From contig NZ_NEDJ01000011.1 of the NCBI RefSeq assembly GCF_002114285.1, positions 1 to 64,000 of the forward strand: a stretch of DNA of 64,000 nt, in the 5' to 3' direction. The DNA is from Halorubrum ezzemoulense DSM 17463. Lineage in GTDB: Archaea; Halobacteriota; Halobacteria; Halobacteriales; Haloferacaceae. The translations under genes were made by a program, and so were the position numbers. How positions within the stretch are numbered: position 1 is the stretch's first letter; the number at the start of each line of letters is the position of its first letter. The notes below the pieces were generated by a model, which saw nothing but the letters and a program-made list of their open reading frames with translations, made no database searches and was not told the origin of the DNA. This document shows positions 1-64,000 of this stretch, in pieces.

Positions 1-427
1 CGCAGGTCCGTTCCAGCGAATCAACCGCTTGACGACCGGTTCTTCCGGTAGCTGTCCGTCGGGTCGGACAGCGGTCGTCAGTGGCGACACTGTCGCGTCG
101 GCGGCAGTCCGCCGCCGACAGCGACGGTCCATCCCGAAAATTATGCTCACCAGCGGTTCGAAGATCCTCCACAGCTAGTTCCATCTGATTCATCGCCATC
201 AGACGAGACTACGCGGCTGTCGATGTGATCGACTGAGACTAGCCTAGCACGACGAAACCACCAACCACCCATAGGACTTTAGTCCGACTCCGTCACGTGT
301 ATCTCACGAACCACACGAAGGCGACGGCCCCCGTCACGCTGCGTGACGAACTCAAACCCGTCACTGGGGGTTCGGCTTATATACACCCGGCCGCCGTCCT
401 GTCAATTTACTCCGTCAGAAAACGTGA
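1..427. other. Left-edge region without a confident gene
   Basis: No recognisable gene is seen here, and base composition is less G+C-rich than in neighbouring genes. On the minus strand an ATG at 197-199 opens a frame that stays open to the window edge (about 66 codons), but its translation resembles nothing I know and has mixed codon use, so I do not call it a gene. A 9-bp inverted repeat (GTCGGCGGC / GCCGCCGAC) lies near 90-112, and a triloop hairpin CGTCACG-CTG-CGTGACG is at 332-348. A TATA-like cttatatac near 378-386 could serve either strand. Confidence 0.4.
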
Positions 428-500
428 CGGGCGCGACGGGATTTGAACCCGCGGCATCTTGGTCCGGAACCAAGTGCTCTGTCCGCTGAGCTACGCGCCC
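428..500 (-). tRNA. tRNA-Arg (anticodon CCG)
   Basis: On the minus strand the sequence folds as a complete tRNA. The 7-bp acceptor stem is GGGCGCG (5' end at 500) pairing with CGCGCCC (429-435), with discriminator G at 428. The D-arm contains GTAGCTCAGCGG. The anticodon stem CTTGG/CCAAG encloses the loop TTCCGGA, giving anticodon CCG. The T-loop is GGTTCAAATCC. No intron is seen and CCA is not encoded. It reads arginine CGG codons. Two truncated genes lie immediately upstream of its 5' end (positions 528-1175), so this may be a recombination-prone locus. Confidence 0.96.
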
Positions 501-522
501 TCACGAGCCGGTATCCGCGGCG

Positions 523-534
523 AGCGTTTAACGC
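523..534 (-). promoter_or_regulatory. Putative TATA box of the tRNA-Arg gene
   Basis: On the minus strand GCGTTAAACGCT lies about 25-30 bases before the tRNA 5' end at 500, the spacing expected for a haloarchaeal TATA element. It overlaps the TAA stop (528-530) of the truncated gene fragment reading the same way, so the tRNA promoter is embedded in the end of that fragment. Confidence 0.5.
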
Positions 535-722
535 TTCTGACTCGGATCGTCGTCCGAGGCCCGCGGGTCAGTCTGCCACTCGAACGCTTCGCCCGTAGAG
601 TCGGCGGCGGCGCCACCGGCGGACGCGCCGCCGTCGGTTCGGGCTCGGTCGGTCGTGTCGCTCTCGCCGTCGATCGCGCCCGCGGCGTCGAACAGGCGGC
701 CGACGAACAGCAGTCCGGGGCG
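528..722 (-). pseudogene. C-terminal remnant of an unidentified protein
   Basis: A minus-strand frame ending in TAA at 528-530 reads like the tail of a genuine haloarchaeal protein. A hydrophobic stretch (PGLLFVGRLFDAAGAID) is followed by a charged, Ala/Gly/Asp-rich linker and the terminus DDDPSQKR. No start codon belongs to it: beyond about 720 the frame becomes the shadow of the plus-strand fragment beginning there. The original protein cannot be named; a membrane protein with an acidic tail is plausible. Its loss of the N-terminus coincides with loss of the N-terminus of the opposing gene, implying one deletion or rearrangement. Confidence 0.5.
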
Positions 723-1175
723 GCGCTCGACGACGACTCCCTCGACCTCCTCTTCGAGCGGATCGACGCCGCCGAGGAGTCGATCGTGGTCTTCGCCACC
801 GAGGTCTCCGCGCAGTTCGACGTCGACCGCGACGGACCGGCGCTCCTCGACCGGCTCCTCGCGGCGATCCGGGGCGGCGTCGACGTCTCCGTACTCATCT
901 CGCCGAGCGTGTTCGACGACGCGCGCGCCGCCGTCGACGAGGACCGGGCGACGCTGACGATCGCGCAGGGGCCCTTCGAGCTACGCGTCACCGAAGACGC
1001 GTACGGGAACTTCTATCTCATCGACGGCGAGGAAGTGTGCCTAGAGGTCGCCGACCCGCTTTCGCCCGACCGGCTGTTCGGCATGCTCGACCTCCGCGAC
1101 CGGGGATTCGCGGCGCGCGTGAACGAGGGCTTCGAGGCCGCGTGGGCGGACGGGGCCGTCGTCGACGAGGTGTGA
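717..1175 (+). pseudogene. C-terminal fragment of a TrmB-like regulator
   Basis: About 150 codons ending at TGA 1173-1175 resemble the effector (phospholipase-D-like) domain of TrmB-family transcriptional regulators. An ESIVVFATEVS strand is followed by a helix with a GGVDVSVLIS strand, then AYGNFYLIDGEEVCLEV, and the FEAAW terminal helix. The N-terminal winged-helix DNA-binding domain (about 80-100 residues in TrmB proteins) is missing. The frame stays open upstream but runs through sequence that codes on the other strand and into the tRNA, and its only upstream ATG (459) lies inside the tRNA. I therefore read it as a truncated, probably non-functional gene. The family call is from sequence pattern only. 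Confidence 0.5.
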
Positions 1176-1341
1176 CGCCCGCGGATCCGGCCGCTCGGGG
1201 GGTCGTCGGAGCGCGACCTGACCACCAGTCTGGACGGCCGCACCGGGTCCGGATGGATCGGGGCGTCCGTCGATTATCAAAACCAATTTCTCCGGCGCGC
1301 AGCTTTATCACCCCGCGTCCGTACCGTCGGTAGAACCCATA

Positions 1342-3012
1342 GTGACCTTCCGGCCATCCGACACGTCGACGCCCGACCGCGGCGGCGACGAGGGCGACGC
1401 CTCGGCGACGGATCCCCCCGAGACCGACGACGCAGAGCGGGCGGCTCGCGCGGAAACACGACCGGAGACCGTCAGAACGTGCGGCGCGCCCGCCGACCGG
1501 GAGTCGGGGACTCGCGACGGGGGGCCCCCGGACGGCGGCTCGGTCGAAGCGGACCGGTTCCTCCTCGCCGTCGCCGTGGACGGCGAGGTGTTGTTCGCCG
1601 GCCCGTCGGCGACGGACATCGTTGGCGTCGAGCGCGACGCGCTCGTCGGGAGCGACCTCCTCGACCGCGTCCACCCGAGCGACCGCGACCCGGTGGCCGA
1701 CGCGCTGTCGGCGGTCACAGCGAACCGGACGGTCACCCACCGCATCCGCCGCGCGAGCGGCGGGTACGCGTGGGTCGAGTCGATCGTCGAGGAGGAGCTC
1801 GCCCCGGAGTTCGGCGGCCGGATCGTCACGGTCCGTCGAGTCGACGTCGACCGAACCTTCCCAGAGCGCTACCGGGCCTTCCTCGAGTACGGTAGCGACC
1901 TCGTCACCGTCGTCGACGGCGACGGCCTCGTCGTCTACGAGAGCCCCTCCGTCGAGGAGGTGCTCGGCTACGAGCAGGGGTCGACCGTCGGGCGCTCCCC
2001 GCTCGGCTACGTCCACCCCGACGACCGCGAACGGGTGACGGAGCGGTTCTATCGCGCGCTCGACGAGCCGAACGCGGCGCCCACCCTGGAGTACCGCTAC
2101 CGCACTGCCGACGGCGACTGGGTCTGGCTGGAGTCGCGGACGCGCTCGCTGCCGGCCGACAGCCCCGTCGGCGAACTGCTCGTCAACTCCCGCGACGTCA
2201 CCGAGCGGAAGGCGCGCGAGCGGCGGCTCACCGACCGGAACGAGCGGCTCGACCGCTTCGCGAGCATCGTCTCGCACGACCTCCGGAACCCGCTGTCGGT
2301 GATCCGCGGCTCCATCGAGATGGCGCGGCTGCGCGGCGAGACGGAGCCCCTCGAACGCGGCGAGCGCGCCGTCGAACGGATCGACCAGCTCGTCTCGGAG
2401 CTGCTCACCCTCGCCCGGCAGGGGACCGGCATGGACGAGCCGACCGAGTTCGCGCTCGCGAGCGTCGCCCGCGACGCGTGGGAGACCGCCGCCGAGGGCG
2501 ACGAGCGCGTAGAGCTGGTCGTCGCCGGCGACGCGCAGGTGTACGGCGACCGGGGGCGGATGCGGCAGGCCCTGGAGAACCTGTTCCGCAACGCGAGGGA
2601 GCACGGGACGCCGGGCGCGGCGGAAGCCGCGGTCGACGGTTGCGAGGACGTGCCGACAGACGGGGACGAGGAGGCGCCGGCGTCCGGCGACGACGCGCTC
2701 ACCGTGCTCGTCACCGCCACCGACGAGGGGTTCCTCGTCGCGGACGACGGGGCCGGGATCGACCCCGAGGACCGCGGCTCCGTGTTCGAGTCCGGGTTCA
2801 CGACCCGAGCCGACGGGACGGGGTACGGGCTCGACATCGTCCGCGAGATCGTCGAGTCCCACGGGTGGACGGTCGAACTCCGCTGCGACGCCGACGGCCC
2901 CGTCGGGCTCCCGGACGGGCGGCAGCTCCGGATCCCGGAGGGCGCGTGCTTCGAGGTGTGCGCCCCCGACCCGGCCGACACCGACCCCGAGGAGCCCTGG
3001 ATCGATCGGTAG
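1342..3012 (+). CDS. PAS-domain sensor histidine kinase
   Basis: A 556-residue soluble sensor kinase. After a charged N-terminus come two PAS domains (about residues 70-165 and 173-291), a HisKA dimerisation domain with the phospho-acceptor His near residue 311 (IVSHDLRNPLSVI), and a HATPase domain. The latter has an N-box (ALENLFRNAREHG, near 410) and G-boxes (DDGAGIDPEDRG and GTGYGLDIVREIVESHGW). An acidic loop of about 25 residues interrupts the ATPase domain after the N-box, common in halophiles. No transmembrane segment is visible, so it should sense a cytoplasmic signal. The start is GTG 1342; TATA-like ctttatca lies about 35 bases upstream. No response regulator is adjacent. Confidence 0.9.
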   Translation: MTFRPSDTSTPDRGGDEGDASATDPPETDDAERAARAETRPETVRTCGAPADRESGTRDGGPPDGGSVEADRFLLAVAVDGEVLFAGPSATDIVGVERDALVGSDLLDRVHPSDRDPVADALSAVTANRTVTHRIRRASGGYAWVESIVEEELAPEFGGRIVTVRRVDVDRTFPERYRAFLEYGSDLVTVVDGDGLVVYESPSVEEVLGYEQGSTVGRSPLGYVHPDDRERVTERFYRALDEPNAAPTLEYRYRTADGDWVWLESRTRSLPADSPVGELLVNSRDVTERKARERRLTDRNERLDRFASIVSHDLRNPLSVIRGSIEMARLRGETEPLERGERAVERIDQLVSELLTLARQGTGMDEPTEFALASVARDAWETAAEGDERVELVVAGDAQVYGDRGRMRQALENLFRNAREHGTPGAAEAAVDGCEDVPTDGDEEAPASGDDALTVLVTATDEGFLVADDGAGIDPEDRGSVFESGFTTRADGTGYGLDIVREIVESHGWTVELRCDADGPVGLPDGRQLRIPEGACFEVCAPDPADTDPEEPWIDR

Positions 3013-3058
3013 GGGGAGGACCCGGCGCGTTTATTCCTCGCGGCCGCCAATTCGGCCC

Positions 3059-3565
3059 GTGAGCGTCGCCGACCTGACGGTCCGGCAGGCCGAGCGCGCC
3101 GACCTCCTCGCGGTGGTCCGGATCGAGCGCGCCTGCTTCTCGGACCCGTGGCCGCACGACGCCTTCGAGCGACTGCTGGACGAGCCGGCGTTCCTCGTGG
3201 CGGAGCGTGAGGACGCGGTCGTCGGGTTCGTCGTCGCCGACCGGACGCCGAACCACGGCCGGGACATCGGCCACGTCAAGGACCTGGCCGTCCACCCCGA
3301 CGCCCGCGGCGAGGGGATCGGGCGGACCCTCCTCCGGTCGGCGCTGGCGCGGCTCCGCGCGACCGGCGTCGCGGTCGTCCGCCTGGAGGTGCGCGAGGGG
3401 AACGACCCCGCCCGCTCGCTGTACGCCGACGAGGGGTTCGAACCGGTCCGGCGGGTCGGCGGCTACTACCGCGACGGCGAGGACGCGCTCGTGCTCGTCG
3501 TCGACCTCGCCGCGTGGGCCGGGCGAGCGGGGTCGGGCGGCGGCGACGGTGTAGAGTCGAGGTAA
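3059..3565 (+). CDS. rimI: GNAT N-acetyltransferase, RimI-like
   Basis: A 168-residue GNAT-fold acetyltransferase of the RimI/Ard1 type, which acetylates protein N-termini with acetyl-CoA. The N-terminus has the RimI pattern VRIERACFSDPWPHDAF. The acetyl-CoA-binding motif A is VKDLAVHPDARGEGIGRTLL (about residues 76-95), followed by LEVREGNDPARSLYADEGF (motif B) and GYYRDGEDALVLVV. It starts with GTG at 3059, 46 bases after the kinase stop, and may be co-transcribed with it. Function beyond the family is inferred; haloarchaea often carry one RimI-like N-terminal acetyltransferase. Confidence 0.85.
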   Translation: MSVADLTVRQAERADLLAVVRIERACFSDPWPHDAFERLLDEPAFLVAEREDAVVGFVVADRTPNHGRDIGHVKDLAVHPDARGEGIGRTLLRSALARLRATGVAVVRLEVREGNDPARSLYADEGFEPVRRVGGYYRDGEDALVLVVDLAAWAGRAGSGGGDGVESR

Positions 3566-3638
3566 CGCGCCGCACGCCTATCGGCTTGCGGCGCGGGGTT
3601 TGCCAAGGCTTAGTGTCCGGGAGGCCGACCCGATCGGT

Positions 3639-5438
3639 ATGAGTTCGGTTCCCGAGCGGTCCGAGATCGACGCCGAGTACAAGTGGGACCTCGACGGCAT
3701 CTACGCCGACGACGAGGCGTGGGAGGCCGCCTACGAGACGGTTTCCGACCGGATCGGCGAGCTGGCCGACTACGAGGGGCGCGCGACCGAGGACGCCGCA
3801 ACCCTCCTCGAGCTCCTCGAACTGCGCGAGGAGATCTTCCGCGAGCTCCAGCAGGTGATGACGTACGCCCGGCTCCGGAGCGCCGAGGACACGCGGAACC
3901 AGGAGTACCAGGCGATGTCGGCGAAGGCGTCGTCGCTCGGCTCCGAGGCGTCGAGCGCGATCTCGTATCTCGACCCCGAGATCCAGTCGCTGACCGAGGC
4001 GGACGTGGCGGACTTCGTCGACGACGAGCCCGGGCTCGCGGAGTACGAACACTACTTCGACGACGTGCTGCGCAAGAAGCCGCACACGCGGTCGAGCGAG
4101 GTCGAGGAGGTGCTCGCGGACCTCTCGGAGGTCACCGACGCGCCGAGCGAGATCTACTCGATGTTGACGAACGCCGACATGACCTACGGCGTCGTCGAGG
4201 ACCCGGACGGCGAGGAGGTCGAGATCACGCAGGCGAACTTCACGAAGCTCCAGACCAACCCGGACCGCGAGTTCCGCGAGCGCGTCCACGAGACGTTCTA
4301 CGACGAGTGGGCCGACGTGCGCAACGCGGTCGGCACGTCGCTGGAGAAGGCCGTCCGCGAACACGTCACGAGCGCCGAGATCCGCGACTACGACTCCGCG
4401 CGCGCCGCGGCGCTCGACGGTTCGAACGTCCCCGTCGAGGTGTACGACACGCTCGTCGACACCGTCGACGACAACCTCGACGTGCTTCACCGCCACGCCG
4501 ACCTGAAGGCCGAGGCGCTCGGCGTCGACCGGCTACAGAGCCACGACCTCTACATGTCGCTGACGGGCGACCAGGGTCCGGACGTGGAGTACGAACAGGC
4601 CCGCGAGTGGGTGATCAAGGCGGTCGCGCCGCTGGGCGAGGAGTATCAGGAGCGACTGGCGGAGGGGCTCGACTCGCGGTGGGTCGACGTGTACGAGAAC
4701 CGCGGGAAGCGCTCGGGCGCGTTCTCCTCGGGCACCTACGACACCCAGCCGTACATCATGATGAACTACCAGGACGACATCGCCTCGATGTACACGCTGG
4801 CCCACGAGCTCGGCCACTCGATGCACTCCGAGCTGGCGGGCGACGCGCAGCCGTGGCACGACGCGAGCTACGAGATATTCGTCGCGGAGATCGCGTCGAC
4901 GGTCAACGAGACCCTGCTCACCCACCACCTGCTCGACACCGTCGAGGACGACGAGCTCCGCACCCACGTCCTCGACGAGTACCTCGAACGCTTCCGCTCG
5001 ACCCTCTTCCGCCAGACGATGTTCGCGACGTTCGAACAGGAGATCCACGAGCGCGTGGAGGCCGGCGACGCGCTCACCCCCGACGCGTTCGACGAGATCT
5101 ACGGCGACTTGAAGGGGGACTACTACGCGCCCGCCGAACTCACCGGCGGCATCGAGCGCGAGTGGCAGCGTATTCCGCACTTCTACTACGACTTCTACGT
5201 CTACCAGTACGCGACCGGCATCTCCGCCGCGGCCGCGATCGTCGAGCGCGTCCTCGACGAGGGCGACGAGGCCGCCGCCGACTACCGCGAGATGCTGCGG
5301 GCGGGCGGCTCCGACTACCCGCTCGACGTGGTCGAACTCGCCGGCATCGACATGGCCTCGCCCGACCCGATCGAGTCCGCCATCGGGATCTACGACGAGT
5401 ACCTCGACGAGATCGCGGCGCTGCTCGACCTAGAGTAA
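3639..5438 (+). CDS. pepF: Oligoendopeptidase F (M3 metallopeptidase)
   Basis: A 599-residue M3-family zinc peptidase that cleaves short peptides in the cytoplasm. It has the PepF N-terminal region (YKWDLDGIYADDEAWE), the catalytic HEXXH zinc motif at about residues 389-393 within TLAHELGHSMHSELA, and the downstream glutamate region ASYEIFVAEIASTVNE that supplies the third ligand. ATG 3639 is preferred over an in-frame TTG at 3600 because homologues begin close to the YKWDL block. No signal peptide or membrane segment is seen. The protein is very acidic. It is probably a stand-alone gene with convergent or unrelated neighbours. Confidence 0.93.
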   Translation: MSSVPERSEIDAEYKWDLDGIYADDEAWEAAYETVSDRIGELADYEGRATEDAATLLELLELREEIFRELQQVMTYARLRSAEDTRNQEYQAMSAKASSLGSEASSAISYLDPEIQSLTEADVADFVDDEPGLAEYEHYFDDVLRKKPHTRSSEVEEVLADLSEVTDAPSEIYSMLTNADMTYGVVEDPDGEEVEITQANFTKLQTNPDREFRERVHETFYDEWADVRNAVGTSLEKAVREHVTSAEIRDYDSARAAALDGSNVPVEVYDTLVDTVDDNLDVLHRHADLKAEALGVDRLQSHDLYMSLTGDQGPDVEYEQAREWVIKAVAPLGEEYQERLAEGLDSRWVDVYENRGKRSGAFSSGTYDTQPYIMMNYQDDIASMYTLAHELGHSMHSELAGDAQPWHDASYEIFVAEIASTVNETLLTHHLLDTVEDDELRTHVLDEYLERFRSTLFRQTMFATFEQEIHERVEAGDALTPDAFDEIYGDLKGDYYAPAELTGGIEREWQRIPHFYYDFYVYQYATGISAAAAIVERVLDEGDEAAADYREMLRAGGSDYPLDVVELAGIDMASPDPIESAIGIYDEYLDEIAALLDLE

Positions 5439-5613
5439 CGCCGACGCGCGGGAGTCGACTGATCCCTCCGACGGGCCGGCGCAGTCCGGCCCCCGAACGA
5501 CCGAGCCGGCGGCCCAAAGCATATGATTCGCTCGGCCGAACCCGCCCGCCGGGAGGGACCGCAGGCTGCTCGTCGTCCCGGGTGTCCTCCTCCTGCTCGC
5601 CCTGATCGCGGAC

Positions 5614-6030
5614 GTGAGGGTCGTCCGCTGGGAGGCGGCGCTCCGCGCGGGACCGGGGCTCGAACGACACCGGACCGTGAACGCGACCGGCCTCCCCGCG
5701 AGGTGCGCAGAGGCCGCCGTCGCCCTCGCCGACGGCGACGACGTCTCGATGCGGGGGTATCGGATCGCTCCCGGCTCCCTCGATCTCGTCGTCGAACCCA
5801 CCTCCGCCTCCGGTCGGTGGGCGCTCGGCGACGCGAACTGCGCGGACCGCCTCGCCGGAGTCGACGACCTGCGCGTCGACGGCCGCTCGTACCGGGTGCT
5901 CGGTCAGTACTTGCGCGGGCGAGTTGACCGGACCGCGCTGTTCGGGCTGGCGCGGCTCGGGAGCGGAGTCGTGGGCGTCGGACTGCTCGCGGTCGGGCTC
6001 CTCGCGACCGTCGGTCGGGACTCCGAGTGA
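5614..6030 (+). CDS. Two-span membrane protein, N-terminus disturbed
   Basis: I do not recognise the family. From GTG 5614 the product has about 138 residues: a basic start, a globular part with two cysteines (ARCAEAAV and DANCADRL, possibly exterior), and a C-terminal membrane segment (GSGVVGVGLLAVGLLATVG). The frame is open upstream from 5527 and there encodes an excellent hydrophobic helix, LLVVPGVLLLLALIADV, but without ATG or GTG. An ATG at 5523 lies one frame away. The natural protein probably starts at 5523 with two membrane spans and has suffered a one-base frameshift near 5526-5565, or there is a sequencing error. Confidence 0.5.
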   Translation: MRVVRWEAALRAGPGLERHRTVNATGLPARCAEAAVALADGDDVSMRGYRIAPGSLDLVVEPTSASGRWALGDANCADRLAGVDDLRVDGRSYRVLGQYLRGRVDRTALFGLARLGSGVVGVGLLAVGLLATVGRDSE

Positions 6031-6120
6031 CGGCGGTGGCCGGTTCCGACCGGCCGCTCACCGGGAACCACCGCCGCTCATCCTCCAATTTTATTAGCTG
6101 TCTGAGCAGTTACCGACGGT

Positions 6121-6933
6121 ATGGAGTGGCACGAGCGTTCGGAGGCCGGGGCGGACACGCTGCGCCGACAGGCGGTTCGAATTCCGCTCCCCGACAGGGA
6201 GGCGGAACGGGACCTCCACGAGAACATGGCCCGGATCGCGGACGCCGGCGAGCGGAAGGCCCGGCTACTCGACGATCCGGACGTCCCGCTGACGGAAGTG
6301 TACGAGGACGAACTGGACGAGATGCGACAGAGCTTCGAGTACCGCTTACAGCAGGTCGCCGGCGAGGAGTACTACGACGTCGCGACCGCGTATCTCGACG
6401 GCGAACGCGACGACTGGATCGGAGCGCTCGCCGCGTACTACTTGGAGTGTTACTACCGCTTACAGGAACGCTACACTGTCGACGAACAGATATTCTTTCT
6501 GTTGATCCTCCGATACCCGGACTGTTTCACGGTGAACCTCAGTTTCCTCGGCGGTGAGATCAGCCGAGACGCGGTTCGGTACGAGTCCTCCGCGCTCGCG
6601 GACGCGGACCTCACGGAACGTGGTCAGGAGCAGTACTACGCGGACAGCCAGTACTCCCAACACGAGGCCGCGGAGTACCTCCGCGAGAGCGTCGGCTGTA
6701 TCCGCGAGGCGTTCCCGGACCCGGACGCGACCTCGGCCGAACGGTGGCAGTACGGCGGGTTCATCCATCTCACCGGACGGCAGGGGCCGACGTTCGCGGA
6801 GCTCCTCGACTCCTGGGCTCCGGACCCGGACCGGTTCGACGAGCCGGCCGCCACGCCCGATATCGTTCCGGAGGGGCCGGAGGCAAGACGAGCGAAGCGA
6901 ACGCTCCTCACCGACGCCGAAGTGTTGATCTGA
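6121..6933 (+). CDS. Unknown 270-residue soluble protein
   Basis: I cannot assign a family. The protein is acidic and soluble, with an unusual density of tyrosines and aromatics in helical stretches (EEYYDVATAYL, AAYYLECYYRLQERY, IFFLLILRYPDCF, EQYYADSQYSQHEAAEYL). Its codon use is visibly less G+C-biased at third positions than its neighbours, suggesting recent acquisition. ATG 6121 is preceded by tttattag near 6089-6096, about 27 bases upstream, fitting a leaderless message with its own promoter. It is monocistronic: the gene before ends at 6030 and the next begins at 7054. Confidence 0.75.
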   Translation: MEWHERSEAGADTLRRQAVRIPLPDREAERDLHENMARIADAGERKARLLDDPDVPLTEVYEDELDEMRQSFEYRLQQVAGEEYYDVATAYLDGERDDWIGALAAYYLECYYRLQERYTVDEQIFFLLILRYPDCFTVNLSFLGGEISRDAVRYESSALADADLTERGQEQYYADSQYSQHEAAEYLRESVGCIREAFPDPDATSAERWQYGGFIHLTGRQGPTFAELLDSWAPDPDRFDEPAATPDIVPEGPEARRAKRTLLTDAEVLI

Positions 6934-7053
6934 CGGTCGCGGACCGGTCTCGACGGTCGGCGGCAACCGGGCGGACTCGTCGCGGCCCAGCTTGCGGGGA
7001 CCGGTCCGACCGTCCCGGCACCGATTTACCGCTCCCCCGCGACACGAGTAATC

Positions 7054-8199
7054 ATGGACGAACGCGTACGCGAGCACGCCGAGGTGCTTGTCGACTGGAG
7101 CGCGCGGATCGAGGCCGGCGACGACGTGGTTGTCAGCGTCGCGGAGGACGCCCACGAGCTGGGGGTCGCGGTCGCCGAAGCCCTCGGCGAGCGGGGCGCG
7201 AACGCCACGATGATGTACGGCTCCGCGGAGCTCTCCCGCGCCTATCTGAAAGGCGTCGAGGCCGGGACCGACGGCGATGTCGAGGCGGACGACTTCGACT
7301 CGGACCCCGCGGTCGAGCGCGCGATGTTCGAGGCCGCCGACGCCTACCTCCGAGTCGGGGGCGGGCGCAACACCACCGCGGTCGCGGACGTCGACCGCCC
7401 GACCCGGCAAGCGTACGCGAAGGCGCGGCAGGGCGTCCGCGAGGCGCGGATGGACACCGACTGGGTGTCGACGGTCCACCCGACGCGGAGCCTCGCCCAG
7501 CAGGCGGGGATGGCCTACGAGGAGTACCAAGAGTTCGTCTACGACGCCGTCCTCCGCGACTGGGAGTCCCTCGCCGACGAGATGGCCGAGATGAAGTCGG
7601 TCCTCGACGCGGGCGACGAGGTCCGGATCGTCACCGAGCGTGACGGCGCTCCCGACACCGACGTGACGATGTCGATCGCGGGCCGCACCGCGGTTAACTC
7701 CGCCGCCTCCGTCGCGTACGACTCGCACAACCTCCCTTCCGGTGAGGTGTTCACCGCGCCGTACGACACCGAGGGCGAGGTCTTCTTCGACGTGCCGATG
7801 ACGATCGACGCGACGCGGGTCCGGAACGTTCACCTCGCGTTCGAGGGCGGCGAGGTCGTCGACTTCTCAGCGGAGTCCGGCGAGGAGGCAGTCGCGGACG
7901 TCCTCGACACCGACGACGGCGCGCGGCGGCTGGGCGAGCTCGGGATCGGGATGAACCGCGGCATCGACCGGTTCACCGACTCGATCCTCTTCGACGAGAA
8001 GATGGGCGACACCGTCCACCTCGCGGTCGGCCGCGCCTACGACGCCTGCCTGCCGGAGGGCGAGTCCGGCAACGACAGCGCGGTCCACGTCGACATGATC
8101 TCCGACGTGAGCGAGCGCTCCCGGATGGAGATCGACGGCGAGGTCGTCCAGCGGAACGGGACGTTCCGGTGGGAGGACGGCTTCGAGGCGGAGAACTGA
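7054..8199 (+). CDS. M29-family metallo-aminopeptidase
   Basis: A 381-residue member of peptidase family M29 (thermophilic aminopeptidase T/AmpS type), which removes N-terminal amino acids from peptides using a co-catalytic metal pair. Expected ligand positions are recognisable: a Glu in NLPSGEVFTAP, a Glu in RRLGELGIGMN, a His in DTVHLAVGRAYDA with the catalytic Tyr after it, and His and Asp in AVHVDMISD. The DTEGEVFFDVPM segment between them is typical. ATG 7054 follows a TATA-like gatttacc at about 30 bases. Cytoplasmic; with pepF it would serve peptide turnover. Confidence 0.85.
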   Translation: MDERVREHAEVLVDWSARIEAGDDVVVSVAEDAHELGVAVAEALGERGANATMMYGSAELSRAYLKGVEAGTDGDVEADDFDSDPAVERAMFEAADAYLRVGGGRNTTAVADVDRPTRQAYAKARQGVREARMDTDWVSTVHPTRSLAQQAGMAYEEYQEFVYDAVLRDWESLADEMAEMKSVLDAGDEVRIVTERDGAPDTDVTMSIAGRTAVNSAASVAYDSHNLPSGEVFTAPYDTEGEVFFDVPMTIDATRVRNVHLAFEGGEVVDFSAESGEEAVADVLDTDDGARRLGELGIGMNRGIDRFTDSILFDEKMGDTVHLAVGRAYDACLPEGESGNDSAVHVDMISDVSERSRMEIDGEVVQRNGTFRWEDGFEAEN

Positions 8200-8236
8200 C
8201 CCTGTCAGAAACGGGGCAGCGAAGGGCGGACCGCGG

Positions 8237-9541
8237 CTATTCGGTCGCCGCCTCGATAGCCGCTTCGAGGTCGGCGACGATGTCGGCCGGGTCCTCGATG
8301 CCGACGGAGAGGCGCACCATGTCTGGGGTGACGCCGGCAGCCTCCTGTTCCGCTTCGGTCAGCTGCTGGTGCGTTGTCGACGCCGGGTGGATGACGAGCG
8401 TCTTCGCGTCGCCGACGTTCGCGACGAGCGATGCGAGGTCGGCCTCCTCGACGGTCGCGCGAGCCGCCTCGTAGCCGGCCTCCAGCCCGAACGTGAGCAT
8501 CCCGCCGTAGCCGCCTTCCAGGTACTCGCTCGCCTCCTCGTGGGTCTCGTGGCTCTCCAGCCCGGGGTAGTTCACCCACGCCACGTCGTCGTGGTCGTCG
8601 AGGTACTCGGCGACGATCCCCGCGTTCTCGCAGTGGCGGTCCATGCGCAGCGGGAGCGACTCCGTCTGCTGGAGCGTGTTCCACGCGTCGAACGGCGACT
8701 GCTGGTCGCCCAAGTCGCGCAGGCCGCGAGTGATCGCCGCGAAGGTGAACGCCGCGTCGCCGAACCGCTCGGCGAAGTTGATCCCGTGGTACGCGGGGTT
8801 GTCCTGCGCGATCTCGGGGTACTTCTCGGCGTGGTCGGCCCACGGGAACGAGCCGCCGTCGACGACGACGCCGCCGACCGTGGTGCCGTTGCCGGTGAGC
8901 CACTTCGTCGTCGACTCCCAGACGAGGTCGGCGCCGTGTTCGAGCGGCCGGCAGAGGTACGGCGTCGCGAACGTGTTGTCGACGAACAGCGGCACGCCGT
9001 GGTCGTGCGCGATGTCGGCGATCCGCTGGATGTCGGGCGTGACCAGGGCGGGGTTCCCGATCGTTTCGAGGTGGACGTACGCCGTGTCCTCGTCGATGGC
9101 CTCGGCGTACCCCTCGTAGTCGAGGGGGTCGACGAACCGCGTCGAGACGCCGCGGCGCTCGACGGAGTGAGTGAGGTAGGTGTAGGTGCCGCCGTACAGC
9201 GCCGACGAGGTGACGATGTTGTCGCCCGCCGAGGCGAGGAGGAACGTCGTCACGTCGAGCGAGGCCATGCCCGAGGCGGTCGCGACCGCGCCGACCCCGC
9301 CCTCAAGCGAGGCGATCCGCTCTTCGAGGGCGGCGTTGGTCGGGTTCATCAGCCGGGAGTAGACGTTGCCGGCCTCCTCCAAGCCGAACAGGTCCGCGGC
9401 GTGGTCGGCGTCGTCGAACTGATAGGCGGTCGTCTGGTAGATGGGCGTCGCGCGGGCGCCCGTCGCCGGGTCCGGGTCGGAGCCGGCGTGGACGCTTCGC
9501 GTGCTGAACTTCGGGCCGTCGTCCCCCTCGTCGGATGGCAT
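8237..9541 (-). CDS. metY: O-acetylhomoserine sulfhydrylase-type PLP enzyme
   Basis: A 434-residue enzyme of the Cys/Met-metabolism PLP family. It matches the O-acetylhomoserine aminocarboxypropyltransferase branch, which makes homocysteine directly from O-acetylhomoserine and sulfide. Visible landmarks are RSVHAGSDPDPATGARATPI, the PLP-phosphate motif YSRLMNPTNAALEERIA, ATASGMAS, VDNTFATPYLCRPLEHGAD, and the PLP Lys at about residue 213 (STTKWLTGNG). The C-terminus has NVGDAKTLVIHPASTTHQQL and VRLSVGIED. Long insertions near the active site favour MetY over cystathionine gamma-synthase. A homoserine acetyltransferase (metX) often adjoins it in haloarchaea but is absent here. Confidence 0.88.
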   Translation of the reverse strand: MPSDEGDDGPKFSTRSVHAGSDPDPATGARATPIYQTTAYQFDDADHAADLFGLEEAGNVYSRLMNPTNAALEERIASLEGGVGAVATASGMASLDVTTFLLASAGDNIVTSSALYGGTYTYLTHSVERRGVSTRFVDPLDYEGYAEAIDEDTAYVHLETIGNPALVTPDIQRIADIAHDHGVPLFVDNTFATPYLCRPLEHGADLVWESTTKWLTGNGTTVGGVVVDGGSFPWADHAEKYPEIAQDNPAYHGINFAERFGDAAFTFAAITRGLRDLGDQQSPFDAWNTLQQTESLPLRMDRHCENAGIVAEYLDDHDDVAWVNYPGLESHETHEEASEYLEGGYGGMLTFGLEAGYEAARATVEEADLASLVANVGDAKTLVIHPASTTHQQLTEAEQEAAGVTPDMVRLSVGIEDPADIVADLEAAIEAATE

Positions 9542-9723
9542 GGATCTGTGTTCCGCTGCCGCGTAGTTAAAGCCGACCGGCCCACGCGGGCGTTTCCGGT
9601 ATCTCTGAGATCGGCGGTCGAGCGCGTGCGAGGACGACGGCGGGAACGACGGATCGCGAGAGATGACGCGTCAGCGCGCGAACTCGTGGCAACCGTTAAC
9701 AGCGTCGGGCCGTAACTTCCGGT

Positions 9724-10953
9724 ATGGGAACACAAGGTCCGCGCGGCGATTCCGCCGAGCTGGAGGAGCTGCTGGGGGAGATCCCGGACGGGGTCTGGCA
9801 GTACCTCGCGCTCGGCGTCGCCCTCCTCGTCGCCGTCGCCCTCCTCGGGCAGAGCCTCGCGTTCGGCGTCGCGGCGCTGGCGGTGCTTTTGGCGGCCGTC
9901 ACGGTCGTCAGCGCCGTCGAGATCGTCGACGCCTACGACAAGGAGGCGCTCACCGTCTTCGGCGAGTACCGCGAGCTGCTCGAACCGGGCGTCCACCTCA
10001 TCCCCCCGTTCGTCTCGCGGACGTACGCGTTCGACATGCGGACCCAGACGATCGACGTGCCGAGCCAGTCGGCGATCACGCGGGACAACTCCCCCGTGAC
10101 CGCCGACGCGGTCGTCTACATCAAGGTGATGGACGCGAAGAAGGCGTTCCTCGAAGTCGACGACTACAAGAACGCCGTCTCGAACCTCGCACAGACCACC
10201 CTCCGCGCCGTCATCGGCGACATGGAGCTCGACGACACGCTCTCGCAGCGGGAGCTGATCAACGACCGGATCAACGAGGAGTTAGACGAGCCCACCGACG
10301 AGTGGGGGATCCGCGTCGAGGCCGTCGAGGTCCGCGAGGTGAGCCCCTCACAGGAGGTCCAGCGCGCGATGGAGCAACAGACCGGCGCGGAGCGCCGCCG
10401 CCGCGCGATGATCCTCGAAGCGCAGGGTGAACGCCGCTCCGCGGTCGAGCAGGCCGAGGGTGACAAGCAGTCCAACATCATCCGCGCGCAGGGTGAAAAG
10501 CAGTCCCAGATCCTCGAAGCGCAGGGGGACGCCATCTCGACGGTCCTCCGCGCCCGCTCCGCCGAGTCGATGGGCGAACGCGCCATCATCGAGCGCGGCA
10601 TGGAGACCCTAGAGGAGATCGGGAAAGGCGAGTCCACCACCTTCGTCCTCCCGCAGGAGCTCACCAGCCTCGTCGGCCGCTACGGCAAGGCCCTCTCCGG
10701 CTCCGACGTTCAGCAGATGGAGGGGTTAGAGGGCAAGGAGTTCGACGAGGAGACGGAGAAGCTGCTCGGGTTGGAAGACATCGAGAGCGCCCTCGAACAG
10801 ATCGACACCGTGGCCGACGACGACCTCCGCACCGACGAGACCCGGGACGGGGACGCGGCCCGCGACGTCGACCTCGCCAAGCAGGAGGCGGCGACCCGCG
10901 AGGCCGACCGCGACATCGAACTGGAGGCCGAAAGCGAGCGGCCGAGCGACTGA
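9724..10953 (+). CDS. SPFH/band-7 (stomatin-like) membrane protein
   Basis: A 409-residue stomatin/prohibitin-type protein. The N-terminus has hydrophobic membrane segments (about residues 25-63), followed by the SPFH domain (AYDKEALTVFGEYRELLEPGVHLIPPF; VTADAVVYIKVMD; NAVSNLAQTTLRAVIGDMELD). A long coiled coil follows with a repeated EAQGE / AEGDK / AQGEK pattern, and then a highly acidic tail. Such proteins oligomerise as membrane scaffolds and often regulate membrane proteases. The usual NfeD partner is not adjacent; the next gene is convergent. Confidence 0.88.
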   Translation: MGTQGPRGDSAELEELLGEIPDGVWQYLALGVALLVAVALLGQSLAFGVAALAVLLAAVTVVSAVEIVDAYDKEALTVFGEYRELLEPGVHLIPPFVSRTYAFDMRTQTIDVPSQSAITRDNSPVTADAVVYIKVMDAKKAFLEVDDYKNAVSNLAQTTLRAVIGDMELDDTLSQRELINDRINEELDEPTDEWGIRVEAVEVREVSPSQEVQRAMEQQTGAERRRRAMILEAQGERRSAVEQAEGDKQSNIIRAQGEKQSQILEAQGDAISTVLRARSAESMGERAIIERGMETLEEIGKGESTTFVLPQELTSLVGRYGKALSGSDVQQMEGLEGKEFDEETEKLLGLEDIESALEQIDTVADDDLRTDETRDGDAARDVDLAKQEAATREADRDIELEAESERPSD

Positions 10954-10978
10954 GACGCGCGGGCGATCGTGAGCCGGG

Positions 10979-11572
10979 TCAGGGCCGCCAGCGGTCCGGG
11001 TCGACCGCCCAGAGGAGGGCGACTGCGACCGCGCCGCCGACTCCTCCCGTGACCAACGAGAGGGGGTCGGACGCCCCCGCCGCGAGCGCCGCGAGCAGCA
11101 GGACGGAGCCGGCGAGGAGGGCGACGGTGTCTTCGGTTGTCGTCGCGCGGACCACCGGCGCCACGGCGCCGCCGACGGCCGCACCGGCGGCGATCCGCGC
11201 GGGCGGACCGGCTGTGAGGGCGGCGTGTGCCGCCGGGTTCGTCGCCGTCGCGGGGGCCGATCCGGGCGCCGCGACGAGGCCGACGCCGAACGCGAGCGCG
11301 GCGACGGCGCCGAACGCGGGCGCGACCAGCGCCGCGCGGGCGGAGCCGTCGCCCCCGGTCGCGGCGGCCGCGCCGCCGACGAGCAGGACCGACCCGGCCG
11401 CGAGGAGCGCGGGGGCGGCGAGCGACGAGAGAGGAGCGGGTGCGGTCAGTGCGATTCCGTCGGCCGCGGACGAGGAGGGGACGAACGCCGGCGCGACCGT
11501 TCCCGCGAGACCGATCGCGGCGACGCCGACGACGAGGAGGGCCGAACCGAGGAGTCGACTGCGGAGTGACAT
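10979..11572 (-). CDS. Hypothetical multi-span membrane protein
   Basis: A 197-residue protein, almost entirely Ala/Gly/Val/Leu, with about five or six predicted membrane helices (for example LLGSALLVVGVAAIGLAGTV near the start and SVLLLAALAAGA near the end) and a short DPDRWRP tail. ATG 11572 (MSLRSRLLG) is chosen over a longer frame because the upstream codons are basic and atypical. I recognise no family or function. It converges on the SPFH gene and is transcribed in the same direction as the lipoprotein at 11648-12178, so the two could share a transcript. Confidence 0.7.
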   Translation of the reverse strand: MSLRSRLLGSALLVVGVAAIGLAGTVAPAFVPSSSAADGIALTAPAPLSSLAAPALLAAGSVLLVGGAAAATGGDGSARAALVAPAFGAVAALAFGVGLVAAPGSAPATATNPAAHAALTAGPPARIAAGAAVGGAVAPVVRATTTEDTVALLAGSVLLLAALAAGASDPLSLVTGGVGGAVAVALLWAVDPDRWRP

Positions 11573-11647
11573 GCGTGACCGGAAGCGTCCCGGCCACAAA
11601 ACAATCGCGGGACCGGGCCGGGATCGCGACGGAGGGGGGCCCGACCG

Positions 11648-12178
11648 TCACACCGTGATGCCGGCGCGCTCGTCGCCGATGGCGACGATCACGCGCTCCG
11701 GGGGGCCGCGCTCGTCCGCGAGGCGCAACAGGAGCGTCTTGACGACCGGCTCGTCGGCGTCGATCTCGCCGCGGACGCCGCCTTGGTCGACGGCGATCCG
11801 AAGCGAGTGGTCGCCGGTGCGGCTGATCCCGCCGAGCCGGAGGCGGACCTCGGGCGCGGTGAGCCGCTGGGCGATCACTAAGATCGCGTCGCCCCCGTCG
11901 TCGACGAAGTCGGTGCGCTCGACGAACGCGCGGGACTCGGTCGCGTCGGGTTTGAGCGCGCCGCGGGCCGCGGCGGCGGACCGGAAGGAAGCGGCGTGAG
12001 TCGGTAGCTCCTCCGGGCGCGCGAGGACGCTGCGCGCGTCGACCATCGGGTTGCCGTCGACGTACCGGCTCCGCACGCCGAGGTCGCGCGGCGTCGAGGC
12101 GGCCACGTCGTGGAGGCGGTCGACGCACCCGGTGGTGGCGACCGCGAGCGCTCCGGAGACGACAGCACGACGGTACAC
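11648..12178 (-). CDS. Putative lipoprotein
   Basis: A 176-residue exported protein, start GTG 12178. The short N-terminus has two arginines (YRRAVVSG), a hydrophobic stretch and a lipobox-like AVATTGC with cysteine at about residue 17, consistent with a Tat or Sec lipoprotein anchored outside the membrane. The remaining 160 residues contain alternating strands (ILVIAQRLTAPEVRLRLGG; VVKTLLLRLADE) but no domain I recognise. A longer frame from 12220 exists but would bury the signal peptide, so the internal GTG is preferred. Confidence 0.7.
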   Translation of the reverse strand: MYRRAVVSGALAVATTGCVDRLHDVAASTPRDLGVRSRYVDGNPMVDARSVLARPEELPTHAASFRSAAAARGALKPDATESRAFVERTDFVDDGGDAILVIAQRLTAPEVRLRLGGISRTGDHSLRIAVDQGGVRGEIDADEPVVKTLLLRLADERGPPERVIVAIGDERAGITV

Positions 12179-12245
12179 GGGCGAGAGTGTGGCACAGCGA
12201 CGTAAAAACCCCGCCGCCACGGTGACGCGGGCTGAGAATCGGGCG

Positions 12246-14300
12246 CTACTCGTCGATCATCGGCGCGGGCACGCCCTCGTCGCCGCCGTCGATCTCGAAC
12301 GCGCGGCGCAGCTCCGCGATCCGGTCGCGGATGTCGGCCGCCAGCTCGAACTCGAGGTTGCTCGCGGCCTCGTCCATGCGGTCCTCGAGGGCCTCGATCT
12401 GGGCTTTCGCCTCGGCTTCGCTCTCAACGTCGCCGACGCTGACCGACGAGGTGTCCGTCTTCGAGCCGGGGAGGTTCGTCTCGCTGACCGGCTTGTCGAT
12501 GGTGGTCGCCTCGTAGCCGTGCTCGGCGTTGTATTCCAGTTGGATCTCGCGCCGGCGCTGGGTCTCCTCGATCGCCGCCTCCATCGAGTCGGTCACCTCG
12601 TCGGCGTAGAGGACGACCTCGCCGTTGACGTTGCGCGCGGCCCGCCCCATGGTCTGGACGAGCGTCGTGGTGGAGCGGAGGAACCCCTCTTGGTCGGCGT
12701 CGAGGATGGCGACGAGGCTCACCTCCGGGATGTCGAGCCCCTCGCGGAGCAGGTTGATCCCGACGAGCACGTCGATGTTGCCCAGGCGGAGGTCGCGGAT
12801 GATCTCGTGGCGTTCGAGGGTGTCGGTCTCGTCGTGCATGTACGCCACGTCGACGCCCGCTTCCTCGAGGTACTCCGTGAGATCCTCGGCCATCCGCTTG
12901 GTGAGCGTGGTGACGAGGACGCGCTCGTCGCGCTCGATCCGGTCGTCGACGCGCTCGAGGAGGTCGTCGACCTGCCCGGTGGCCCCCGTCACCTCCACCT
13001 TCGGATCGACGAGGTGGGTCGGCCGGACGATCTGCTCGACGATCCGGTCGGAGGTCTCGCGCTCGTAGTCGCCCGGCGTCGCGGAGACGTAGAGGGTGCG
13101 GTCCGTCTTCTCCTCGAACTCCTCGAACGTCAGGGGGCGGTTGTCGTAGGCGGTCGGGAGCCGGAACCCGTTCTCGACGAGCGAGTCCTTCCGCGACTTG
13201 TCGCCCTCGTACTGCCCTTTGATCTGCGGGATCGTCTGGTGGGACTCGTCGACGACGGTGAGGAAGTTGTCGGGGAAGTAGTCCAGCAGGGTGTAGGGGG
13301 CGTCGCCGGACTCGCGGTCGTCCATGTGGACCGAGTAGTTCTCGATCCCGGAGCAGTAGCCCGCCTCCCGCAGCATCTCGATGTCGAAGGTGGTCCGCTC
13401 CTCGATGCGCTGGGCGGCCACGAGGTCGCCCTGCCGCTCGAAGTAGCTCACCCGCTTCTCCATCAGGTCCTCGATCTCCGCGATCGCCTGCTCCAGCTTG
13501 TCGTCCGGGATCGAGTAGTGCTCCGCCGGGTGGAGCATCACCGCGGGCTCCTCGGAGACGACCTCGCCGTGCATCGGGTCCACCTTGATCATCCGGTCGA
13601 TCTCCTCGCCCCACAGCTCGACGCGCACCGCGTAGCGCCCGTACATCGGGTATATCTCGACGGTGTCGCCCCGGACGCGGAACGTCCCCTGCGTGAAGTC
13701 CACGTCGTTGCGCTCGTAGTTCAGGTCGACGAGCCGGGTGAGCAGCTCCTCGCGGCCGACCTCCTCGCCGACCTCCAGGCGGAGCGCCATGTCGCGGTAG
13801 TTTCCCGGGTCGCCTAGCCCGTAGATGGCCGAGACGCTCGCGACGACGATCACGTCGTCGCGGGTCAGCAGGGAGCGCGTCGCGGAGTGGCGCAGGCGGT
13901 CGATCTCCTCGTTTATCGACATCTCCTTGTCGATGAACGTGTCCGTCTGCTCGACGTACGCCTCCGGCTGGTAGTAGTCGTAGTAGGAGACGAAGTACTC
14001 GACGGCGTTGTCCGGGAACAGCTCGCGGAACTCCTCGTACAGCTGGGCCGCGAGCGTCTTGTTGTGGGCGAGAACGAGAGTGGGCTGGTCCAACTCCTCG
14101 GCGACCCACGAGACGGTGTTGGTCTTCCCGGACCCCGTCACGCCGAGCAGCGTCTGCTTTGTCGCGCCCGACTCGTACCCCTCGACAAGTTGCTCGATCG
14201 CCTCGGGCTGGTCGCCCGCGGGCTCGAACGGGGCGTCGACGCGGAGCGGGCGGTCGACGGTCGGGCGGTCCGGCGAGAGGGGGGAGTCGGCGTCGCTCAC
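12246..14300 (-). CDS. uvrB: Excinuclease ABC subunit B
   Basis: A 684-residue UvrB, the damage-verifying helicase of bacterial-type nucleotide excision repair, acquired by haloarchaea. Visible features are Walker A GVTGSGKT, the beta-hairpin region with [10 protein letters not shown], the DEAH-like box [11 protein letters not shown], helicase motifs [31 protein letters not shown] and [11 protein letters not shown], and a C-terminal UVR domain ([20 protein letters not shown]) that binds UvrC. GTG 14300 ([11 protein letters not shown]) is chosen over a start nine codons earlier because of the typical haloarchaeal acidic N-terminus. uvrA lies 30 kb away in this window; uvrC is not seen. Confidence 0.96.
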
Positions 14301-14428
14301 GATACGCGTCGTTGGGCGGCGGGCCACTTGAGCGGCGCGGCTACGTCGGTGACTGCGACGAAACCGGTTCCGCGCGGACGGTTCCGCTCGGGGGAAAACC
14401 GATTACTGATCCGACGGAACACCCGGTC

Positions 14429-14836
14429 GTGTCCCTCCTCACTCCCCCCGTCGCCTTCGGCGCCGCCCTAGTGCTGTTCGTCTGGCTCGCGTCCGGCGTC
14501 TGGGTGAACCTCGACGCGCACGCCCGCGGAAGTGACTATCCGGCCGTCTGGGGCGTCTTCGCACCGCTCTCGGGAATTGTGCTGTTCTACTACCTGCTGT
14601 GGTGGCGCCGCGGACGGTCTCGCGAGTACCCGCCGTCGCGGTGGGAGCGGGCCACCGCGATCGTCGCCGTCGCCGGTCCCGCGGGGCTGGTCGTCGGGAG
14701 CCTCGTCTCGCCGCCCGATCCGATATCCCAGCTGACCGTCTGGCCGGTCGCGTTCGCCGGCTGCCTCCCCGTCGCGTACTGGGTGGTCGGAAGAAGACTC
14801 GACGCGACCGGCGACTCGTATATAAGCGGTTGGTAA
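14429..14836 (+). CDS. Hypothetical four-span membrane protein
   Basis: A 135-residue integral membrane protein with about four helices: VAFGAALVLFVWLASGVWV, an aromatic helix GIVLFYYLLWWRRG, a central TAIVAVAGPAGLVVGSLV, and a C-terminal VAFAGCLPVAYWVVG. GTG 14429 is the first sensible start after the divergent uvrB gene. A zinc-ribbon, as found in some similar haloarchaeal membrane proteins, is not visible. No function is assignable. The hairpin-rich repeat begins six bases after its stop codon and could overlap its 3' untranslated region. Confidence 0.7.
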   Translation: MSLLTPPVAFGAALVLFVWLASGVWVNLDAHARGSDYPAVWGVFAPLSGIVLFYYLLWWRRGRSREYPPSRWERATAIVAVAGPAGLVVGSLVSPPDPISQLTVWPVAFAGCLPVAYWVVGRRLDATGDSYISGW

Positions 14837-14841
14837 CGAAT

Positions 14842-15204
14842 CGGCGACGAACACCGCCAAAGCCCCAACCGCGAGGGCGCAGTACGCTCGTTGCGCTCCT
14901 CGGTCGCTCACTCCGTTCGCTCCCTGCGGTGCTTACGTCGTCATCAGAACGCTCCGCGTTCTGATTGGCTCATGAGAGCTTCGCTCCCCTGAACGCCTAC
15001 TGCGCCCTCGCGGCAGCGTGGCGCTACGCGCCACGGGCAGCCGGCGGCTTCGCCGCCGGCGACTACCCCTTTGGGTCCCACCCCGCACGGCACCGCGCCT
15101 CACACCTCCCCAGCCTCGTCGGTCGCCGTCGCTTCGCTCGGCGACCGACTCCCTCGCGCGTGCGGTTCGCGGCCTGACGGCCGCTCACCGGCACGCGCCA
15201 CCGC
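14842..15204 (+). repeat. Hairpin-rich dispersed repeat, copy A
   Basis: A non-coding element of about 360 bp made of short palindromes, homologous to an inverted copy at 40683-41006. The left end shares the AAAGCCCCAACCGCGAG-like segment with that copy. The core at 15018-15071 matches copy B in 53 of 54 positions. Hairpins with three-base loops are TCAGAACGC-TCC-GCGTTCTGA (14944-14964), GTGGCGC-TAC-GCGCCAC (from 15018) and GCCGGCGGC-TTC-GCCGCCGGC (from 15040). A further stem, GTCGGTCGCCG with CGGCGACCGAC, encloses a ten-base loop further right. Open frames across it reflect palindromes, not protein conservation. Confidence 0.85.
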
Positions 15205-15208
15205 ATCT

Positions 15209-15217
15209 GTTTATAAC
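15209..15217 (+). promoter_or_regulatory. TATA-like element upstream of hisG
   Basis: tttataacc sits just beyond repeat copy A and about 75 bases before the hisG ATG. If used, it would give hisG a 5' untranslated leader of roughly 45-50 bases rather than the leaderless arrangement seen for most genes here. Confidence 0.45.
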
Positions 15218-15289
15218 CAGTCTCGCGTCGCCACCAGTCCCGCCCCTCCGGACGAAAACGTTTCCCCCTGTCCGCGCGACGCTCCCCGT

Positions 15290-16180
15290 ATGCGCATCGC
15301 CGTCCCCAACAAGGGCCGCCTGCACGAGCCGACGCTCTCGCTGTTGGAGCGCGCGGGGCTCCACGTCGAGGAGACCGCCGACCGACAGCTGTACGCCGAC
15401 ACCGTCGACGAGGACGTGACGGTGCTGTTCGCGCGGGCGGCCGACATCCCCGAGTACGTCCGCGACGGCGCGGCCGACCTCGGCGTCACCGGCCTCGATC
15501 AGGCGGCCGAGTCCGGCGGCGTCGTCGACGCCGCGAGCGCGGCGGCCGAGGGCGACCTCGTCGACCTGCTCGATCTGGGCTACGGTTCCTGTCGGCTCGT
15601 CCTCGCCGCGCCCGAGGCCGGCGGGGTGTCGGCGGTCGAGGACCTAGCGGACAGGACGGTCGCGACCGAGTTTCCGAACGTCACCCGCGACTACCTCGAC
15701 CGCGTGGGCGTCGACGCCGACGTGGTCACGGTGACGGGCGCGACGGAGCTGACCCCGCACGTCGACATGGCGGACGCCATCGTCGACATCACCTCGACGG
15801 GGACGACGCTGAAAGTGAACCGGCTGGCGGTGATCGACGACGTGCTCGACTCCTCCGTCCGGCTGTTCGCGCGCCCCGACGTGGTCGACGACGCGAAGGT
15901 CGAGCAGGTGGTGACCGCCTTCGAGTCCGTCCTCGCCGCGGACGGCCGTCGCTACCTGATGATGAACGCGCCGAAAGAGCGGCTCGACGCAGTGAAGGAC
16001 GTGATCCCCGGGCTCGGCGGCCCGACCGTGATGGACGTCGAGGCCGACGAGAACGGCAACGGGATGGTGGCGGTCCACGCCGTCGTCGACGAGCGCGACG
16101 TGTTCGAGACGATCTCGGATCTCCGGTCGGTCGGCGCGACCGGCATCCTCGTCACGGAAATCGAGCGCCTCGTGGAGTGA
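15290..16180 (+). CDS. hisG: ATP phosphoribosyltransferase, long form
   Basis: A 296-residue HisG catalysing the first step of histidine biosynthesis (ATP + PRPP). It begins [20 protein letters not shown] and has the periplasmic-binding-protein-like catalytic domain with [11 protein letters not shown] and the PRPP-loop region [14 protein letters not shown]-terminal ACT-like regulatory domain (about residues 215-296, [20 protein letters not shown]) binds histidine in the long-form class. That makes it independent of HisZ and probably feedback-inhibited. hisB and hisA are elsewhere in this window, so the pathway genes are scattered. Confidence 0.96.
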
Positions 16181-16196
16181 GCGAGAGGCGAAGCGG

Positions 16197-16460
16197 TCAG
16201 TCCCCCGCGTCGTCGCCCTCGCCGATCAGCCGCTCCTTCTCGGCGCGCGACAGCGACTTGACCGCGTACTCCCGCGACATCGCCGCCGACTTCGAGTCGA
16301 ACGACTCGACGTGGCGGAGGGTGACGGGGGTCCGCCCGCGGGTGTACTTCGCGCCCTCGCCGGCGTCGTGTTCGGCGACGCGCCGCTCGACATCGGTCGT
16401 GTACCCGGTGTAGAGGGTGCCGTCGGCGCACTCGATGACGTACACGTGGTGGTCGGCCAC
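16197..16460 (-). CDS. GIY-YIG domain protein (UPF0213-like)
   Basis: An 87-residue single-domain GIY-YIG protein. The motif is visible as [19 protein letters not shown], followed by the conserved [17 protein letters not shown] and a final [10 protein letters not shown] helix. Length and sequence fit the UPF0213/YhbQ group of small putative structure-specific nucleases. GTG 16460 is preferred over an upstream start because the GIY strand normally begins within a few residues of the terminus. It converges with hisG, 16 bases away. A precise substrate is not established. Confidence 0.85.
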
Positions 16461-16569
16461 GGTCGGCCGTCCGAGCGCGAGCGGCAAGTGTGTGCGGGTG
16501 TGCCCGGAGGGGCAGGCGAACGGAGCAGTCGCTCCCCGTGCGCTCGTCCTTCGATCGGCGTTTCGCCGG

Positions 16570-16722
16570 TCAGTCCCCGGTTCGAGTCCGCTCGCGAGAC
16601 ACCTCTGCGATGCCCGCGTTCGCGGAGCACTTCGGGCACGCGTTCAGGTCGCCGCGTTCGTCCGCGAAGACGCGAGCGAAGCGGTCCGAGACGTGCGACC
16701 CGCAGTGGTCACAGCGTGGCAT
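16570..16722 (-). CDS. Small double-CxxC zinc-ribbon protein
   Basis: A 50-residue protein from ATG 16722 ([15 protein letters not shown]) with two CxxC knuckles, CDHC near residue 4 and CPKC near residue 34, plus the tail [12 protein letters not shown]. This is the shape of the tiny zinc-finger proteins abundant in haloarchaea, thought to act in nucleic-acid or protein contacts. A longer start ten codons upstream is possible but less likely. Specific function unknown. Confidence 0.75.
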
Positions 16723-16857
16723 GTGATGCCGACGTGCGTCGGCAACTACCATACGGGCTCGACGAACTAATACCCTTTTTCGACCCAGTCGGCTGCCGGT
16801 ATACGGTCGGTTAAGCGAGTCCGGATGTCGCCGGATCTCCTCGCTCGATCCCCCCGC

Positions 16858-17625
16858 TCACTCGGCGCGCGCGGCGTCGACCGCGCGGGCGATCAGCCCG
16901 GCCTGCGCGCCGGCGACGAACCCGGCGTCGACGTTGACGGTCGTCAGCACGGAGCACGACTGGAGCGCCCCCTCCAAAGCCGCCACTCCCTCGCCGCCGA
17001 CGCCGTAGCCGGTCGAGACGGGGAGCGCGATCACGGGGGCGTCGACGAGGCCGGCGACGACCGTCGGGAGCGCCCCCTCGCGACCCGCCGCGACCACGAC
17101 GGCGTCCGCCTCGCGGACCCGGTCGGCCTGGTCCACGATCCGGTCGAGGTTGGCGACGCCGACGCCGTCGACCCGGTCGACGGTCGCCCCGATCTCGCGG
17201 GCGACGACCGCGGCCTCGCCGGCGACGGGCGCGTCCGCGGTGCCGGCGGCCACGACCGCGACCGCGGCGTCGAGCGAGGGGAGTTCGAAGTCGGCCGCGT
17301 GCGCGACGACGGTCCCGGTCCGATCGTCGCGCTCGACCGTCGCGTCCGGTCCCACGTCGCCGACCGCCGACGCCACCGCGGCCGCCGTCGCCTCGTCCGC
17401 CCGCGTCACGAGCGCCCGGCCGGTGGTGTCGAGCGCCGTCGTCGCCAGGGCGGCGACCTCCGCAGGTGTCTTCCCCTCCGCGAGGATCGCCTCTGGGATC
17501 CCGCGGCGTCGCTCGCGGGCGGCGTCGAAGCGCCCCGCGTCCGTGGTCGCGTAGCCTGCGAGCCGCGACTCCGCCTCCTCGATGCCGATCTCACCCGCCT
17601 CCAGCGCCGCTAACGTCTCTCGCAT
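16858..17625 (-). CDS. larB: LarB, nickel-pincer nucleotide synthesis
   Basis: A 255-residue homologue of LarB (PurE-like fold), which carboxylates and hydrolyses nicotinic acid adenine dinucleotide to start the nickel-pincer cofactor used by lactate racemase-type enzymes. Landmarks are the N-terminal AGYATTDAGRFDAARERRRGIPEAILAEGKT and the AIR-carboxylase-like core (VAVVAAGTADAPVAGEAA; GREGALPTVVAGLVDAPVIALPVSTGYG). A larE homologue is at 51746-52708, but larC and a LarA-type racemase are not in the window. It stands alone between the zinc-ribbon gene and the DUF1931 promoter region. Confidence 0.9.
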   Translation of the reverse strand: MRETLAALEAGEIGIEEAESRLAGYATTDAGRFDAARERRRGIPEAILAEGKTPAEVAALATTALDTTGRALVTRADEATAAAVASAVGDVGPDATVERDDRTGTVVAHAADFELPSLDAAVAVVAAGTADAPVAGEAAVVAREIGATVDRVDGVGVANLDRIVDQADRVREADAVVVAAGREGALPTVVAGLVDAPVIALPVSTGYGVGGEGVAALEGALQSCSVLTTVNVDAGFVAGAQAGLIARAVDAARAE

Positions 17626-17927
17626 GGGGCGTCGTCGGGGGCGGCCTCGGTCGAAGCTGTCGGTTCGAGCCGGGCGCGCCGCGCGCGAGGTCGAGCCGGG
17701 GTCGAAGCGCGTTCGCGAGCGTCACGCGACGACGCGCGCTCCGTCCGGACCGCGCTCGGAGTGGGGTCGGGCCGCGTTTCGCGTCGTGCTCGCGGCGGCG
17801 CGGAGACGAGAATCTCACAAGACTTATACGCGCTTGTACTCGCGGCCTCCCGCGAACGGGCCGCACGGCGCCCCTCGCGGTCGAATTCAGGAACTCTTAT
17901 TAACCATCACCGGGTAGGCCCGATCGC
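17626..17927 (+). promoter_or_regulatory. Intergenic region with two TATA-like elements
   Basis: No gene is seen. One promoter element, cttatta near 17896-17902, lies about 28 bases before the DUF1931 ATG and fits a leaderless transcript. A second, acttatacgc near 17821-17830, would start transcription around 17850 with no open frame immediately after it, only a small GCGGCC/GGCCGC stem. It could be an alternative promoter or drive a short RNA. Confidence 0.5.
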
Positions 17928-18095
17928 ATGGCAGACCTCATTGTCAAAGCGGCCGTCAAGGAAGCCCTGGACGACAAGAACGTCGCTTCGGACTTCTACG
18001 ACGCGCTGGACGACGAAGTGGACGAGCTGCTCGAAGACGCCGCGCGCCGCGCCGAGGCCAACGACCGGAAGACGGTCCAGCCGCGCGACCTCTAA
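17928..18095 (+). CDS. DUF1931 histone-fold-like small protein
   Basis: A 55-residue acidic protein starting MADLIVKAAVKEALDDKNVA and ending KTVQPRDL, the exact size and shape of haloarchaeal DUF1931 proteins. The family adopts a histone-like fold: helix, long central helix (ASDFYDALDDEVDELLEDAA) and a terminal KTVQPRDL matching the histone loop-helix end. A DNA-associated role is inferred, not shown; its acidity argues against ordinary nucleosome-like binding. It has its own strong TATA box and is followed by a hairpin plus T-rich terminator, so it is probably an abundant monocistronic message. Confidence 0.88.
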   Translation: MADLIVKAAVKEALDDKNVASDFYDALDDEVDELLEDAARRAEANDRKTVQPRDL

Positions 18096-18096
18096 G

Positions 18097-18126
18097 ACGG
18101 AACTCGTTTCCGTTCCATTTTATTTG
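18097..18126 (+). terminator. Hairpin and T-rich terminator after DUF1931 gene
   Basis: A 6-bp stem ACGGAA-CTCGT-TTCCGT begins one base after the TAA and is followed by the T-rich tract ccattttattt. Archaeal termination relies mainly on the T-rich tract, so this is a good intrinsic terminator candidate. Confidence 0.6.
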
Positions 18127-18173
18127 CGTGCCGCCCGCCGAGCGGCCGCGCTGCGGGGCGTCGCCCGGGGATA

Positions 18174-18908
18174 TCAGACCGACTCGATCCGGACGCCGGG
18201 CTCGGTTCCGACATGTATCTCGTCGGTCATCCCGACGAACAGCCCGTGCTCGACCACGCCCGGAACCTCGGCCAGCGTCGCCGACAGGGCGACCGGGTCG
18301 GCGATCTCGCCGAACGCGCAGTCGAGCACGAGGTTCCCGTTGTCAGTCACCACCGGACCGTCCTTCCGCTCCGCGCGCCGCAGCGTCGGCTCGCCGTCGG
18401 CCTCCCGGACGGCCGCGGCGACGGCGGTCCGTCCCGATGGCAGCACCTCGACCGGGACCGGCCGGTCCAGCCGCGGCGACTCCTTCGAGGGGTCCGCGAC
18501 GACGAGGAAGCGGTCGGCCGCGGCGTCGACCAACTTCTCGCGGGCGTGGGCCGCGCCGCCGCCCTTTATCAGAGCCCCGCCGGTGTCGGGGGCGCCGCCC
18601 CCGTCGACGCCGGTCGCCACCTGGTCCGCGCCGTCGATGGCGAGGTCGATACCCGGGCCGTCGAGACCGACCGCCTCGGAGAGGTCGAGGCAGGGAATCC
18701 CCGCCCCGACCGCGAGTTCGCGGCTCGCGAACGAGGTCGGGACGCCCCGGACGTCGAGGCCGGCGTCGACCCGGTCCCCGCGCCGCCGGATCGCGTGCGC
18801 CGCCGTCGACCCCGTCCCCAGTCCGACCACGTCGCCGTCGGTGACGGCCTCGGCCGCCGACTCGCCGGCGCGCCGCTTCATCGCGTCGCTCCCGCCGCTC
18901 GTCTTCAT
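18174..18908 (-). CDS. rpiA: Ribose-5-phosphate isomerase A
   Basis: A 244-residue RpiA interconverting ribose-5-phosphate and ribulose-5-phosphate. Characteristic motifs are VVGLGTGSTAAHAI (phosphate-binding loop), SFASRELA, DLAIDGADQV (catalytic Asp pair), LIKGGGAAHAREKLV (catalytic Glu/Lys region) and VVTDNGNLVLDCAFG. ATG 18908 gives a short KTSGGSDAMKRRAGE leader; a start at residue 10 is also possible. The enzyme supplies ribose for nucleotides and PRPP, including histidine synthesis. Confidence 0.95.
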   Translation of the reverse strand: MKTSGGSDAMKRRAGESAAEAVTDGDVVGLGTGSTAAHAIRRRGDRVDAGLDVRGVPTSFASRELAVGAGIPCLDLSEAVGLDGPGIDLAIDGADQVATGVDGGGAPDTGGALIKGGGAAHAREKLVDAAADRFLVVADPSKESPRLDRPVPVEVLPSGRTAVAAAVREADGEPTLRRAERKDGPVVTDNGNLVLDCAFGEIADPVALSATLAEVPGVVEHGLFVGMTDEIHVGTEPGVRIESV

Positions 18909-19007
18909 GCGACGAGGTGCGGGCGGAGCTATTGAAAAGGCGTCGGCGGTTCGCTCCGACCGCGCGACCGCCGAAATGTATTACTCGCGACGCGATCAGT
19001 CGGAAGT

Positions 19008-19268
19008 ATGTCCTCGGCAACCGCTGTCCTCCCGCTGTTCGGCCTGACGCTCCTCGGTGCGATGTTCGTGACCGCGGCGCTTCAGTCGCGCGGTCGACTC
19101 CCCTTCGCGGTCCCCGAAGGCGCGTACGTCGCCGTCTCGGTCGGGGCCGTCTCCGTCGTCGCGCAGTCCCTCGTCGGGTCGGACCGAGAGACCGTCGCGA
19201 TCCTCGCCGTCGGGGCCCTCGCGTGGGCGACTGGGTACGAGACGGCGCGCGGTGACGACGAGAGGTAG
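19008..19268 (+). CDS. Small three-span membrane protein
   Basis: An 86-residue hydrophobic protein with three likely membrane helices (VLPLFGLTLLGAMFVTAALQ, AYVAVSVGAVSVVAQSLV, VAILAVGALAWATGY) and an acidic tail GDDER. No family is recognised. TATA-like gtattactcg lies about 30 bases upstream of ATG 19008. It converges with the orc gene, with eight bases between the stops. Confidence 0.65.
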   Translation: MSSATAVLPLFGLTLLGAMFVTAALQSRGRLPFAVPEGAYVAVSVGAVSVVAQSLVGSDRETVAILAVGALAWATGYETARGDDER

Positions 19269-19276
19269 GTCGCCGC

Positions 19277-20401
19277 CTACTCCAACCGGTCCAAGACGGC
19301 CTCCGCGTCGTAGGCCAAGGAGAGTTCGCGGGAGCGGCCGCGGCCGTCGACGTCGGCGTACTCCGCGTCGATCACGCCGAGCTGATCGAGCTTGTTGATG
19401 ATCTCCGAGTAGCGGGTGTAGCCGAGCCCCGTCTCGTCGTTGAACGCGTCGTACACCGCGCCGGCGCGCTCGCCGTCGTGCTCGGCGAGGACGCGGACGA
19501 GGTCACGCTCGGAGTCGGAGAGCCCGCGCAGCGACCGCGAGAGGTGGACGTGCTTCGACTTGTCGTACGCGTCCTCGACGTCCTCCTTCGAGACGGTCTT
19601 CGAGGCGCGCATCTCCGCGTTGAGCCCGGCCCGGCGCAGGAGGTCGATCCCGACCCGGAGGTCGCCGCTCTCGGCGGTGAGGTCGGCGACCCGCTCCAGT
19701 TCGGCGTCACCGATGACGCCCTCGTGGAAGCCGCGCTTGGCGCGCTCGGCGAGGATGTCGTAGATCTCGGTCGCGTCGTAGACGGGGAAGTACACCTCCT
19801 CGGGCCGGAAGACCGACTGGACACGGGTGTCGAGGTCGTCGATCACGTCGAGCCCGAGGTCCGAGGAGACGACGATGACGCCGATCTTCGCGCCGGAGTG
19901 CGCCTCGTGGGCGCGGAGGAGCGAGTACAGCGTGTCGGAGGCCTCGTTCTCGTAGAAGAGGTAGTTCACGTCGTCCAAGGCGACGACGAGCACCTCGTCC
20001 TCCTCGACGAGGCGGTCGGTGATCTGGCCGAACAACTTCTTAAACGAGATGCCCGACGACGGGGGTTCGTACTCGAAGATCCCCTCGAACAGCCGGGAGA
20101 ACACCGCGTAGCGCGTGGAGTCGACCTGGCAGTTGACGCGGACCGTCCGCACCTCGGTCCGGGCGCCGAGCTCGCCGAAGAGCTTCTGGACCGCGGTGGT
20201 CTTGCCTGTTCCCGGCGGTCCGCGAACCATCGTGTTGAGCGGGCGGGAGCCGCGAACCGCGGGGCGGAGCGCGTACTTGAGGTTCTCCAGTTGGCTCTCG
20301 CGGTGGCGGAACGTCTCGGGGACGTGGTCGATCTCGAACACCGACTCGTCGCGGAACACCGACTCGTCCCACGAGAGCATGTCCCCGCCGTCCCCGGTCA
20401 T
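19277..20401 (-). CDS. Orc1/Cdc6-family replication ATPase
   Basis: A 374-residue AAA+ protein of the archaeal Orc1/Cdc6 family. It begins with DMLSWDESVFRDESVFEIDHVPETFRHRE in two blocks typical of the divergent haloarchaeal Orc paralogues. It has Walker A RGPPGTGKTTAV and Walker B VVALDDVNYLF (Asp-Asp where Asp-Glu is usual), sensor-1 VSSDLGLDVIDDLDTRV, the lid, and a C-terminal winged helix (ETGLGYTRYSEIINKLDQLG). Origin-proximal orc genes usually have ORB repeats beside them; I see none in either flank, so this may be an orphan paralogue or a regulator rather than an active initiator. Confidence 0.9.
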   Translation of the reverse strand: MTGDGGDMLSWDESVFRDESVFEIDHVPETFRHRESQLENLKYALRPAVRGSRPLNTMVRGPPGTGKTTAVQKLFGELGARTEVRTVRVNCQVDSTRYAVFSRLFEGIFEYEPPSSGISFKKLFGQITDRLVEEDEVLVVALDDVNYLFYENEASDTLYSLLRAHEAHSGAKIGVIVVSSDLGLDVIDDLDTRVQSVFRPEEVYFPVYDATEIYDILAERAKRGFHEGVIGDAELERVADLTAESGDLRVGIDLLRRAGLNAEMRASKTVSKEDVEDAYDKSKHVHLSRSLRGLSDSERDLVRVLAEHDGERAGAVYDAFNDETGLGYTRYSEIINKLDQLGVIDAEYADVDGRGRSRELSLAYDAEAVLDRLE

Positions 20402-20506
20402 GCGAGTACCACGAGAGGCCGCGCACTTAACCGTTGCCCGGCGTCGGGGCGGAACTGAAACTTGTCGCGCCAGCGTCGGATAAGAGCGATTCCGCCGATC
20501 GGTCGT

Positions 20507-21619
20507 TCACTCTCGGTCCGGCAAGCTTCCGTCCGCGTCGGGCGAGATATCCGCCGGGTCCGCCTCGCCTCCCGCGTCCGCCTCGCGGCGCAACACCAGC
20601 ACGTGGCGCGTCAGCGACCGGTGAACCCGGCGCTCGAACGCCGCGTCGACGGTCCACCCGGCGTCGCGGGCGGGACCGCGCCAGTCGCGGTCGGCGATCA
20701 GCACCGCGCGCGGCGCGACCCGGGCCGCCTCCGCAAGCGCGCCCGCGACGAGGTCGGCCAGCTCGTGGCGCGCGATCTTCGACTGTCGGCCGTAGGGGGC
20801 GTCGAACGCGACCCCGTCGACGGCGTCGTCGGGAAGCGGGAGCGCGGTCGCGTCGCCGCGGGCGACGTGCCAGTCGGGGGAGGGAGCGTCGGCGTCGGCG
20901 GCGAGGTATGCGCGGAAGTTCCGCCGCGCGCCGTCGGCCATCTTCGCCTGCGCGTCGCAGGCGACCGCGTCGGCGCCGACGAGGCCCGCTTCGAGGGGGA
21001 GACCGCCGGTGCCGCACATGGGATCGAGCAGGGTCCGCCCGGGGGCGGCGCCCGCGAGGTTGGCGTAGGCGCGGGCGTCGACCGGGGCCATGCTCCCCGG
21101 CTGGAAGAAGGGGCGGTCGGTGGGGTCCGGCGCGAAGTCGCGGGCGGCCTCGGCGGCGACCCACCCGAGCGCGCACAGGTCCGCGTCGCCGCCGTCCGCG
21201 CCGGCCACCGCGTCGTGTTCGGTGCGCGGGCCGGCGGCGAAGAGCGCGCGAAGGACGTGGTCGGGGTCGTCGAGGTCGACGTCGAACCCGCGGTCGACGA
21301 GGACGCTCCCGAGTTCGCGCTCGACCGCCTCGGTGGAGACTCCCGACGTTCCCCGGACGTCGCGGGCGCGGACCGCCACGCTTCCGGAGCGGTCGAGCGG
21401 CGCGGCGCGGAGCGCGGCGACCGCGGCGTCGACGTCGGCGTCCGTCCGCGCGACCGCATCGTGGGCGGCGCGCGTGTACGCGAGGCGCCGGGCGTGCGCG
21501 CCGTCGACCCCGCCGGTCCGAGCGATCCCCGGCGCGAGGAGGTCGACGCCGGTCGCCGCGGTCGCCGCTTCGCGGGCGGCGAAGGCGTCGGTCTCGCCGG
21601 CGAGTTCGAGCCAGTACAC
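20507..21619 (-). CDS. tRNA (guanine10-N2)-methyltransferase (Trm-G10)
   Basis: A 370-residue enzyme with an N-terminal THUMP-like tRNA-binding region (about 1-165) and a C-terminal SAM methyltransferase. It shows motif I LLDPMCGTGGLPLEAGLVGAD and the catalytic amino-methylase motif FDAPYGRQSKI, a DAPY variant of DPPY. This is the Trm11/TrmG10 group, which dimethylates G10 of archaeal tRNAs. GTG 21619 (MYWLELAGETDAFAAREA) is the start; the frame stays open upstream, but that part is antisense to tbp. The C-terminus is an acidic halophilic tail. It is divergently transcribed from tbp. Confidence 0.88.
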   Translation of the reverse strand: MYWLELAGETDAFAAREAATAATGVDLLAPGIARTGGVDGAHARRLAYTRAAHDAVARTDADVDAAVAALRAAPLDRSGSVAVRARDVRGTSGVSTEAVERELGSVLVDRGFDVDLDDPDHVLRALFAAGPRTEHDAVAGADGGDADLCALGWVAAEAARDFAPDPTDRPFFQPGSMAPVDARAYANLAGAAPGRTLLDPMCGTGGLPLEAGLVGADAVACDAQAKMADGARRNFRAYLAADADAPSPDWHVARGDATALPLPDDAVDGVAFDAPYGRQSKIARHELADLVAGALAEAARVAPRAVLIADRDWRGPARDAGWTVDAAFERRVHRSLTRHVLVLRREADAGGEADPADISPDADGSLPDRE

Positions 21620-21670
21620 GCCGACCGCTCCGCGCGGCGACGACAATAGCGTGGCGGTTCCGACCAGCCA

Positions 21671-21680
21671 CCTTTTTAAC
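21671..21680 (+). promoter_or_regulatory. TATA box of tbp
   Basis: cctttttaac is centred about 27 bases before ATG 21704, the distance expected for a transcript starting at or just before that codon. This spacing helps choose ATG 21704 over ATG 21695. Confidence 0.6.
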
Positions 21681-21703
21681 TCGTTCGGGCGAGGATGGAG
21701 GTA

Positions 21704-22264
21704 ATGAGGGCCGACCCGAAGGAGACGATCACCGTCGAAAACGTCGTCGCTTCCACGGGGATCGGGCAGGAACTCGATCTCCAGAGCGTCGCGATGGACC
21801 TCGAGGGCGCCGACTACGACCCCGAGCAGTTCCCCGGGCTCGTCTACCGCACCACGGACCCGAAGTCGGCCGCCCTGATCTTCCGCTCCGGGAAGATCGT
21901 CTGTACGGGCGCGAACTCGGTCGAGGCGGTCCACGAGAGCCTCGACATCGTGTTCGCGGAGCTCCGCGCGCTCCAGATCCCGATCGAGGACCCGGAGGTC
22001 ACCGTCCAGAACATCGTCACGTCGGCCGACCTCGGCGAGAGCCTGAACCTGAACGCGATCGCGATCGGGCTCGGCTTGGAACACATCGAGTACGAGCCGG
22101 AGCAGTTCCCCGGGCTCGTCTACCGGCTCGACGAGCCGGAGGTCGTCGCGCTGCTCTTCGGCAGCGGGAAAGTGGTCGTCACCGGCGGCACGAGCCCCGC
22201 CGACGCCGAGGCAGCCGTCGACGTGATCGTCGAGGAGCTGAACGGCCTCGGGCTGTTGGACTGA
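21704..22264 (+). CDS. tbp: TATA-binding protein
   Basis: A 186-residue TBP, the general initiation factor recognising TATA boxes. The two pseudo-symmetric saddle repeats are obvious: ENVVASTGIGQELDLQSVAM...YDPEQFPGLVYR...FRSGKIVCTGA and QNIVTSADLGESLNLNAIAI...YEPEQFPGLVYR...FGSGKVVVTGG. ATG 21704 (MRADPKETI) is chosen rather than the in-frame ATG 21695 because it matches known haloarchaeal TBP N-termini, gives the standard 186-residue length, and fits the TATA-to-start spacing. Haloarchaea often have several TBPs; this one resembles the housekeeping TbpE type. Confidence 0.97.
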   Translation: MRADPKETITVENVVASTGIGQELDLQSVAMDLEGADYDPEQFPGLVYRTTDPKSAALIFRSGKIVCTGANSVEAVHESLDIVFAELRALQIPIEDPEVTVQNIVTSADLGESLNLNAIAIGLGLEHIEYEPEQFPGLVYRLDEPEVVALLFGSGKVVVTGGTSPADAEAAVDVIVEELNGLGLLD

Positions 22265-22348
22265 CGCGGCGAGCCCGCGATCGAGACGGGGCCGCGATGC
22301 GGCGACACCGCGACCGCGTTCCGCGATCACTTTTACCCGTCGCCGCGT

Positions 22349-22717
22349 ATGGCGACCATGCTCTTACAGACGGTGACGCCGGTCTCCGTGCTCGGGACGA
22401 CCGTCCTGTTGGCGCTGTTCCTCTGTCTCACCGCGCACGTCGCGGCCCGGAACGTCCTCGGCGACGCCGACCCGCGGCGGGCCCTCTACATCGGCCCGCT
22501 GCCCGCGGTGATCAGCGTCGCCGGCAATGGGCTCGAACTCCCCGGGGGGCTCATCCTCCTCGCGGCGCTCCTCGTCGACGGGACGATGTTCTGGTGGAGC
22601 TACGAGCAGCCGCGGCGGGCGGTCGCCGCGATGACGCTGATCCACGCCGTGGTCACGACGCTGCTGGCCGGGCTCCTGATCCTGGTCTCGATCCTGCTCG
22701 CGTCGATGCCCGGATAG
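22349..22717 (+). CDS. Small membrane protein
   Basis: A 122-residue protein with about four membrane helices: VLGTTVLLALFLCLTAHVAA, YIGPLPAVISVAGNGLEL, GLILLAALLVDGTMFWWSY and VVTTLLAGLLILVSILLASM. The RNVLGDADPRRALYIGP loop looks conserved-family-like, but I cannot name a function. ATG 22349 is used; an in-frame ATG at 22358 could be the real start. A TATA-like cttttacc lies about 20-25 bases upstream. Confidence 0.7.
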   Translation: MATMLLQTVTPVSVLGTTVLLALFLCLTAHVAARNVLGDADPRRALYIGPLPAVISVAGNGLELPGGLILLAALLVDGTMFWWSYEQPRRAVAAMTLIHAVVTTLLAGLLILVSILLASMPG

Positions 22718-22772
22718 GACGGCCGGAAGTGACGTCGAGGCGAGCGCCCGGGAGCGAGACCGCGCGCCCGCG

Positions 22773-24989
22773 TCACGGCGACGGCGGCGGGCCGTCGTAC
22801 GCGTCGTGGTCCTGATAGAAGTTCAGCATCGCGAACTTCAGCTTCGCGGGGTCGACGTCGAGCAGCTCCTCGCGCTCCTCGGGCGGGAACGCGGACCGGA
22901 CCGAGTACTTCCCCATGTCGGCAGTCGTGTAGCGCCGGTCCGCGAGGATCCGGACGCCGTAGTCGTCGGGGCCGCGGATCACTCGGCCGAGCGCCTGTCG
23001 CGTCTTGCGGATCGTCGGGACCTCGACCGCGTACGTCCACCCCGGGTCGCGGGCGCGGTCGCGGTCCGCGAACGCGCGGTCGTAGGCGTCCTGGACCGCC
23101 TCCGTGCGGTCCGAGAGGTGCGGGTACGGGACGCCCACGACGACGACCGTCCGGGCGTCGTCGCCGTCGAAGCTCACGCCCTCGCCGAGCGTCCCCCACA
23201 GCGAGGTGAACAGCGCGGCGCCGTCGCTCTCGACGAACTCGCTGCGGAGCCGCTCCTCGTCCTCGCCCGGCCCGTCGAGGTGGATCGGACCGAGGTCGAC
23301 GGCGTCCGCCGCGGCGCCGCCGGCGGCGCTTCCGCCCCCGCTCGCCCCAGCGAGCCGCTCGTGGTAGCGCTCGGCCTCGGCGTACGACGGGAAGAAGGCG
23401 AGCGTGTTGCCCGGGGTAAAGCGGATTGCGTCGCGGAGCAGCGACGACACGGCCTCCTGCGTCTCCGGGTCGTTTCGGTCGGCGGCGAACAGCGGCGGCA
23501 CGTCGGCGGCGAACGTCCGGCGGTTCGCCTCGGGGTACCCCATCTCGTAGGCCATCGAGGCGACGTCCTCCAGCCCCAGCACGTCCTCGGTCACGTCGAA
23601 CGGGCGCAGCGTCGCGCTCATCAGGACCGAGGCGGCCACCTCGTCGAACAGCTCGCTCGTGACGCTCCGCGGGATACAGGTGTACAGCTCCGCCCGGCCG
23701 TACACCTCGTCGGTGCCGCCGTCGCGCCGGACGGAGAGCACGGGATACTGACCGAACTCCGCGCCCTCGTCCATCCACGTCGAGACGAACCGGGCGGCCG
23801 CGAGCGTCTGCGACTCCGACCGGGTGGTCGCCTCCCCGTCCCGGTAGCGGCGCTCGTACTCCTCGTCTATCGCCTGGCCGAGCTGGACGGCGAGCTCGGT
23901 CTCCGCGTCGATCCCCGTCCCCTCGTAGTTGCGGAGAAACGCGAGCGTGAGGTCGTCGCGGCGGTCGTCGTTGGCGACCGCAATGTCCTCCCAGTTCTCC
24001 GTCACGGACTCGGAGCCGCCGAAGCCGAGCGCGTCCTCGTACGTCTCGACGAGGGCGTCGCGGAAGGCGCGGAGGACGTTCTCGGCGGGCTCCGCGCGGG
24101 AGTCGTCGCTGTCGGCCACCTCGTCTAAGGCGGCGTCGAGCGTGTTCTCCGTCAGCGTTCGGGTGGCGTGGTCGCGGGCGGCGTCCTCGATGTTGTGCGC
24201 CTCGTCGAACACGGTGATTATCTCGCTCGGGTCGCGGTCGATCCACCGGAAGAACTGCTCGCGGATGTTCGGGTCGAGCAGGTGGTGGTAGTTACAAACG
24301 ACCAAGTCGACCCCCTCCATCCCCTTCTTCAGCAGCTCGTAGCCGCACAGCGCGCGCTCGTCGGCGTACTCGTACACGTCGTCGGGGGTGCGGACGTCCT
24401 CGAAGAGCCACCCGAAGAAGTCGTCCGTGTCGCGGGTGAGATTGTTGCGGTAGTGTTCGCAGACGTTCGCGGCGTCGTACTCCTCCATCTCCGCCTCCAG
24501 CTCGTCGAGTTCGTCCATGACCGACTCGCGGGCCTCGGCGGCGCCCGTATCGCCCTCGCGGCTCTCGGCCAGCAGCTCGCGCTGTCGCGACTCCAGCTCG
24601 CGGACCTCGCTCTCCGTCTCGACCATCTCGCGGGTGGTGTCGCGGAGGGTCTGACACTCCTGGTAGTCGACGTCGATGTGGCACATCGACGACTTCCCCT
24701 TGAACACGACCGCGCGGATGGGTTCTTCGCGCGTGATCGCGCGGGCGTCCTCGACGAACTGCCGCATCTGCTGGTGGACGTTGGTCGTGATGACGACCGT
24801 GCGGTCGTGCTCGCGCGCGTGTTCCAGCGCGGGCACGAGCGCCGAGAGGGTCTTCCCGGTCCCGGGCGCCCCCTCGAACAGCACGTCCTGTCCGCGGTCC
24901 AGCGCGTTGGCGACCCGGTCCATCGCCTCGCGCTGGTTCGGGTACGGCTCCTCGTACGGGAAGAACCGCAGGTGCGGCGACTCTGACAC
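22773..24989 (-). CDS. XPD/Rad3-family DNA helicase
   Basis: A 738-residue superfamily-2 5'-3' helicase of the XPD/Rad3 class used in DNA repair. It begins VSESPHLRFFPYEEPYPNQREAM in two blocks and has Walker A FEGAPGTGKTLSAL (about residue 34) and the DEAH box VFDEAHNIED. Between them are four cysteines (SSMCHIDV, QECQTL, ANVCEHY, RALCGYELL) fitting the iron-sulfur cluster of XPD. C-terminal motifs are VLMSATLRPFD, TSLWGTLGEGVSF and QALGRVIRGPDDYGV. GTG 24989 is the start; further upstream codons lie in the divergent promoter region. It carries an acidic/glycine insert around the motif III-IV region. Confidence 0.92.
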   Translation of the reverse strand: MSESPHLRFFPYEEPYPNQREAMDRVANALDRGQDVLFEGAPGTGKTLSALVPALEHAREHDRTVVITTNVHQQMRQFVEDARAITREEPIRAVVFKGKSSMCHIDVDYQECQTLRDTTREMVETESEVRELESRQRELLAESREGDTGAAEARESVMDELDELEAEMEEYDAANVCEHYRNNLTRDTDDFFGWLFEDVRTPDDVYEYADERALCGYELLKKGMEGVDLVVCNYHHLLDPNIREQFFRWIDRDPSEIITVFDEAHNIEDAARDHATRTLTENTLDAALDEVADSDDSRAEPAENVLRAFRDALVETYEDALGFGGSESVTENWEDIAVANDDRRDDLTLAFLRNYEGTGIDAETELAVQLGQAIDEEYERRYRDGEATTRSESQTLAAARFVSTWMDEGAEFGQYPVLSVRRDGGTDEVYGRAELYTCIPRSVTSELFDEVAASVLMSATLRPFDVTEDVLGLEDVASMAYEMGYPEANRRTFAADVPPLFAADRNDPETQEAVSSLLRDAIRFTPGNTLAFFPSYAEAERYHERLAGASGGGSAAGGAAADAVDLGPIHLDGPGEDEERLRSEFVESDGAALFTSLWGTLGEGVSFDGDDARTVVVVGVPYPHLSDRTEAVQDAYDRAFADRDRARDPGWTYAVEVPTIRKTRQALGRVIRGPDDYGVRILADRRYTTADMGKYSVRSAFPPEEREELLDVDPAKLKFAMLNFYQDHDAYDGPPPSP

Positions 24990-25100
24990 GGGGCGGAGTT
25001 CGGCGGCGTCGGCTAAAAGGGGTCGGGTGGCGGGGCGGAAGTGGTCCGGGCCGGCGGGGTCGCCAGACGACCGCGACGCGACCGGCCGCGACGCACCCGC

Positions 25101-25110
25101 CTTTTTAACG
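25101..25110 (+). promoter_or_regulatory. TATA box of the ACT-domain gene
   Basis: ctttttaacg is centred about 32 bases before ATG 25138, matching the pattern seen at tbp (21671-21680). The short distance implies a leader of only a few bases. Confidence 0.55.
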
Positions 25111-25137
25111 CCCGGCCGCGACCACTCCCGACAACGA

Positions 25138-25638
25138 ATGTTCGACGAGATCCTCGAGAAGTTCGAGGGGTCACCCAGCCAGCAGGCGGTGATCCGGCTA
25201 TTCTTGGAGCGCGGCTTCTCCGTCAACGAGGAGGGGCGGGTCGTCTCCGGCGGGATCGAGATCCCTTACACCGGCATCGCGCGCGAGCTCGACGTGGACC
25301 GGCGCGTCGTGGACTCGACGACCGACGCGATCCTGGCCGACCCCGAGCTGAAGCGCATCTTCACCAACATCTCGTCGGTCCCGAGCCTGATGGACCTCGC
25401 CCCGGTCCTCGACCTGACGGTGCTCACCATCGAGGTCGTGGCCGCCGACGAGGCCGGGATCGTCGCCGAGGTAACGGGGATCCTAGCCGACCGCGGCGTC
25501 TCGATCCGGCAGGTGCTGAGCGAGGACCCCGAGTTCACCGACGACCCGAAGCTGTACGTGATCACCGACGCCGAGCTGTCGGGCGACCTGCTCGTGGAGA
25601 TTCGCGACCTCGGGTACGTCCGCCGCGTCGGCTTCTGA
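25138..25638 (+). CDS. HTH plus ACT-domain amino-acid regulator
   Basis: A 166-residue protein with an N-terminal helix-turn-helix-like half (FEGSPSQQAVIRLFLERGF; TGIARELDVDRRVVDSTTDAI) and a C-terminal ACT domain (LTVLTIEVVAADEAGIVAEV; DPKLYVITDAELSGDLLVEI). This architecture matches the archaeal family annotated as regulator of amino-acid metabolism with an ACT domain. It is inferred to bind an amino acid and control transcription, but the target is not evident from context. ATG 25138 sits 32 bases after its TATA box. Its neighbours are the divergent helicase and radA. Confidence 0.8.
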   Translation: MFDEILEKFEGSPSQQAVIRLFLERGFSVNEEGRVVSGGIEIPYTGIARELDVDRRVVDSTTDAILADPELKRIFTNISSVPSLMDLAPVLDLTVLTIEVVAADEAGIVAEVTGILADRGVSIRQVLSEDPEFTDDPKLYVITDAELSGDLLVEIRDLGYVRRVGF

Positions 25639-25788
25639 GGACCCGACCGCCGGGTCGCCCCTGACCCCTCGACCAGTTTCACCGCGCGACGGAGCGGGCC
25701 GCTCCGACGAACGCTTTCGAGAGATAGCGAACCGCGACCGAGCGGTGACGCTCGGCGAACTTCACTTTCACTCGGGTGTAAACCAGTC

Positions 25789-25795
25789 TTTATAC
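25789..25795 (+). promoter_or_regulatory. TATA box of radA
   Basis: tttatac lies about 29 bases before ATG 25821, preceded by aaccagtc as a possible BRE. The distance predicts a transcript starting two or three bases before the ATG, and helps reject the in-frame GTG at 25815 as the start. Confidence 0.6.
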
Positions 25796-25820
25796 GGGAT
25801 GGCAAACAAGCACTGTGTAC

Positions 25821-26852
25821 ATGCCTGAAGACGAACTCGAGGACCTCCCCGGCGTCGGCCCGGCAACCGCGGACAAGCTCGTGGACAACGGATTCGAGAG
25901 TTACCAGTCGATCGCCGTCGCGAGCCCCGGCGAGATGTCGAACACGGCCGACATCGGCGAGTCGTCCGCCGCCGACATCATCAACGCCGCCCGCGACGCC
26001 GCCGACGTCGGCGGCTTCGAGACCGGCGCGAGCGTGCTGGAGCGCCGCCAGGAGATCGGCAAGCTCTCCTGGCAGATCGACGAGGTGGACGACCTGCTCG
26101 GCGGCGGCATCGAGACGCAGTCGATCACGGAGGTGTACGGCGAGTTCGGGTCCGGGAAGTCACAGGTTACCCATCAGATGGCGGTCAACGTCCAGCTAGA
26201 GCCGGAGAACGGCGGCCTCGACGGCGGCTGTATCTTCGTCGACTCCGAGGACACGTTCCGACCGGAGCGGATCGACGACATGGTCCGCGGGCTCGACGAC
26301 GAGATCCTCGCCGACGAGATGGAGCGCCGCGAGATCGAGGGGACGCCCTCGGACGAGGAGGCGCTCGAAGAGCTCGTCGAAGCGTTCCTCGACCAGATCC
26401 ACGTCGCGAAGGCGTTCAACTCCAACCACCAGATCCTGCTCGCCGAGAAGGCGAAGGAGCTGGCCGGCGAACACGAGGAGACGGAATGGCCGATCCGGAT
26501 CGTCTGCGTCGACTCCCTCACCGCGCACTTCCGCGCGGAGTACGTCGGTCGGGGCGAGCTTGCGGATCGCCAGCAGAAGCTCAACAAACACCTCCACGAC
26601 CTGATGCGGATCGGCGACCTGTTCAACACCGCCATCCTCGTCACGAACCAGGTCGCGTCGAATCCCGACTCGTACTTCGGCGACCCGACGCAGGCGATCG
26701 GCGGCAACATCCTCGGACACGCCTCCACGTTCCGGATGTACCTCCGCAAGTCGAAGGGCGACAAGCGGATCGTCCGCCTCGTCGACGCGCCGAACCTCGC
26801 CGACGGCGAGGCCGTGATGCGCGTCCAGAACGAGGGTCTGAAGCCGGAATAA
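25821..26852 (+). CDS. radA: RadA recombinase
   Basis: A 343-residue archaeal Rad51/RecA homologue performing strand exchange in homologous recombination. It has the N-terminal helix-hairpin-helix domain ([20 protein letters not shown]), the Walker [33 protein letters not shown], Walker [18 protein letters not shown], and the DNA-binding L2 region [29 protein letters not shown] in pieces. No intein is inserted, unlike RadA of some haloarchaea. ATG 25821 gives the canonical [11 protein letters not shown] start. Confidence 0.97.
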
Positions 26853-27288
26853 CGGTGTTTCCGGGACATCGGTCGGCGGAGAGGGCAGTCTGACACCGCC
26901 GAGATATCGATTCCGTCGAGGAACCGCGAGACGGGTTGACAAACGTCTACTTCTGCCGACGAGGCCGGAACGACCCGAATTCGGGACGGAGAGCCCGTCC
27001 GACGCCCAAGCGCGGGACGGCGGTGCGGCAATACTCGCCAGAGGGGACCGCGCCCGCCCCGAGAACGCCGCTCGGCGACGGATCACGCCGAAATAGATAG
27101 CTGAGCTACACAACGACCGTCGAGTTCGAGCGCAACAATTGCGGCGGAACCGCGAGAAAAACGTCCTTATATTCCATAGCCACGTCCTTATATCGGACGA
27201 CCGCCGTATTATCAACCGTGTTTTTTGTGAAACTCAACTCTAACGTTTATGTATAGGCGTTCCCGGAAATCGAAACGTGATTCAGCAC
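26853..27288. promoter_or_regulatory. Long intergenic region with direct repeats before amt
   Basis: No gene is recognised in these 436 bases. The left part is featureless G+C-rich sequence; from about 27100 it becomes A+T-rich. A perfect 12-bp direct repeat ACGTCCTTATAT occurs at 27161-27172 and 27182-27193, spaced 21 bases start to start (two helical turns), which looks like a regulator site or twin promoter. A further TATA-like gtttatgta at 27245-27253 lies about 40 bases before the leader ORF. Nitrogen-responsive control is plausible from the downstream gene. Confidence 0.55.
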
Positions 27289-27351
27289 ATGAACACGAGC
27301 GAAGCACGGTTTGAATCGGACGAGCGTTCAGTAGAGGTGGATGAATTGTGA
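27289..27351 (+). CDS. 20-residue leader ORF overlapping amt start
   Basis: ATG 27289 opens a 20-codon frame ([20 protein letters not shown]) whose TGA (27349-27351) overlaps the GTG start of the transporter as GTGA. The last codons include GAGGTGGAT, which resembles an archaeal Shine-Dalgarno site about 8-10 bases before the transporter GTG. This arrangement suggests translational coupling: ribosomes finishing the leader would re-initiate on the transporter. The peptide has no recognisable function. It could instead be fortuitous, or translation could start only at 27348. Confidence 0.45.
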
Positions 27352-29075
27352 CGGGCGGCGTCCTCGCCACGATCGATCCGAGCACGTTCGCGTCCGCGAT
27401 GAACGGGACGTGGATCCTCGTCGTGACGTTCCTCATCTTCTTCATGCACGCCGGCTTCGCCATGCTGGAGGCCGGGCAGGTGCGGTCGAAGAACGTCGCC
27501 AACCAGCTGACGAAGAACCTCCTGACGTGGAGCGTCGGGGTGGCGGTGTTCTTCCTCATCGGCACGGCGTTCACGAGCCTCGTGAACGGGTCGTCGGGGA
27601 TCGCCTCCGCCGCGGGATCGCTGTACTCCGGCGGCGAACTCGCCGTCGAGTCGGGCGTGGTCGGTCCCTACGTCAACTGGCTCTACGGCGCGGTGTTCGC
27701 GATGACCGCAGCGACGATCGTCTCCGGGGCGGTCGCGGGTCGCGCGAAGCTCCGCGCGTACGTCACCTACACGTTCCTCCTGGCCGCGGTCATCTACCCG
27801 ATGGTCATCGCCTTCACGTGGTCGGCCTCCGGTGACGGGCTCGTCGCACAGCTGACGGGCACCGCGTTCCACGACTTCGCCGGCGGCATGATCGTCCACG
27901 GCATGGGCGGCATCGCGGGCCTCACGGCCGCGGCCATCCTCGGGCCGCGGATGGACCGCTACGGGAAGGACGGCTCGACGAACGTCATCCCCGGTCACTC
28001 GCTGACGTTCGCCGTGCTGGGGACGCTCGTCCTCGCGTTCGGCTGGTACGGCTTCAACGTCGGCACGGCGTCGGTGGTCAGCGGCGGCGTGTTCAACACG
28101 CTGACGCTCAACCTCGTCGCGATGGGGACGACGATCGCGATGGCGTCCGGCGGGATCGGCGCCGCGCTCGTCGTCTGGGCGAAGACCGGGAAGGTCGACA
28201 CCCTCTACGTCGCCAACGGCCTGCTCGCCGGGCTCGTCGGCATCACCGCAATCCCCGACACCACGGCATGGTGGGGCGCCGTCGTCGTCGGCGGGCTCGC
28301 CGGCGCGCAGCTCCCGATCGTCTTCGAGTTCGTCTCGGACAACCTGAAGATCGACGACGTCTGCGCGGTGTTCCCGGTTCACGGGAGTGCTGGCGTTCTC
28401 GGGACGCTCCTCTTCCCGTTCGTCGCCGCACCGGGTCAGCTCAGCGCGGGCATCGGCGCCCACTTCGTCGCTCAGCTCGTCGGCGTGGTCATCATCGGCG
28501 GCTGGACGATCACCGCAACCGGTGCGGTCTGGTACGTGCTCAAGCTCGCCGGCGAGGCGCGCGTCACCGCCGAGCACGAACAGGAGGGCCTCGACATCTC
28601 GGAACACGGCGTCGAGACCTACCCCGAGTTCGGCGGCGACCGCGTCGCGACCGACGGCGGCCCGTCGGTGATCGACACGACCGAGTCCGATGGGGAGTCT
28701 CCCCGGGCCGATGGCGGCGCGGCGGCCGGCACGGACATCAAGATGGTCACGGCGGTCGTCCGCCCCGACAAGCTCGGAGACATCAAGCAGGCGCTCGCGG
28801 AGATCAACGCCCCCTCGCTGACGGTGACGAACGTCTCCGGTCGCGGCAGCCAGCCCGCGAAGAAGGGCCAGTGGCGCGGCGAGGAGTTCACCGTCGATCT
28901 CCACCAGAAGGTGAAAGTCGAGGTCGTCGTGGCCGACATCCCGGCCGACGAGGTCGCGGACGCCATCGCCGACGCCGCGAAGACCGGCGAGGCCGGCGAC
29001 GGCAAGGTGTTCATCATGCCGGTGGAGGACGCGCTCCAAGTCCGCACCGGTGCGACCGGAACGGAGGCGGTGTAG
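27348..29075 (+). CDS. amt: Ammonium transporter fused to PII (Amt-GlnK)
   Basis: A 575-residue fusion. Residues 1 to about 420 are a full Amt channel with eleven membrane helices, including [36 protein letters not shown] (first pore His) and [14 protein letters not shown] (second pore His), plus the complete Amt tail [18 protein letters not shown]. After an acidic linker (about 432-463), residues 464-575 are a PII protein: [20 protein letters not shown]-loop [17 protein letters not shown], and B-loop [11 protein letters not shown]. The usual uridylylated Tyr51 is Phe, while Gln39 is kept. Normally GlnK is separate and blocks Amt reversibly; here the ratio is fixed at one per subunit. No separate glnK is adjacent. 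Confidence 0.95.
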
Positions 29076-29186
29076 CGACGCTCCCGGCGGGCAGACACCG
29101 CGCACGGATCGACGGACGGACTTTTTTCGGGCGGGCGTGACGGCGGTTCGGCAACTACTTTCAGCCCGCCGACCCAACCGGTCGGT

Positions 29187-30524
29187 ATGAACCACGAGCG
29201 CTCGCGCGAGTTGTACGACCGCGCGCTGTCGGTCATGCCGGGCGGCGTCAACTCTTCGGTCCGGGCGACGATGCCGCACCCGTTCTTCGTCGAGCGCGGC
29301 GACGGCGGCCACGTGATCGACGCCGACGGGAACCGCTACGTCGACTGGGTGATGGGGTACGGCCCCCTCCTTTACGGCCACGACCTGCCCGACCCGGTGG
29401 AGGCGGCGGTCCAGTCGCACGTCGCGGAGGGACCGATGTACGGCGCGCCCACGGAGATCGAGGTCGAACACGCCGAGTTCGTGGCGCGGCACGTCCCGAG
29501 CGTCGAGTCGATCCGCTTCGTCAACTCCGGCACGGAGGCGACCGTCTCGGCGGTCCGACTGGCGCGCGGCCACACCGACCGCGACAAGATCGTCGTGATG
29601 CGGGGCGGCTACCACGGCGCGCAGGAGTCGACGCTCGTGGAAGGGTCGCCGGGCGACGCGCACCCGTCGACGGCGGGGATCCCGGAGGCGTTCGCCGAGC
29701 ACACCCTGCCGATCCCGTTCAACGACCCGCAGGCGGCGAAGGAGGTGTTCGCGGAACACGGCGACGAGATCGCGGCCGTGATCGTCGAACCGATACTCGC
29801 CAACAAGGGGATCGTGATGCCCGTCGACGGCTACCACGAGACGCTGCGGGACCTCTGTGACGACCACGGCTCGCTACTGATCTTCGACGAGGTGATCACC
29901 GGGTTCCGGGTGGGCGGCCTCGGCTGCGCCCAGTCGAAGTTCGGCGTCACCCCCGACGTGACGACGTTCGGGAAGATCATCGGCGGCGGCTTCCCGGTCG
30001 GCGCGATCGGCGGGAAAGCGGAGATCATCGAGGGGTTCACGCCCGCTGGCGAGGTGTTCCAGTCCGGCACCTTCTCCGGGCACCCGGTGACGATGGCCGC
30101 CGGGAAGGCCGGGCTGGAGTACGCGGCCGAAAACGACGTGTACGAGCACGTCAACCGCCTCGGTCGGCAGCTCCGGGAGGGGATCGCCGAGATCTGCGCC
30201 GAGCGCGCGCCGGAGTACACCGTCGTCGGCACCGACTCGATGTTCAAGACGGTGTTCACCCGCGAGGCGCCGGACGACGTCGACGCCTGTTGCGCGGGCG
30301 GCTGTCGGCAGGACCCGGACTGCGCCCGGTACGACTCGTGCCCGAAGACGGGCGCCGACGTGGCCGACGCTGCGACCGACCGCTGGGAGCGGGTGTTCTG
30401 GCAGGAGATGAAAGATCGAGGCGTGTTCCTCACCGCGAACCAGTACGAGTGTCAGTTCACTTCCTACGCGCACACGGAGGAGGACGTCGAGACGACGCTC
30501 GAAGCGTACCGCGAGGCGCTGTAG
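29187..30524 (+). CDS. hemL: Glutamate-1-semialdehyde 2,1-aminomutase
   Basis: A 445-residue class-III PLP enzyme making 5-aminolevulinate for haem and cobamides. It begins with the HemL motif [18 protein letters not shown] and has [31 protein letters not shown] and the PLP lysine in [18 protein letters not shown]. Residues about 367-391 form a cysteine-rich insertion ([20 protein letters not shown]) absent from E. coli HemL; its five cysteines could bind metal or form an iron-sulfur site. The C-terminal [17 protein letters not shown] is normal. TATA-like elements are weak upstream. Confidence 0.94.
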
Positions 30525-30590
30525 ACCGGGCGACCGGCGATCTCCGGGCCGTCCGGCAAACCTTGCGCGCGCCGGGCGGTGCGGAACAGT

Positions 30591-30597
30591 TTTATAT
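30591..30597 (+). promoter_or_regulatory. TATA box of the Arg-rich small ORF
   Basis: tttatat, preceded by gcggaacag as a possible BRE, is centred 26 bases before ATG 30620. This is the textbook haloarchaeal spacing for transcription starting on the A of the ATG. Confidence 0.6.
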
Positions 30598-30619
30598 CGG
30601 AGATCGGTACATACACGCG

Positions 30620-30748
30620 ATGACCGCAGTGGCTCGTCTCGACGCCTCCCTTCTCCGAGGCCGACGAGCCCTGCGACCGCGACGAGACGTCCGACCGCCG
30701 CGACCGGCTTCCGGCGCGGCGCGACGACGAGGCCCTTCGGGCCAGTAA
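30620..30748 (+). CDS. Arg-rich 42-residue leaderless ORF before argG
   Basis: ATG 30620 starts a 42-codon frame with 12 arginines, 11 of them CGA, an unusual concentration of one codon. A TATA box lies exactly one leaderless distance upstream. The RNA can fold: GCTCGTC (30632-30638) can pair with GACGAGC (30664-30670), and a triloop hairpin GGCCC-TTC-GGGCC lies at the end of the frame, followed by pyrimidine-rich sequence and a T-rich tract near 30822-30833. Its position 137 bases before argG suggests an arginine-sensing leader peptide or a small regulatory RNA. argG has its own TATA element, however, so the link is inferred. No family recognised. Confidence 0.45.
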   Translation: MTAVARLDASLLRGRRALRPRRDVRPPRPASGAARRRGPSGQ

Positions 30749-30850
30749 TCTTCATCCCTCGTCGCGTTCGCGCCGTTCCGTTCCGGAGAGTCTCGACTAT
30801 CGTCACCGCGAGCGGCCGCGCTGTCTTTTTCTTACAATCCCGAAACCACT

Positions 30851-30860
30851 GAATTTAAGA
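30851..30860 (+). promoter_or_regulatory. TATA box of argG
   Basis: gaatttaaga is centred about 29 bases before ATG 30885, consistent with a nearly leaderless argGH transcript. It lies after the T-rich tract that could end the upstream small transcript. Confidence 0.55.
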
Positions 30861-30884
30861 CCGTAGGCCGGGTGTACTCTGGTA

Positions 30885-32126
30885 ATGACGAGCGTTGCAC
30901 TCGCGTTCAGCGGGGGACTCGACACCACGGTCTGCGTACCGCTGCTGAAAGAGGAGTACGGCTACGATGAGGTCATCGGCGTGAACGTCGACGTCGGCCA
31001 GCCCACCGAGGAGTTCGACGAGGCCGAGGAGACCGCCGAGGCGCTGGGGCTCGACATCCACGTCGTCGACGCGAAGGATGAGTTCGCGGACCTCTGTTTC
31101 GACGCGGTGAAGTCCAACGCCAGCTATCAGGGCTACCCGCTCGGGACCGCCCTCGCGCGCCCGGTCATCGCCGAGGCGATCCTCGGCGTCGCCGAGGAGC
31201 AGGGCTGTGACGCCATCGCCCACGGCTGTACGGGGAAGGGGAACGACCAGCTCCGGTTCGAGGCCGTCTGGCGCGGCTCCGATCTTGAAGTGATCGCCCC
31301 CGTGCGCGAACTCGGCCTCACCCGCGAGTGGGAGATCGACTACGCCGCGGAGAAGGACCTGCCCGTCGAGGCCGGCGACGGCGGCGTCTGGTCCATCGAC
31401 GAGAACATCTGGTCGCGCGCGGTCGAGGGCGGGAAGCTGGAGAACCCGAACTACGAGCCGCCGGAGGACATCTACGAGTGGACCGCCGAGCCGGAGGGCG
31501 AGACCACCATCGAGGTGACGTTCGAGGAGGGGATCCCCGTCGCCGTCGACGGCGAGGCGATGGACCCCGTGCCGCTCATCCAGCACCTCAACGAGCACGC
31601 CGGGGGGTACGGCGTCGGCCGCACCGACGTGATGGAGGACCGCATGCTCGGGCTGAAGGTGCGCGAGAACTACGAGCACCCGGCCGCGACGGTCCTGCTG
31701 ACGGCCCACCAGGCACTCGAAGATCTTGTCCTGACGAAGAACGAGCGCTCGTTCAAGAAGGGGATCGAGCAGGAGTGGTCGGAGAAGGCGTACGAGGGGC
31801 TCGTGTTCGCGCCCGTCGTCGACGCGCTGAACGCCTTCGTCGACGAGACGCAGGACGTGGTGACCGGCACGGCGACCGTGAAGGTGTCCGGCGGCGACTG
31901 CCGCGTCGTCGCCCGCGACTCCGAGTACGCCGTCTACTCCGAGGAGATGGCCTCGTTCAACACCGAGGACGTCGCCGGCATCGCCCAGTCGGACGCGACG
32001 GGCGTCGCGAAGTACCACGGACTCCAGGAGCGCCTCGCCAACGACGTGAAGGCGAGCGTCTCGAAGCCCGAGCTCGCGACGGACGGGTCCGGCGAGACGG
32101 ACGGGTCCGACGCGGACGATAACTAG
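30885..32126 (+). CDS. argG: Argininosuccinate synthase
   Basis: A 413-residue enzyme joining citrulline and aspartate with ATP, the penultimate step of arginine synthesis. The ATP-binding P-loop AFSGGLDTTVCV is at residues 7-18. Other family blocks are NVDVGQPTEEFDEAEE, YPLGTALARPVIAEAI, AHGCTGKGNDQLRFE and WSIDENIWSRAVEGG. The C-terminal 20 residues form an acidic, serine-glycine tail. The stop codon is directly followed by the argH ATG, so the two are one operon. The rest of the arginine cluster starts 1.8 kb downstream on the same strand. Confidence 0.97.
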   Translation: MTSVALAFSGGLDTTVCVPLLKEEYGYDEVIGVNVDVGQPTEEFDEAEETAEALGLDIHVVDAKDEFADLCFDAVKSNASYQGYPLGTALARPVIAEAILGVAEEQGCDAIAHGCTGKGNDQLRFEAVWRGSDLEVIAPVRELGLTREWEIDYAAEKDLPVEAGDGGVWSIDENIWSRAVEGGKLENPNYEPPEDIYEWTAEPEGETTIEVTFEEGIPVAVDGEAMDPVPLIQHLNEHAGGYGVGRTDVMEDRMLGLKVRENYEHPAATVLLTAHQALEDLVLTKNERSFKKGIEQEWSEKAYEGLVFAPVVDALNAFVDETQDVVTGTATVKVSGGDCRVVARDSEYAVYSEEMASFNTEDVAGIAQSDATGVAKYHGLQERLANDVKASVSKPELATDGSGETDGSDADDN

Positions 32127-33635
32127 ATGACCGACGACGATCCCGACGCGAGCGACGCGGACGAGGCGGCCGGCGGTGACGACACCGCCGTCCGGCGCGA
32201 GCGCTTCAGCGGCGGACCCGCCCGCGAGTTCCTGTCGAGCCTCGCGGCCGACGCCGCAATCTTCGAGGCGGACCTCGCCGTCGACCGGGCGCACACGGTG
32301 ATGCTCGCCGAACAGGGGATCGTCGACGGCGGGGTCGCGGGCGAGATACTCGCCGCGCTCGACGAGGTGGAGGCCGCCGGCCACGGCGCGCTCCCGGACG
32401 GCGAGGACGTCCACGAGGCGATCGAGACCGCCGTCATCGACCGGGTCGGCCCGGACGGCGGCCGGATGCACACCGCCCGCTCGCGCAACGACGAGGTGGC
32501 GACGTGTATCCGGTACCGGCTGCGCGAGGACCTGCTCGACGCCGCCGAGGCGACCGTCGCCGCCCGGGAGGCGCTCGTCGAGGTCGCCGAGGAACACGCG
32601 GAGACGGTGATGCCGGGGTACACCCACCTCCAGCCGGCACAGCCGACGACGGTCGCGCACTACCTGCTGTCGTACGAGGGCGGGCTCGCGCGCGACACGG
32701 AGCGGCTCCTGGACGCGTACGACCGCGTCAACCGGTCGCCGCTCGGCGCGGCCGCGTTCGCCGGGACGCCGTTCGACGTCGACCGCGACCGGACCGCGGA
32801 GCTGCTCGGCTTCGACGGGACGGTCCGCAACTCGATGGACGCCGCCTCGGCGCGCGACTTCCTCGCGGAGACGGCGACGGCGCTCGCGACGCTCGCGACG
32901 ACGCTATCGGGGCTCGCCGAGGACCTGATCGTTTTCTCGAACAAGGGGGTCCTCGAGCTGGCGGACGCGTACGCCTCGACCTCGTCGATCATGCCCCAGA
33001 AGAAGAACCCCGACACGCTGGAGCTGACCCGCGGCGTCGCGGGCGACGCGATCGGGGAGGCGACCGGTACGTTGAGCCTCCTGAAGGGGCTGCCGCGGGC
33101 GTACAACCGCGACCTCCAGCGCGCCCACGCGAGCGTCTTCGATATCGCCGGCGACGTGCGCGAAGCGACCGAGATCGCTGCGGGCGCGGTCGCGACCGCC
33201 GAGTGGGACGCGGACGCGCTCGCGGCCGCCGCGGGCGAGGGGTTCTCGACGGCCACGGGGGTCGCCGACCTGCTCGCGATGGCGGGCCTCCCGTTCCGGA
33301 CCGCCCACGAGATCGTCGCGAGCGCCGCCCCCGCGGTCGGAGACGGCGACGACCCAGCGACCGCCGCCGCAAAAGTTGACGAGGCCGCACAGGCGGTACT
33401 GGGCGAGTCCCTCTTCGAGCGCGTGTCCCGCGACGAGGTGGAACGCGTCCTCGATCCGGCCGCGAGCGTCGCGAGCCGCGACTCCGCGGGCGGCCCCGCG
33501 CCGGAGGCGGTCGCGGCGGACCTGACGGCCGCGACCGCAGGGATCGACGCGGACGCGACGGCGCTCGACGACCGCCGCGAGGCGCTGGCGGCGGCGGCCG
33601 AGGCGCTCGACGCGGAGGTGGCGACGTATGAGTGA
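32127..33635 (+). CDS. argH: Argininosuccinate lyase
   Basis: A 502-residue fumarase-superfamily enzyme splitting argininosuccinate into arginine and fumarate. Motifs are GGRMHTARSRNDEVAT, TVMPGYTHLQPAQPTTVAHY and the superfamily signature SSIMPQKKNPDTLEL with the catalytic Ser. The catalytic loop is present and the C-terminus is Ala-rich (AAAEALDAEVATYE). Length and order are normal. The ATG immediately abuts the argG stop. Another open frame begins inside the last codons of argH (33628). Confidence 0.97.
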   Translation: MTDDDPDASDADEAAGGDDTAVRRERFSGGPAREFLSSLAADAAIFEADLAVDRAHTVMLAEQGIVDGGVAGEILAALDEVEAAGHGALPDGEDVHEAIETAVIDRVGPDGGRMHTARSRNDEVATCIRYRLREDLLDAAEATVAAREALVEVAEEHAETVMPGYTHLQPAQPTTVAHYLLSYEGGLARDTERLLDAYDRVNRSPLGAAAFAGTPFDVDRDRTAELLGFDGTVRNSMDAASARDFLAETATALATLATTLSGLAEDLIVFSNKGVLELADAYASTSSIMPQKKNPDTLELTRGVAGDAIGEATGTLSLLKGLPRAYNRDLQRAHASVFDIAGDVREATEIAAGAVATAEWDADALAAAAGEGFSTATGVADLLAMAGLPFRTAHEIVASAAPAVGDGDDPATAAAKVDEAAQAVLGESLFERVSRDEVERVLDPAASVASRDSAGGPAPEAVAADLTAATAGIDADATALDDRREALAAAAEALDAEVATYE

Positions 33636-33807
33636 TCGCGGGACCGACCGCGGGGGTCGCCGCGGGCGGACACCGAACCGGCCGCCGCCGCCGAACCGAC
33701 CGCCGCAGCCGGACCGACTGCGACGACCGCCGCGACCGGGGGTCGACCGACGACCCCCGGTCGCGAACTCGTCTCCGCGAGGGGACGAACAAGTAACTAG
33801 GATCTGA
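33628..33807 (+). CDS. Pro/Arg-rich low-complexity ORF, doubtful
   Basis: ATG 33628 overlaps the end of argH by eight bases and opens a 59-codon frame. It begins [18 protein letters not shown], continues as a Pro-Arg-Asn run (RPPPPNRPPQPDRLRRPP) and ends GDEQVTRI. The DNA is built from short degenerate repeats of an accgaccgc type. Stop-start overlap would allow translational coupling, but the composition is unlike the acidic proteome and a non-coding origin is equally likely. No family recognised. Confidence 0.25.
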   Translation: MSDRGTDRGGRRGRTPNRPPPPNRPPQPDRLRRPPRPGVDRRPPVANSSPRGDEQVTRI

Positions 33808-33893
33808 TAGTCCGGTTCGTCCGGGCGCATTCGGCCGCTCTCGAACCGATAGCCGGTGCTTTGGCTAGTGTATGTTTTTTGGTAAGTTCGGAA

Positions 33894-33902
33894 GATTTAT
33901 GG
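33894..33902 (+). promoter_or_regulatory. TATA box of argW operon
   Basis: gatttatgg is centred about 31 bases before ATG 33929, in an unusually A+T-rich 60-base patch. It is the likely single promoter for the overlapping argW-X-C-B-D-E run. Confidence 0.55.
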
Positions 33903-33928
33903 TATCGAGTCACCCAGAGTGGAGTACG

Positions 33929-34117
33929 ATGACAAGCGACACCGACACGCTGACCGCGGAAGACCCGATCGCGGGCGAGGAAATCGAGATCCCGGCCGAC
34001 GTGGAGGTCGGCGAGATCATCGACAGTCCGGTCACGGGGACCGAGCTGGAGGTCATCTCGCTCGACCCGGTCGTCTTGGAGGAGGCGCCAGAGCTCGAGG
34101 AGGACTGGGGCGAGTAG
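33929..34117 (+). CDS. argW: LysW/ArgW amino-group carrier, cysteine-free
   Basis: A 62-residue acidic carrier ending in EEDWGE, whose terminal glutamate is the attachment point for glutamate in LysW-dependent arginine (or aminoadipate in lysine) synthesis. The fold is recognisable: DPIAGEEIEIPADVEVGEII, then DSPVTGTELEVISLDPVVLEEAPELEEDWGE in two blocks. The two CxxC pairs that hold zinc in characterised LysW (CPECGAEL and CEDCGAELEV types) are replaced by DPIAGEEI and DSPVTGTELEV, so there is no cysteine at all. ATG 33929 is used; frames reading from 33872 run through the promoter. Confidence 0.9.
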   Translation: MTSDTDTLTAEDPIAGEEIEIPADVEVGEIIDSPVTGTELEVISLDPVVLEEAPELEEDWGE

Positions 34118-34196
34118 ATGGCGACGACCGCCGCGGCCGCGACACCCGAGTGGTCGACATGCGCGTGAACACCGACCCGAACGGAGGGGAATCGGC

Positions 34197-35138
34197 GTGC
34201 GCGTAGGCGTCCTCTACTCGCGGATCCGGAAAGACGAGAAGCTCCTGCTCGGCGAGCTCCGCGAGCGGGGCCACGACGTGGCGAAGATCGACGTGCGCAA
34301 GGAGCGGTTCGGCCTGGACTCGACGACGGCCGCCGTCGACGACCTCGACCTCGTGGTCGACCGCTGCCTGTCGACGAGCCGGTCGCTGTACGCGACGCGG
34401 TTCCTCGACAGCTACGGCGTCCCCGTGGTGAACGGCCCGGAGACGGGCGACGTCTGCGCCGACAAGGCGAAGAACTCGCTCGCGCTCGCCGAGGCGAACG
34501 TGCCGACCCCGGCGACGGAGGTCGCGTTCACGACGGAGGCCGCCCTAGAGGCGATCGAGTCGTTCGGCTACCCGTGCGTCCTCAAGCCCGTGACCGGCTC
34601 GTGGGGGCGGCTGATGGCGAAGATCGACTCGCGGAACGCCGCCGAAGCGATCTTGGAACACAAGGAGACGCTCGGCCACTACGAGCACAAGGTGTTCTAC
34701 GTCCAGGAGTTCGTCGACAAGCCCGGCCGCGATATCCGCGTGCTGGCGGTCGACGGCGAGCCGGTCGCGGCGATGACGCGCTCCTCGGACCACTGGCCCA
34801 CGAACGCCGCGAAGGGCGGCGAGACGGAGCCGTTCGAGCTCGACGAACGCGCGACCGAACTCGTCGAGAAGGCCTCGGAGGCCGTCGGCGGCGGTATGCT
34901 CGGCGTCGACCTGATGGAGGTGGGAGTCGAGGCGGAATCGGACACCGCCGAGACCGGCGTCGGCGCAGACGGCGACGGCGCGGCCGACGACTATACCGTC
35001 CACGAGGTGAACCACACCGTCGAGTTCAAGGCGCTCGACGCGGCCACCGACGTCGACGTCCCGGCGCGGGTCGTCGACTGGCTGGAGGCGAAGGCGACCG
35101 AGCTGGCCGACGGAGCCGTCGCGGGGGCCGACGCGTGA
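34197..35138 (+). CDS. argX: Glutamate-[LysW] ligase
   Basis: A 313-residue RimK-type ATP-grasp ligase that attaches the amino group of glutamate to the C-terminal Glu of the carrier with ATP. Motifs are VGVLYSRIRKDEKLL, TGDVCADKAKNSLALAEANVPTP, CVLKPVTGSWGRLMAKI, VQEFVDKPGRDIRVLAVDGEP, GVDLMEVG and the Mg-binding TVHEVNHTVEFKAL. An acidic insert of about 22 residues precedes this last motif, probably a halophilic surface loop. GTG 34197 has a good Shine-Dalgarno-like ggagggg eight bases upstream. The argC GTG overlaps its stop. Confidence 0.94.
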   Translation: MRVGVLYSRIRKDEKLLLGELRERGHDVAKIDVRKERFGLDSTTAAVDDLDLVVDRCLSTSRSLYATRFLDSYGVPVVNGPETGDVCADKAKNSLALAEANVPTPATEVAFTTEAALEAIESFGYPCVLKPVTGSWGRLMAKIDSRNAAEAILEHKETLGHYEHKVFYVQEFVDKPGRDIRVLAVDGEPVAAMTRSSDHWPTNAAKGGETEPFELDERATELVEKASEAVGGGMLGVDLMEVGVEAESDTAETGVGADGDGAADDYTVHEVNHTVEFKALDAATDVDVPARVVDWLEAKATELADGAVAGADA

Positions 35139-36211
35139 CCGTAGACGCCGAGGACAGCGGCGCGGCCGCCGACGCCTACACCGCCAGCGTCGTCGGCGGC
35201 ACCGGGTTCACCGGCGGCGAGCTGCTGCGGCTCCTCGCCGGCCATCCGAACTTCGAGGTCGTCCAGGCGACCTCGCGGTCGGCCGACAACATGACCGTCG
35301 GGCGCTCGCACCCGAACCTGCGCGGGCTCGACCTTCGCTTCTCGGACCCCGAAGACCTCGAATCGGTCGACGTGCTGTTCGCGGCGACGCCGCACGGCGT
35401 CTCGATGGAACGCATCGACGAGTTCACCGAGGCCGCCGACACCGTGGTCGACCTCTCGGCGGACTTCCGGCTCCCCGAGGCCGACGCCTACGACGAGTGG
35501 TACGACGGGCACGAGTCGCCGGAGTACTTGGAGCGCGCGGAGTACGCGCTCCCGGAGATCAACCGCGGGAACCTCCCCGGCGCCGACCTGATCGCCGGCG
35601 GGGGCTGTAACGCGACCGCGACGATCCTCGGGCTGAAGCCCCTCGTCGACGCCGGCGCGCTCGGTCCCGAGAGCGGCGAGGTCGTCGTCGACGTGAAGGT
35701 CGGCTCTTCGGAGGGCGGCGCGGGCGGCGGCGCGGCCTCCTCGCACCCGGAGCGCTCGGGCGTCGTGCGCCCGTACGCCCCGACCGGCCACCGCCACGAG
35801 GCGGAGATAGAGGCGTACATCGGACTCTCCGTCTCCTTCACGGTCCACGCGGTCGACATGGTCCGCGGCGCGAGCGCGACGTGTCACGTCTTCCCCGACG
35901 AGCCGGTCTCGAAGGGGGACCTCTGGGGCGCGTACCGCGACGCCTACGCGGACGAACCGTTCGAGCGGATCGTCTCGGGCGGGGGCGGCGTCTACCGCTA
36001 CCCCGAGCCGAAGGCGGTCGCCGGGACGAACCACGGCGAGGTCGGCTTCGAGCTCGACCCCGGCAACCGCCGTATGGTCGTCTTCTCGGCGATCGACAAC
36101 ATGATGAAAGGCTCCGCCGGGCAGGCGGTCCACGCGGCGAACGTCGCCCTCGGACTGCCCGAGACGGCGGGCCTCGAGTTCGACGGGCTCCACCCGGTGG
36201 GTTCGCCGTGA
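35135..36211 (+). CDS. argC: N-acetyl-gamma-glutamyl-phosphate reductase-type (ArgC/LysY)
   Basis: A 358-residue NADPH reductase converting [LysW]-glutamyl phosphate to the semialdehyde. It has the dinucleotide-binding ASVVGGTGFTGGELLRLLAGHP, DLSADFRLP, the catalytic cysteine in AGGGCNATATILGLKPL, SEGGAGGGAASSHPER and the C-terminal SAIDNMMKGSAGQAVHAANV. GTG 35135 overlaps the argX stop by four bases (GTGA), as does the next junction. The SEGGAGG insertion is characteristic of LysW-dependent members rather than the acetyl-dependent bacterial ArgC. Confidence 0.95.
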   Translation: MTVDAEDSGAAADAYTASVVGGTGFTGGELLRLLAGHPNFEVVQATSRSADNMTVGRSHPNLRGLDLRFSDPEDLESVDVLFAATPHGVSMERIDEFTEAADTVVDLSADFRLPEADAYDEWYDGHESPEYLERAEYALPEINRGNLPGADLIAGGGCNATATILGLKPLVDAGALGPESGEVVVDVKVGSSEGGAGGGAASSHPERSGVVRPYAPTGHRHEAEIEAYIGLSVSFTVHAVDMVRGASATCHVFPDEPVSKGDLWGAYRDAYADEPFERIVSGGGGVYRYPEPKAVAGTNHGEVGFELDPGNRRMVVFSAIDNMMKGSAGQAVHAANVALGLPETAGLEFDGLHPVGSP

Positions 36212-37176
36212 CGGGGAGTGGTTCCGAACCGGCGGCCGAGCCGCCCGTCGTCGTCAAGGTCGGCGGCGCGAAGGCGGTCGACCCGGCAGGCGCGGTCGGC
36301 GACGTCGCGCACCTCGCGGCCAACGGGCGCCCCGTCGTCGTCGTCCACGGCGGCTCGACGGTCGTCGACGAGACGCTCGAACGGCTCGGCATCGAGCCCG
36401 ACTACGTCGAGTCCGCCTCGGGCGTCACCGGGCGGTTCACCGACGCGGAGACGATGGAGGCGTTCGCGATGGCGATGGCCGGCAAGCTCAACACCGAACT
36501 GACGGCACAGTTCCGCTCGGCCGGAGTCGACGCGGTCGGCCTCTCCGGGGTCGACGGCGGCCTCCTCGCCGGGCCGCGTAAGTCCGCGGTCCGCGTCGTC
36601 GAGGACGGGAAGCGGAAGATCCGGCGCGGCGACCACTCCGGGCGGATCGAGTCGGTGAACGCCGACCTCCTCGCCGACCTCCTCGACGGCGGCTACACGC
36701 CGGTCGTCTCGCCGCCGATTGCGGGCGACGAGGGCGACGGCGAGGTGACGGCGGTCAACGCCGACGCCGACCGCGCGGCCGCGGCGGTCGCGGGCGCGCT
36801 CGACGCCGACCTCGTCCTCCTGACCGACGTGGCGGGCGTGTACGCCGACCCGGACGACCCCGAGACGCGCATCGACGCGGCCGCGACGCCCGACGAGTTG
36901 GCGGCCGTCGAGGACGCGGGCGAGGGGTTCATGGGCAAGAAGGTGATGGCCGCGAGAGAGGCGCTCGAAGGCGGAGCCGGCCGCGTCGTGATCGCGGACG
37001 CCAACGTCCGCGACCCGGTCGTCGCCGCGCTCGGCGGCGAGGGGACGACAATCGAGCGGGCGGCGCTCGGCGGCGACGGAACAGCGGGGGGAGACGACGA
37101 GGCGGCGGACGGCCAAACCGGAGAGGCGGACGGCGACAGCGGACCCGCCGAGCCCGACGGAGGTGAGACCGCGTGA
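36208..37176 (+). CDS. argB: [LysW]-glutamate kinase (ArgB/LysZ)
   Basis: A 322-residue amino-acid kinase phosphorylating the carrier-bound glutamate side chain. The nucleotide-binding VVVKVGGAKAVDP is at about residues 14-26; VVVHGGSTVVDETLERLG, AMAGKLNTELTAQFRSAG, VNADADRAAAAVAGALDADLVLLTDVAGVY in two blocks, and FMGKKVMAAREALEGGAGRVVIAD follow. The C-terminal 40 residues (after ERAALGGDG) are a low-complexity acidic tail without counterpart in bacterial ArgB. GTG 36208 overlaps the argC stop. Confidence 0.95.
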   Translation: MTGSGSEPAAEPPVVVKVGGAKAVDPAGAVGDVAHLAANGRPVVVVHGGSTVVDETLERLGIEPDYVESASGVTGRFTDAETMEAFAMAMAGKLNTELTAQFRSAGVDAVGLSGVDGGLLAGPRKSAVRVVEDGKRKIRRGDHSGRIESVNADLLADLLDGGYTPVVSPPIAGDEGDGEVTAVNADADRAAAAVAGALDADLVLLTDVAGVYADPDDPETRIDAAATPDELAAVEDAGEGFMGKKVMAAREALEGGAGRVVIADANVRDPVVAALGGEGTTIERAALGGDGTAGGDDEAADGQTGEADGDSGPAEPDGGETA

Positions 37177-38300
37177 GCGGCTTCGTCTTCTCGGAGAAGC
37201 CGATCGGGATCGCCTCGGGAGATGGGGTACACCTCACCGACACGAACGGCACGGAGTACCTCGACTTCGGGGCCAGCTACGCCTGTACGCCGGTCGGCCA
37301 CTGCCACCCGGAGGTCGTCGACGCCGCGACGAGCCAACTGGAGGAGCTGCTGTACGTCCAGGCGTCGTACCCGCACGCGGCGCGGACGGCGCTGTACGAG
37401 CGGTTGGCCGAGGTCGCGCCCGTCGACGTCGACAACGTCTGGCTCTGTAACTCCGGGACGGAGGCGAACGAGGCCGCGCTGAAGTTCGCCCGGCACGCGA
37501 CGGGCCGCGAGAAGATAATCGCGACCACGCAGGGGTTCCACGGCCGGACGATGGGGACCCTCGCGACGACGTGGAAGGACAAGTACAAGGACGGGTTCGG
37601 CCCGCTCGCGGGCGGCGTCGAGTTCGTCGAGTACGGCGACGCCGAGGCGATGCGCGAGGCGGTCGACGAGGACACCGCCGCGGTCATCTTGGAGCCGCTC
37701 CAGGGCGAGGGCGGGATCAACCCCGTCCCGACCGAGTACCTTCAGGCTGTCCGCGTCGCGACCGCCACCTCCGGCGCGGCGATGATCCTCGACGAGATCC
37801 AGACCGGGCTCGGGCGCACCGGAGACATGTGGGCCGCCGACCGCCACGACGTGGTACCGGACATCCTCACGACCGCGAAGGGGCTCGGCAGCGGGCTCCC
37901 GATCGGCGCGACGCTGTGTCGCGACTGGATCGCCGAGGACTCGGGCGACCACGGCTCGACGTTCTCCGGCGGGCCCGTGGTGTCGGCCGCGGCGGGCGCC
38001 ACCCTCGACGTGATCGAGCGCGAGGACCTCCCGGCCCACGCCGAGGCGGTCGGGAACTACCTCCGCAGCGAGCTCCGCGACCGCCTCGGCGACGACGTGC
38101 GCGACGTGCGCGGCGACGGGCTGATGGTCGGGATCGAGGTGCGCCGCGGGTCGAACCGCCTGCTGCGCGACCTCGCCATCGACCACCAGATCCTCGCGCT
38201 GCCGGCGGGGCGGACCGTGCTGCGCCTGCTGCCGCCGCTGACGATCGAGCGCGAGCACGCCGACGCCGTCGTCGACGCGATAGCCGAGGTGGTCGGCTGA
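37173..38300 (+). CDS. argD: [LysW]-aminotransferase (ArgD/LysJ)
   Basis: A 375-residue class-III aminotransferase, PLP-dependent, converting the carrier-bound glutamate semialdehyde to ornithine form. It has DFGASYACTPVGHCHPEVVDA, CNSGTEANEAALKFARHATG, FHGRTMGTLATTWKDKY, AMILDEIQTGLGRTGDMWA and the PLP lysine in LTTAKGLGSGLPIGATL. GTG 37173 overlaps the argB stop (GTGA), and its TGA overlaps the argE ATG (TGATG). Normal length. Confidence 0.95.
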   Translation: MSGFVFSEKPIGIASGDGVHLTDTNGTEYLDFGASYACTPVGHCHPEVVDAATSQLEELLYVQASYPHAARTALYERLAEVAPVDVDNVWLCNSGTEANEAALKFARHATGREKIIATTQGFHGRTMGTLATTWKDKYKDGFGPLAGGVEFVEYGDAEAMREAVDEDTAAVILEPLQGEGGINPVPTEYLQAVRVATATSGAAMILDEIQTGLGRTGDMWAADRHDVVPDILTTAKGLGSGLPIGATLCRDWIAEDSGDHGSTFSGGPVVSAAAGATLDVIEREDLPAHAEAVGNYLRSELRDRLGDDVRDVRGDGLMVGIEVRRGSNRLLRDLAIDHQILALPAGRTVLRLLPPLTIEREHADAVVDAIAEVVG

Positions 38301-39481
38301 TGGCGGCCGGCAAGGAACAGGATCGGGAGGGCGGCGAGGCGGCCGACGACGCCGCGGCCGGCGGCACCGACGTCGTCGCCGGCGGCGGCTACCCCGCGGC
38401 CTGCGACACGCCCGCCCGGAAGCTGCTGTACGACATGGTCTCGATCCCCTCGCCGTCGCGCAACGAGGAGCGGGCGGCCGAGCGCCTCGTCGACTTCTTC
38501 GAGGCGAACGGCCGGGAGGCGTGGATCGACGAGGTCGGCAACGTCCGCGCCCCGGCGAACGACGCCGTGCTCCTCACCTCGCACGTCGACACCGTCCCCG
38601 GCGACATCCCTGTCGAGGTGCGGCCCGCGCCGTCCGAGGACGAGCTGCCGGAGCCCTCCGACGTCCGCGTCGGCGACCCCGGCGACCCCGTGTTGTGGGG
38701 TCGTGGGTCGGTCGACGCGACCGGACCGCTCGTCTCGATGGCGGTCGCCGCGGTGAAGACCGGCGTCTCCTTCGCGGGCGTCGTCCGCGAGGAGGTCGAC
38801 TCCAGCGGCGCGCGCCACCTCATCGGCGACCGCGACGCGCCGGAGGCGGTGGTCAACGGCGAGCCGTCGGGCTGGCAGGGGATCACGCTCGGCTACCGCG
38901 GCCTGCTCGAGGGGACGTACGTGAACACCAGCGAGTCGGGCCACTCCTCGCGGCCGGAGCCGAACGCGATCCAGCACGCGATCGACTGGTGGCACGGCGT
39001 CGAGGAGGCGTTCACGCCGGACGACGCGGAGACCGCCGTGTTCGACCAGGTGACGACCAAGCCCATCTCGGTCGACGGCGGCCTGAGCGACGACGGCCTC
39101 GCCGTGGAGGCGACGGTGGACGTCCAGCTGCGGATCCCGCCGTCGCGGCCGGTCGACGAGATCCACGAGCTCGCGGAGGCGGAGCTGTCGACCGGCACCG
39201 TCCGCTGGGGCGAGCCGATGCCGCCCGTGATGGAGAGTCCGCGGACCGACCTCGCGCGGGCGTTCCGCGTCGCGATCCGGTCCGCGGGCGGCGACGTGCG
39301 CCTGCTCCGGAAGACCGGCACGAGCGACATGAACCTCTTCGCGGCCGCGTGGGACTGCCCGATGGTCACCTACGGGCCCGGGAACTCCGACCTCGACCAC
39401 GCGCCCGACGAGCGGCTCCCGCTACCCGACCTCGACCGCGCCGTGCGCGTGCTGACCGAGGTCTGCCGCGAGCGACTGTAA
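38300..39481 (+). CDS. argE: [LysW]-ornithine hydrolase (ArgE/LysK)
   Basis: A 393-residue M20-family zinc hydrolase releasing ornithine from the carrier. A disordered acidic/glycine leader of about 35 residues precedes the catalytic core: LLTSHVDTVPGD (zinc His), LWGRGSVDATGPLVSM (bridging Asp), VVREEVDSSGARHLI (catalytic Glu pair) and a C-terminal KTGTSDMNLFAAAWDCPMVTYGPG. The dimerisation insert SESGHSSRPEPNAIQHAIDWW is present. It is the last gene of the overlapping run; 64 bases separate it from argF. Confidence 0.94.
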   Translation: MAAGKEQDREGGEAADDAAAGGTDVVAGGGYPAACDTPARKLLYDMVSIPSPSRNEERAAERLVDFFEANGREAWIDEVGNVRAPANDAVLLTSHVDTVPGDIPVEVRPAPSEDELPEPSDVRVGDPGDPVLWGRGSVDATGPLVSMAVAAVKTGVSFAGVVREEVDSSGARHLIGDRDAPEAVVNGEPSGWQGITLGYRGLLEGTYVNTSESGHSSRPEPNAIQHAIDWWHGVEEAFTPDDAETAVFDQVTTKPISVDGGLSDDGLAVEATVDVQLRIPPSRPVDEIHELAEAELSTGTVRWGEPMPPVMESPRTDLARAFRVAIRSAGGDVRLLRKTGTSDMNLFAAAWDCPMVTYGPGNSDLDHAPDERLPLPDLDRAVRVLTEVCRERL

Positions 39482-39545
39482 CCCGACGTACCTCCCCGAA
39501 ACCGACTGTTTTCGAACGACACCACCACCCGACACCACACCAACG

Positions 39546-40445
<900 letters not shown>

Positions 40446-40484
40446 GGGCGCCGCTGGCGGGGCCGAACCGGAACTGCCGCGGCC

Positions 40485-40640
40485 TCACCGGCGGTACGGC
40501 GGCTCGCGGTCGTCCATGAGGAAGACGCTGTCTTGGTTCGGGTCGAAGTACACCTCCAGCGCGCGGAGGGCGCCCACGTACGCCGCGACCGCGGCGAACA
40601 CGAACGAGATAGCTGCCGGAACGACGAGGCCGAGGACCAT
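40485..40640 (-). CDS. 51-residue single-span membrane protein
   Basis: ATG 40640 opens a small frame: MVLGLVVPAAISFVFAAVAAYVG is one membrane helix, then RALEVYFDPNQDSVFLMDDR and a REPPYRR end. The codon pattern is typical of haloarchaeal genes and the aromatic-acidic tail looks selected. It converges with argF (39 bases). No function is known to me. It is too small for many gene callers, and a longer frame reading in from the hairpin repeat is not credible. Confidence 0.6.
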   Translation of the reverse strand: MVLGLVVPAAISFVFAAVAAYVGALRALEVYFDPNQDSVFLMDDREPPYRR

Positions 40641-40682
40641 ACCGAGTCGATCCTGCCGCGGCGGACTAATGCGTGTCGGCGG

Positions 40683-41006
40683 AGCGGCGGCGCGTGCCGA
40701 CGAGCGCCCGCGGGGCGCGAGTCGCACGCGCGAGGGACGCGGTGAGCGACGGGCGACCGAAGGGAGCCCGGAGTGAACCGCGAGGCTGGGGCGGTGTGAG
40801 GTGCGGCGCCGTGTGGTCGGGGCGGGACTCGAAGGGGCAGTCGCCGGCGGCGAAGCCGCCGGCTGCCCGTGGCGCGTAGCGCCACGTTGCCGCGAGGCCG
40901 AAGCACGCCGCAGTAAGCACCGCAACGAGGGAGCGTCAGCGACCGAGTGAGGCGCGCAACAGGGCGCGCGAGTCTCGCGGCTAGGGCTTCGGAGGTGTCG
41001 TCGGCG
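40683..41006 (-). repeat. Hairpin-rich dispersed repeat, copy B
   Basis: An inverted homologue of the element at 14842-15204. Read on the minus strand it has the same order: a GAAGCCCTAGCCGCGAG-like head, the TCACTCGGTCGCTGACGCTCC segment, GCGGTGCTTAC, the core at 40832-40885 with hairpins GTGGCGC-TAC-GCGCCAC and GCCGGCGGC-TTC-GCCGCCGGC, and a CCCTCGCGCGTGCG tail. Copy A contains an additional hairpin (14944-14964) missing here. It fills most of the gap between the small membrane protein and tatC and has no credible gene. Confidence 0.85.
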
Positions 41007-41153
41007 ATCAGCAGGTGTCTGCGTAGATCCGGGCGGCTGGGGATTGGGAGGCGGTCGCCGTAGAACCGCAGTTCACGAACGACCGAGCGTCTGAGGCGCT
41101 GACGGTGTCTGCTGTCGATCCGCAATCAGTGGTAGAAACAGCACCGACCGGAT
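41007..41153. other. Gap between repeat copy B and tatC
   Basis: No gene is recognised. Minus-strand translation shows two imperfect CGSTA-type stretches, probably fortuitous. The tatC stop lies at 41154-41156, so this may be its 3' region. Confidence 0.4.
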
Positions 41154-42296
41154 CTAGTTCCCGGTCCAGCGCAGTATCGCGAGCGTCCCCTCGAAGAGGG
41201 CGATCATCGTGAGCGTCACGATGATCGGCGCCATCCCGGTCGGATCGGGGCTGAACAGGAACGCGATCCCGAGGAACGACCCCCAGCAGACCAGCCGCTT
41301 CGCCTCCAGCCACTGCCGGGTGACGAGATTCATCATGATCGCGAGCATGATGAAAAGCGGGATCTGGAAGACGATCGCCATGAACGCGAGCATGATGACG
41401 ATCAGGTTGAACGTCTCCGCGAGCCCGAAGGCGATCGTCGCGGCGTCGGAGGTGTAGGTGGTGAAATACGAGAAGATCGCGGGCAACACGAGGAAGTGCG
41501 CGAACGCGATCCCGACACCGCCTAAGATTAGGCTCGTCGGGACCGCCGCGAGGTAGTAGCGGCGCTCCGTCTCGTAGAGTCCCGGGCGCATGAACCGGTA
41601 CGTCTCGTAGACGAACGCCGGGAGCCCGACCACGACGCCCGCGAGACCGGCCACCTTCAGGCGGGGGAGCGGGAGTTCGAGCGGGCCGTACAGCCGCGGG
41701 CGGTTTGCCAGCGGCGCCGGGATGTGGTAGCGCCAGAAGTAGTTGATCAGCTCCGTCGACTCGGTGACGACGACGAGCGTCGCCAGCCCGCCGATGAGGA
41801 AGACGACCGCGAGCCGGCGCATCATCTCCTCGATGTGCGCGGCCAGCGGCATCTCCTCGTCCGTCTCCGGCCCTTCGATACCCTCGAACGGCTCGTCCTC
41901 GACGGCCGTGGCGGCGTCGGCGGTCGGTGCGTCCGCGGTCGTCGCCGGCGTGCCGCCGTCGCCGAGGCTCTGGGCGTCGTCCGTTGCCGGGAGGCCGTCA
42001 GTCGACGGGTCGGCGGCGTCCGCGGAGCCGGTGGCCGCGGAGGCGGCCGAGTCGGCGTCAGCGGAGGCGGTCGAGTCGGCGTCAGCGGAGGCGGTCGAGT
42101 CGGCGTCGACCGCGGCAGGGTCCACCTCGGGTCCGACCCCTGCTTCGACCTCGGACTCGACGCTCTCGGACGCGGCGTCGACGGACTCGACGCTCTCGCC
42201 GCCCTCTCCGGCGGCGTCGCTCTCGGGTTCGCCCTCGTCGGTCGACCCGTCAGCGGCGGCCGAGTCGTCGTCGCGCGGCCGGTCCGAGTCGTCCAT
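41154..42296 (-). CDS. tatC: Twin-arginine translocase TatC (single)
   Basis: A 380-residue TatC, the receptor for twin-arginine signal peptides that halophilic archaea use for most secreted proteins. The core (about 145-380) has the N-terminal LAAHIEEMMRRL, FVYETYRFMRPGLYETERRY and six membrane helices, ending in VTLTMIALFEGTLAILRW. The first 145 residues are an exceptionally acidic, Ala/Ser/Thr-rich low-complexity domain with an ADADSTAS-type repeat (DNA repeat at 42051-42098). This matches the single TatC, usually called TatCo. It is divergent from the tandem TatC gene. Confidence 0.94.
   Translation of the reverse strand: MDDSDRPRDDDSAAADGSTDEGEPESDAAGEGGESVESVDAASESVESEVEAGVGPEVDPAAVDADSTASADADSTASADADSAASAATGSADAADPSTDGLPATDDAQSLGDGGTPATTADAPTADAATAVEDEPFEGIEGPETDEEMPLAAHIEEMMRRLAVVFLIGGLATLVVVTESTELINYFWRYHIPAPLANRPRLYGPLELPLPRLKVAGLAGVVVGLPAFVYETYRFMRPGLYETERRYYLAAVPTSLILGGVGIAFAHFLVLPAIFSYFTTYTSDAATIAFGLAETFNLIVIMLAFMAIVFQIPLFIMLAIMMNLVTRQWLEAKRLVCWGSFLGIAFLFSPDPTGMAPIIVTLTMIALFEGTLAILRWTGN
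42051..42098 (+). repeat. 24-bp tandem repeat inside tatC
   Basis: Two perfect consecutive copies of gtcggcgtcagcggaggcgg followed by tcga (42051-42074 and 42075-42098), with a partial third copy and a diverged preceding one. They encode the SASADADST-type repeats of the acidic TatC N-terminus in frame, so copy-number change would not break the gene. Confidence 0.9.
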
Positions 42297-42320
42297 TCAG
42301 TTGCCCTACGCGACCGGGCG

Positions 42321-42336
42321 GTTATCAACCTTTTCG
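42321..42336 (-). promoter_or_regulatory. Promoter element of tatC, inverted-repeat arm
   Basis: GTTATCAACCTTTTCG is the exact reverse complement of 42474-42489. Read toward tatC it is CGAAAAGGTTGATAAC, ending 24 bases before ATG 42296. The aaaagg part resembles a BRE and ttgataac a TATA box. Confidence 0.65.
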
Positions 42337-42473
42337 GATGGCGGCGTCGCGCGGGGGCGAAACCGGGTCTCGCGGCGGCGACGGAGCGACCGAAGCGGCG
42401 GCCTGGCCGGGCCCGGCGGGCTCGTAACTGCTCAACGGCCCCGCGACGGCTCGGTGGCCGGAGCGCCCGCGGT

Positions 42474-42489
42474 CGAAAAGGTTGATAAC
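42474..42489 (+). promoter_or_regulatory. Promoter element of tandem tatC, inverted-repeat arm
   Basis: CGAAAAGGTTGATAAC ends 22 bases before ATG 42512 and is a 16-bp perfect inverted match to 42321-42336. Both tatC genes therefore carry the same BRE/TATA-like element at nearly the same distance. Confidence 0.65.
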
Positions 42490-42511
42490 GGCGACGACCG
42501 TCGCCTTTCGT

Positions 42512-44716
42512 ATGGCGAGCGCCCTCGACGAAGACACCCAGCAGTCGATCGCGGAGGGCCGCGAGACGGCGAAGGCGTTCCTTCGATCGATCCAGAAGGA
42601 TCTCCAGAAGGTGTTCGTCGTCTTCCTCATCGGCTTCCTCGCGACGTTCTGGGCGCTCCGAACGTACATCTGGGACCGGCTGCGGGAGGTGACCGAGTCC
42701 AACATGAGCGCCGCCGTCGCCGAGGAGGCGGACATCATCGCGACGACCCCGTTCGAAGTGATCCTCCTCCAGGCGAAGATCGGGCTGATCGTGGGCGCGA
42801 TCGCCGCGATCCCGCCGCTGATCTACGTCACCCGCGACGAACTCCGCGCTCGCGGTATGTGGCCGCAGTCGCCGATCGCCCGCTGGAAGCTCGCGCTCCT
42901 CGGACTGCTCGCCGCGGGGCTGTTCTCCGCCGGCGTCGCCTACGGCGTCTTCGCCTTCTTCCCGCTGATGTTCGGCTTTCTCGCGGAGTTCGGGCTGGAG
43001 GCCGACATCCAGCCCACCTACGGGATCGTGATGTGGACTGAGTTCATCGTCTTCCTCTCCCTCTCGTTCGGCCTCGCCGGACAGATGCCGATGGTCATCA
43101 CCGGGCTGTCGTACGCCGAGATCGTCCCGTACGAGACGTTCCGCGACAAGTGGCGCTACGCGGTCGTCGCCATCTTCGTGTTCGGCGCCGTCTTCTCGCC
43201 GCCGGACCCGTTCACCCAGCTACTGTGGGCGTTCCCGCTGGTCGCGCTGTACGGCTTCAGCCTCTACCTCGCGAAGCTCGTCGTCACGGCGAAACGGAGC
43301 TCCGACCGGATCGACGTGCTCGGCGCCGTGCGGAACCACTGGAACGTCGTCGGGAGCGCGACCGTCCTCGGTGGCGCGCTCGTGTACGGCTTCTACGAGT
43401 ACGGCGGTCGAACCGCGGTCAACGACCTGCTCCGGCTCGCGGGGAGCACGCGGCGGTTCCTCGAACCGGGCGCCGGGCTCGGCGTCGACCCGACGACCGC
43501 GCTCGGCGTCTACGCGGCCGCGTGGGCGATCGCGTTCGCGGCCGTCGCGACGCTGTGGGCGGTGTACACCGACCTCGACACCGCGAGCGCGGGCTACCGG
43601 TACGGCGACCCGACCGCCATCGACGTGGGCGAACTCGACGCCGCGGGCGTGCGGGCGGCCCCCGCGGACGCGTTCGCCGAGATGGGCGAAGAGGAGTCGC
43701 TCGCGCTCGCGCAATCCGCGATCGACGACGACGACCCGGAGAAGGCGCAGGCGATCCTCGACCGCTTCGACGAGGCGAACGAGGGGAGCGACGGCGACAG
43801 TGGCGCGGACGGCGACGGCGGCGCGGACGACGCCGGCGAGGACGGGCTCGTCGGGAACGTCCAGAACCGGACCTCGCGGGCGAGTTCGACGTTCCTCGCG
43901 GAGCTCACCGACGGCAACGAGGAGGAGGCCGAAGACGACATCGGCGGCTACTACACGGACCTCAAGTTCATCTTCGACTCGCTGCGCACGCGGTCGTTCC
44001 GGATCGTCGCGGTGTTCGGCGCCGTGATGGCGGCCGCGTTCACGTGGCTGTACCTCGGCGGGCTCGGAACGGTCCGGGGCGACCTCGAACGGCGCGTGCC
44101 CGCGGAGGTCGAGGGTGGGATCAACATCATCACGCTCCACCCGGTCGAGGCGCTCATCTTCATGGTGAAGTTCTCGGTGATGCTCGGGATCTTCGCCGCG
44201 TTCCCCGTGGCCCTCTACTACGCGTGGCCCGCGCTCCGCGAGCGCGGCTTCGTCGCCGGGCGGCTCTATCAGGTGTACCTGTGGGCGGGCGCGCTCGGCG
44301 CCGGGATGATCGGCGGCTTCGCACTCGGGTACGCGTACATCGCCCCCGAGATCATCGGCTGGCTCGTCACCGACGCGCGCCTCGCGGACATGGTCATCAC
44401 CTACCCGGTGAGCGACTTCCTCTGGCTCGTCATCTACACGACCATCGGGATCGGCTTCCTCGCGGACATCCCCATCGCGATGGTCCTGCTGAACAACGCC
44501 GGCGTCCCGTACCGCGTGTTCCGCGCCCGCTGGCGCGAGGTGACGATCGGGATCCTGCTCGTCGCGGCCGTGTTCACCCCCGCCGACGTGATCACGATGT
44601 TCCTCGCGACGATCCCGTTGATGTTGGCGTACGGCGTCGGCGTCGGCGTCCTCTTCCTCGTCACCTTCGGGGGGCGGCGGGACCTCTCTCCGCCCGCGGA
44701 GTTCGTCGGGGAGTGA
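42512..44716 (+). CDS. Tandem twin-arginine translocase TatCt
   Basis: A 734-residue fusion of two TatC units, a haloarchaeal speciality. The N-terminal half (about 1-270) has FVVFLIGFLATFWALRTYIW, IYVTRDELRARGMWPQSPIAR and a typical TatC helix set. Membrane segments and an acidic linker (about 415-450, EGSDGDSGADGDGG) follow, then a second TatC unit (about 480-734) with VEALIFMVKFSVMLGIF and YYAWPALRERGFVAGRLYQ. ATG 42512 matches the shared promoter element; an upstream in-frame start at 42482 would overlap it. It is paired divergently with the single tatC gene. Confidence 0.94.
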   Translation: MASALDEDTQQSIAEGRETAKAFLRSIQKDLQKVFVVFLIGFLATFWALRTYIWDRLREVTESNMSAAVAEEADIIATTPFEVILLQAKIGLIVGAIAAIPPLIYVTRDELRARGMWPQSPIARWKLALLGLLAAGLFSAGVAYGVFAFFPLMFGFLAEFGLEADIQPTYGIVMWTEFIVFLSLSFGLAGQMPMVITGLSYAEIVPYETFRDKWRYAVVAIFVFGAVFSPPDPFTQLLWAFPLVALYGFSLYLAKLVVTAKRSSDRIDVLGAVRNHWNVVGSATVLGGALVYGFYEYGGRTAVNDLLRLAGSTRRFLEPGAGLGVDPTTALGVYAAAWAIAFAAVATLWAVYTDLDTASAGYRYGDPTAIDVGELDAAGVRAAPADAFAEMGEEESLALAQSAIDDDDPEKAQAILDRFDEANEGSDGDSGADGDGGADDAGEDGLVGNVQNRTSRASSTFLAELTDGNEEEAEDDIGGYYTDLKFIFDSLRTRSFRIVAVFGAVMAAAFTWLYLGGLGTVRGDLERRVPAEVEGGINIITLHPVEALIFMVKFSVMLGIFAAFPVALYYAWPALRERGFVAGRLYQVYLWAGALGAGMIGGFALGYAYIAPEIIGWLVTDARLADMVITYPVSDFLWLVIYTTIGIGFLADIPIAMVLLNNAGVPYRVFRARWREVTIGILLVAAVFTPADVITMFLATIPLMLAYGVGVGVLFLVTFGGRRDLSPPAEFVGE

Positions 44717-44812
44717 GTCCCCGCGCTCGGCGCGGCCGACGGCGAGAACGGGCGCTGCCGGTCCCCGCGACCGACGACTATTCCCGCGCGCGCCCGCAAC
44801 GGACGAAGTGAA

Positions 44813-47764
44813 ATGAGCAAGGACTACATCGAGGTCCGCGGCGCCGAGGAGCACAACCTCAAGGACCTCGACGTCCGGATCCCGCGGGAGGAGTTCACCG
44901 TCGTCACCGGGCTCTCTGGCTCGGGGAAGTCGTCGCTCGCGTTCGACACCGTCTACGCAGAGGGACAGCGCCGCTACATCGAGTCGCTGTCGGCGTACGC
45001 GCGCAACTTCCTCGGACAGATGGACAAACCGCAGGTGGAGTCCGTCGAGGGGCTCTCGCCGGCGATCTCGATCGACCAGAAGAACGCGGCGAACAACCCA
45101 CGGTCGACGGTGGGGACCGTCACCGAACTCCACGACTACCTCCGGCTGCTGTACGCCCGGATCGGCACCCAGTACGACCCCGTCACGGGCGAGGAGGTCG
45201 GCGAGCAGTCCGCCCAGGACATGGTGAAGCAGATCCTCGACCTGCCCGAGGGCACGCGGGCGAAGATCGCCGCCCCGGTCGTCCGCGACCCGAAGGGCGC
45301 CTTCGAGGACTTATTCGAGGAGCTGGTGAGCGACGGGTACAGCCGCGTCGAGATCGACGGCGAGCCCGTCGATCTCACCCTCGACGACCCAGACCTCAAC
45401 GAGAACTACGACCACACGATCGACGTGATCGTCGACCGCGTTCGAGTGGCCCCGGACGCGCGCTCGCGGATCACCGACTCGGTCGAGACCGCCCTCGAGG
45501 AGGCGGGCGGCGTCCTCAAGCTGATCGTCCCCGACCCGCCCGAGGACGTTCCCTTCGCGTCGAACGCGCGCTCGACGGGATCGCTCGCGGCCGACGCCGA
45601 CGGCGACGACCGCCTCGTCGTCGAGTTCTCCGAGGAGCTGGGCAACCCCAACTCCGACGTACAGTTCTCCGCGATCGAGACGCGCTCGTTCTCCTTCAAC
45701 AGTCCGTACGGCGCCTGCCCGGAGTGCGAGGGGATCGGCTCGACGAAGGAGGTCGACGAGGACCTCGTCGTCGAGGACCCCTCGAAGCCGCTGAAGCACG
45801 TGTTCGAGCCGTGGAGCTACGACCGCACCTACTACTCGCGCCAGCTCGACAACGTCGCGGAGCACTTCGGCGTCGACCTCGACACGCCCTTCGAGGAGCT
45901 CGACGAGTCGATCCGGCGGCAGTTCCTCTACGGCACCGACGGGAGGGTCCACTTCGAGTGGACGACGAAGAACGGCACGCGCGAGAAGACGGAGCGCTTC
46001 GAGGGCGTCATCCCCAACTTGGAGCGCCGCCACGTCGAGACCGACTCCGAGCGCGCCCGCGACCACATCGAGGAGTACATGGCCGTGACCACCTGTCCCG
46101 AGTGCGAGGGCACCCGACTGAAGGAGCAGTCGCGGCACGTCCTCGTCGCCGGCACGTCGATCACCGAGGTGAACGAGCTGTCGATCGCCGACGCCCGCGA
46201 GCACTTCGAGGGAATGGAGGCGGAGCTGAACGAGCGCGAGACGACGATCGCCGAGGAGATTTTAAAAGAGATCCGCGCGCGGCTCGGCTTCATGGAGGAG
46301 GTCGGGCTGGAGTACCTCACGCTCGACCGCGAGGCGTCGACGCTGTCCGGCGGCGAGAGCCAGCGCATCCGGCTCGCGACGCAGGTCGGCTCCGGACTGG
46401 TGGGCGTCCTCTACGTCCTTGACGAGCCCTCCATCGGCCTCCACCAGCGCGACAACGACCGTCTGCTCGACACGCTCGAAGGGCTCCGCGACCTGGGCAA
46501 CACGCTGCTCGTCGTCGAACACGACGAGGAGACGATGCGGCGCGCCGACGAGATCATCGACATGGGCCCCGGCCCCGGCAAGCGCGGCGGCGAGGTCGTC
46601 GCGCAGGGCGACTTCGACGAGGTGGTCGGGACCGACGAGTCGGTGACCGCCGACTACCTCGCGGGCCGGAAGTCGGTCCCGGTGCCCGACGAGCGGCGCG
46701 GGCCAGCCGGCGAACTCGTGGTGACGGGCGCGCGCCAGCACAACCTGAAGGACCTCGACGTGCCGATCCCGCTCGGCACGTTGACGACCGTCACCGGCGT
46801 CTCCGGCCCGGGGAAGTCGACGCTCGTCAACGACATCCTCTACAAGGGGCTGGCGCGAGAGATGAACGACAACACCTCGGTCGATCCCGGCGCACACGAC
46901 GCGATCGAGGGGCTCGACGGGGTCGAGACGGTGCGGCTCATCGACCAGTCGCCGATCGGGCGGACGCCGCGGTCGAACCCCGCGACGTACACGGACGTGT
47001 TCGACCACGTCCGAGAGCTGTTCGCGGAGACGAAGCTCTCGAAGCGCCGCGGCTACGAGAAGGGCCGCTTCTCGTTCAACGTGAAAGGCGGCCGCTGTGA
47101 GGAGTGCGGCGGGCAGGGGACCGTCAAGATCGAGATGAACTTCCTCTCGGACGTGTACGTCCCCTGCGAGGAGTGCGGCGGCGCCCGCTACAACGACGAG
47201 ACGCTCGACGTGGAGTACAAGGGGAAGACCATCGCCGACGTGCTCGACATGAGCGTCGCGGAGGCGTACGACTTCTTCGAGAGCCACCGCGGGCTCGAAC
47301 GCCGCCTGAAACTGCTGAAGGACGTGGGGCTCGGCTACATGGAGCTGGGCCAGCCCTCCACCACCCTCTCGGGCGGCGAGGCGCAGCGCGTCAAGCTCGC
47401 CGAGGAGCTCGGCAAGCGCGCGACCGGCGACACGCTCTACCTACTCGATGAGCCGACGACGGGGCTCCACAAGGAGGACGAGCGCAAGCTGATTGACGTG
47501 CTCCACCGCCTCGTCGACGCCGGCAACACCGTGGTCGTCATCGAACACGAGCTCGACCTCGTGAAGAACGCCGACCACGTGATCGACCTCGGCCCCGAGG
47601 GCGGCGACGGCGGCGGCGAACTCGTCGCGAGCGGTACCCCCGAGGAGATCGCTCGGGAAGACGCCTCGCACACCGGGCGCTACCTCCGCGACATGCTGCC
47701 CGACGTGGACCTCGACGGCCCCCGCGACGACCGTCGGAAGCCCGCGGTCGCGGACGACGACTGA
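44813..47764 (+). CDS. uvrA: Excinuclease ABC subunit A
   Basis: A 983-residue UvrA, the damage-sensing ATPase of nucleotide excision repair, with two ABC modules. Module 1 has Walker [16 protein letters not shown] (about 32) and signature [14 protein letters not shown] (about 508). Module 2 has Walker [15 protein letters not shown], in which the usual SGSGKS serine is proline, and signature [14 protein letters not shown] (about 850). Zinc-finger cysteines are [18 protein letters not shown] and the pair CEECGGQG / CEECGGARY. It starts at ATG 44813 and partners uvrB at 12246-14300; together they locate bulky lesions such as UV photoproducts. Confidence 0.96.
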
Positions 47765-47836
47765 GCGGCGTCTGTGGCGGCTTTCGGGGCGAAATTGGGA
47801 AAAGAACTTTTGCTCGACATCGCTTGACACACGGTC

Positions 47837-48694
47837 ATGGAACGACGGTCGTTCCTCTCCGTTGGCGGCGCAGCGGTCCTCGCGCTCGCGGCCGGGCGCT
47901 CCTCCACCGCCGAAGGCGCCGGCGGTCCCGCGGCGGCGGTCGAGGCGTACTACCGGCGGGCGAGCGCGAGCGAAGACGCAGAGGCGTTCGCGGCGGACGT
48001 TCCGGCGCTCGCGCACCCCGTCTCCCCGCTCTCGACGCTCGCCGAGGACGTGCCGATGGCGTTCGACACCACGGTGAGACAGGAGCTCGCCGACGCCGCG
48101 GTCGTTGAGGAGAACGTCTCGGCCGACCGGATCCGCTCGATATCCGGATTCCTGTCGGCCTCGCTCACCGACGAGGAGCTGGAGTCGATCGCCGCGGAAA
48201 ACGCGGTCGTCTCGGCGACCGTCGTCGGTGGCGACGGGGGCGAGTTCGAGCGTCGGTGGCTCGTCGCGACCGACGACGGCGAGTGGGGCGTCGTGTGGCC
48301 CGGCGAACCGGAGGGACCGGTGACAGTCGTCAGGGAGTACTACCGGCGGGCGGGCGAGGCCGAGAGCGCAGCGGCGTTCGCCGACGACGTCCGGGAGCTC
48401 TCGCACCCCGCGTCGCCGCTGGGCGAGGTGGCGGCGGACGTGCCGGGCCTCTTCGACGGCGCGCGGCGTCAGGGGCTCGTCGAGGCCGCCGTCGTCGCCG
48501 AGGACGTGGACGCCGAGCGCGTCCGGAGCGTCTCGGACTTCTTCGCCGGGGCCGCGGACGACGAGACGATCGAGACCGTCGCCGCGGAGAACGCGGTCGT
48601 CTCGGTGACAGTCACCGACGGCGACGGCGACGAGTTCGAACTGGAGTGGCTCGTCGCGACCGCGGACGGCGAGTGGCGGCTCGTCTGGCTCTGA
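47837..48694 (+). CDS. Tat-exported protein with internal duplication
   Basis: A 285-residue protein of unknown function. The N-terminus MERRSFLSVGGAAVLALAAG is a twin-arginine signal. Where a Tat lipoprotein would have the lipobox cysteine (AAGC), this one has Arg encoded by CGC, one base from TGC. Residues about 33-155 and 160-285 are two copies of one domain: AYYRRA / EYYRRA, AHPVSPLSTLAEDVP / SHPASPLGEVAADVP, VSADRIRSISGF / VDAERVRSVSDF, AAENAVVSATV / AAENAVVSVTV, and WLVATDDGEWGVVW / WLVATADGEWRLVW. Such small alpha/beta repeats suggest an extracellular domain of NTF2-like type, unproven. Confidence 0.75.
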   Translation: MERRSFLSVGGAAVLALAAGRSSTAEGAGGPAAAVEAYYRRASASEDAEAFAADVPALAHPVSPLSTLAEDVPMAFDTTVRQELADAAVVEENVSADRIRSISGFLSASLTDEELESIAAENAVVSATVVGGDGGEFERRWLVATDDGEWGVVWPGEPEGPVTVVREYYRRAGEAESAAAFADDVRELSHPASPLGEVAADVPGLFDGARRQGLVEAAVVAEDVDAERVRSVSDFFAGAADDETIETVAAENAVVSVTVTDGDGDEFELEWLVATADGEWRLVWL

Positions 48695-48738
48695 GGGTGC
48701 GATCGTAACCGGGACGACGCGGCGCCGAGACCGTCGCG

Positions 48739-48987
48739 TTACCCCGCCGTCGGCCGACGGCCGGGCGATCCGACGGCTCTCGCAACGACGAGGAGCGCGA
48801 TCAGGTCGACGGTGAGCGCCGCGATGGAACCGAAGCGGAACAGGATCAAGAGACCCAGTACCGCCACGGCGAGCCCGACGGCCGCGCGACGGGCGCGGTC
48901 ACGGTCGGGGAGCAAGCGGGACACCTGAGCGCCGACGCCGACCTGCGCCGCGAAGAGGAGGACGCCGAACGGGGACACGGCTGGCAT
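48739..48987 (-). CDS. Small membrane protein
   Basis: An 82-residue protein with three hydrophobic helices (VSPFGVLLFAAQVGVGAQV, AAVGLAVAVLGLLILFRFG and ALTVDLIALLVVARAVG) and a short basic end. ATG 48987 is selected; the frame is open further upstream but crosses the divergent ridA promoter. No family recognised. Confidence 0.6.
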   Translation of the reverse strand: MPAVSPFGVLLFAAQVGVGAQVSRLLPDRDRARRAAVGLAVAVLGLLILFRFGSIAALTVDLIALLVVARAVGSPGRRPTAG

Positions 48988-49146
48988 ACGGCCCGATTCC
49001 GACCGAGCCTGTATGAATATGTCGGCGGGGCGACGAACGCCCGGACGGAGCGTGGGTCGGGGCGACCGCCTCGCGGCGGTGTCGGAGCGGCCGAGGCGAC
49101 CCCCGCGACCCGCATCTTGATGCCGCGGCGCGCCGTCGCCCCGGTC

Positions 49147-49530
49147 ATGCGAGAGATCACGACGGACGACGTCCCGGAAGCGCTCGGCCCGTACTCGCAG
49201 GGGATCGTCTCGGGCGACACGGTCCACGTCTCCGGGAAGACGGGCGTGGACCCCGACACGGGGGAGGCGCCCGACTCGGTCGGCGAACAGACGACGCAGA
49301 CGCTCGAAAACGTCGCCGCGATTCTGGAGGCGGCCGGGACGACCCCGGACGCGATCGTGTCGGCGACCGTCTACCTCACCGACATGGCCGACTACGACGC
49401 GGTGAACGAGGCGTACCGGTCGTTCCTCTCGGAGCCGTACCCGGCGCGGACCTGCGTCGAGGTGTCTCGGCTCCCCGCGCCGCTCGACGTCGAGATCACG
49501 GTCACGGCGGAGCTCGACGGCGGCGACTGA
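49147..49530 (+). CDS. ridA: RidA family enamine/imine deaminase
   Basis: A 127-residue YjgF/YER057c/RidA protein that hydrolyses reactive 2-aminoacrylate and other enamines made by PLP enzymes. It has LGPYSQGIVSGDTVHVSGKTG, ENVAAILEAAGTTPDAIVSATVYL and the signature YPARTCVEVSRLPAPLDVEI, with the Arg that binds the carboxylate. ATG 49147 is preferred to an earlier in-frame start at 49117 because homologues begin there. The protein is expected to be a trimer. It is a house-keeping safeguard for the PLP enzymes that are numerous in this region. Confidence 0.92.
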   Translation: MREITTDDVPEALGPYSQGIVSGDTVHVSGKTGVDPDTGEAPDSVGEQTTQTLENVAAILEAAGTTPDAIVSATVYLTDMADYDAVNEAYRSFLSEPYPARTCVEVSRLPAPLDVEITVTAELDGGD

Positions 49531-49562
49531 GTTCTCGGGGCGGGGGGAAACCCGCTCCCGGC

Positions 49563-51590
49563 TCAGAACTTCTCCAACAGGTCGCCGTAGAACTCGCCGC
49601 CGCGGTCGTCCGCGAGCTTCTCGACGATGAGCTCCGGCGTCGACCGCGCGAGGTGCCCCTTCTTCGGCGAGCGGTTCACGCGGAGTTCGCCGTCGACGAG
49701 CCCCGCGGCCTCGATGCCGTCGACCGCGACTTCGAAGTCGGCGGCGGCGCGAATCTCGCGAGCGAGGTGCGAGACGAAGACGGCGGTCGCGTCCTGGTCG
49801 TCGAGCGCCTCCAAGATGCCCGCGATGATCTTCGCGGAGGCGCCCGGCTCGGTGATGGATTCGAGTTCGTCCACCAAGACCAGCCGACCGTCGGCGCCGT
49901 CGACGAGATCGCCGAAGTCCCGCAGCGTCGCCTCGAACGCGCCGGCGTCGAGAGTGCCCTGCGACTTCGCGTAGTAGTGGATCTCCTCGAATCGCTCGAC
50001 GGTCGCCGACTCGGCCGGCACGGGCATCCCCATCTGCGCGAGCACGACGACCAGTGCGACCAGATCGAGCGTCGAGGTCTTCCCGCCGGAGTTCACCCCG
50101 GAGAGCAGCGTCGCGCCCGACACGCCGTAGTCGACGGGCTCGACATCGGGGAAGTCGACGTCGAGGAGCGGGGAGCGACCGCCCTCGATGCGGAAGCCGG
50201 CGGGCGGGGCCTCGCCGCCGTCGTCGCCCGCCGGCTCGACCACCTCGGGCAGCGTACAGTCGAAGTCGCGCGCGAACCGCGCGACGGCGAGCTCGACGTC
50301 GAGCTCTAGGGCGTCGCGGACCAGCTCCTCGACCGGCTGGCGGAGGTCCCCGAGGTCGCTCGCGAGGTCGGCCTTCAGCTTCGCCGCCCGGCGGTCCCGG
50401 GCCGCGGAGAGCTCGGTCCGGAGCCGCGAGATGGCGCTCTCGTCGTGGTCGACCGGGAAAGATGGGGCGCCGCCGAAGACGGGCTCCGCGAGCTCCGCCT
50501 CCTCGGGTTCCAGTCGGAGCGCGTCGGCGAGGTGTTCGCGGGCGGCGTCGACGGCCGCGTCGTACTCGTCGGCGAGCTCGCGGTCCAGCAGGGAGTCCAC
50601 GCGGGCGCCCTGCTCGACGAGGGAGAGGAAGTCGGTCCCCTCGATGGTGACGTCGCGCTCGCGGATCGCCTCGCGCAGCCGGTCGTCGGCGACAGAGGCG
50701 GCCGTCGACACCGCGGCGTCGAGGTCGTCGACGGCGGCGGTGAGCCGGTCCAGCTCCGCGTCGCCGGCGATCGTGCCGTCGTCGTCGAGCCGCGAGAGCG
50801 CGTCGCGCAGGCGGTCGAGGGCGACCGGAGGGCCGCCGCCCGAGACGGGGTCGCCGGCCGCCGCGGCCGCCTCGTGGACCGCCGCGGCCGCCTCCAGCCG
50901 GTCGCGGTTCTCGGCGAAGAAGGCGAGCAGCCGCTCGGGCACCGTCTCCGCCGGCGCCTCCAGCGCGTCCGGCCGCACGCTCACGTCGCCCTCCACGTCG
51001 AGCCCGGCGAACGACTCGTCCAAGACGATCACGGACGCGTACGAGCGGCCCAGCTCGGAGACGTCACGCGCGTCCTCGACGGTCTCGACGGAGAGCTCGG
51101 GGACCTCCGCCTCGGCGCGCGCGAGCGTCTCGGCGTCGGCCGTCGCGAGGCAGCGGTCGCGGACGCGGACGGTCGGGGGGTCCGACAGGGGCGCGCAGTC
51201 CGCGAGCGCCTTGCGGACCGCCGGGTCGGGGTCGCGGTCGGCCGCGTCGGCGGCGAACGACTGCGCCTCCGCGATCCGCGAGGCGGACGCGCTCGGGTAG
51301 AACGTCTCCAGCCGCTTCGCCGCGTAGTCGGTGACGGTGCGCTCGCGCAGCAGGTCGATCGCCTCCCGGTACAGCTCGCGGGCGCGGTCGGTGGCCAGCA
51401 CGCGACCGTCGTCGCCGTGGCGGCGCCGGATCGCTCCGCGGGCGATGCGGGCCGCGCGGGCCTCGTTGACGCCCGGCGCGCGGGCGATGGCGGCCACGTC
51501 GCCGGACTCGACGGTCGCGACCGGGTCGTCGAGTTCGCGCAGCGAAGCGGCCGTCTTGGCGCCGACGCCGGGGATCGCCTCCAGCTCCAT
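49563..51590 (-). CDS. MutS2-like ATPase with N-terminal HhH
   Basis: A 675-residue protein. The N-terminus (about 1-55, ELEAIPGVGAKTAASLRELD) is a helix-hairpin-helix DNA-binding domain. Long helical segments rich in Glu and Ala follow, like the clamp and lever of MutS. The C-terminal ATPase is MutS-family: Walker A LSGVNSGGKTSTLDLVALV (about residue 505), then RLVLVDELESITEPGASAKI (Walker B) and DATAVFVSHLAREI. No mismatch-binding domain I is visible, and no Smr nuclease domain, so this is the archaeal MutS2-like group, probably resolving recombination intermediates. It is divergent from larE. Confidence 0.88.
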   Translation of the reverse strand: MELEAIPGVGAKTAASLRELDDPVATVESGDVAAIARAPGVNEARAARIARGAIRRRHGDDGRVLATDRARELYREAIDLLRERTVTDYAAKRLETFYPSASASRIAEAQSFAADAADRDPDPAVRKALADCAPLSDPPTVRVRDRCLATADAETLARAEAEVPELSVETVEDARDVSELGRSYASVIVLDESFAGLDVEGDVSVRPDALEAPAETVPERLLAFFAENRDRLEAAAAVHEAAAAAGDPVSGGGPPVALDRLRDALSRLDDDGTIAGDAELDRLTAAVDDLDAAVSTAASVADDRLREAIRERDVTIEGTDFLSLVEQGARVDSLLDRELADEYDAAVDAAREHLADALRLEPEEAELAEPVFGGAPSFPVDHDESAISRLRTELSAARDRRAAKLKADLASDLGDLRQPVEELVRDALELDVELAVARFARDFDCTLPEVVEPAGDDGGEAPPAGFRIEGGRSPLLDVDFPDVEPVDYGVSGATLLSGVNSGGKTSTLDLVALVVVLAQMGMPVPAESATVERFEEIHYYAKSQGTLDAGAFEATLRDFGDLVDGADGRLVLVDELESITEPGASAKIIAGILEALDDQDATAVFVSHLAREIRAAADFEVAVDGIEAAGLVDGELRVNRSPKKGHLARSTPELIVEKLADDRGGEFYGDLLEKF

Positions 51591-51745
51591 CTACCCGCCG
51601 GTATCACGGCAACGGTGTAAAGCGTGCGGGTCGCTCCCGCGGATCCCCGCGGCGTCCGGCGGGTCGGGGGGCGGCGCGCGTCTCAGAGCGAGGACCAGCG
51701 CGCCGGGTGCGACGCCCTTTTTCGCGCTCGTCGCCAACGCCTGCC

Positions 51746-52708
51746 ATGAGTCAGGACGCGCGTGCCGTCGGCGACGGGTCGCTCGACCCCGAGGCGGCGG
51801 CGAAGGCGGCGACCGCCCGCGAGGCGCTCGGCGAGCGCGACGGGGTGCTCGTCGCGTTCTCGGGCGGCGTCGACTCCGCGGTGGTGGCCGCGCTGGCAAC
51901 GGAGGCGCTCGGCGACGACGCCGTGGCGTGTACCGCCCGCAGCGAGACGCTCCCCGCGGCGGAGCTCGACGACGCGAAGCGAGTCGCCGACGAGATCGGG
52001 GTCCGCCACGAGACGGTGACGTTCTCCGAGCTCGACGACCCGAACTTCGTCGCCAACGACGGCGACCGGTGTTACCACTGCCGGACCATGCGGCTCGGCC
52101 GGATGTACGAGACCGCGAAGGAGCTGGGGATCGACACCGTCTGCGACGGGACGAACGCGGACGACCCCAGCGAGGGGCACCGACCGGGGCTCCGCGCGGT
52201 CGAGGAGCTCGACGTGTTCTCGCCGCTGCTCGACGCCGGGATCACGAAGGCGGAGGTCCGCGCGATCGCCGAGTCTCGCGACCTCTCCGTGGCCGACAAG
52301 CCCTCGATGGCGTGTCTCTCCTCGCGGATCCCGACCGGGCTGGAGGTCACCGAGGAGCGGCTGACCCGCGTCGAGAAGGCGGAGCGGGTGCTCCGCGAGT
52401 GGGGCTTCGAGGGGTTCCGGGTTCGCGACCACGACGGCCTCGCACGCGTCGAGATCGCCCCCGACGAACTGGAGCGCGCGCTCGACCCGGCCTTCGCCGA
52501 CGCCGTCCACGAACACCTCACCGACCTCGGCTTCGAGTACGTCACCCTCGACATGGCCGGCTACCGAACCGGGAGCGTGAGTCCGGGCGGCGAGGAGGTG
52601 GGCGACGGGGATGCGGGCGACGAGAACTCGGACAACGCGAACGGAGAGCCCGCCGGGAGCGACGCGGCGGACGACGGCGCCGACCTCGGGCGGCGGTACC
52701 CGCGCTGA
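51746..52708 (+). CDS. larE: LarE, sacrificial sulfur transferase
   Basis: A 320-residue PP-loop ATPase that supplies the two sulfurs of the nickel-pincer nucleotide cofactor. The pyrophosphatase loop is VLVAFSGGVDSAVVAALA. The GDRCYHCRTMRLGRM region holds a cysteine pair, and KPSMACLSSRIPTGLEV carries the cysteine at the position whose sulfur is donated. A C-terminal acidic tail of about 50 residues (after GSVSPGGEEVGDG) is halophilic padding. ATG 51746 is chosen over an in-frame start at 51707. larB is at 16858-17625; larC was not found here. Confidence 0.9.
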   Translation: MSQDARAVGDGSLDPEAAAKAATAREALGERDGVLVAFSGGVDSAVVAALATEALGDDAVACTARSETLPAAELDDAKRVADEIGVRHETVTFSELDDPNFVANDGDRCYHCRTMRLGRMYETAKELGIDTVCDGTNADDPSEGHRPGLRAVEELDVFSPLLDAGITKAEVRAIAESRDLSVADKPSMACLSSRIPTGLEVTEERLTRVEKAERVLREWGFEGFRVRDHDGLARVEIAPDELERALDPAFADAVHEHLTDLGFEYVTLDMAGYRTGSVSPGGEEVGDGDAGDENSDNANGEPAGSDAADDGADLGRRYPR

Positions 52709-52785
52709 GGCGCCGGCGACCGCCGAGAGCGGCACCGGCGCCGGAATGAGGGCGGCGTTATCACCGGAGAGAACCCGGCGGGAAC

Positions 52786-52794
52786 GCTTATAAC
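52786..52794 (+). promoter_or_regulatory. TATA box of the small membrane protein at 52817
   Basis: gcttataac is centred 27 bases before ATG 52817, giving a perfectly leaderless arrangement. Confidence 0.6.
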
Positions 52795-52816
52795 CCGTGT
52801 TACTAAAGCGACACCT

Positions 52817-53020
52817 ATGCGAGAGGCACAGACGCTGGCGGTGATCGCCGGCGGCGTCGGGGGGGCCGTCGGGGCGTTCGTGGGCGTCGCGATCGGCGGC
52901 TCGGCGCTCTCGGTGACGATGACCACCCTCGGGGTCGCCACCGTAGTCGGCGTCGGCGTCATCGCGAGCGCGGTCATCGCCGGCGACGTGGAGTTCCTCG
53001 CCGACGCTGACGGCGAGTGA
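52817..53020 (+). CDS. Small two-helix membrane protein
   Basis: A 67-residue protein with two long hydrophobic helices (TLAVIAGGVGGAVGAFVGVAIG and TTLGVATVVGVGVIASAVIAG) separated by a short loop, ending EFLADADGE. The glycine spacing suggests tight helix packing. It has its own strong TATA box. No family recognised. Confidence 0.65.
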   Translation: MREAQTLAVIAGGVGGAVGAFVGVAIGGSALSVTMTTLGVATVVGVGVIASAVIAGDVEFLADADGE

Positions 53021-53117
53021 AGAGGGCGGCGCGAACCGCTGCGACGCGGCCGAAAGGGGCCGGGCGGGTGCGAGTTCGGAGTACCGTTCAAGTGCGAGTT
53101 TCACGTAAACGGACACG

Positions 53118-53306
53118 ATGGCCGCTGCGGCGTCGTTCTGGGAGGAGTGCGACCGATACCACGAGCTCGCGGAGCGGTTCCAGCGCGGCATCGAGATCAC
53201 CCACCCCGATCGGCTCACCGGGCGGAGCGGCTACTACAGCGAGTGCGGCTGCGCCTGGTGCGCCGAGGAGGTCAGGTACTTCGAGTACCGCGGCGAGCGG
53301 CTGTGA
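53118..53306 (+). CDS. Small cysteine-motif protein
   Basis: A 62-residue soluble protein beginning MAAAASFWEECDRYHELAERF and containing YYSECGCAWCAEEVRYFEY near the end. The three closely spaced cysteines (CGCAWC) could bind a metal. It resembles tiny conserved haloarchaeal proteins of unknown function. TATA-like signals are weak; ATG 53118 follows a cgtaaacgg leader. Confidence 0.6.
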   Translation: MAAAASFWEECDRYHELAERFQRGIEITHPDRLTGRSGYYSECGCAWCAEEVRYFEYRGERL

Positions 53307-53391
53307 GCGGGCCGTGTCCGAGAGGCGCTCCCGCCGGTGAAAATCGGGGGCGACCGCGCGCTTCAAGGCCCCGCCGCGACGAACGGACGCC

Positions 53392-54042
53392 ATGAGTCTC
53401 ATCGCGTTCGACTTCGACGGGACGCTCTCCGACTCCGAGATGACGGTCCTGCTCGCGGAGCGGGCGGGCGTCGCCGACGAGGTCGCCGAGATCACCGAGC
53501 GGGCGATGAACGACGAACTCAGCTACGCCGAGAGCCTCTACCGGCGCGCGGAGCTGCTGGAAGCCCTTCCCGAGGCGGAGGTCGAGGACGCGTTCGACGC
53601 GGTGCGGATCCGGCCCGGCGCCGCGCGTCTCATCGAGCGCCTCCGCGACGAGGGGCACCACGTCGCCGTCCTCACCGGGGGGTTCGAGCGCGGCGTCGAG
53701 GCGGCGCTCGCTCGCGAGGGGGTCGCCGTCGACACGATCGTCGCCAACCGACTGCCGACCGGACCGGACGGCGCCCTCACCGGCGAGGCGGAGGGACCGC
53801 TGATCGAGGGGACGAAGGACGACGCGCTCGCCGACCTCGCGGCCGAGGTCGGCGTCCCGATGCGCGAGACGGTGGCGGTCGGCGACGGCGCGAACGACCT
53901 CCCGATGCTGGAGGTCGCGGGCCTGGCGGTCGGCTTCGTCCCGAAGTCCGCGGTGCGGCCGGTCTGTGATTCGGTCGTCGCCTCCATGTACCGGCTGGGG
54001 AAGGTGCTGGAGGCGCACGGCGTCCTCGCGGCCGGGGACTGA
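53392..54042 (+). CDS. serB: Phosphoserine phosphatase (HAD family)
   Basis: A 216-residue HAD-superfamily phosphatase with nucleophile motif IAFDFDGTLSDSE at the N-terminus, VLTGGFERGVEAALAREG (motif II) and VAVGDGANDLPMLEVAGLAVG (motif III-IV). The arrangement and the small alpha-helical cap match SerB, which dephosphorylates phosphoserine to serine. Another HAD substrate cannot be excluded from sequence alone. Confidence 0.85.
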   Translation: MSLIAFDFDGTLSDSEMTVLLAERAGVADEVAEITERAMNDELSYAESLYRRAELLEALPEAEVEDAFDAVRIRPGAARLIERLRDEGHHVAVLTGGFERGVEAALAREGVAVDTIVANRLPTGPDGALTGEAEGPLIEGTKDDALADLAAEVGVPMRETVAVGDGANDLPMLEVAGLAVGFVPKSAVRPVCDSVVASMYRLGKVLEAHGVLAAGD

Positions 54043-54147
54043 TCACCGAACCGGTTCGGGCCGGCGATACCTGACCACGTTGGGCTGAAGGGTTAAACAG
54101 AAACGGGGGCGATATGTTGGCATGAGCGTCTTCGCCGGGGTGGTCCG

Positions 54148-54984
54148 ATGCTACCGACGCTGACGTATCTCCAGTTTCACCTCGTCTTCAGTCTCCCCGT
54201 GCTGGCGCTGCTGTGGTACCTCGCCCCGCGGTACGAGGCGACGCGGCAGCGCCGGGCGGTCGGTGGGATCGCGATCCTCGTCGCCATCGCGTACGCCTAC
54301 ACCACCCCGTGGATCAGCTACATGATCCGCCGGGGCGCCTGGGGGTACGCGGACGGCGCCGTCGTCGCGCGGGCGCTCTCGATCCCGCTCGGCGAGTACC
54401 TGTTCTTCGCGATCCAGACGATCGTGGTCGCGTTCGCGCTCCACCGGATCGGTTTCGATCCGACGTTCCGCGAGGGCGACTTCGACCGCGTGCCCCGGGC
54501 CGCCGGCGTCCTCGTCGGCCTCGCGATGGTCCCGATCGGGCTGGGGCTCGCGTGGCTCGACCCGTCGTTCCTGTACCTCGGCGGGCTGATCGCGTGGGTC
54601 GGGCCCGTCCTCGCGCTCCAGTGGGGCGTCGGCGGCGGCTACCTCGCGCGCACGCCGCGGCTGTGGATCACGGCGACGCTCGCCCCGGCGGCGTACTTCT
54701 GGGTCGCCGACCGGATCGCGATCGGCATGGGGACGTGGTACCTCTCGCCGGAGTTGACGACCGGGATCGCGGTCCTCGGCCTCCCGATCGAAGAGATGCT
54801 GTTCTTCGTCGCCGCGGGAGTGATGACGATCAACGGCCTCGTCTTGTTCGAGTGGGTGCTCGACTGGAACGACCGCCGCGGGGCGGCGGCGGACGCTGTC
54901 GCCGGCGCCGGGTCGGAGCCCGAGCGGGACGTTCGCGGCCCCGAGTCCCCGGCCGACCCGGACCCGGACGTAGTCGATGACTGA
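54148..54984 (+). CDS. crtY: Lycopene beta-cyclase (CrtYc-CrtYd type)
   Basis: A 278-residue membrane protein with about seven helices, related to the heterodimeric CrtYc/CrtYd cyclases fused in haloarchaea. It converts lycopene to beta-carotene. The repeated acidic-aromatic motifs TPWISYMIRRGAWGY, IPLGEYLFFAIQTIV and LPIEEMLFFVAAGVMTING, with paired glutamates in the latter two, are typical. ATG 54148 is used; a short open frame from ATG 54122 (13 codons) overlaps its start in another frame. It precedes blh with an eight-base overlap, so both form an operon feeding retinal synthesis. Confidence 0.92.
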   Translation: MLPTLTYLQFHLVFSLPVLALLWYLAPRYEATRQRRAVGGIAILVAIAYAYTTPWISYMIRRGAWGYADGAVVARALSIPLGEYLFFAIQTIVVAFALHRIGFDPTFREGDFDRVPRAAGVLVGLAMVPIGLGLAWLDPSFLYLGGLIAWVGPVLALQWGVGGGYLARTPRLWITATLAPAAYFWVADRIAIGMGTWYLSPELTTGIAVLGLPIEEMLFFVAAGVMTINGLVLFEWVLDWNDRRGAAADAVAGAGSEPERDVRGPESPADPDPDVVDD

Positions 54985-56119
54985 GGCGTCGGAGGCGTCG
55001 CGGAGCGCGGCGGACGCCCGGTCCGTCGCGACCGCGGGACGCGGGGCCGACGAGAGCGTCGGCGACGGGCGCGACGCCGACCCGGCGGCCGAGCGGGTCG
55101 ACCGGTGGTTCGCGCGACGTCCGGCGCTGGCGCTGGCGGCGCTGTTGCCGGTCGGCGCCGCGACCCCCCTGTTTCCGGTCGAACTCGGCGTCGCGACGTT
55201 CGCGCTCGGCACCCTCGCCGTCGGGATGGCGCACGGGGCAGTGGACCACCTCGTCCCCCTACGGGCCGCGCCGGGCGTGTCGCTCCGGCGGTCGATCGCG
55301 GTCGTCTCCGTCGGCTACGCGGTCCTCGGTGGGGCGGTCGTCGCAGCGTTCTTCGCCGCGCCCGTCGCCGCGTTCGTCGGGTTCATCGCGCTCACGTGGC
55401 TCCACTGGGGGCAGGGCGACGTGGCGACGCTCGCGATCGCGGGCGTCGACCACCTCCCCACCTCGGCCGAGCGCTGGCTGGCGCTTATCGTCCGCGGCGG
55501 CCTCCCGATGGGCGTCCCGCTCCTCGCGCACCCCGAGGAGTACCGGCTGGTGGCCGAGTGGATCGTCGGCCTGTTCCTCGTCGACGGGGGCGCGGCCGCG
55601 ACGGCCGTCGACCCCCTGTTCGCGCCCGCGGTCCGCGCCGGGGTCGGCGTCGGGATGGCGGCCGCGACGCTGGCGTCGGTCGGGCTCGGCTACCGGCGGG
55701 TTCGGAGCGGGCGCGACGCCGGCGGCTGGCGCCGCGACGCCGGCGAGCTGGCCGTGCTGTGGGCGTGGTTCCTGCTCGCCGCGCCGGTGTTCGCGATCGG
55801 GGTGTACTTCGCGCTGTGGCACGCGCTCCGGCACGTCGGCCGGCTCGTCCTCGTCGACCCAGCGGCGGCGAGCGCGGCGTCGGCCGGCGACGCGGTCGGC
55901 GCGCTCGCCCGCTTCGGGCGCGACGCGGCGCCGCTCACGCTCGGCGGGTTCCTCGTGGTCGGCGCGGTCGGCGTCTCGGTCCCCGCGGGCGTGGCGGCGC
56001 CCGGCGACCTGCTCGCCGTGTCGCTCGTCGCCATCGCCGCCATGACGCTCCCGCACGTCGTCGTCGTGGCGTGGCTCGACCGGCGGGAGGGAGTCTGGCG
56101 GCCGGGCGCCGGGGCCTGA
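54977..56119 (+). CDS. blh: Brp/Blh beta-carotene 15,15'-dioxygenase
   Basis: A 380-residue membrane enzyme of the Brp/Blh family cleaving beta-carotene to retinal, the chromophore of bacteriorhodopsin and related pumps. Histidine motifs forming the iron site are VGMAHGAVDHLVPL, LTWLHWGQGDVATLA, FALWHALRHVGRLVL and MTLPHVVVVAWLD, separated by membrane helices. The first 55 residues are an acidic, non-conserved extension. It starts inside the crtY end (overlap eight bases). No opsin gene is in this window. Confidence 0.92.
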   Translation: MTEASEASRSAADARSVATAGRGADESVGDGRDADPAAERVDRWFARRPALALAALLPVGAATPLFPVELGVATFALGTLAVGMAHGAVDHLVPLRAAPGVSLRRSIAVVSVGYAVLGGAVVAAFFAAPVAAFVGFIALTWLHWGQGDVATLAIAGVDHLPTSAERWLALIVRGGLPMGVPLLAHPEEYRLVAEWIVGLFLVDGGAAATAVDPLFAPAVRAGVGVGMAAATLASVGLGYRRVRSGRDAGGWRRDAGELAVLWAWFLLAAPVFAIGVYFALWHALRHVGRLVLVDPAAASAASAGDAVGALARFGRDAAPLTLGGFLVVGAVGVSVPAGVAAPGDLLAVSLVAIAAMTLPHVVVVAWLDRREGVWRPGAGA

Positions 56120-56190
56120 TCGGCGCCGACCGGAGGCGGCCGGTGCCGGCACCGCACCGCTCTTGGTCGGCGACGGCGTCCGTCCGGTAG

Positions 56191-56846
56191 ATGGACGAGA
56201 TCGCGATCCGCGAGCCGCGACCGAGCGACGCCGAGCCGCTGGAGGCGCTCATCACCTCTCATTTCACCGAGGGGAGCTCCTACGGCGTGGACCTCGGGAT
56301 CGACGACCCGACGTACCACGTGCTGGTCGCGGTCGAGGGGGACGCCGTCGAGTCGGCAGGAGACGCGGTTGACGGCGAGAGTGACCGAACCGACGCTGTC
56401 GACGGCGAGGGCGACCGGGACGGCGCGATCCTCGGCGTCATGGCGCTCCGCGAGTTCACCGATCCGACCGCCGCCGCCGACGAGATGTACTTCTTCGACG
56501 ACCCCGACCTGCTGCCCGCCGCGGAGCGGTACGGCCACTCGAAATGGGGTACGTCAGGGAGGGCGCGACGGGTCGGGGGATCGGCAGTCGGCTGCTCGGT
56601 CGCCTCCACGAGGCCGGCGCGGAGCGGGGCGTCGACCTGTTCCTCGCGGACTCGTGGTACCACGGCGGCGACGACTCCCCGGAGAAGCTGTTCGACGCGC
56701 ACGGCTACGAGACGATCCACCGCGACCCGATCGAGCGCCCCGCGGCGGAGTGCCCGAAGTGCGAGGAGACGTGTACCTGCGAGGGCGTGCTCGCCGTGCG
56801 GCGCGTCGCGGGCGACGCGACCGACGCGGAGGCGAGCCGGTCGTGA
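56191..56846 (+). pseudogene. Frameshifted GNAT acetyltransferase
   Basis: The gene is split into two frames. From ATG 56191 one frame encodes IREPRPSDAEPLEALITSH, an acidic insert, GVMALREFTD and ERYGH near 56540. Another frame, from about 56540, continues with GYVREGATGRGIGSRLLGRL (the acetyl-CoA motif A), ADSWYHGGDDSPEKLFDAHG and a cysteine pair ECPKCEE / CTCE. Restoring one C in the ggccactcg stretch (56533-56541) joins them as YGHLEMGYVREGATGRGIG, a normal GNAT core. Hence one base has been lost: a recent pseudogene, or a sequencing error in the source. Substrate unknown. Confidence 0.8.
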
Positions 56847-57136
56847 ACCACGACCGCGTCCACGCCAGGGAACCGTCGCACCACGTCGACCAGTGGTCGG
56901 TCGGCGTCGTCGAATCGATCGGCGAGCGCGACGGCCACTGCGTCGTGACGGTGCGGCCGATCGTGCCGGAGAGAGAGGCGGGAGGAGATGAAGCGGTGGC
57001 AGACGGGGACCGCGGCGAGCCCGTCGAGTTGACGCTCACGCTCGCCGTACGGGACCTGTTCGTGAGCCGGCTCCCGATCGACGACGGCGAGTCGCCGGTC
57101 GGCGAGCGCGTCTGGTACCGGGAGCGGGGCGGGTGA
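56843..57136 (+). CDS. Hypothetical 97-residue protein
   Basis: GTG 56843 overlaps the TGA of the frameshifted acetyltransferase (GTGA), so the pair was translationally coupled. The product begins MNHDRVHAREPSHHVDQWSVG, has beta-rich VESIGERDGHCVVTVRPIV and ELTLTLAVRDLFVSRLPI, and ends WYRERGG. No motif I recognise. The C-terminus converges on the flavoprotein gene. Confidence 0.65.
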   Translation: MNHDRVHAREPSHHVDQWSVGVVESIGERDGHCVVTVRPIVPEREAGGDEAVADGDRGEPVELTLTLAVRDLFVSRLPIDDGESPVGERVWYRERGG

Positions 57137-57163
57137 AGGAGGGACGAGCGGAGCGGGCCGTCG

Positions 57164-58948
57164 CTACTCTAGCTGGTGGTAGTCCAGCTCGTGTCCCTCG
57201 TCGAGGGCGGCCTGGACGGCGTCGCTCGGCTGATCGACCGGTTCGGTGCGGAGCGTCATGCCGCCGACGTCGGCCGCGTCGAAGTAGACGTTGCGCCGCC
57301 AGTCGGGGTCGGTGTCGGGGTGGTCGGTGCGGTAGTGCGCGCCGCGCGACTCCTCGCGTTCGAGCGCGCCGCGGAGGACCGCCTCGGCGGCGACAAGCAT
57401 GAAGCCGGCGTCGACGGCGAGCTCGAACGACTCGCTGGTGACCGGCCCGACGCGCATGTCCGCGGCGCGGTCGCGGACGGCGGCGAGGCGGTCAAGCCCC
57501 TCGCGGAGCGACGACTCGTCGCGGAGGATGCCCGCGTGCTCCCACATCAGCTCGCGGAGGTCTGCGAGCACCGCGTCGACCTCGTTGGCGCCGTCGTTGT
57601 CCGCCATCGCGCGCAGGTCGCGGAGGTGCGGCTCGACGGTCTCCTCGCGGAGGGCGTCGGGCACCTCGCCCGGGCCGTCGACGCGGTCGGCGATCCGCTC
57701 GCCCGCAACGACGCCGTACGCGACCGTCTCGGCCAGCGAGTTGCCGCCGAGGCGGTTCGCGCCGTGAACGCCCGCCATCGTCTCCCCGATGGCGAAGAGG
57801 CCGTCAACGTCGGTCTCGCCGTGGTCGTCGACGGCGACGCCGCCCATCCCGTAGTGGGAGGTCGGCGCGACCTCGACGGGCTCCTCGGCCATGTCCACGC
57901 CGAGGTCTTGGAACCGCTCGTACATTCTGGGGAGCCGCTCCTCGATGAAGTCGGCGTCGCGGTGAGAGATGTCGAGGTAGACGCCGCCGTGCTCCGTGCC
58001 GCGCCCCTCGCCGATCTCGCGGGCGATGGCGCGGGCGACCACGTCGCGGGCGTCGAGCTCCATCTGGTCCGGAGAGTAGCGCTCCATGAACCGCTCGCCC
58101 TCGGCGTTGAACAGGCGGCCCCCCTCGCCGCGGACGGCCTCGGTCACGAGGCGGCCGCTCCACGGCGCCCACTCGGGGTCGGCCTCGTCGACGGCCATCC
58201 CCGTCGGGTGGAACTGCATGAACTCCATGTCCATCAGCGACGCGCCGGCGTCGAAGGCCAGCGCCGCGCCGTCGCCGTTGTTCTCGTCGTCGCGGGAGGT
58301 GTGCCGGTTGTAGATCGCCGCGTGGCCGCCGGCGGCGAGAACGACGGTGCCCGCGTTGAACAGTACGAACTCGCCGTCATCCATGTCGAAGCCGACCGCA
58401 CCGTGGACGGCCTCGCCGTCGGAGACCAGCTTCGTGATCATCACGTTCTCGCGGTAGGGGACCGACAGCGCCTGCGCGCGGTCGACGAGCGTGTTCAGCA
58501 GCGACTCGCCGGTGTGGTCGCCGGCGAAGGCGGTCCGGCGGAACGACTGCGCGCCGAAGAACCGCTGGTCGATCGCGCCGTCGTTGGTGCGGGAGTACGC
58601 CATCCCCCAGTCGTCGAGCTCGCGGAGCCGCTCGGGCATCTGCGCGGTCACTGTCTCGACCTTCCCGGGATCGTTGATCAGGTGGCCCTCGTTGAGGGTG
58701 TCCGCCGCGTGGATCGCGGGCGAGTCCTCGGGGTCGTGGGTCCCGAGCGCGCCGTTGATCCCGCCCCGAGCCCACGTGGTGTGGGCGTCGCCGTGTCCGC
58801 GCTTCCCGAGGACGAGCACGTCGTCGACGCCGCGCTCGGCGAGTTCGATCGCCGCGCGCGCGCCGGCGGCGCCGGCGCCCACGACCAGGACGGACACGTC
58901 CTCTCGCGCGTACTCGACCGGCTCGTCAGTCGGGGCTCGTTCGTCCAT
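57164..58948 (-). CDS. FAD-dependent fumarate reductase/L-aspartate oxidase family protein
   Basis: A 594-residue flavoprotein. The FAD Rossmann motif VLVVGAGAAGARAAIELAERG is near residue 20, followed by RGGINGALGTHDPEDSPAIHA, the substrate-binding MEFMQFHPTGM, the catalytic Arg region RDVVARAIAREIGEG, GGVAVDDHGETDVDGLFAIGE and HGANRLGGNSLAE. The C-terminal helical domain is complete. It is a stand-alone copy without sdhBCD or nadA/nadC neighbours. The GGIN segment is closer to SdhA/FrdA than to L-aspartate oxidase, but either is possible. ATG 58948. Confidence 0.85.
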   Translation of the reverse strand: MDERAPTDEPVEYAREDVSVLVVGAGAAGARAAIELAERGVDDVLVLGKRGHGDAHTTWARGGINGALGTHDPEDSPAIHAADTLNEGHLINDPGKVETVTAQMPERLRELDDWGMAYSRTNDGAIDQRFFGAQSFRRTAFAGDHTGESLLNTLVDRAQALSVPYRENVMITKLVSDGEAVHGAVGFDMDDGEFVLFNAGTVVLAAGGHAAIYNRHTSRDDENNGDGAALAFDAGASLMDMEFMQFHPTGMAVDEADPEWAPWSGRLVTEAVRGEGGRLFNAEGERFMERYSPDQMELDARDVVARAIAREIGEGRGTEHGGVYLDISHRDADFIEERLPRMYERFQDLGVDMAEEPVEVAPTSHYGMGGVAVDDHGETDVDGLFAIGETMAGVHGANRLGGNSLAETVAYGVVAGERIADRVDGPGEVPDALREETVEPHLRDLRAMADNDGANEVDAVLADLRELMWEHAGILRDESSLREGLDRLAAVRDRAADMRVGPVTSESFELAVDAGFMLVAAEAVLRGALEREESRGAHYRTDHPDTDPDWRRNVYFDAADVGGMTLRTEPVDQPSDAVQAALDEGHELDYHQLE

Positions 58949-59047
58949 ATTCAAACGGAGGGTCCGGAGACGGGTAAGCCTCACGGGCGTGTGCGTGCGC
59001 GCGCGAAGGCGGCGCGAACACACGACCGAGGACGGTGGGCGCGTCCC

Positions 59048-59944
59048 CTATCGCTCCGCGTCCCAGCCGGGCGTGCCGGGCGCGCCGGCGTCGTCCTCGA
59101 CGGCGCGGGCGAGGCGGTCGCGCGCGTCGCGGTCGAGGCCGACCCGCTCGCCGTCGGCGCCGGCGCGCTCCGTCCACTCGCGGATCGCGGACCCGACCCA
59201 CGAGTCGGCCTCGCGGGCGTCGTCCCGAGCCTCGGCCATGCGGTCGCGCGTCACCGACAACGATCCAGGGCGAGAGCCGACGGCGGCGCCGGCAAAGCGG
59301 GCACGGTCGTCGGCGGTCGCCCTGCCGTCGCGGAGCCGGGCGACGACGCCGTCGAGGTCCTCCGGGTCGGGGTACGCGAACACCGTCGCGCCGAGCGCCT
59401 GCGGGCCGAACGCGGGCGCCGGGAGGTCGTCGGCCGGCTCGTCGTCGAGGAGCCGGTCCCCGCCCCCGGCGGCCTCGACGCGCTCGCACTCGGTCTCGGC
59501 GTCGAGTTCGAGGTTGTGACCCGGGTAGCTCGAACAGGTGCGCGGGTAGCGGTCGTCGCCGTGGATCCGGCACTGGAGCGTCGTCGGGTCGAGGAAGGCG
59601 CAGGCGCCGAGCCAGCGCGGCTCGTCGGTCCCGATCGGTGCGACCGGTTTGGGGGGCTTCCGGAGGCCGACGACGAAGACGGGGCGGCCGTCGATCGCGG
59701 CGAGGTCGGTCCCGTCGATCCGAACGCGCTCGTCGCGCTCGGCCGGCTCGAACAGTCGGGGGATCAGGGCGTCGCCCAGGCCGTCGTCGACGATGCCTAC
59801 GACCTCGTCGCGGGTGAGCGGGACGAGGTCGTAGGTGTCGTCGAGCGGGGGACGAGGCCCGGTGCGGTCTGAGCCCGCCGCGGCCGGATCGAGCGGACGC
59901 CAGTCGACGCAGCAGCCGGCGCAGCCCTCACAGCGGAGTTCCAT
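59048..59944 (-). CDS. YkgJ-type zinc/iron-chelating cysteine-cluster protein
   Basis: A 298-residue protein whose N-terminus ELRCEGCAGCCVDWR and the later CAFLDPTTLQCRIHGDDRYPRTCSSYPG supply the cysteine cluster (C-x2-C-x2-CC ... C-x7-C ... C) of the YkgJ/UPF0153 family, likely to bind an iron-sulfur cluster or zinc. The C-terminal 120 residues are helical and acidic. Its biochemical role is unknown in the family. Its promoter region is shared with the divergent gene at 60085 and contains phased direct repeats. Confidence 0.8.
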   Translation of the reverse strand: MELRCEGCAGCCVDWRPLDPAAAGSDRTGPRPPLDDTYDLVPLTRDEVVGIVDDGLGDALIPRLFEPAERDERVRIDGTDLAAIDGRPVFVVGLRKPPKPVAPIGTDEPRWLGACAFLDPTTLQCRIHGDDRYPRTCSSYPGHNLELDAETECERVEAAGGGDRLLDDEPADDLPAPAFGPQALGATVFAYPDPEDLDGVVARLRDGRATADDRARFAGAAVGSRPGSLSVTRDRMAEARDDAREADSWVGSAIREWTERAGADGERVGLDRDARDRLARAVEDDAGAPGTPGWDAER

Positions 59945-59987
59945 ACGGCCCTGCCAACGGTTCGCAGTGTGATAAGTTGTCGGCGGA

Positions 59988-60030
59988 ACGCGAACCGGAC
60001 GCGAACCGAGTCCGGACGGGACGCGAACCG
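59988..60030 (+). repeat. 11-bp-phased direct repeats ACGCGAACCG
   Basis: ACGCGAACCG occurs three times, starting at 59988, 59999 and 60021, spaced 11 and 22 bases; the slot starting at 60010 has diverged. The phasing places copies on the same face of the helix in the region between two divergent genes, suggestive of a binding array. Confidence 0.65.
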
Positions 60031-60084
60031 GGCGCGTCCCGGACCCGGACCGTTTTGCCGACCCCGGCCGAACGTCGTCACGAG

Positions 60085-60306
60085 ATGGACTCGGAACGGG
60101 CAGAACTCGGGCGGCTCGCGGTCCGGATCGTCCGAGAACACGAGGCCGCGGCGGTGACGCCGGGGGTGGTCGTCCAGCGGCTGGCGGTCGAGTACGACCG
60201 CGAACACGAGTACAGCGAGGTGTTCGACCTGCTCCACGAGCTGGAAGAGACGGGCGAGCTCGTATACCACAACGGGGAGTACAACGAGTTCGCCGCGCCC
60301 GAGTGA
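60085..60306 (+). CDS. Small winged-helix-like protein
   Basis: A 73-residue protein: MDSERAELGRLAVRIVREHEA, TPGVVVQRLAVEYDREHEYSEV and FDLLHELEETGELVYHNGEYNEF read as three helices and a wing, as in small winged-helix transcription factors. ATG 60085 is chosen because the frame upstream lies in the direct-repeat region. The family is not identified; a role as regulator of the adjacent divergent gene is speculative. Confidence 0.7.
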   Translation: MDSERAELGRLAVRIVREHEAAAVTPGVVVQRLAVEYDREHEYSEVFDLLHELEETGELVYHNGEYNEFAAPE

Positions 60307-60324
60307 CCCCGAGGGGACGCCGCC

Positions 60325-60921
60325 TCAGAGCTCGCCCTTCGTGCTTGGCGTGTCGCTGCGGCGCTCGTCGAGCCGAGTGGCGTCGTCGAGCGCGCGCGCC
60401 AGCGCCTTGAACAGCGCCTCGACCTCGTGGTGGGCGTTGTCGCCGCGCTCGACCGCGGCGTGGAGCGTCAGCCCGGCGTTGTGGGCTACGGAGAGCGCGA
60501 AGTGGTCGGCCATGACGCTGGTGAACTCCCCGACAGACTCCTGTGAGAACTCTCCGGAGAACTCGTAGTACGGCCGTCCCGCCACGTCGACGACGACGCT
60601 CGCGACCGCCTCGTCGAGCGGGACGTGGCGGTCGGCGTACCGCCGGATTCCGCGCTTGTCGCCGAGCGCCTCGTCGAACGCCTCGCCGAGGCAGATCGCC
60701 ACGTCCTCGACGGTGTGGTGGTCGTCGATGTCGAGGTCGCCGTCGCAGCGGACCGTGAGGTCGAACAAGCCGTGCTTCGCGAACGATTCGAGCATGTGGT
60801 CGTAGAAGCCGACCCCTGTCGAGACCTCGCTGTCGCCGTCGCCGTCGACCGCGAGCGTGAGTTCGATGGTCGTCTCGCTCGTCTCGCGGGTGACGGCCGC
60901 GGTCCGGTCGTGGTCGCTCAT
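60325..60921 (-). CDS. hisB: Imidazoleglycerol-phosphate dehydratase
   Basis: A 198-residue HisB (dehydratase domain only, no phosphatase). Two His/Glu manganese motifs are visible, [17 protein letters not shown] with [16 protein letters not shown], and [23 protein letters not shown]. It begins with [17 protein letters not shown] and catalyses the sixth step of histidine synthesis. The gene faces the winged-helix protein convergently (18 bases). hisA is 2.5 kb downstream and hisG 45 kb away. Confidence 0.95.
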
Positions 60922-61083
60922 ACCGGCCCGTCGCGGGGGATTCGTAAGTCGGTTGTGGGTGGCGCGGGGGCCACGGCGGCCGACCGGCGGCGGTCCCGGT
61001 CCGCGCTGGGGCAGGCGGGCCGGGTCAGTCAGACCGAGGCCAGCGGTGGATATTTGTCGCGTCGGGGAGGCGTCTCTACACGT

Positions 61084-62499
61084 ATGGACGGCCCCGAGCC
61101 CGACGAGACGCGCGACACCGCGCCTTCACCCGCCGACGTCGAGGACCCCGACGCCGTCGACGCGGACACCGGAGAGGGAGAGCTCGAACGGACGATCGGG
61201 CTCGCCGGCGGCCTCGCGATCGGCATCGGCACGATGATCGGTGCGGGGATCTTCGTGTTCCCGGGGCTCGCGGCCGAGAACGCCGGACCGGCGGCCGCCG
61301 CGTCGTTCGCGATCGGCGCAGTGGTCGCCCTGCTGGTCGCGCTGCCGGCCGCCGAACTCGCCACGGCGATGCCGCGCAGCGGCGGCGGCTACTTCTTCAT
61401 CTCGCGGGGGCTGGGCACCGGCCCGGGCGCGGTGGTCGGGCTCGGCCTCTGGCTCGGGCTCGTGTTCGCCTCCGCGTTCTACCTCGTCGGGCTCGGGAGC
61501 TACGCCGGGCAGGTGTTCCTCGAGGCGGGGATCGCGCTCCCGGTCGACCCTGCGGTCCCGCTCGGCGTCGCGTTCGGCGTCGGGCTCACCGCGCTCAGCG
61601 TCTTCGGGACGGAGAACACGGCGGCGCTCCAGAACGCGATCGTGATCGTGTTGCTCGTTATCCTCACGCTGTTCCTGAGCTACGGGAGCCTCGACGCGCT
61701 GGGCGTCTTCGGGGCCGAGAGTACCCCCGAGCGCTTCTTCCCGCCCGGCGGGGCGCTTCCGGTTCTCCAGACCGCCGCGCTCGTGTTCACGTCGTACCTC
61801 GGCTTCGCGCAGGTCGCGACGGTCGCCGGGGACATCAAGGAGCCCTCGCGGAACCTCCCGCTGGCGATGGTCGGCTCCGTGGTCGTGGTCGGCGTCTTCT
61901 ACGTCGTCACCATCTTCGTGGCGACGAGCGCGTTCGGGAGCGCGCGGCTCGGCGAGTTCGGCGAGACCGCGATGGTCGAGGTCGCCCGCGAGTTCGTCGG
62001 CTTCCCCGGCGCGCTCGCCATAGTGATCGCCGGGCTGCTGGCGACGTTCTCCAGCGCGAACGCGTCGATACTCAGCGCGTCGCGGGCGGTGTACGCGGTG
62101 AGCCGCGACGACCTCATCCCCGAGGCCGCGAGTCGGGTCAACCTCGCGTACGGGACCCCGCACGTCGCCTTGGGGCTCGCCGGTGGCCCGATCGTCGTGC
62201 TCGCGGCGACGGGACAGGTGGAGCTGCTCGCGGAGGTGGCGTCGTTCCTCCACCTCGTGATGTACGGCCTGCTCTGCGTGGCGCTGGTCCGGCTCCGCCG
62301 CGAGCAGCCCGACTGGTACGCGCCCGCGTTCCGCTGTCCGGCCGGGGTCCCCGTCGCCGCCGTCGGCGGGGTCGCGAGCTTCGCGCTTATCGCGTTCATG
62401 CAGCCGGCGTCGATCGGCGTCGGCGTCGCGATCATGGTCGCCGCCTACGGCTGGTACCGGTACTACGCGACCGACGTGGAACTGAGAGGTGACTTCTAA
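61084..62499 (+). CDS. APC-family amino-acid transporter
   Basis: A 471-residue transporter of the amino acid-polyamine-organocation superfamily. After an acidic leader (about 1-38) comes the first helix with the glycine-rich substrate motif [19 protein letters not shown], then about eleven further helices, including [20 protein letters not shown] and [21 protein letters not shown] (the latter an APC consensus). Substrate cannot be named. The universal stress protein gene follows almost directly, a common haloarchaeal pairing in which the stress protein is thought to regulate the transporter. Confidence 0.9.
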
Positions 62500-62500
62500 G

Positions 62501-63337
62501 ATGTCCGACACACCCGCGAACGACGACGAGGCACAGCCCGGGACCGGCGAGGACGACTCAGGTCCCGAACCCGACGGCGAGGGACCGCCCGAGTCCGGGG
62601 GGGACGCGCGGCCCGACCCCGACCGGCCGTCGGTGTTGGTCCCGCTGGCGGTGTTGGAGGGGGAGTCGCTCCCCACCGGAACGCCCGAACTGCTCGCGAA
62701 CGCCCGCGTCGTGCTGCTCGGGTACCACGTGATCCCCGACCAGACCGCGACCGAGCAGGCGCGCGAGCAGTTCGGCGAGAAGGCCATGTCGAAGCTCGAC
62801 GAGTTCGCGGCCCGGCTCGCCGCGGCCGGGGCCGACGTCGAGACGCGGCTCGTGTTTACACACGACAAGGAGACGACGGTCGACCGGCTCAGCTACGAGT
62901 ACGACAGCCTCGCGGTGTTGGTCCCGAACAGCACGGACCGTGTGGAATCGGTCCTCGTGGCGCTCCGCGGGACCGTCGGCGCCAGCCGGAACGCCCGGCT
63001 CGTCGCCGGCCTGTTCGCCGACGCGGGCGTTGCGGTGACGCTGTACCACGCGCTCGACGAGGGGGAGTCCCGCGGCGACGGCGAGGCGTTCTTGAACGGG
63101 GTGAAAAGCGACCTCGCCGAGCGCGGGGTCGACTCGGACCGGGTCGAGCTGGTGGTGGAGACCGGTGACGTCCCGATCGACGACATCGCGAGCCGGGCCG
63201 AGTCGCACGACGCAGTCGTGATGGGCGAGACCGACCCGTCGGTCACCACGTTCGTCTTCGGGATGCCGTCGGAGCAGATCGCCGAGCGCTTCCTCGGCCC
63301 GGTGTTAGTCGTTCAGCGCGAGCGTCCGGAGGAGTAG
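62501..63337 (+). CDS. Universal stress protein with two UspA-like units
   Basis: A 278-residue soluble protein following the APC transporter. A low-complexity acidic leader of about 40 residues precedes a first Usp-like unit (SVLVPLAVLEGESLPTGT; ELLANARVVLLGYHVIPDQT), then a divergent unit (GTVGASRNARLVAGLFADAG; DRVELVVETGDVPIDDI) with a C-terminal VVMGETDPSVTTFVFGMPSEQ and FLGPVLVVQRE. ATG 62501 follows the transporter TAA by one base; an in-frame GTG at 62489 is an alternative. The usual ATP-binding GxGx(9)G pattern is incomplete, so nucleotide binding is uncertain. Confidence 0.8.
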   Translation: MSDTPANDDEAQPGTGEDDSGPEPDGEGPPESGGDARPDPDRPSVLVPLAVLEGESLPTGTPELLANARVVLLGYHVIPDQTATEQAREQFGEKAMSKLDEFAARLAAAGADVETRLVFTHDKETTVDRLSYEYDSLAVLVPNSTDRVESVLVALRGTVGASRNARLVAGLFADAGVAVTLYHALDEGESRGDGEAFLNGVKSDLAERGVDSDRVELVVETGDVPIDDIASRAESHDAVVMGETDPSVTTFVFGMPSEQIAERFLGPVLVVQRERPEE

Positions 63338-63386
63338 TCGGCGGCGACGCCGCCGGGAGCGCGTCGTCGCCGGCTGAGTAGAGCGC

Positions 63387-64000
63387 TCAGACCTCGTCCG
63401 CGGCCGCCTGTGCCTCTCGGAGCGTGAACTCGCCCTCGTATAACGCCGTCCCGACGACGACCGCGGCCGCGCCCGCCTCCTTCAGCGCGACCACGTCGTC
63501 GACCGCCGCCACGCCGCCGGAGGCGATCACCGGGATCTCGACCGCGTCGACCACGCTCGCGACCGCCTCGCGGTCGATCCCATCCAGCTGCCCCTCCACG
63601 TCGACGTTCGTGAAGAGGATCGCGCCGGCCCCCAGTTCCTCGTAGCGGGCGGCGGCCTCGGCGGGGTCGAGCCCGGTCCCCTCGGTCCAGCCAGAGACGA
63701 CGACCTCGCCGTCCTTCGCGTCGAGGCTGACGACGACGCTCCCCGGGTGGGTCTCGTCGATCTCCGCGACGATATCCGGGGTCTCGACCGCCGCGGTCCC
63801 GAGGATGACGCGGTCGAGCCCCAAGTCGAGCAGCGCGCGCGCGCCCTCGGCGGCCCGGATGCCGCCGCCGAGCTGGAGGCCGACCGCGTCCGCGCCGTCG
63901 CCGCCGACCGCGTCCACGACCGACTCGAGCGCGCCGGCGTTGACGCGCTCGCCCTCGAACGCGCCGTCGAGATCGACGAGGTGGAGGGTCTCGGCGCCCG
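63387..64000 (-). CDS. hisA: HisA (ProFAR isomerase), N-terminus cut by window edge
   Basis: The C-terminal three quarters of a (beta-alpha)8 barrel continue to the right edge without a start. Visible motifs are LHLVDLDGAF (catalytic Asp region), LQLGGGIRAAEGARALLDLG (phosphate-binding), ILGTAAVETPDIVAE, VVSLDAKDGEVVVSGWTEGTG, ILFTNVDVEGQLDGID and VIASGGVAAVDDVVALKEAG (second phosphate-binding). The match is to 1-(5-phosphoribosyl)-5-[(5-phosphoribosylamino)methylideneamino]imidazole-4-carboxamide isomerase rather than HisF. About 200 residues are present of roughly 240. Confidence 0.94.
   Translation of the reverse strand, partial: GAETLHLVDLDGAFEGERVNAGALESVVDAVGGDGADAVGLQLGGGIRAAEGARALLDLGLDRVILGTAAVETPDIVAEIDETHPGSVVVSLDAKDGEVVVSGWTEGTGLDPAEAAARYEELGAGAILFTNVDVEGQLDGIDREAVASVVDAVEIPVIASGGVAAVDDVVALKEAGAAAVVVGTALYEGEFTLREAQAAADEV

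Follow-up and report, generated by a model that had tools for sequence, protein, structure and literature searches.

The textbook case of ammonium channel control is the pair AmtB-GlnK, in which a soluble regulator plugs a membrane channel and, in proteobacteria, its release is tied to uridylylation. In the E. coli complex (PDB accession codes: 2nuu, 2ns1) the trimeric partners meet 1:1 as separate proteins, and GlnK is released with the uridylylation of its Tyr51 by GlnD. The pairs AmtB1/GlnK1 and AmtB2/GlnK2 of Haloferax mediterranei (PDB accession codes: 4ozj, 4ozl, 4ozn) are also encoded by separate genes; following an ammonium shock, GlnK is bound to AmtB1 there (PMC3831643), and Tyr51 of this PII is reported to be uridylylated by work that the same article cites. 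In Ks-Amt5 (PDB accession code: 6eu6), an Amt that does not transport is fused C-terminally to a signalling domain, a histidine kinase.

Here we consider a locus in which the channel and the PII regulator are encoded as one chain. It lies in the window (the whole stretch of DNA that was analysed, 64,000 nucleotides of Halorubrum ezzemoulense DSM 17463), and the features of the gene are as follows.

27348 to 29075, plus strand: gene of the Amt-PII fusion (575 aa), from a GTG start to a TAG stop (open frame and Pfam)
27411 to 28622, plus strand: Amt channel domain (PF00909), aa 22-425, with the pore residues F117, W158, D176, H184, F236 and H345 kept
28560 to 28631, plus strand: conserved Amt C-terminal region, aa 405-428 (alignment with E. 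coli AmtB and invariant columns)
28632 to 28733, plus strand: acidic, Gly-rich linker, aa 429-462, with two DGG motifs, predicted disordered
28734 to 29072, plus strand: PII domain, aa 463-575, with the PF00543 match at aa 465-568
28845 to 28901, plus strand: PII T-loop, PII positions 37-55, with Gln39 = aa 502, Arg47 = aa 510 and Phe51 = aa 514
28887 to 28889, plus strand: codon TTC of Phe514, at the site of Tyr51 in E. coli GlnB

The first-pass annotation had described a complete Amt with its conserved tail, joined through an acidic linker to a full PII domain, and the Pfam matches and the alignment bear this description out. The match to Ammonium_transp (PF00909) covers aa 22-425 and positions 2-399 of the 399 in the profile (E 2e-94, 317 bits vs the cut-off of 23.2), while that to P-II (PF00543) covers aa 465-568 and positions 2-101 of 102 (E 1.7e-26, 92.9 bits vs the cut-off of 25). 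The Amt C-terminal region aligns with that of E. coli AmtB through the motif EGLDxxxHG (EGLDISEHG here, EGLDVNSHG in AmtB). In the PII half, using the numbering of E. coli GlnB, we find Gln39, Arg47, Phe51, Lys58 and the B-loop GDGK (aa 550-553), which confirms the earlier readings of Gln39, GDGK and Phe51. The conserved Amt C-terminal region, the T-loop Arg47 and the GDGK B-loop are thus held in common with the E. coli pair, whereas the single chain, the Phe at position 51 and the lack of GlnD are not.

The frame is unbroken from 27348 to 29075, with neither a stop nor a frame break across 28560-28760. Because each of the 52 genomes of the genus that contain PII independently shows the identical fusion frame, a sequencing error or an assembly artefact is ruled out. 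Named Halorubrum genomes match at 90-95%. Across its 155 contigs the genome itself, which is 99.87% complete, encodes a single PII and a single Amt, both of which are the fusion gene; neither a second glnK nor a separate Amt is found in it.

Judging from the sequence, we think it quite probable that this protein is a haloarchaeal version of the AmtB-GlnK ammonium uptake gate, with regulator and channel in one chain and driven by ATP, ADP and 2-oxoglutarate. Three such chains would assemble into a trimeric channel, and the flexible linkers would hold a PII trimer on its underside. Under ample nitrogen, with 2-oxoglutarate low, the T-loops would plug the three pores; on binding of 2-oxoglutarate and ATP, the T-loops would withdraw and ammonium would flow. 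Covalent modification of position 51 would have no part in this gating, and it is reasonable to infer that the gating is purely ligand-driven. The twin-His pair (H184/H345), the Phe gate (F117/F236), W158 and D176 are invariant in 39 fused homologues, as aligned to 6eu6 and AmtB. R47, K58, D88, G89 and K90 are invariant across the PII domains compared, 157 distinct fused ones and 76 free ones, and Q39 is present in all but one. The nearest solved PII is 4ozj (185 bits), a GlnK of Haloferax mediterranei, and its T-loop is near-identical to that of the fusion. The AlphaFold2 monomer has a moderate mean pLDDT of 72, with residues 415-462 below 50 (disordered) and part of the T-loop also below 50; the Amt half of the predicted monomer matches Amt structures by fold.

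Among solved structures, those closest to the Amt half are the sensor Amts Ks-Amt5 (6eu6) and Sd-Amt1 (8qj3), which score above E. coli AmtB both by sequence (184 and 162 bits vs about 114 for AmtB) and by fold. The question is then whether the protein might be an ammonium sensor, whose Amt half would bind ammonium and so alter the PII joined to it, and that PII would signal to other targets. In Ks-Amt5 the residues F27, Y30, F34, E31 and D50 are tied to the pore block or to an extra ammonium binding site (PMC5764959). In our alignment F27 and E31 have their counterparts in F37 and E41 of the fusion, but Y30, F34 and D50 correspond to L40, Q44 and T60, and only two of the five key residues are kept: the aromatic positions (F27, Y30, F34) read F37, L40 and Q44 here, and the acidic pair (E31, D50) reads E41 and T60. 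The output domain of Ks-Amt5 is a histidine kinase and not a PII; in the genome studied here, the fusion is the sole Amt and no other fused output domain is present. We regard the sensor as decidedly unlikely and read the Amt half as a putative channel.

Even as a gate, the protein might need a third partner, fused or not, of the kind of the small adaptor sP36 of Methanosarcina. In M. mazei sP36 is required for the binding of GlnK1 to AmtB1, its homologues are reported in halophilic archaea, and it occurs where GlnD is missing (PMC10714827); GlnD was not found in our genome either. The tether, however, would by itself raise the local concentration of PII, and we consider it unlikely that such an adaptor is needed. 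The ligand-driven gate made of a single chain is the reading that we follow below.

How common is this arrangement? The first-pass annotation had supposed that separate amt-glnK pairs are usual in haloarchaea, and this supposition fails. Among the 373 species genomes of the class Halobacteria that were placed, 220 have only the fused form, 134 have only the split form and 19 have both, where "fused" means an open frame of at least 530 aa (a length cut-off), and fetched sequences were confirmed by both domains in one frame. The fusion is the commonest Amt/PII arrangement in the class, and the gene studied here is an unexceptional instance of a design that is widespread; with 220 fused-only genomes, the idea of a rare oddity is ruled out. 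Within the genus, PII is found in 52 of 53 genomes and in each of these 52 it lies inside a frame of 559-620 aa; reading all 52 sequences, we find every PII to be fused and to carry Phe51. One incomplete genome of the genus additionally holds a free PII. In the phylum outside the class Halobacteria, no frame longer than 248 aa is found among the matches listed, and no relative of the fusion is found among viral contigs.

The architecture is not unique to haloarchaea, since the unrelated Bacillota share it. Plasmid records of three species carry both domains, Amt and then PII, in a single gene of 570-601 aa: Enterococcus raffinosus (WP_222227351.1), Ruminococcus albus (WP_013483901.1) and Monoglobus pectinilyticus (WP_320691151.1). 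They differ from the haloarchaeal gene in an identity of only about 33-36% along the full length of the query, in having Val or Ile at position 51, and in their linkers. In the bacterial records examined the design is annotated merely as "ammonium transporter", and the Monoglobus gene sits directly downstream of glutamine synthetase III. A search of open-access full text returned no description of an Amt-PII fusion; most subscription journals lie outside this search, so that "undescribed" is unproven.

Some haloarchaea have two Amt-PII fusion genes near each other on one contig (L251; G391, G237, G381). Two other copies are apparently broken: in one (G123) the Amt is divided into two pieces and the PII is truncated, and in the other (G312) the PII match is split in two. 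In 12 of 12 tested haloarchaeal genomes without PII, Amt is absent too. This joint absence fits a PII that serves the channel, and it suggests that the channel is all that PII serves in haloarchaea.

The split loci provide a view of how the fusion may have arisen. In these loci glnK lies directly 3' of amt; the spacing is within -8 to +4 in all 64 distinct junctions, and 55 of them are overlaps of 4 or 8 nt. The tails of the split Amt proteins end in YPEF...DGG...RTDGG, and like motifs appear in the fusion linkers, which range in length over 17 to 72 residues depending on the species and contain at least two DGG motifs in 147 of 154 distinct cases. Since the split tails carry the motifs of the linker, a small frame change at the amt-glnK overlap would yield a linker of this kind, and the fusion probably arose in this manner many times in the class. 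In an Amt-domain tree of 192 rows (FastTree), the fused label has to change 14 times, and well-supported branches force at least 10 of these changes; the changes (about 10-14) count fusions and fissions together, without telling gains from losses.

A linker that is predicted to be disordered, and that is so variable in length, might also be a place where the chain is cut after synthesis, so that PII becomes soluble and the Amt is left as an ordinary one; the fusion would then just secure their production in equal amounts. In Haloferax, Flag-tagged AmtB1 has indeed yielded a C-terminal fragment, with the cut placed before the last membrane helix (PMC3831643). No conserved cleavage motif was noticed in the linkers, however, and the recurrent DGG motifs also end the split Amt proteins, so they need no role in cleavage. 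Equal amounts would hardly call for a fusion either, as coupling is already achieved by the overlap in the split genes. We find cleavage very improbable and keep the intact, tethered gate as the preferred reading.

The first-pass annotation had further taken Phe51 to make release of the uridylylation type impossible. The Phe itself stands, and neither Tyr51 (it is Phe514) nor GlnD, the marks of a PII uridylylated in the proteobacterial manner, is found here. The weight given to Phe51 for the gating of a fused protein does not stand, as all 136 rows of fused PII from outside the genus keep Tyr51. Among 220 rows of fused PII (redundant between collections), Phe51 is found in 84, all within the genus, and Tyr51 in the other 136; Tyr51 is also found in all rows of free haloarchaeal PII examined. 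Phe51 is fixed in the genus (52 of 52 genomes) and absent from every other haloarchaeal PII examined. Fusion thus does not bring about Phe51, and by this distribution Phe51 is a trait of the genus, separate from the fusion design. The GlnD family (PF08335) has no match in the genome; the same search finds it in E. coli and does not find it in Haloferax volcanii, Methanosarcina or Methanocaldococcus. Because there is no such match, canonical uridylylation would be absent even if Tyr51 were present. An enzyme other than GlnD might possibly uridylylate haloarchaeal PII, given the modification reported for Haloferax mediterranei, and Phe51 would bar such a modification in this genus.

While the fusion is shared by the genus, the channel half is not of one kind in it, and one further feature has to be added.

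27341 to 28720, plus strand: proposed Halonotius-like replacement of the Amt half, in the species group vs the rest of the genus, with edges at roughly 27341-27400 and 28661-28720

Compared to a relative from the genus (L126), identity is 97-99% in the flanking radA, hemL and argG and 86-95% in the PII domain, whereas it is just 36-88% by segment in the Amt core. Against Halonotius (L061) the pattern is inverted, with 70-100% for the Amt core and 71-80% for PII, and the steps in DNA identity fall at about 27341-27400 and 28661-28720. For the Amt core, a constraint of genus unity is rejected (p-AU 0.00017, a value somewhat favourable to a swap since the comparison was chosen after the tree was seen); for the PII domain it is not rejected (p-AU 0.74), and that tree, with stars on 5 of its 44 inner branches, is poorly resolved and so simply fails to reject the unity of the genus. 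Because of the identity steps, the reversal between L126 and Halonotius and the contrast in p-AU, a swap of the Amt in place is most likely: recombination would have replaced the channel module beneath a retained leader and regulator. The leader, the PII half and the flanking genes are typical of the genus, and the Amt half alone resembles Halonotius. The downstream glutamate-1-semialdehyde aminotransferase-like gene (29187-30524) has a Cys-rich stretch, and a similar one is present in L114.

The leader just mentioned consists of two features upstream of the fusion gene.

27246 to 27255, plus strand: TATA-like box TTTATGTATA, centred about 26 nt upstream of the leader-ORF GTG (sequence and relatives)
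27277 to 27351, plus strand: short leader ORF of 24 codons, GTG start, internal ATG at 27289, TGA stop at 27349-27351

A similar box of the TTTAT type is found at an equal distance across 30 relatives from the genus. The position of the box, about 26 nt before the leader ORF, suggests a leaderless transcript. The TGA of the leader ORF (27349-27351) overlaps the GTG start of the Amt-PII gene, and this geometry is widespread. Among 73 dissimilar fused loci, the end of the upstream ORF lies at an offset of +1 relative to the start codon in 36 and of -2 in 18, with at most 7 at any other offset; in 45 loci of free amt the same offsets account for 19 and 11, with at most 8 at any other. The stop/start overlap upstream of fused and free amt genes recurs in most lineages of the class. 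A conserved peptide is not supported: within the genus, codon position 3 is not more variable than positions 1 and 2, and the synonymous share is barely above expectation in any frame. What is kept is the open frame and its stop/start overlap. The simplest reading is that the leader ORF is translationally coupled to the fusion by termination-reinitiation, a process shown for overlapping genes in Haloferax volcanii (PMC6728339).

We put forward, tentatively and as a reading that may well prove too broad, that in most of the PII-bearing haloarchaeal species placed, every PII is a permanent subunit of the channel, with a leaderless coupled ORF that sets its dose and a channel half that is an exchangeable cassette. 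If this is true, there would be no soluble PII pool in such cells, and PII would be a pure channel gate and not a general nitrogen signal. The removal of soluble PII raises the question of how glutamine synthetase and the other targets of PII are controlled in these archaea. With a fixed ratio of regulator to channel, no modifiable Tyr and no GlnD, the fusion would serve as a natural single-chain test of gating by ATP, ADP and 2-oxoglutarate alone.
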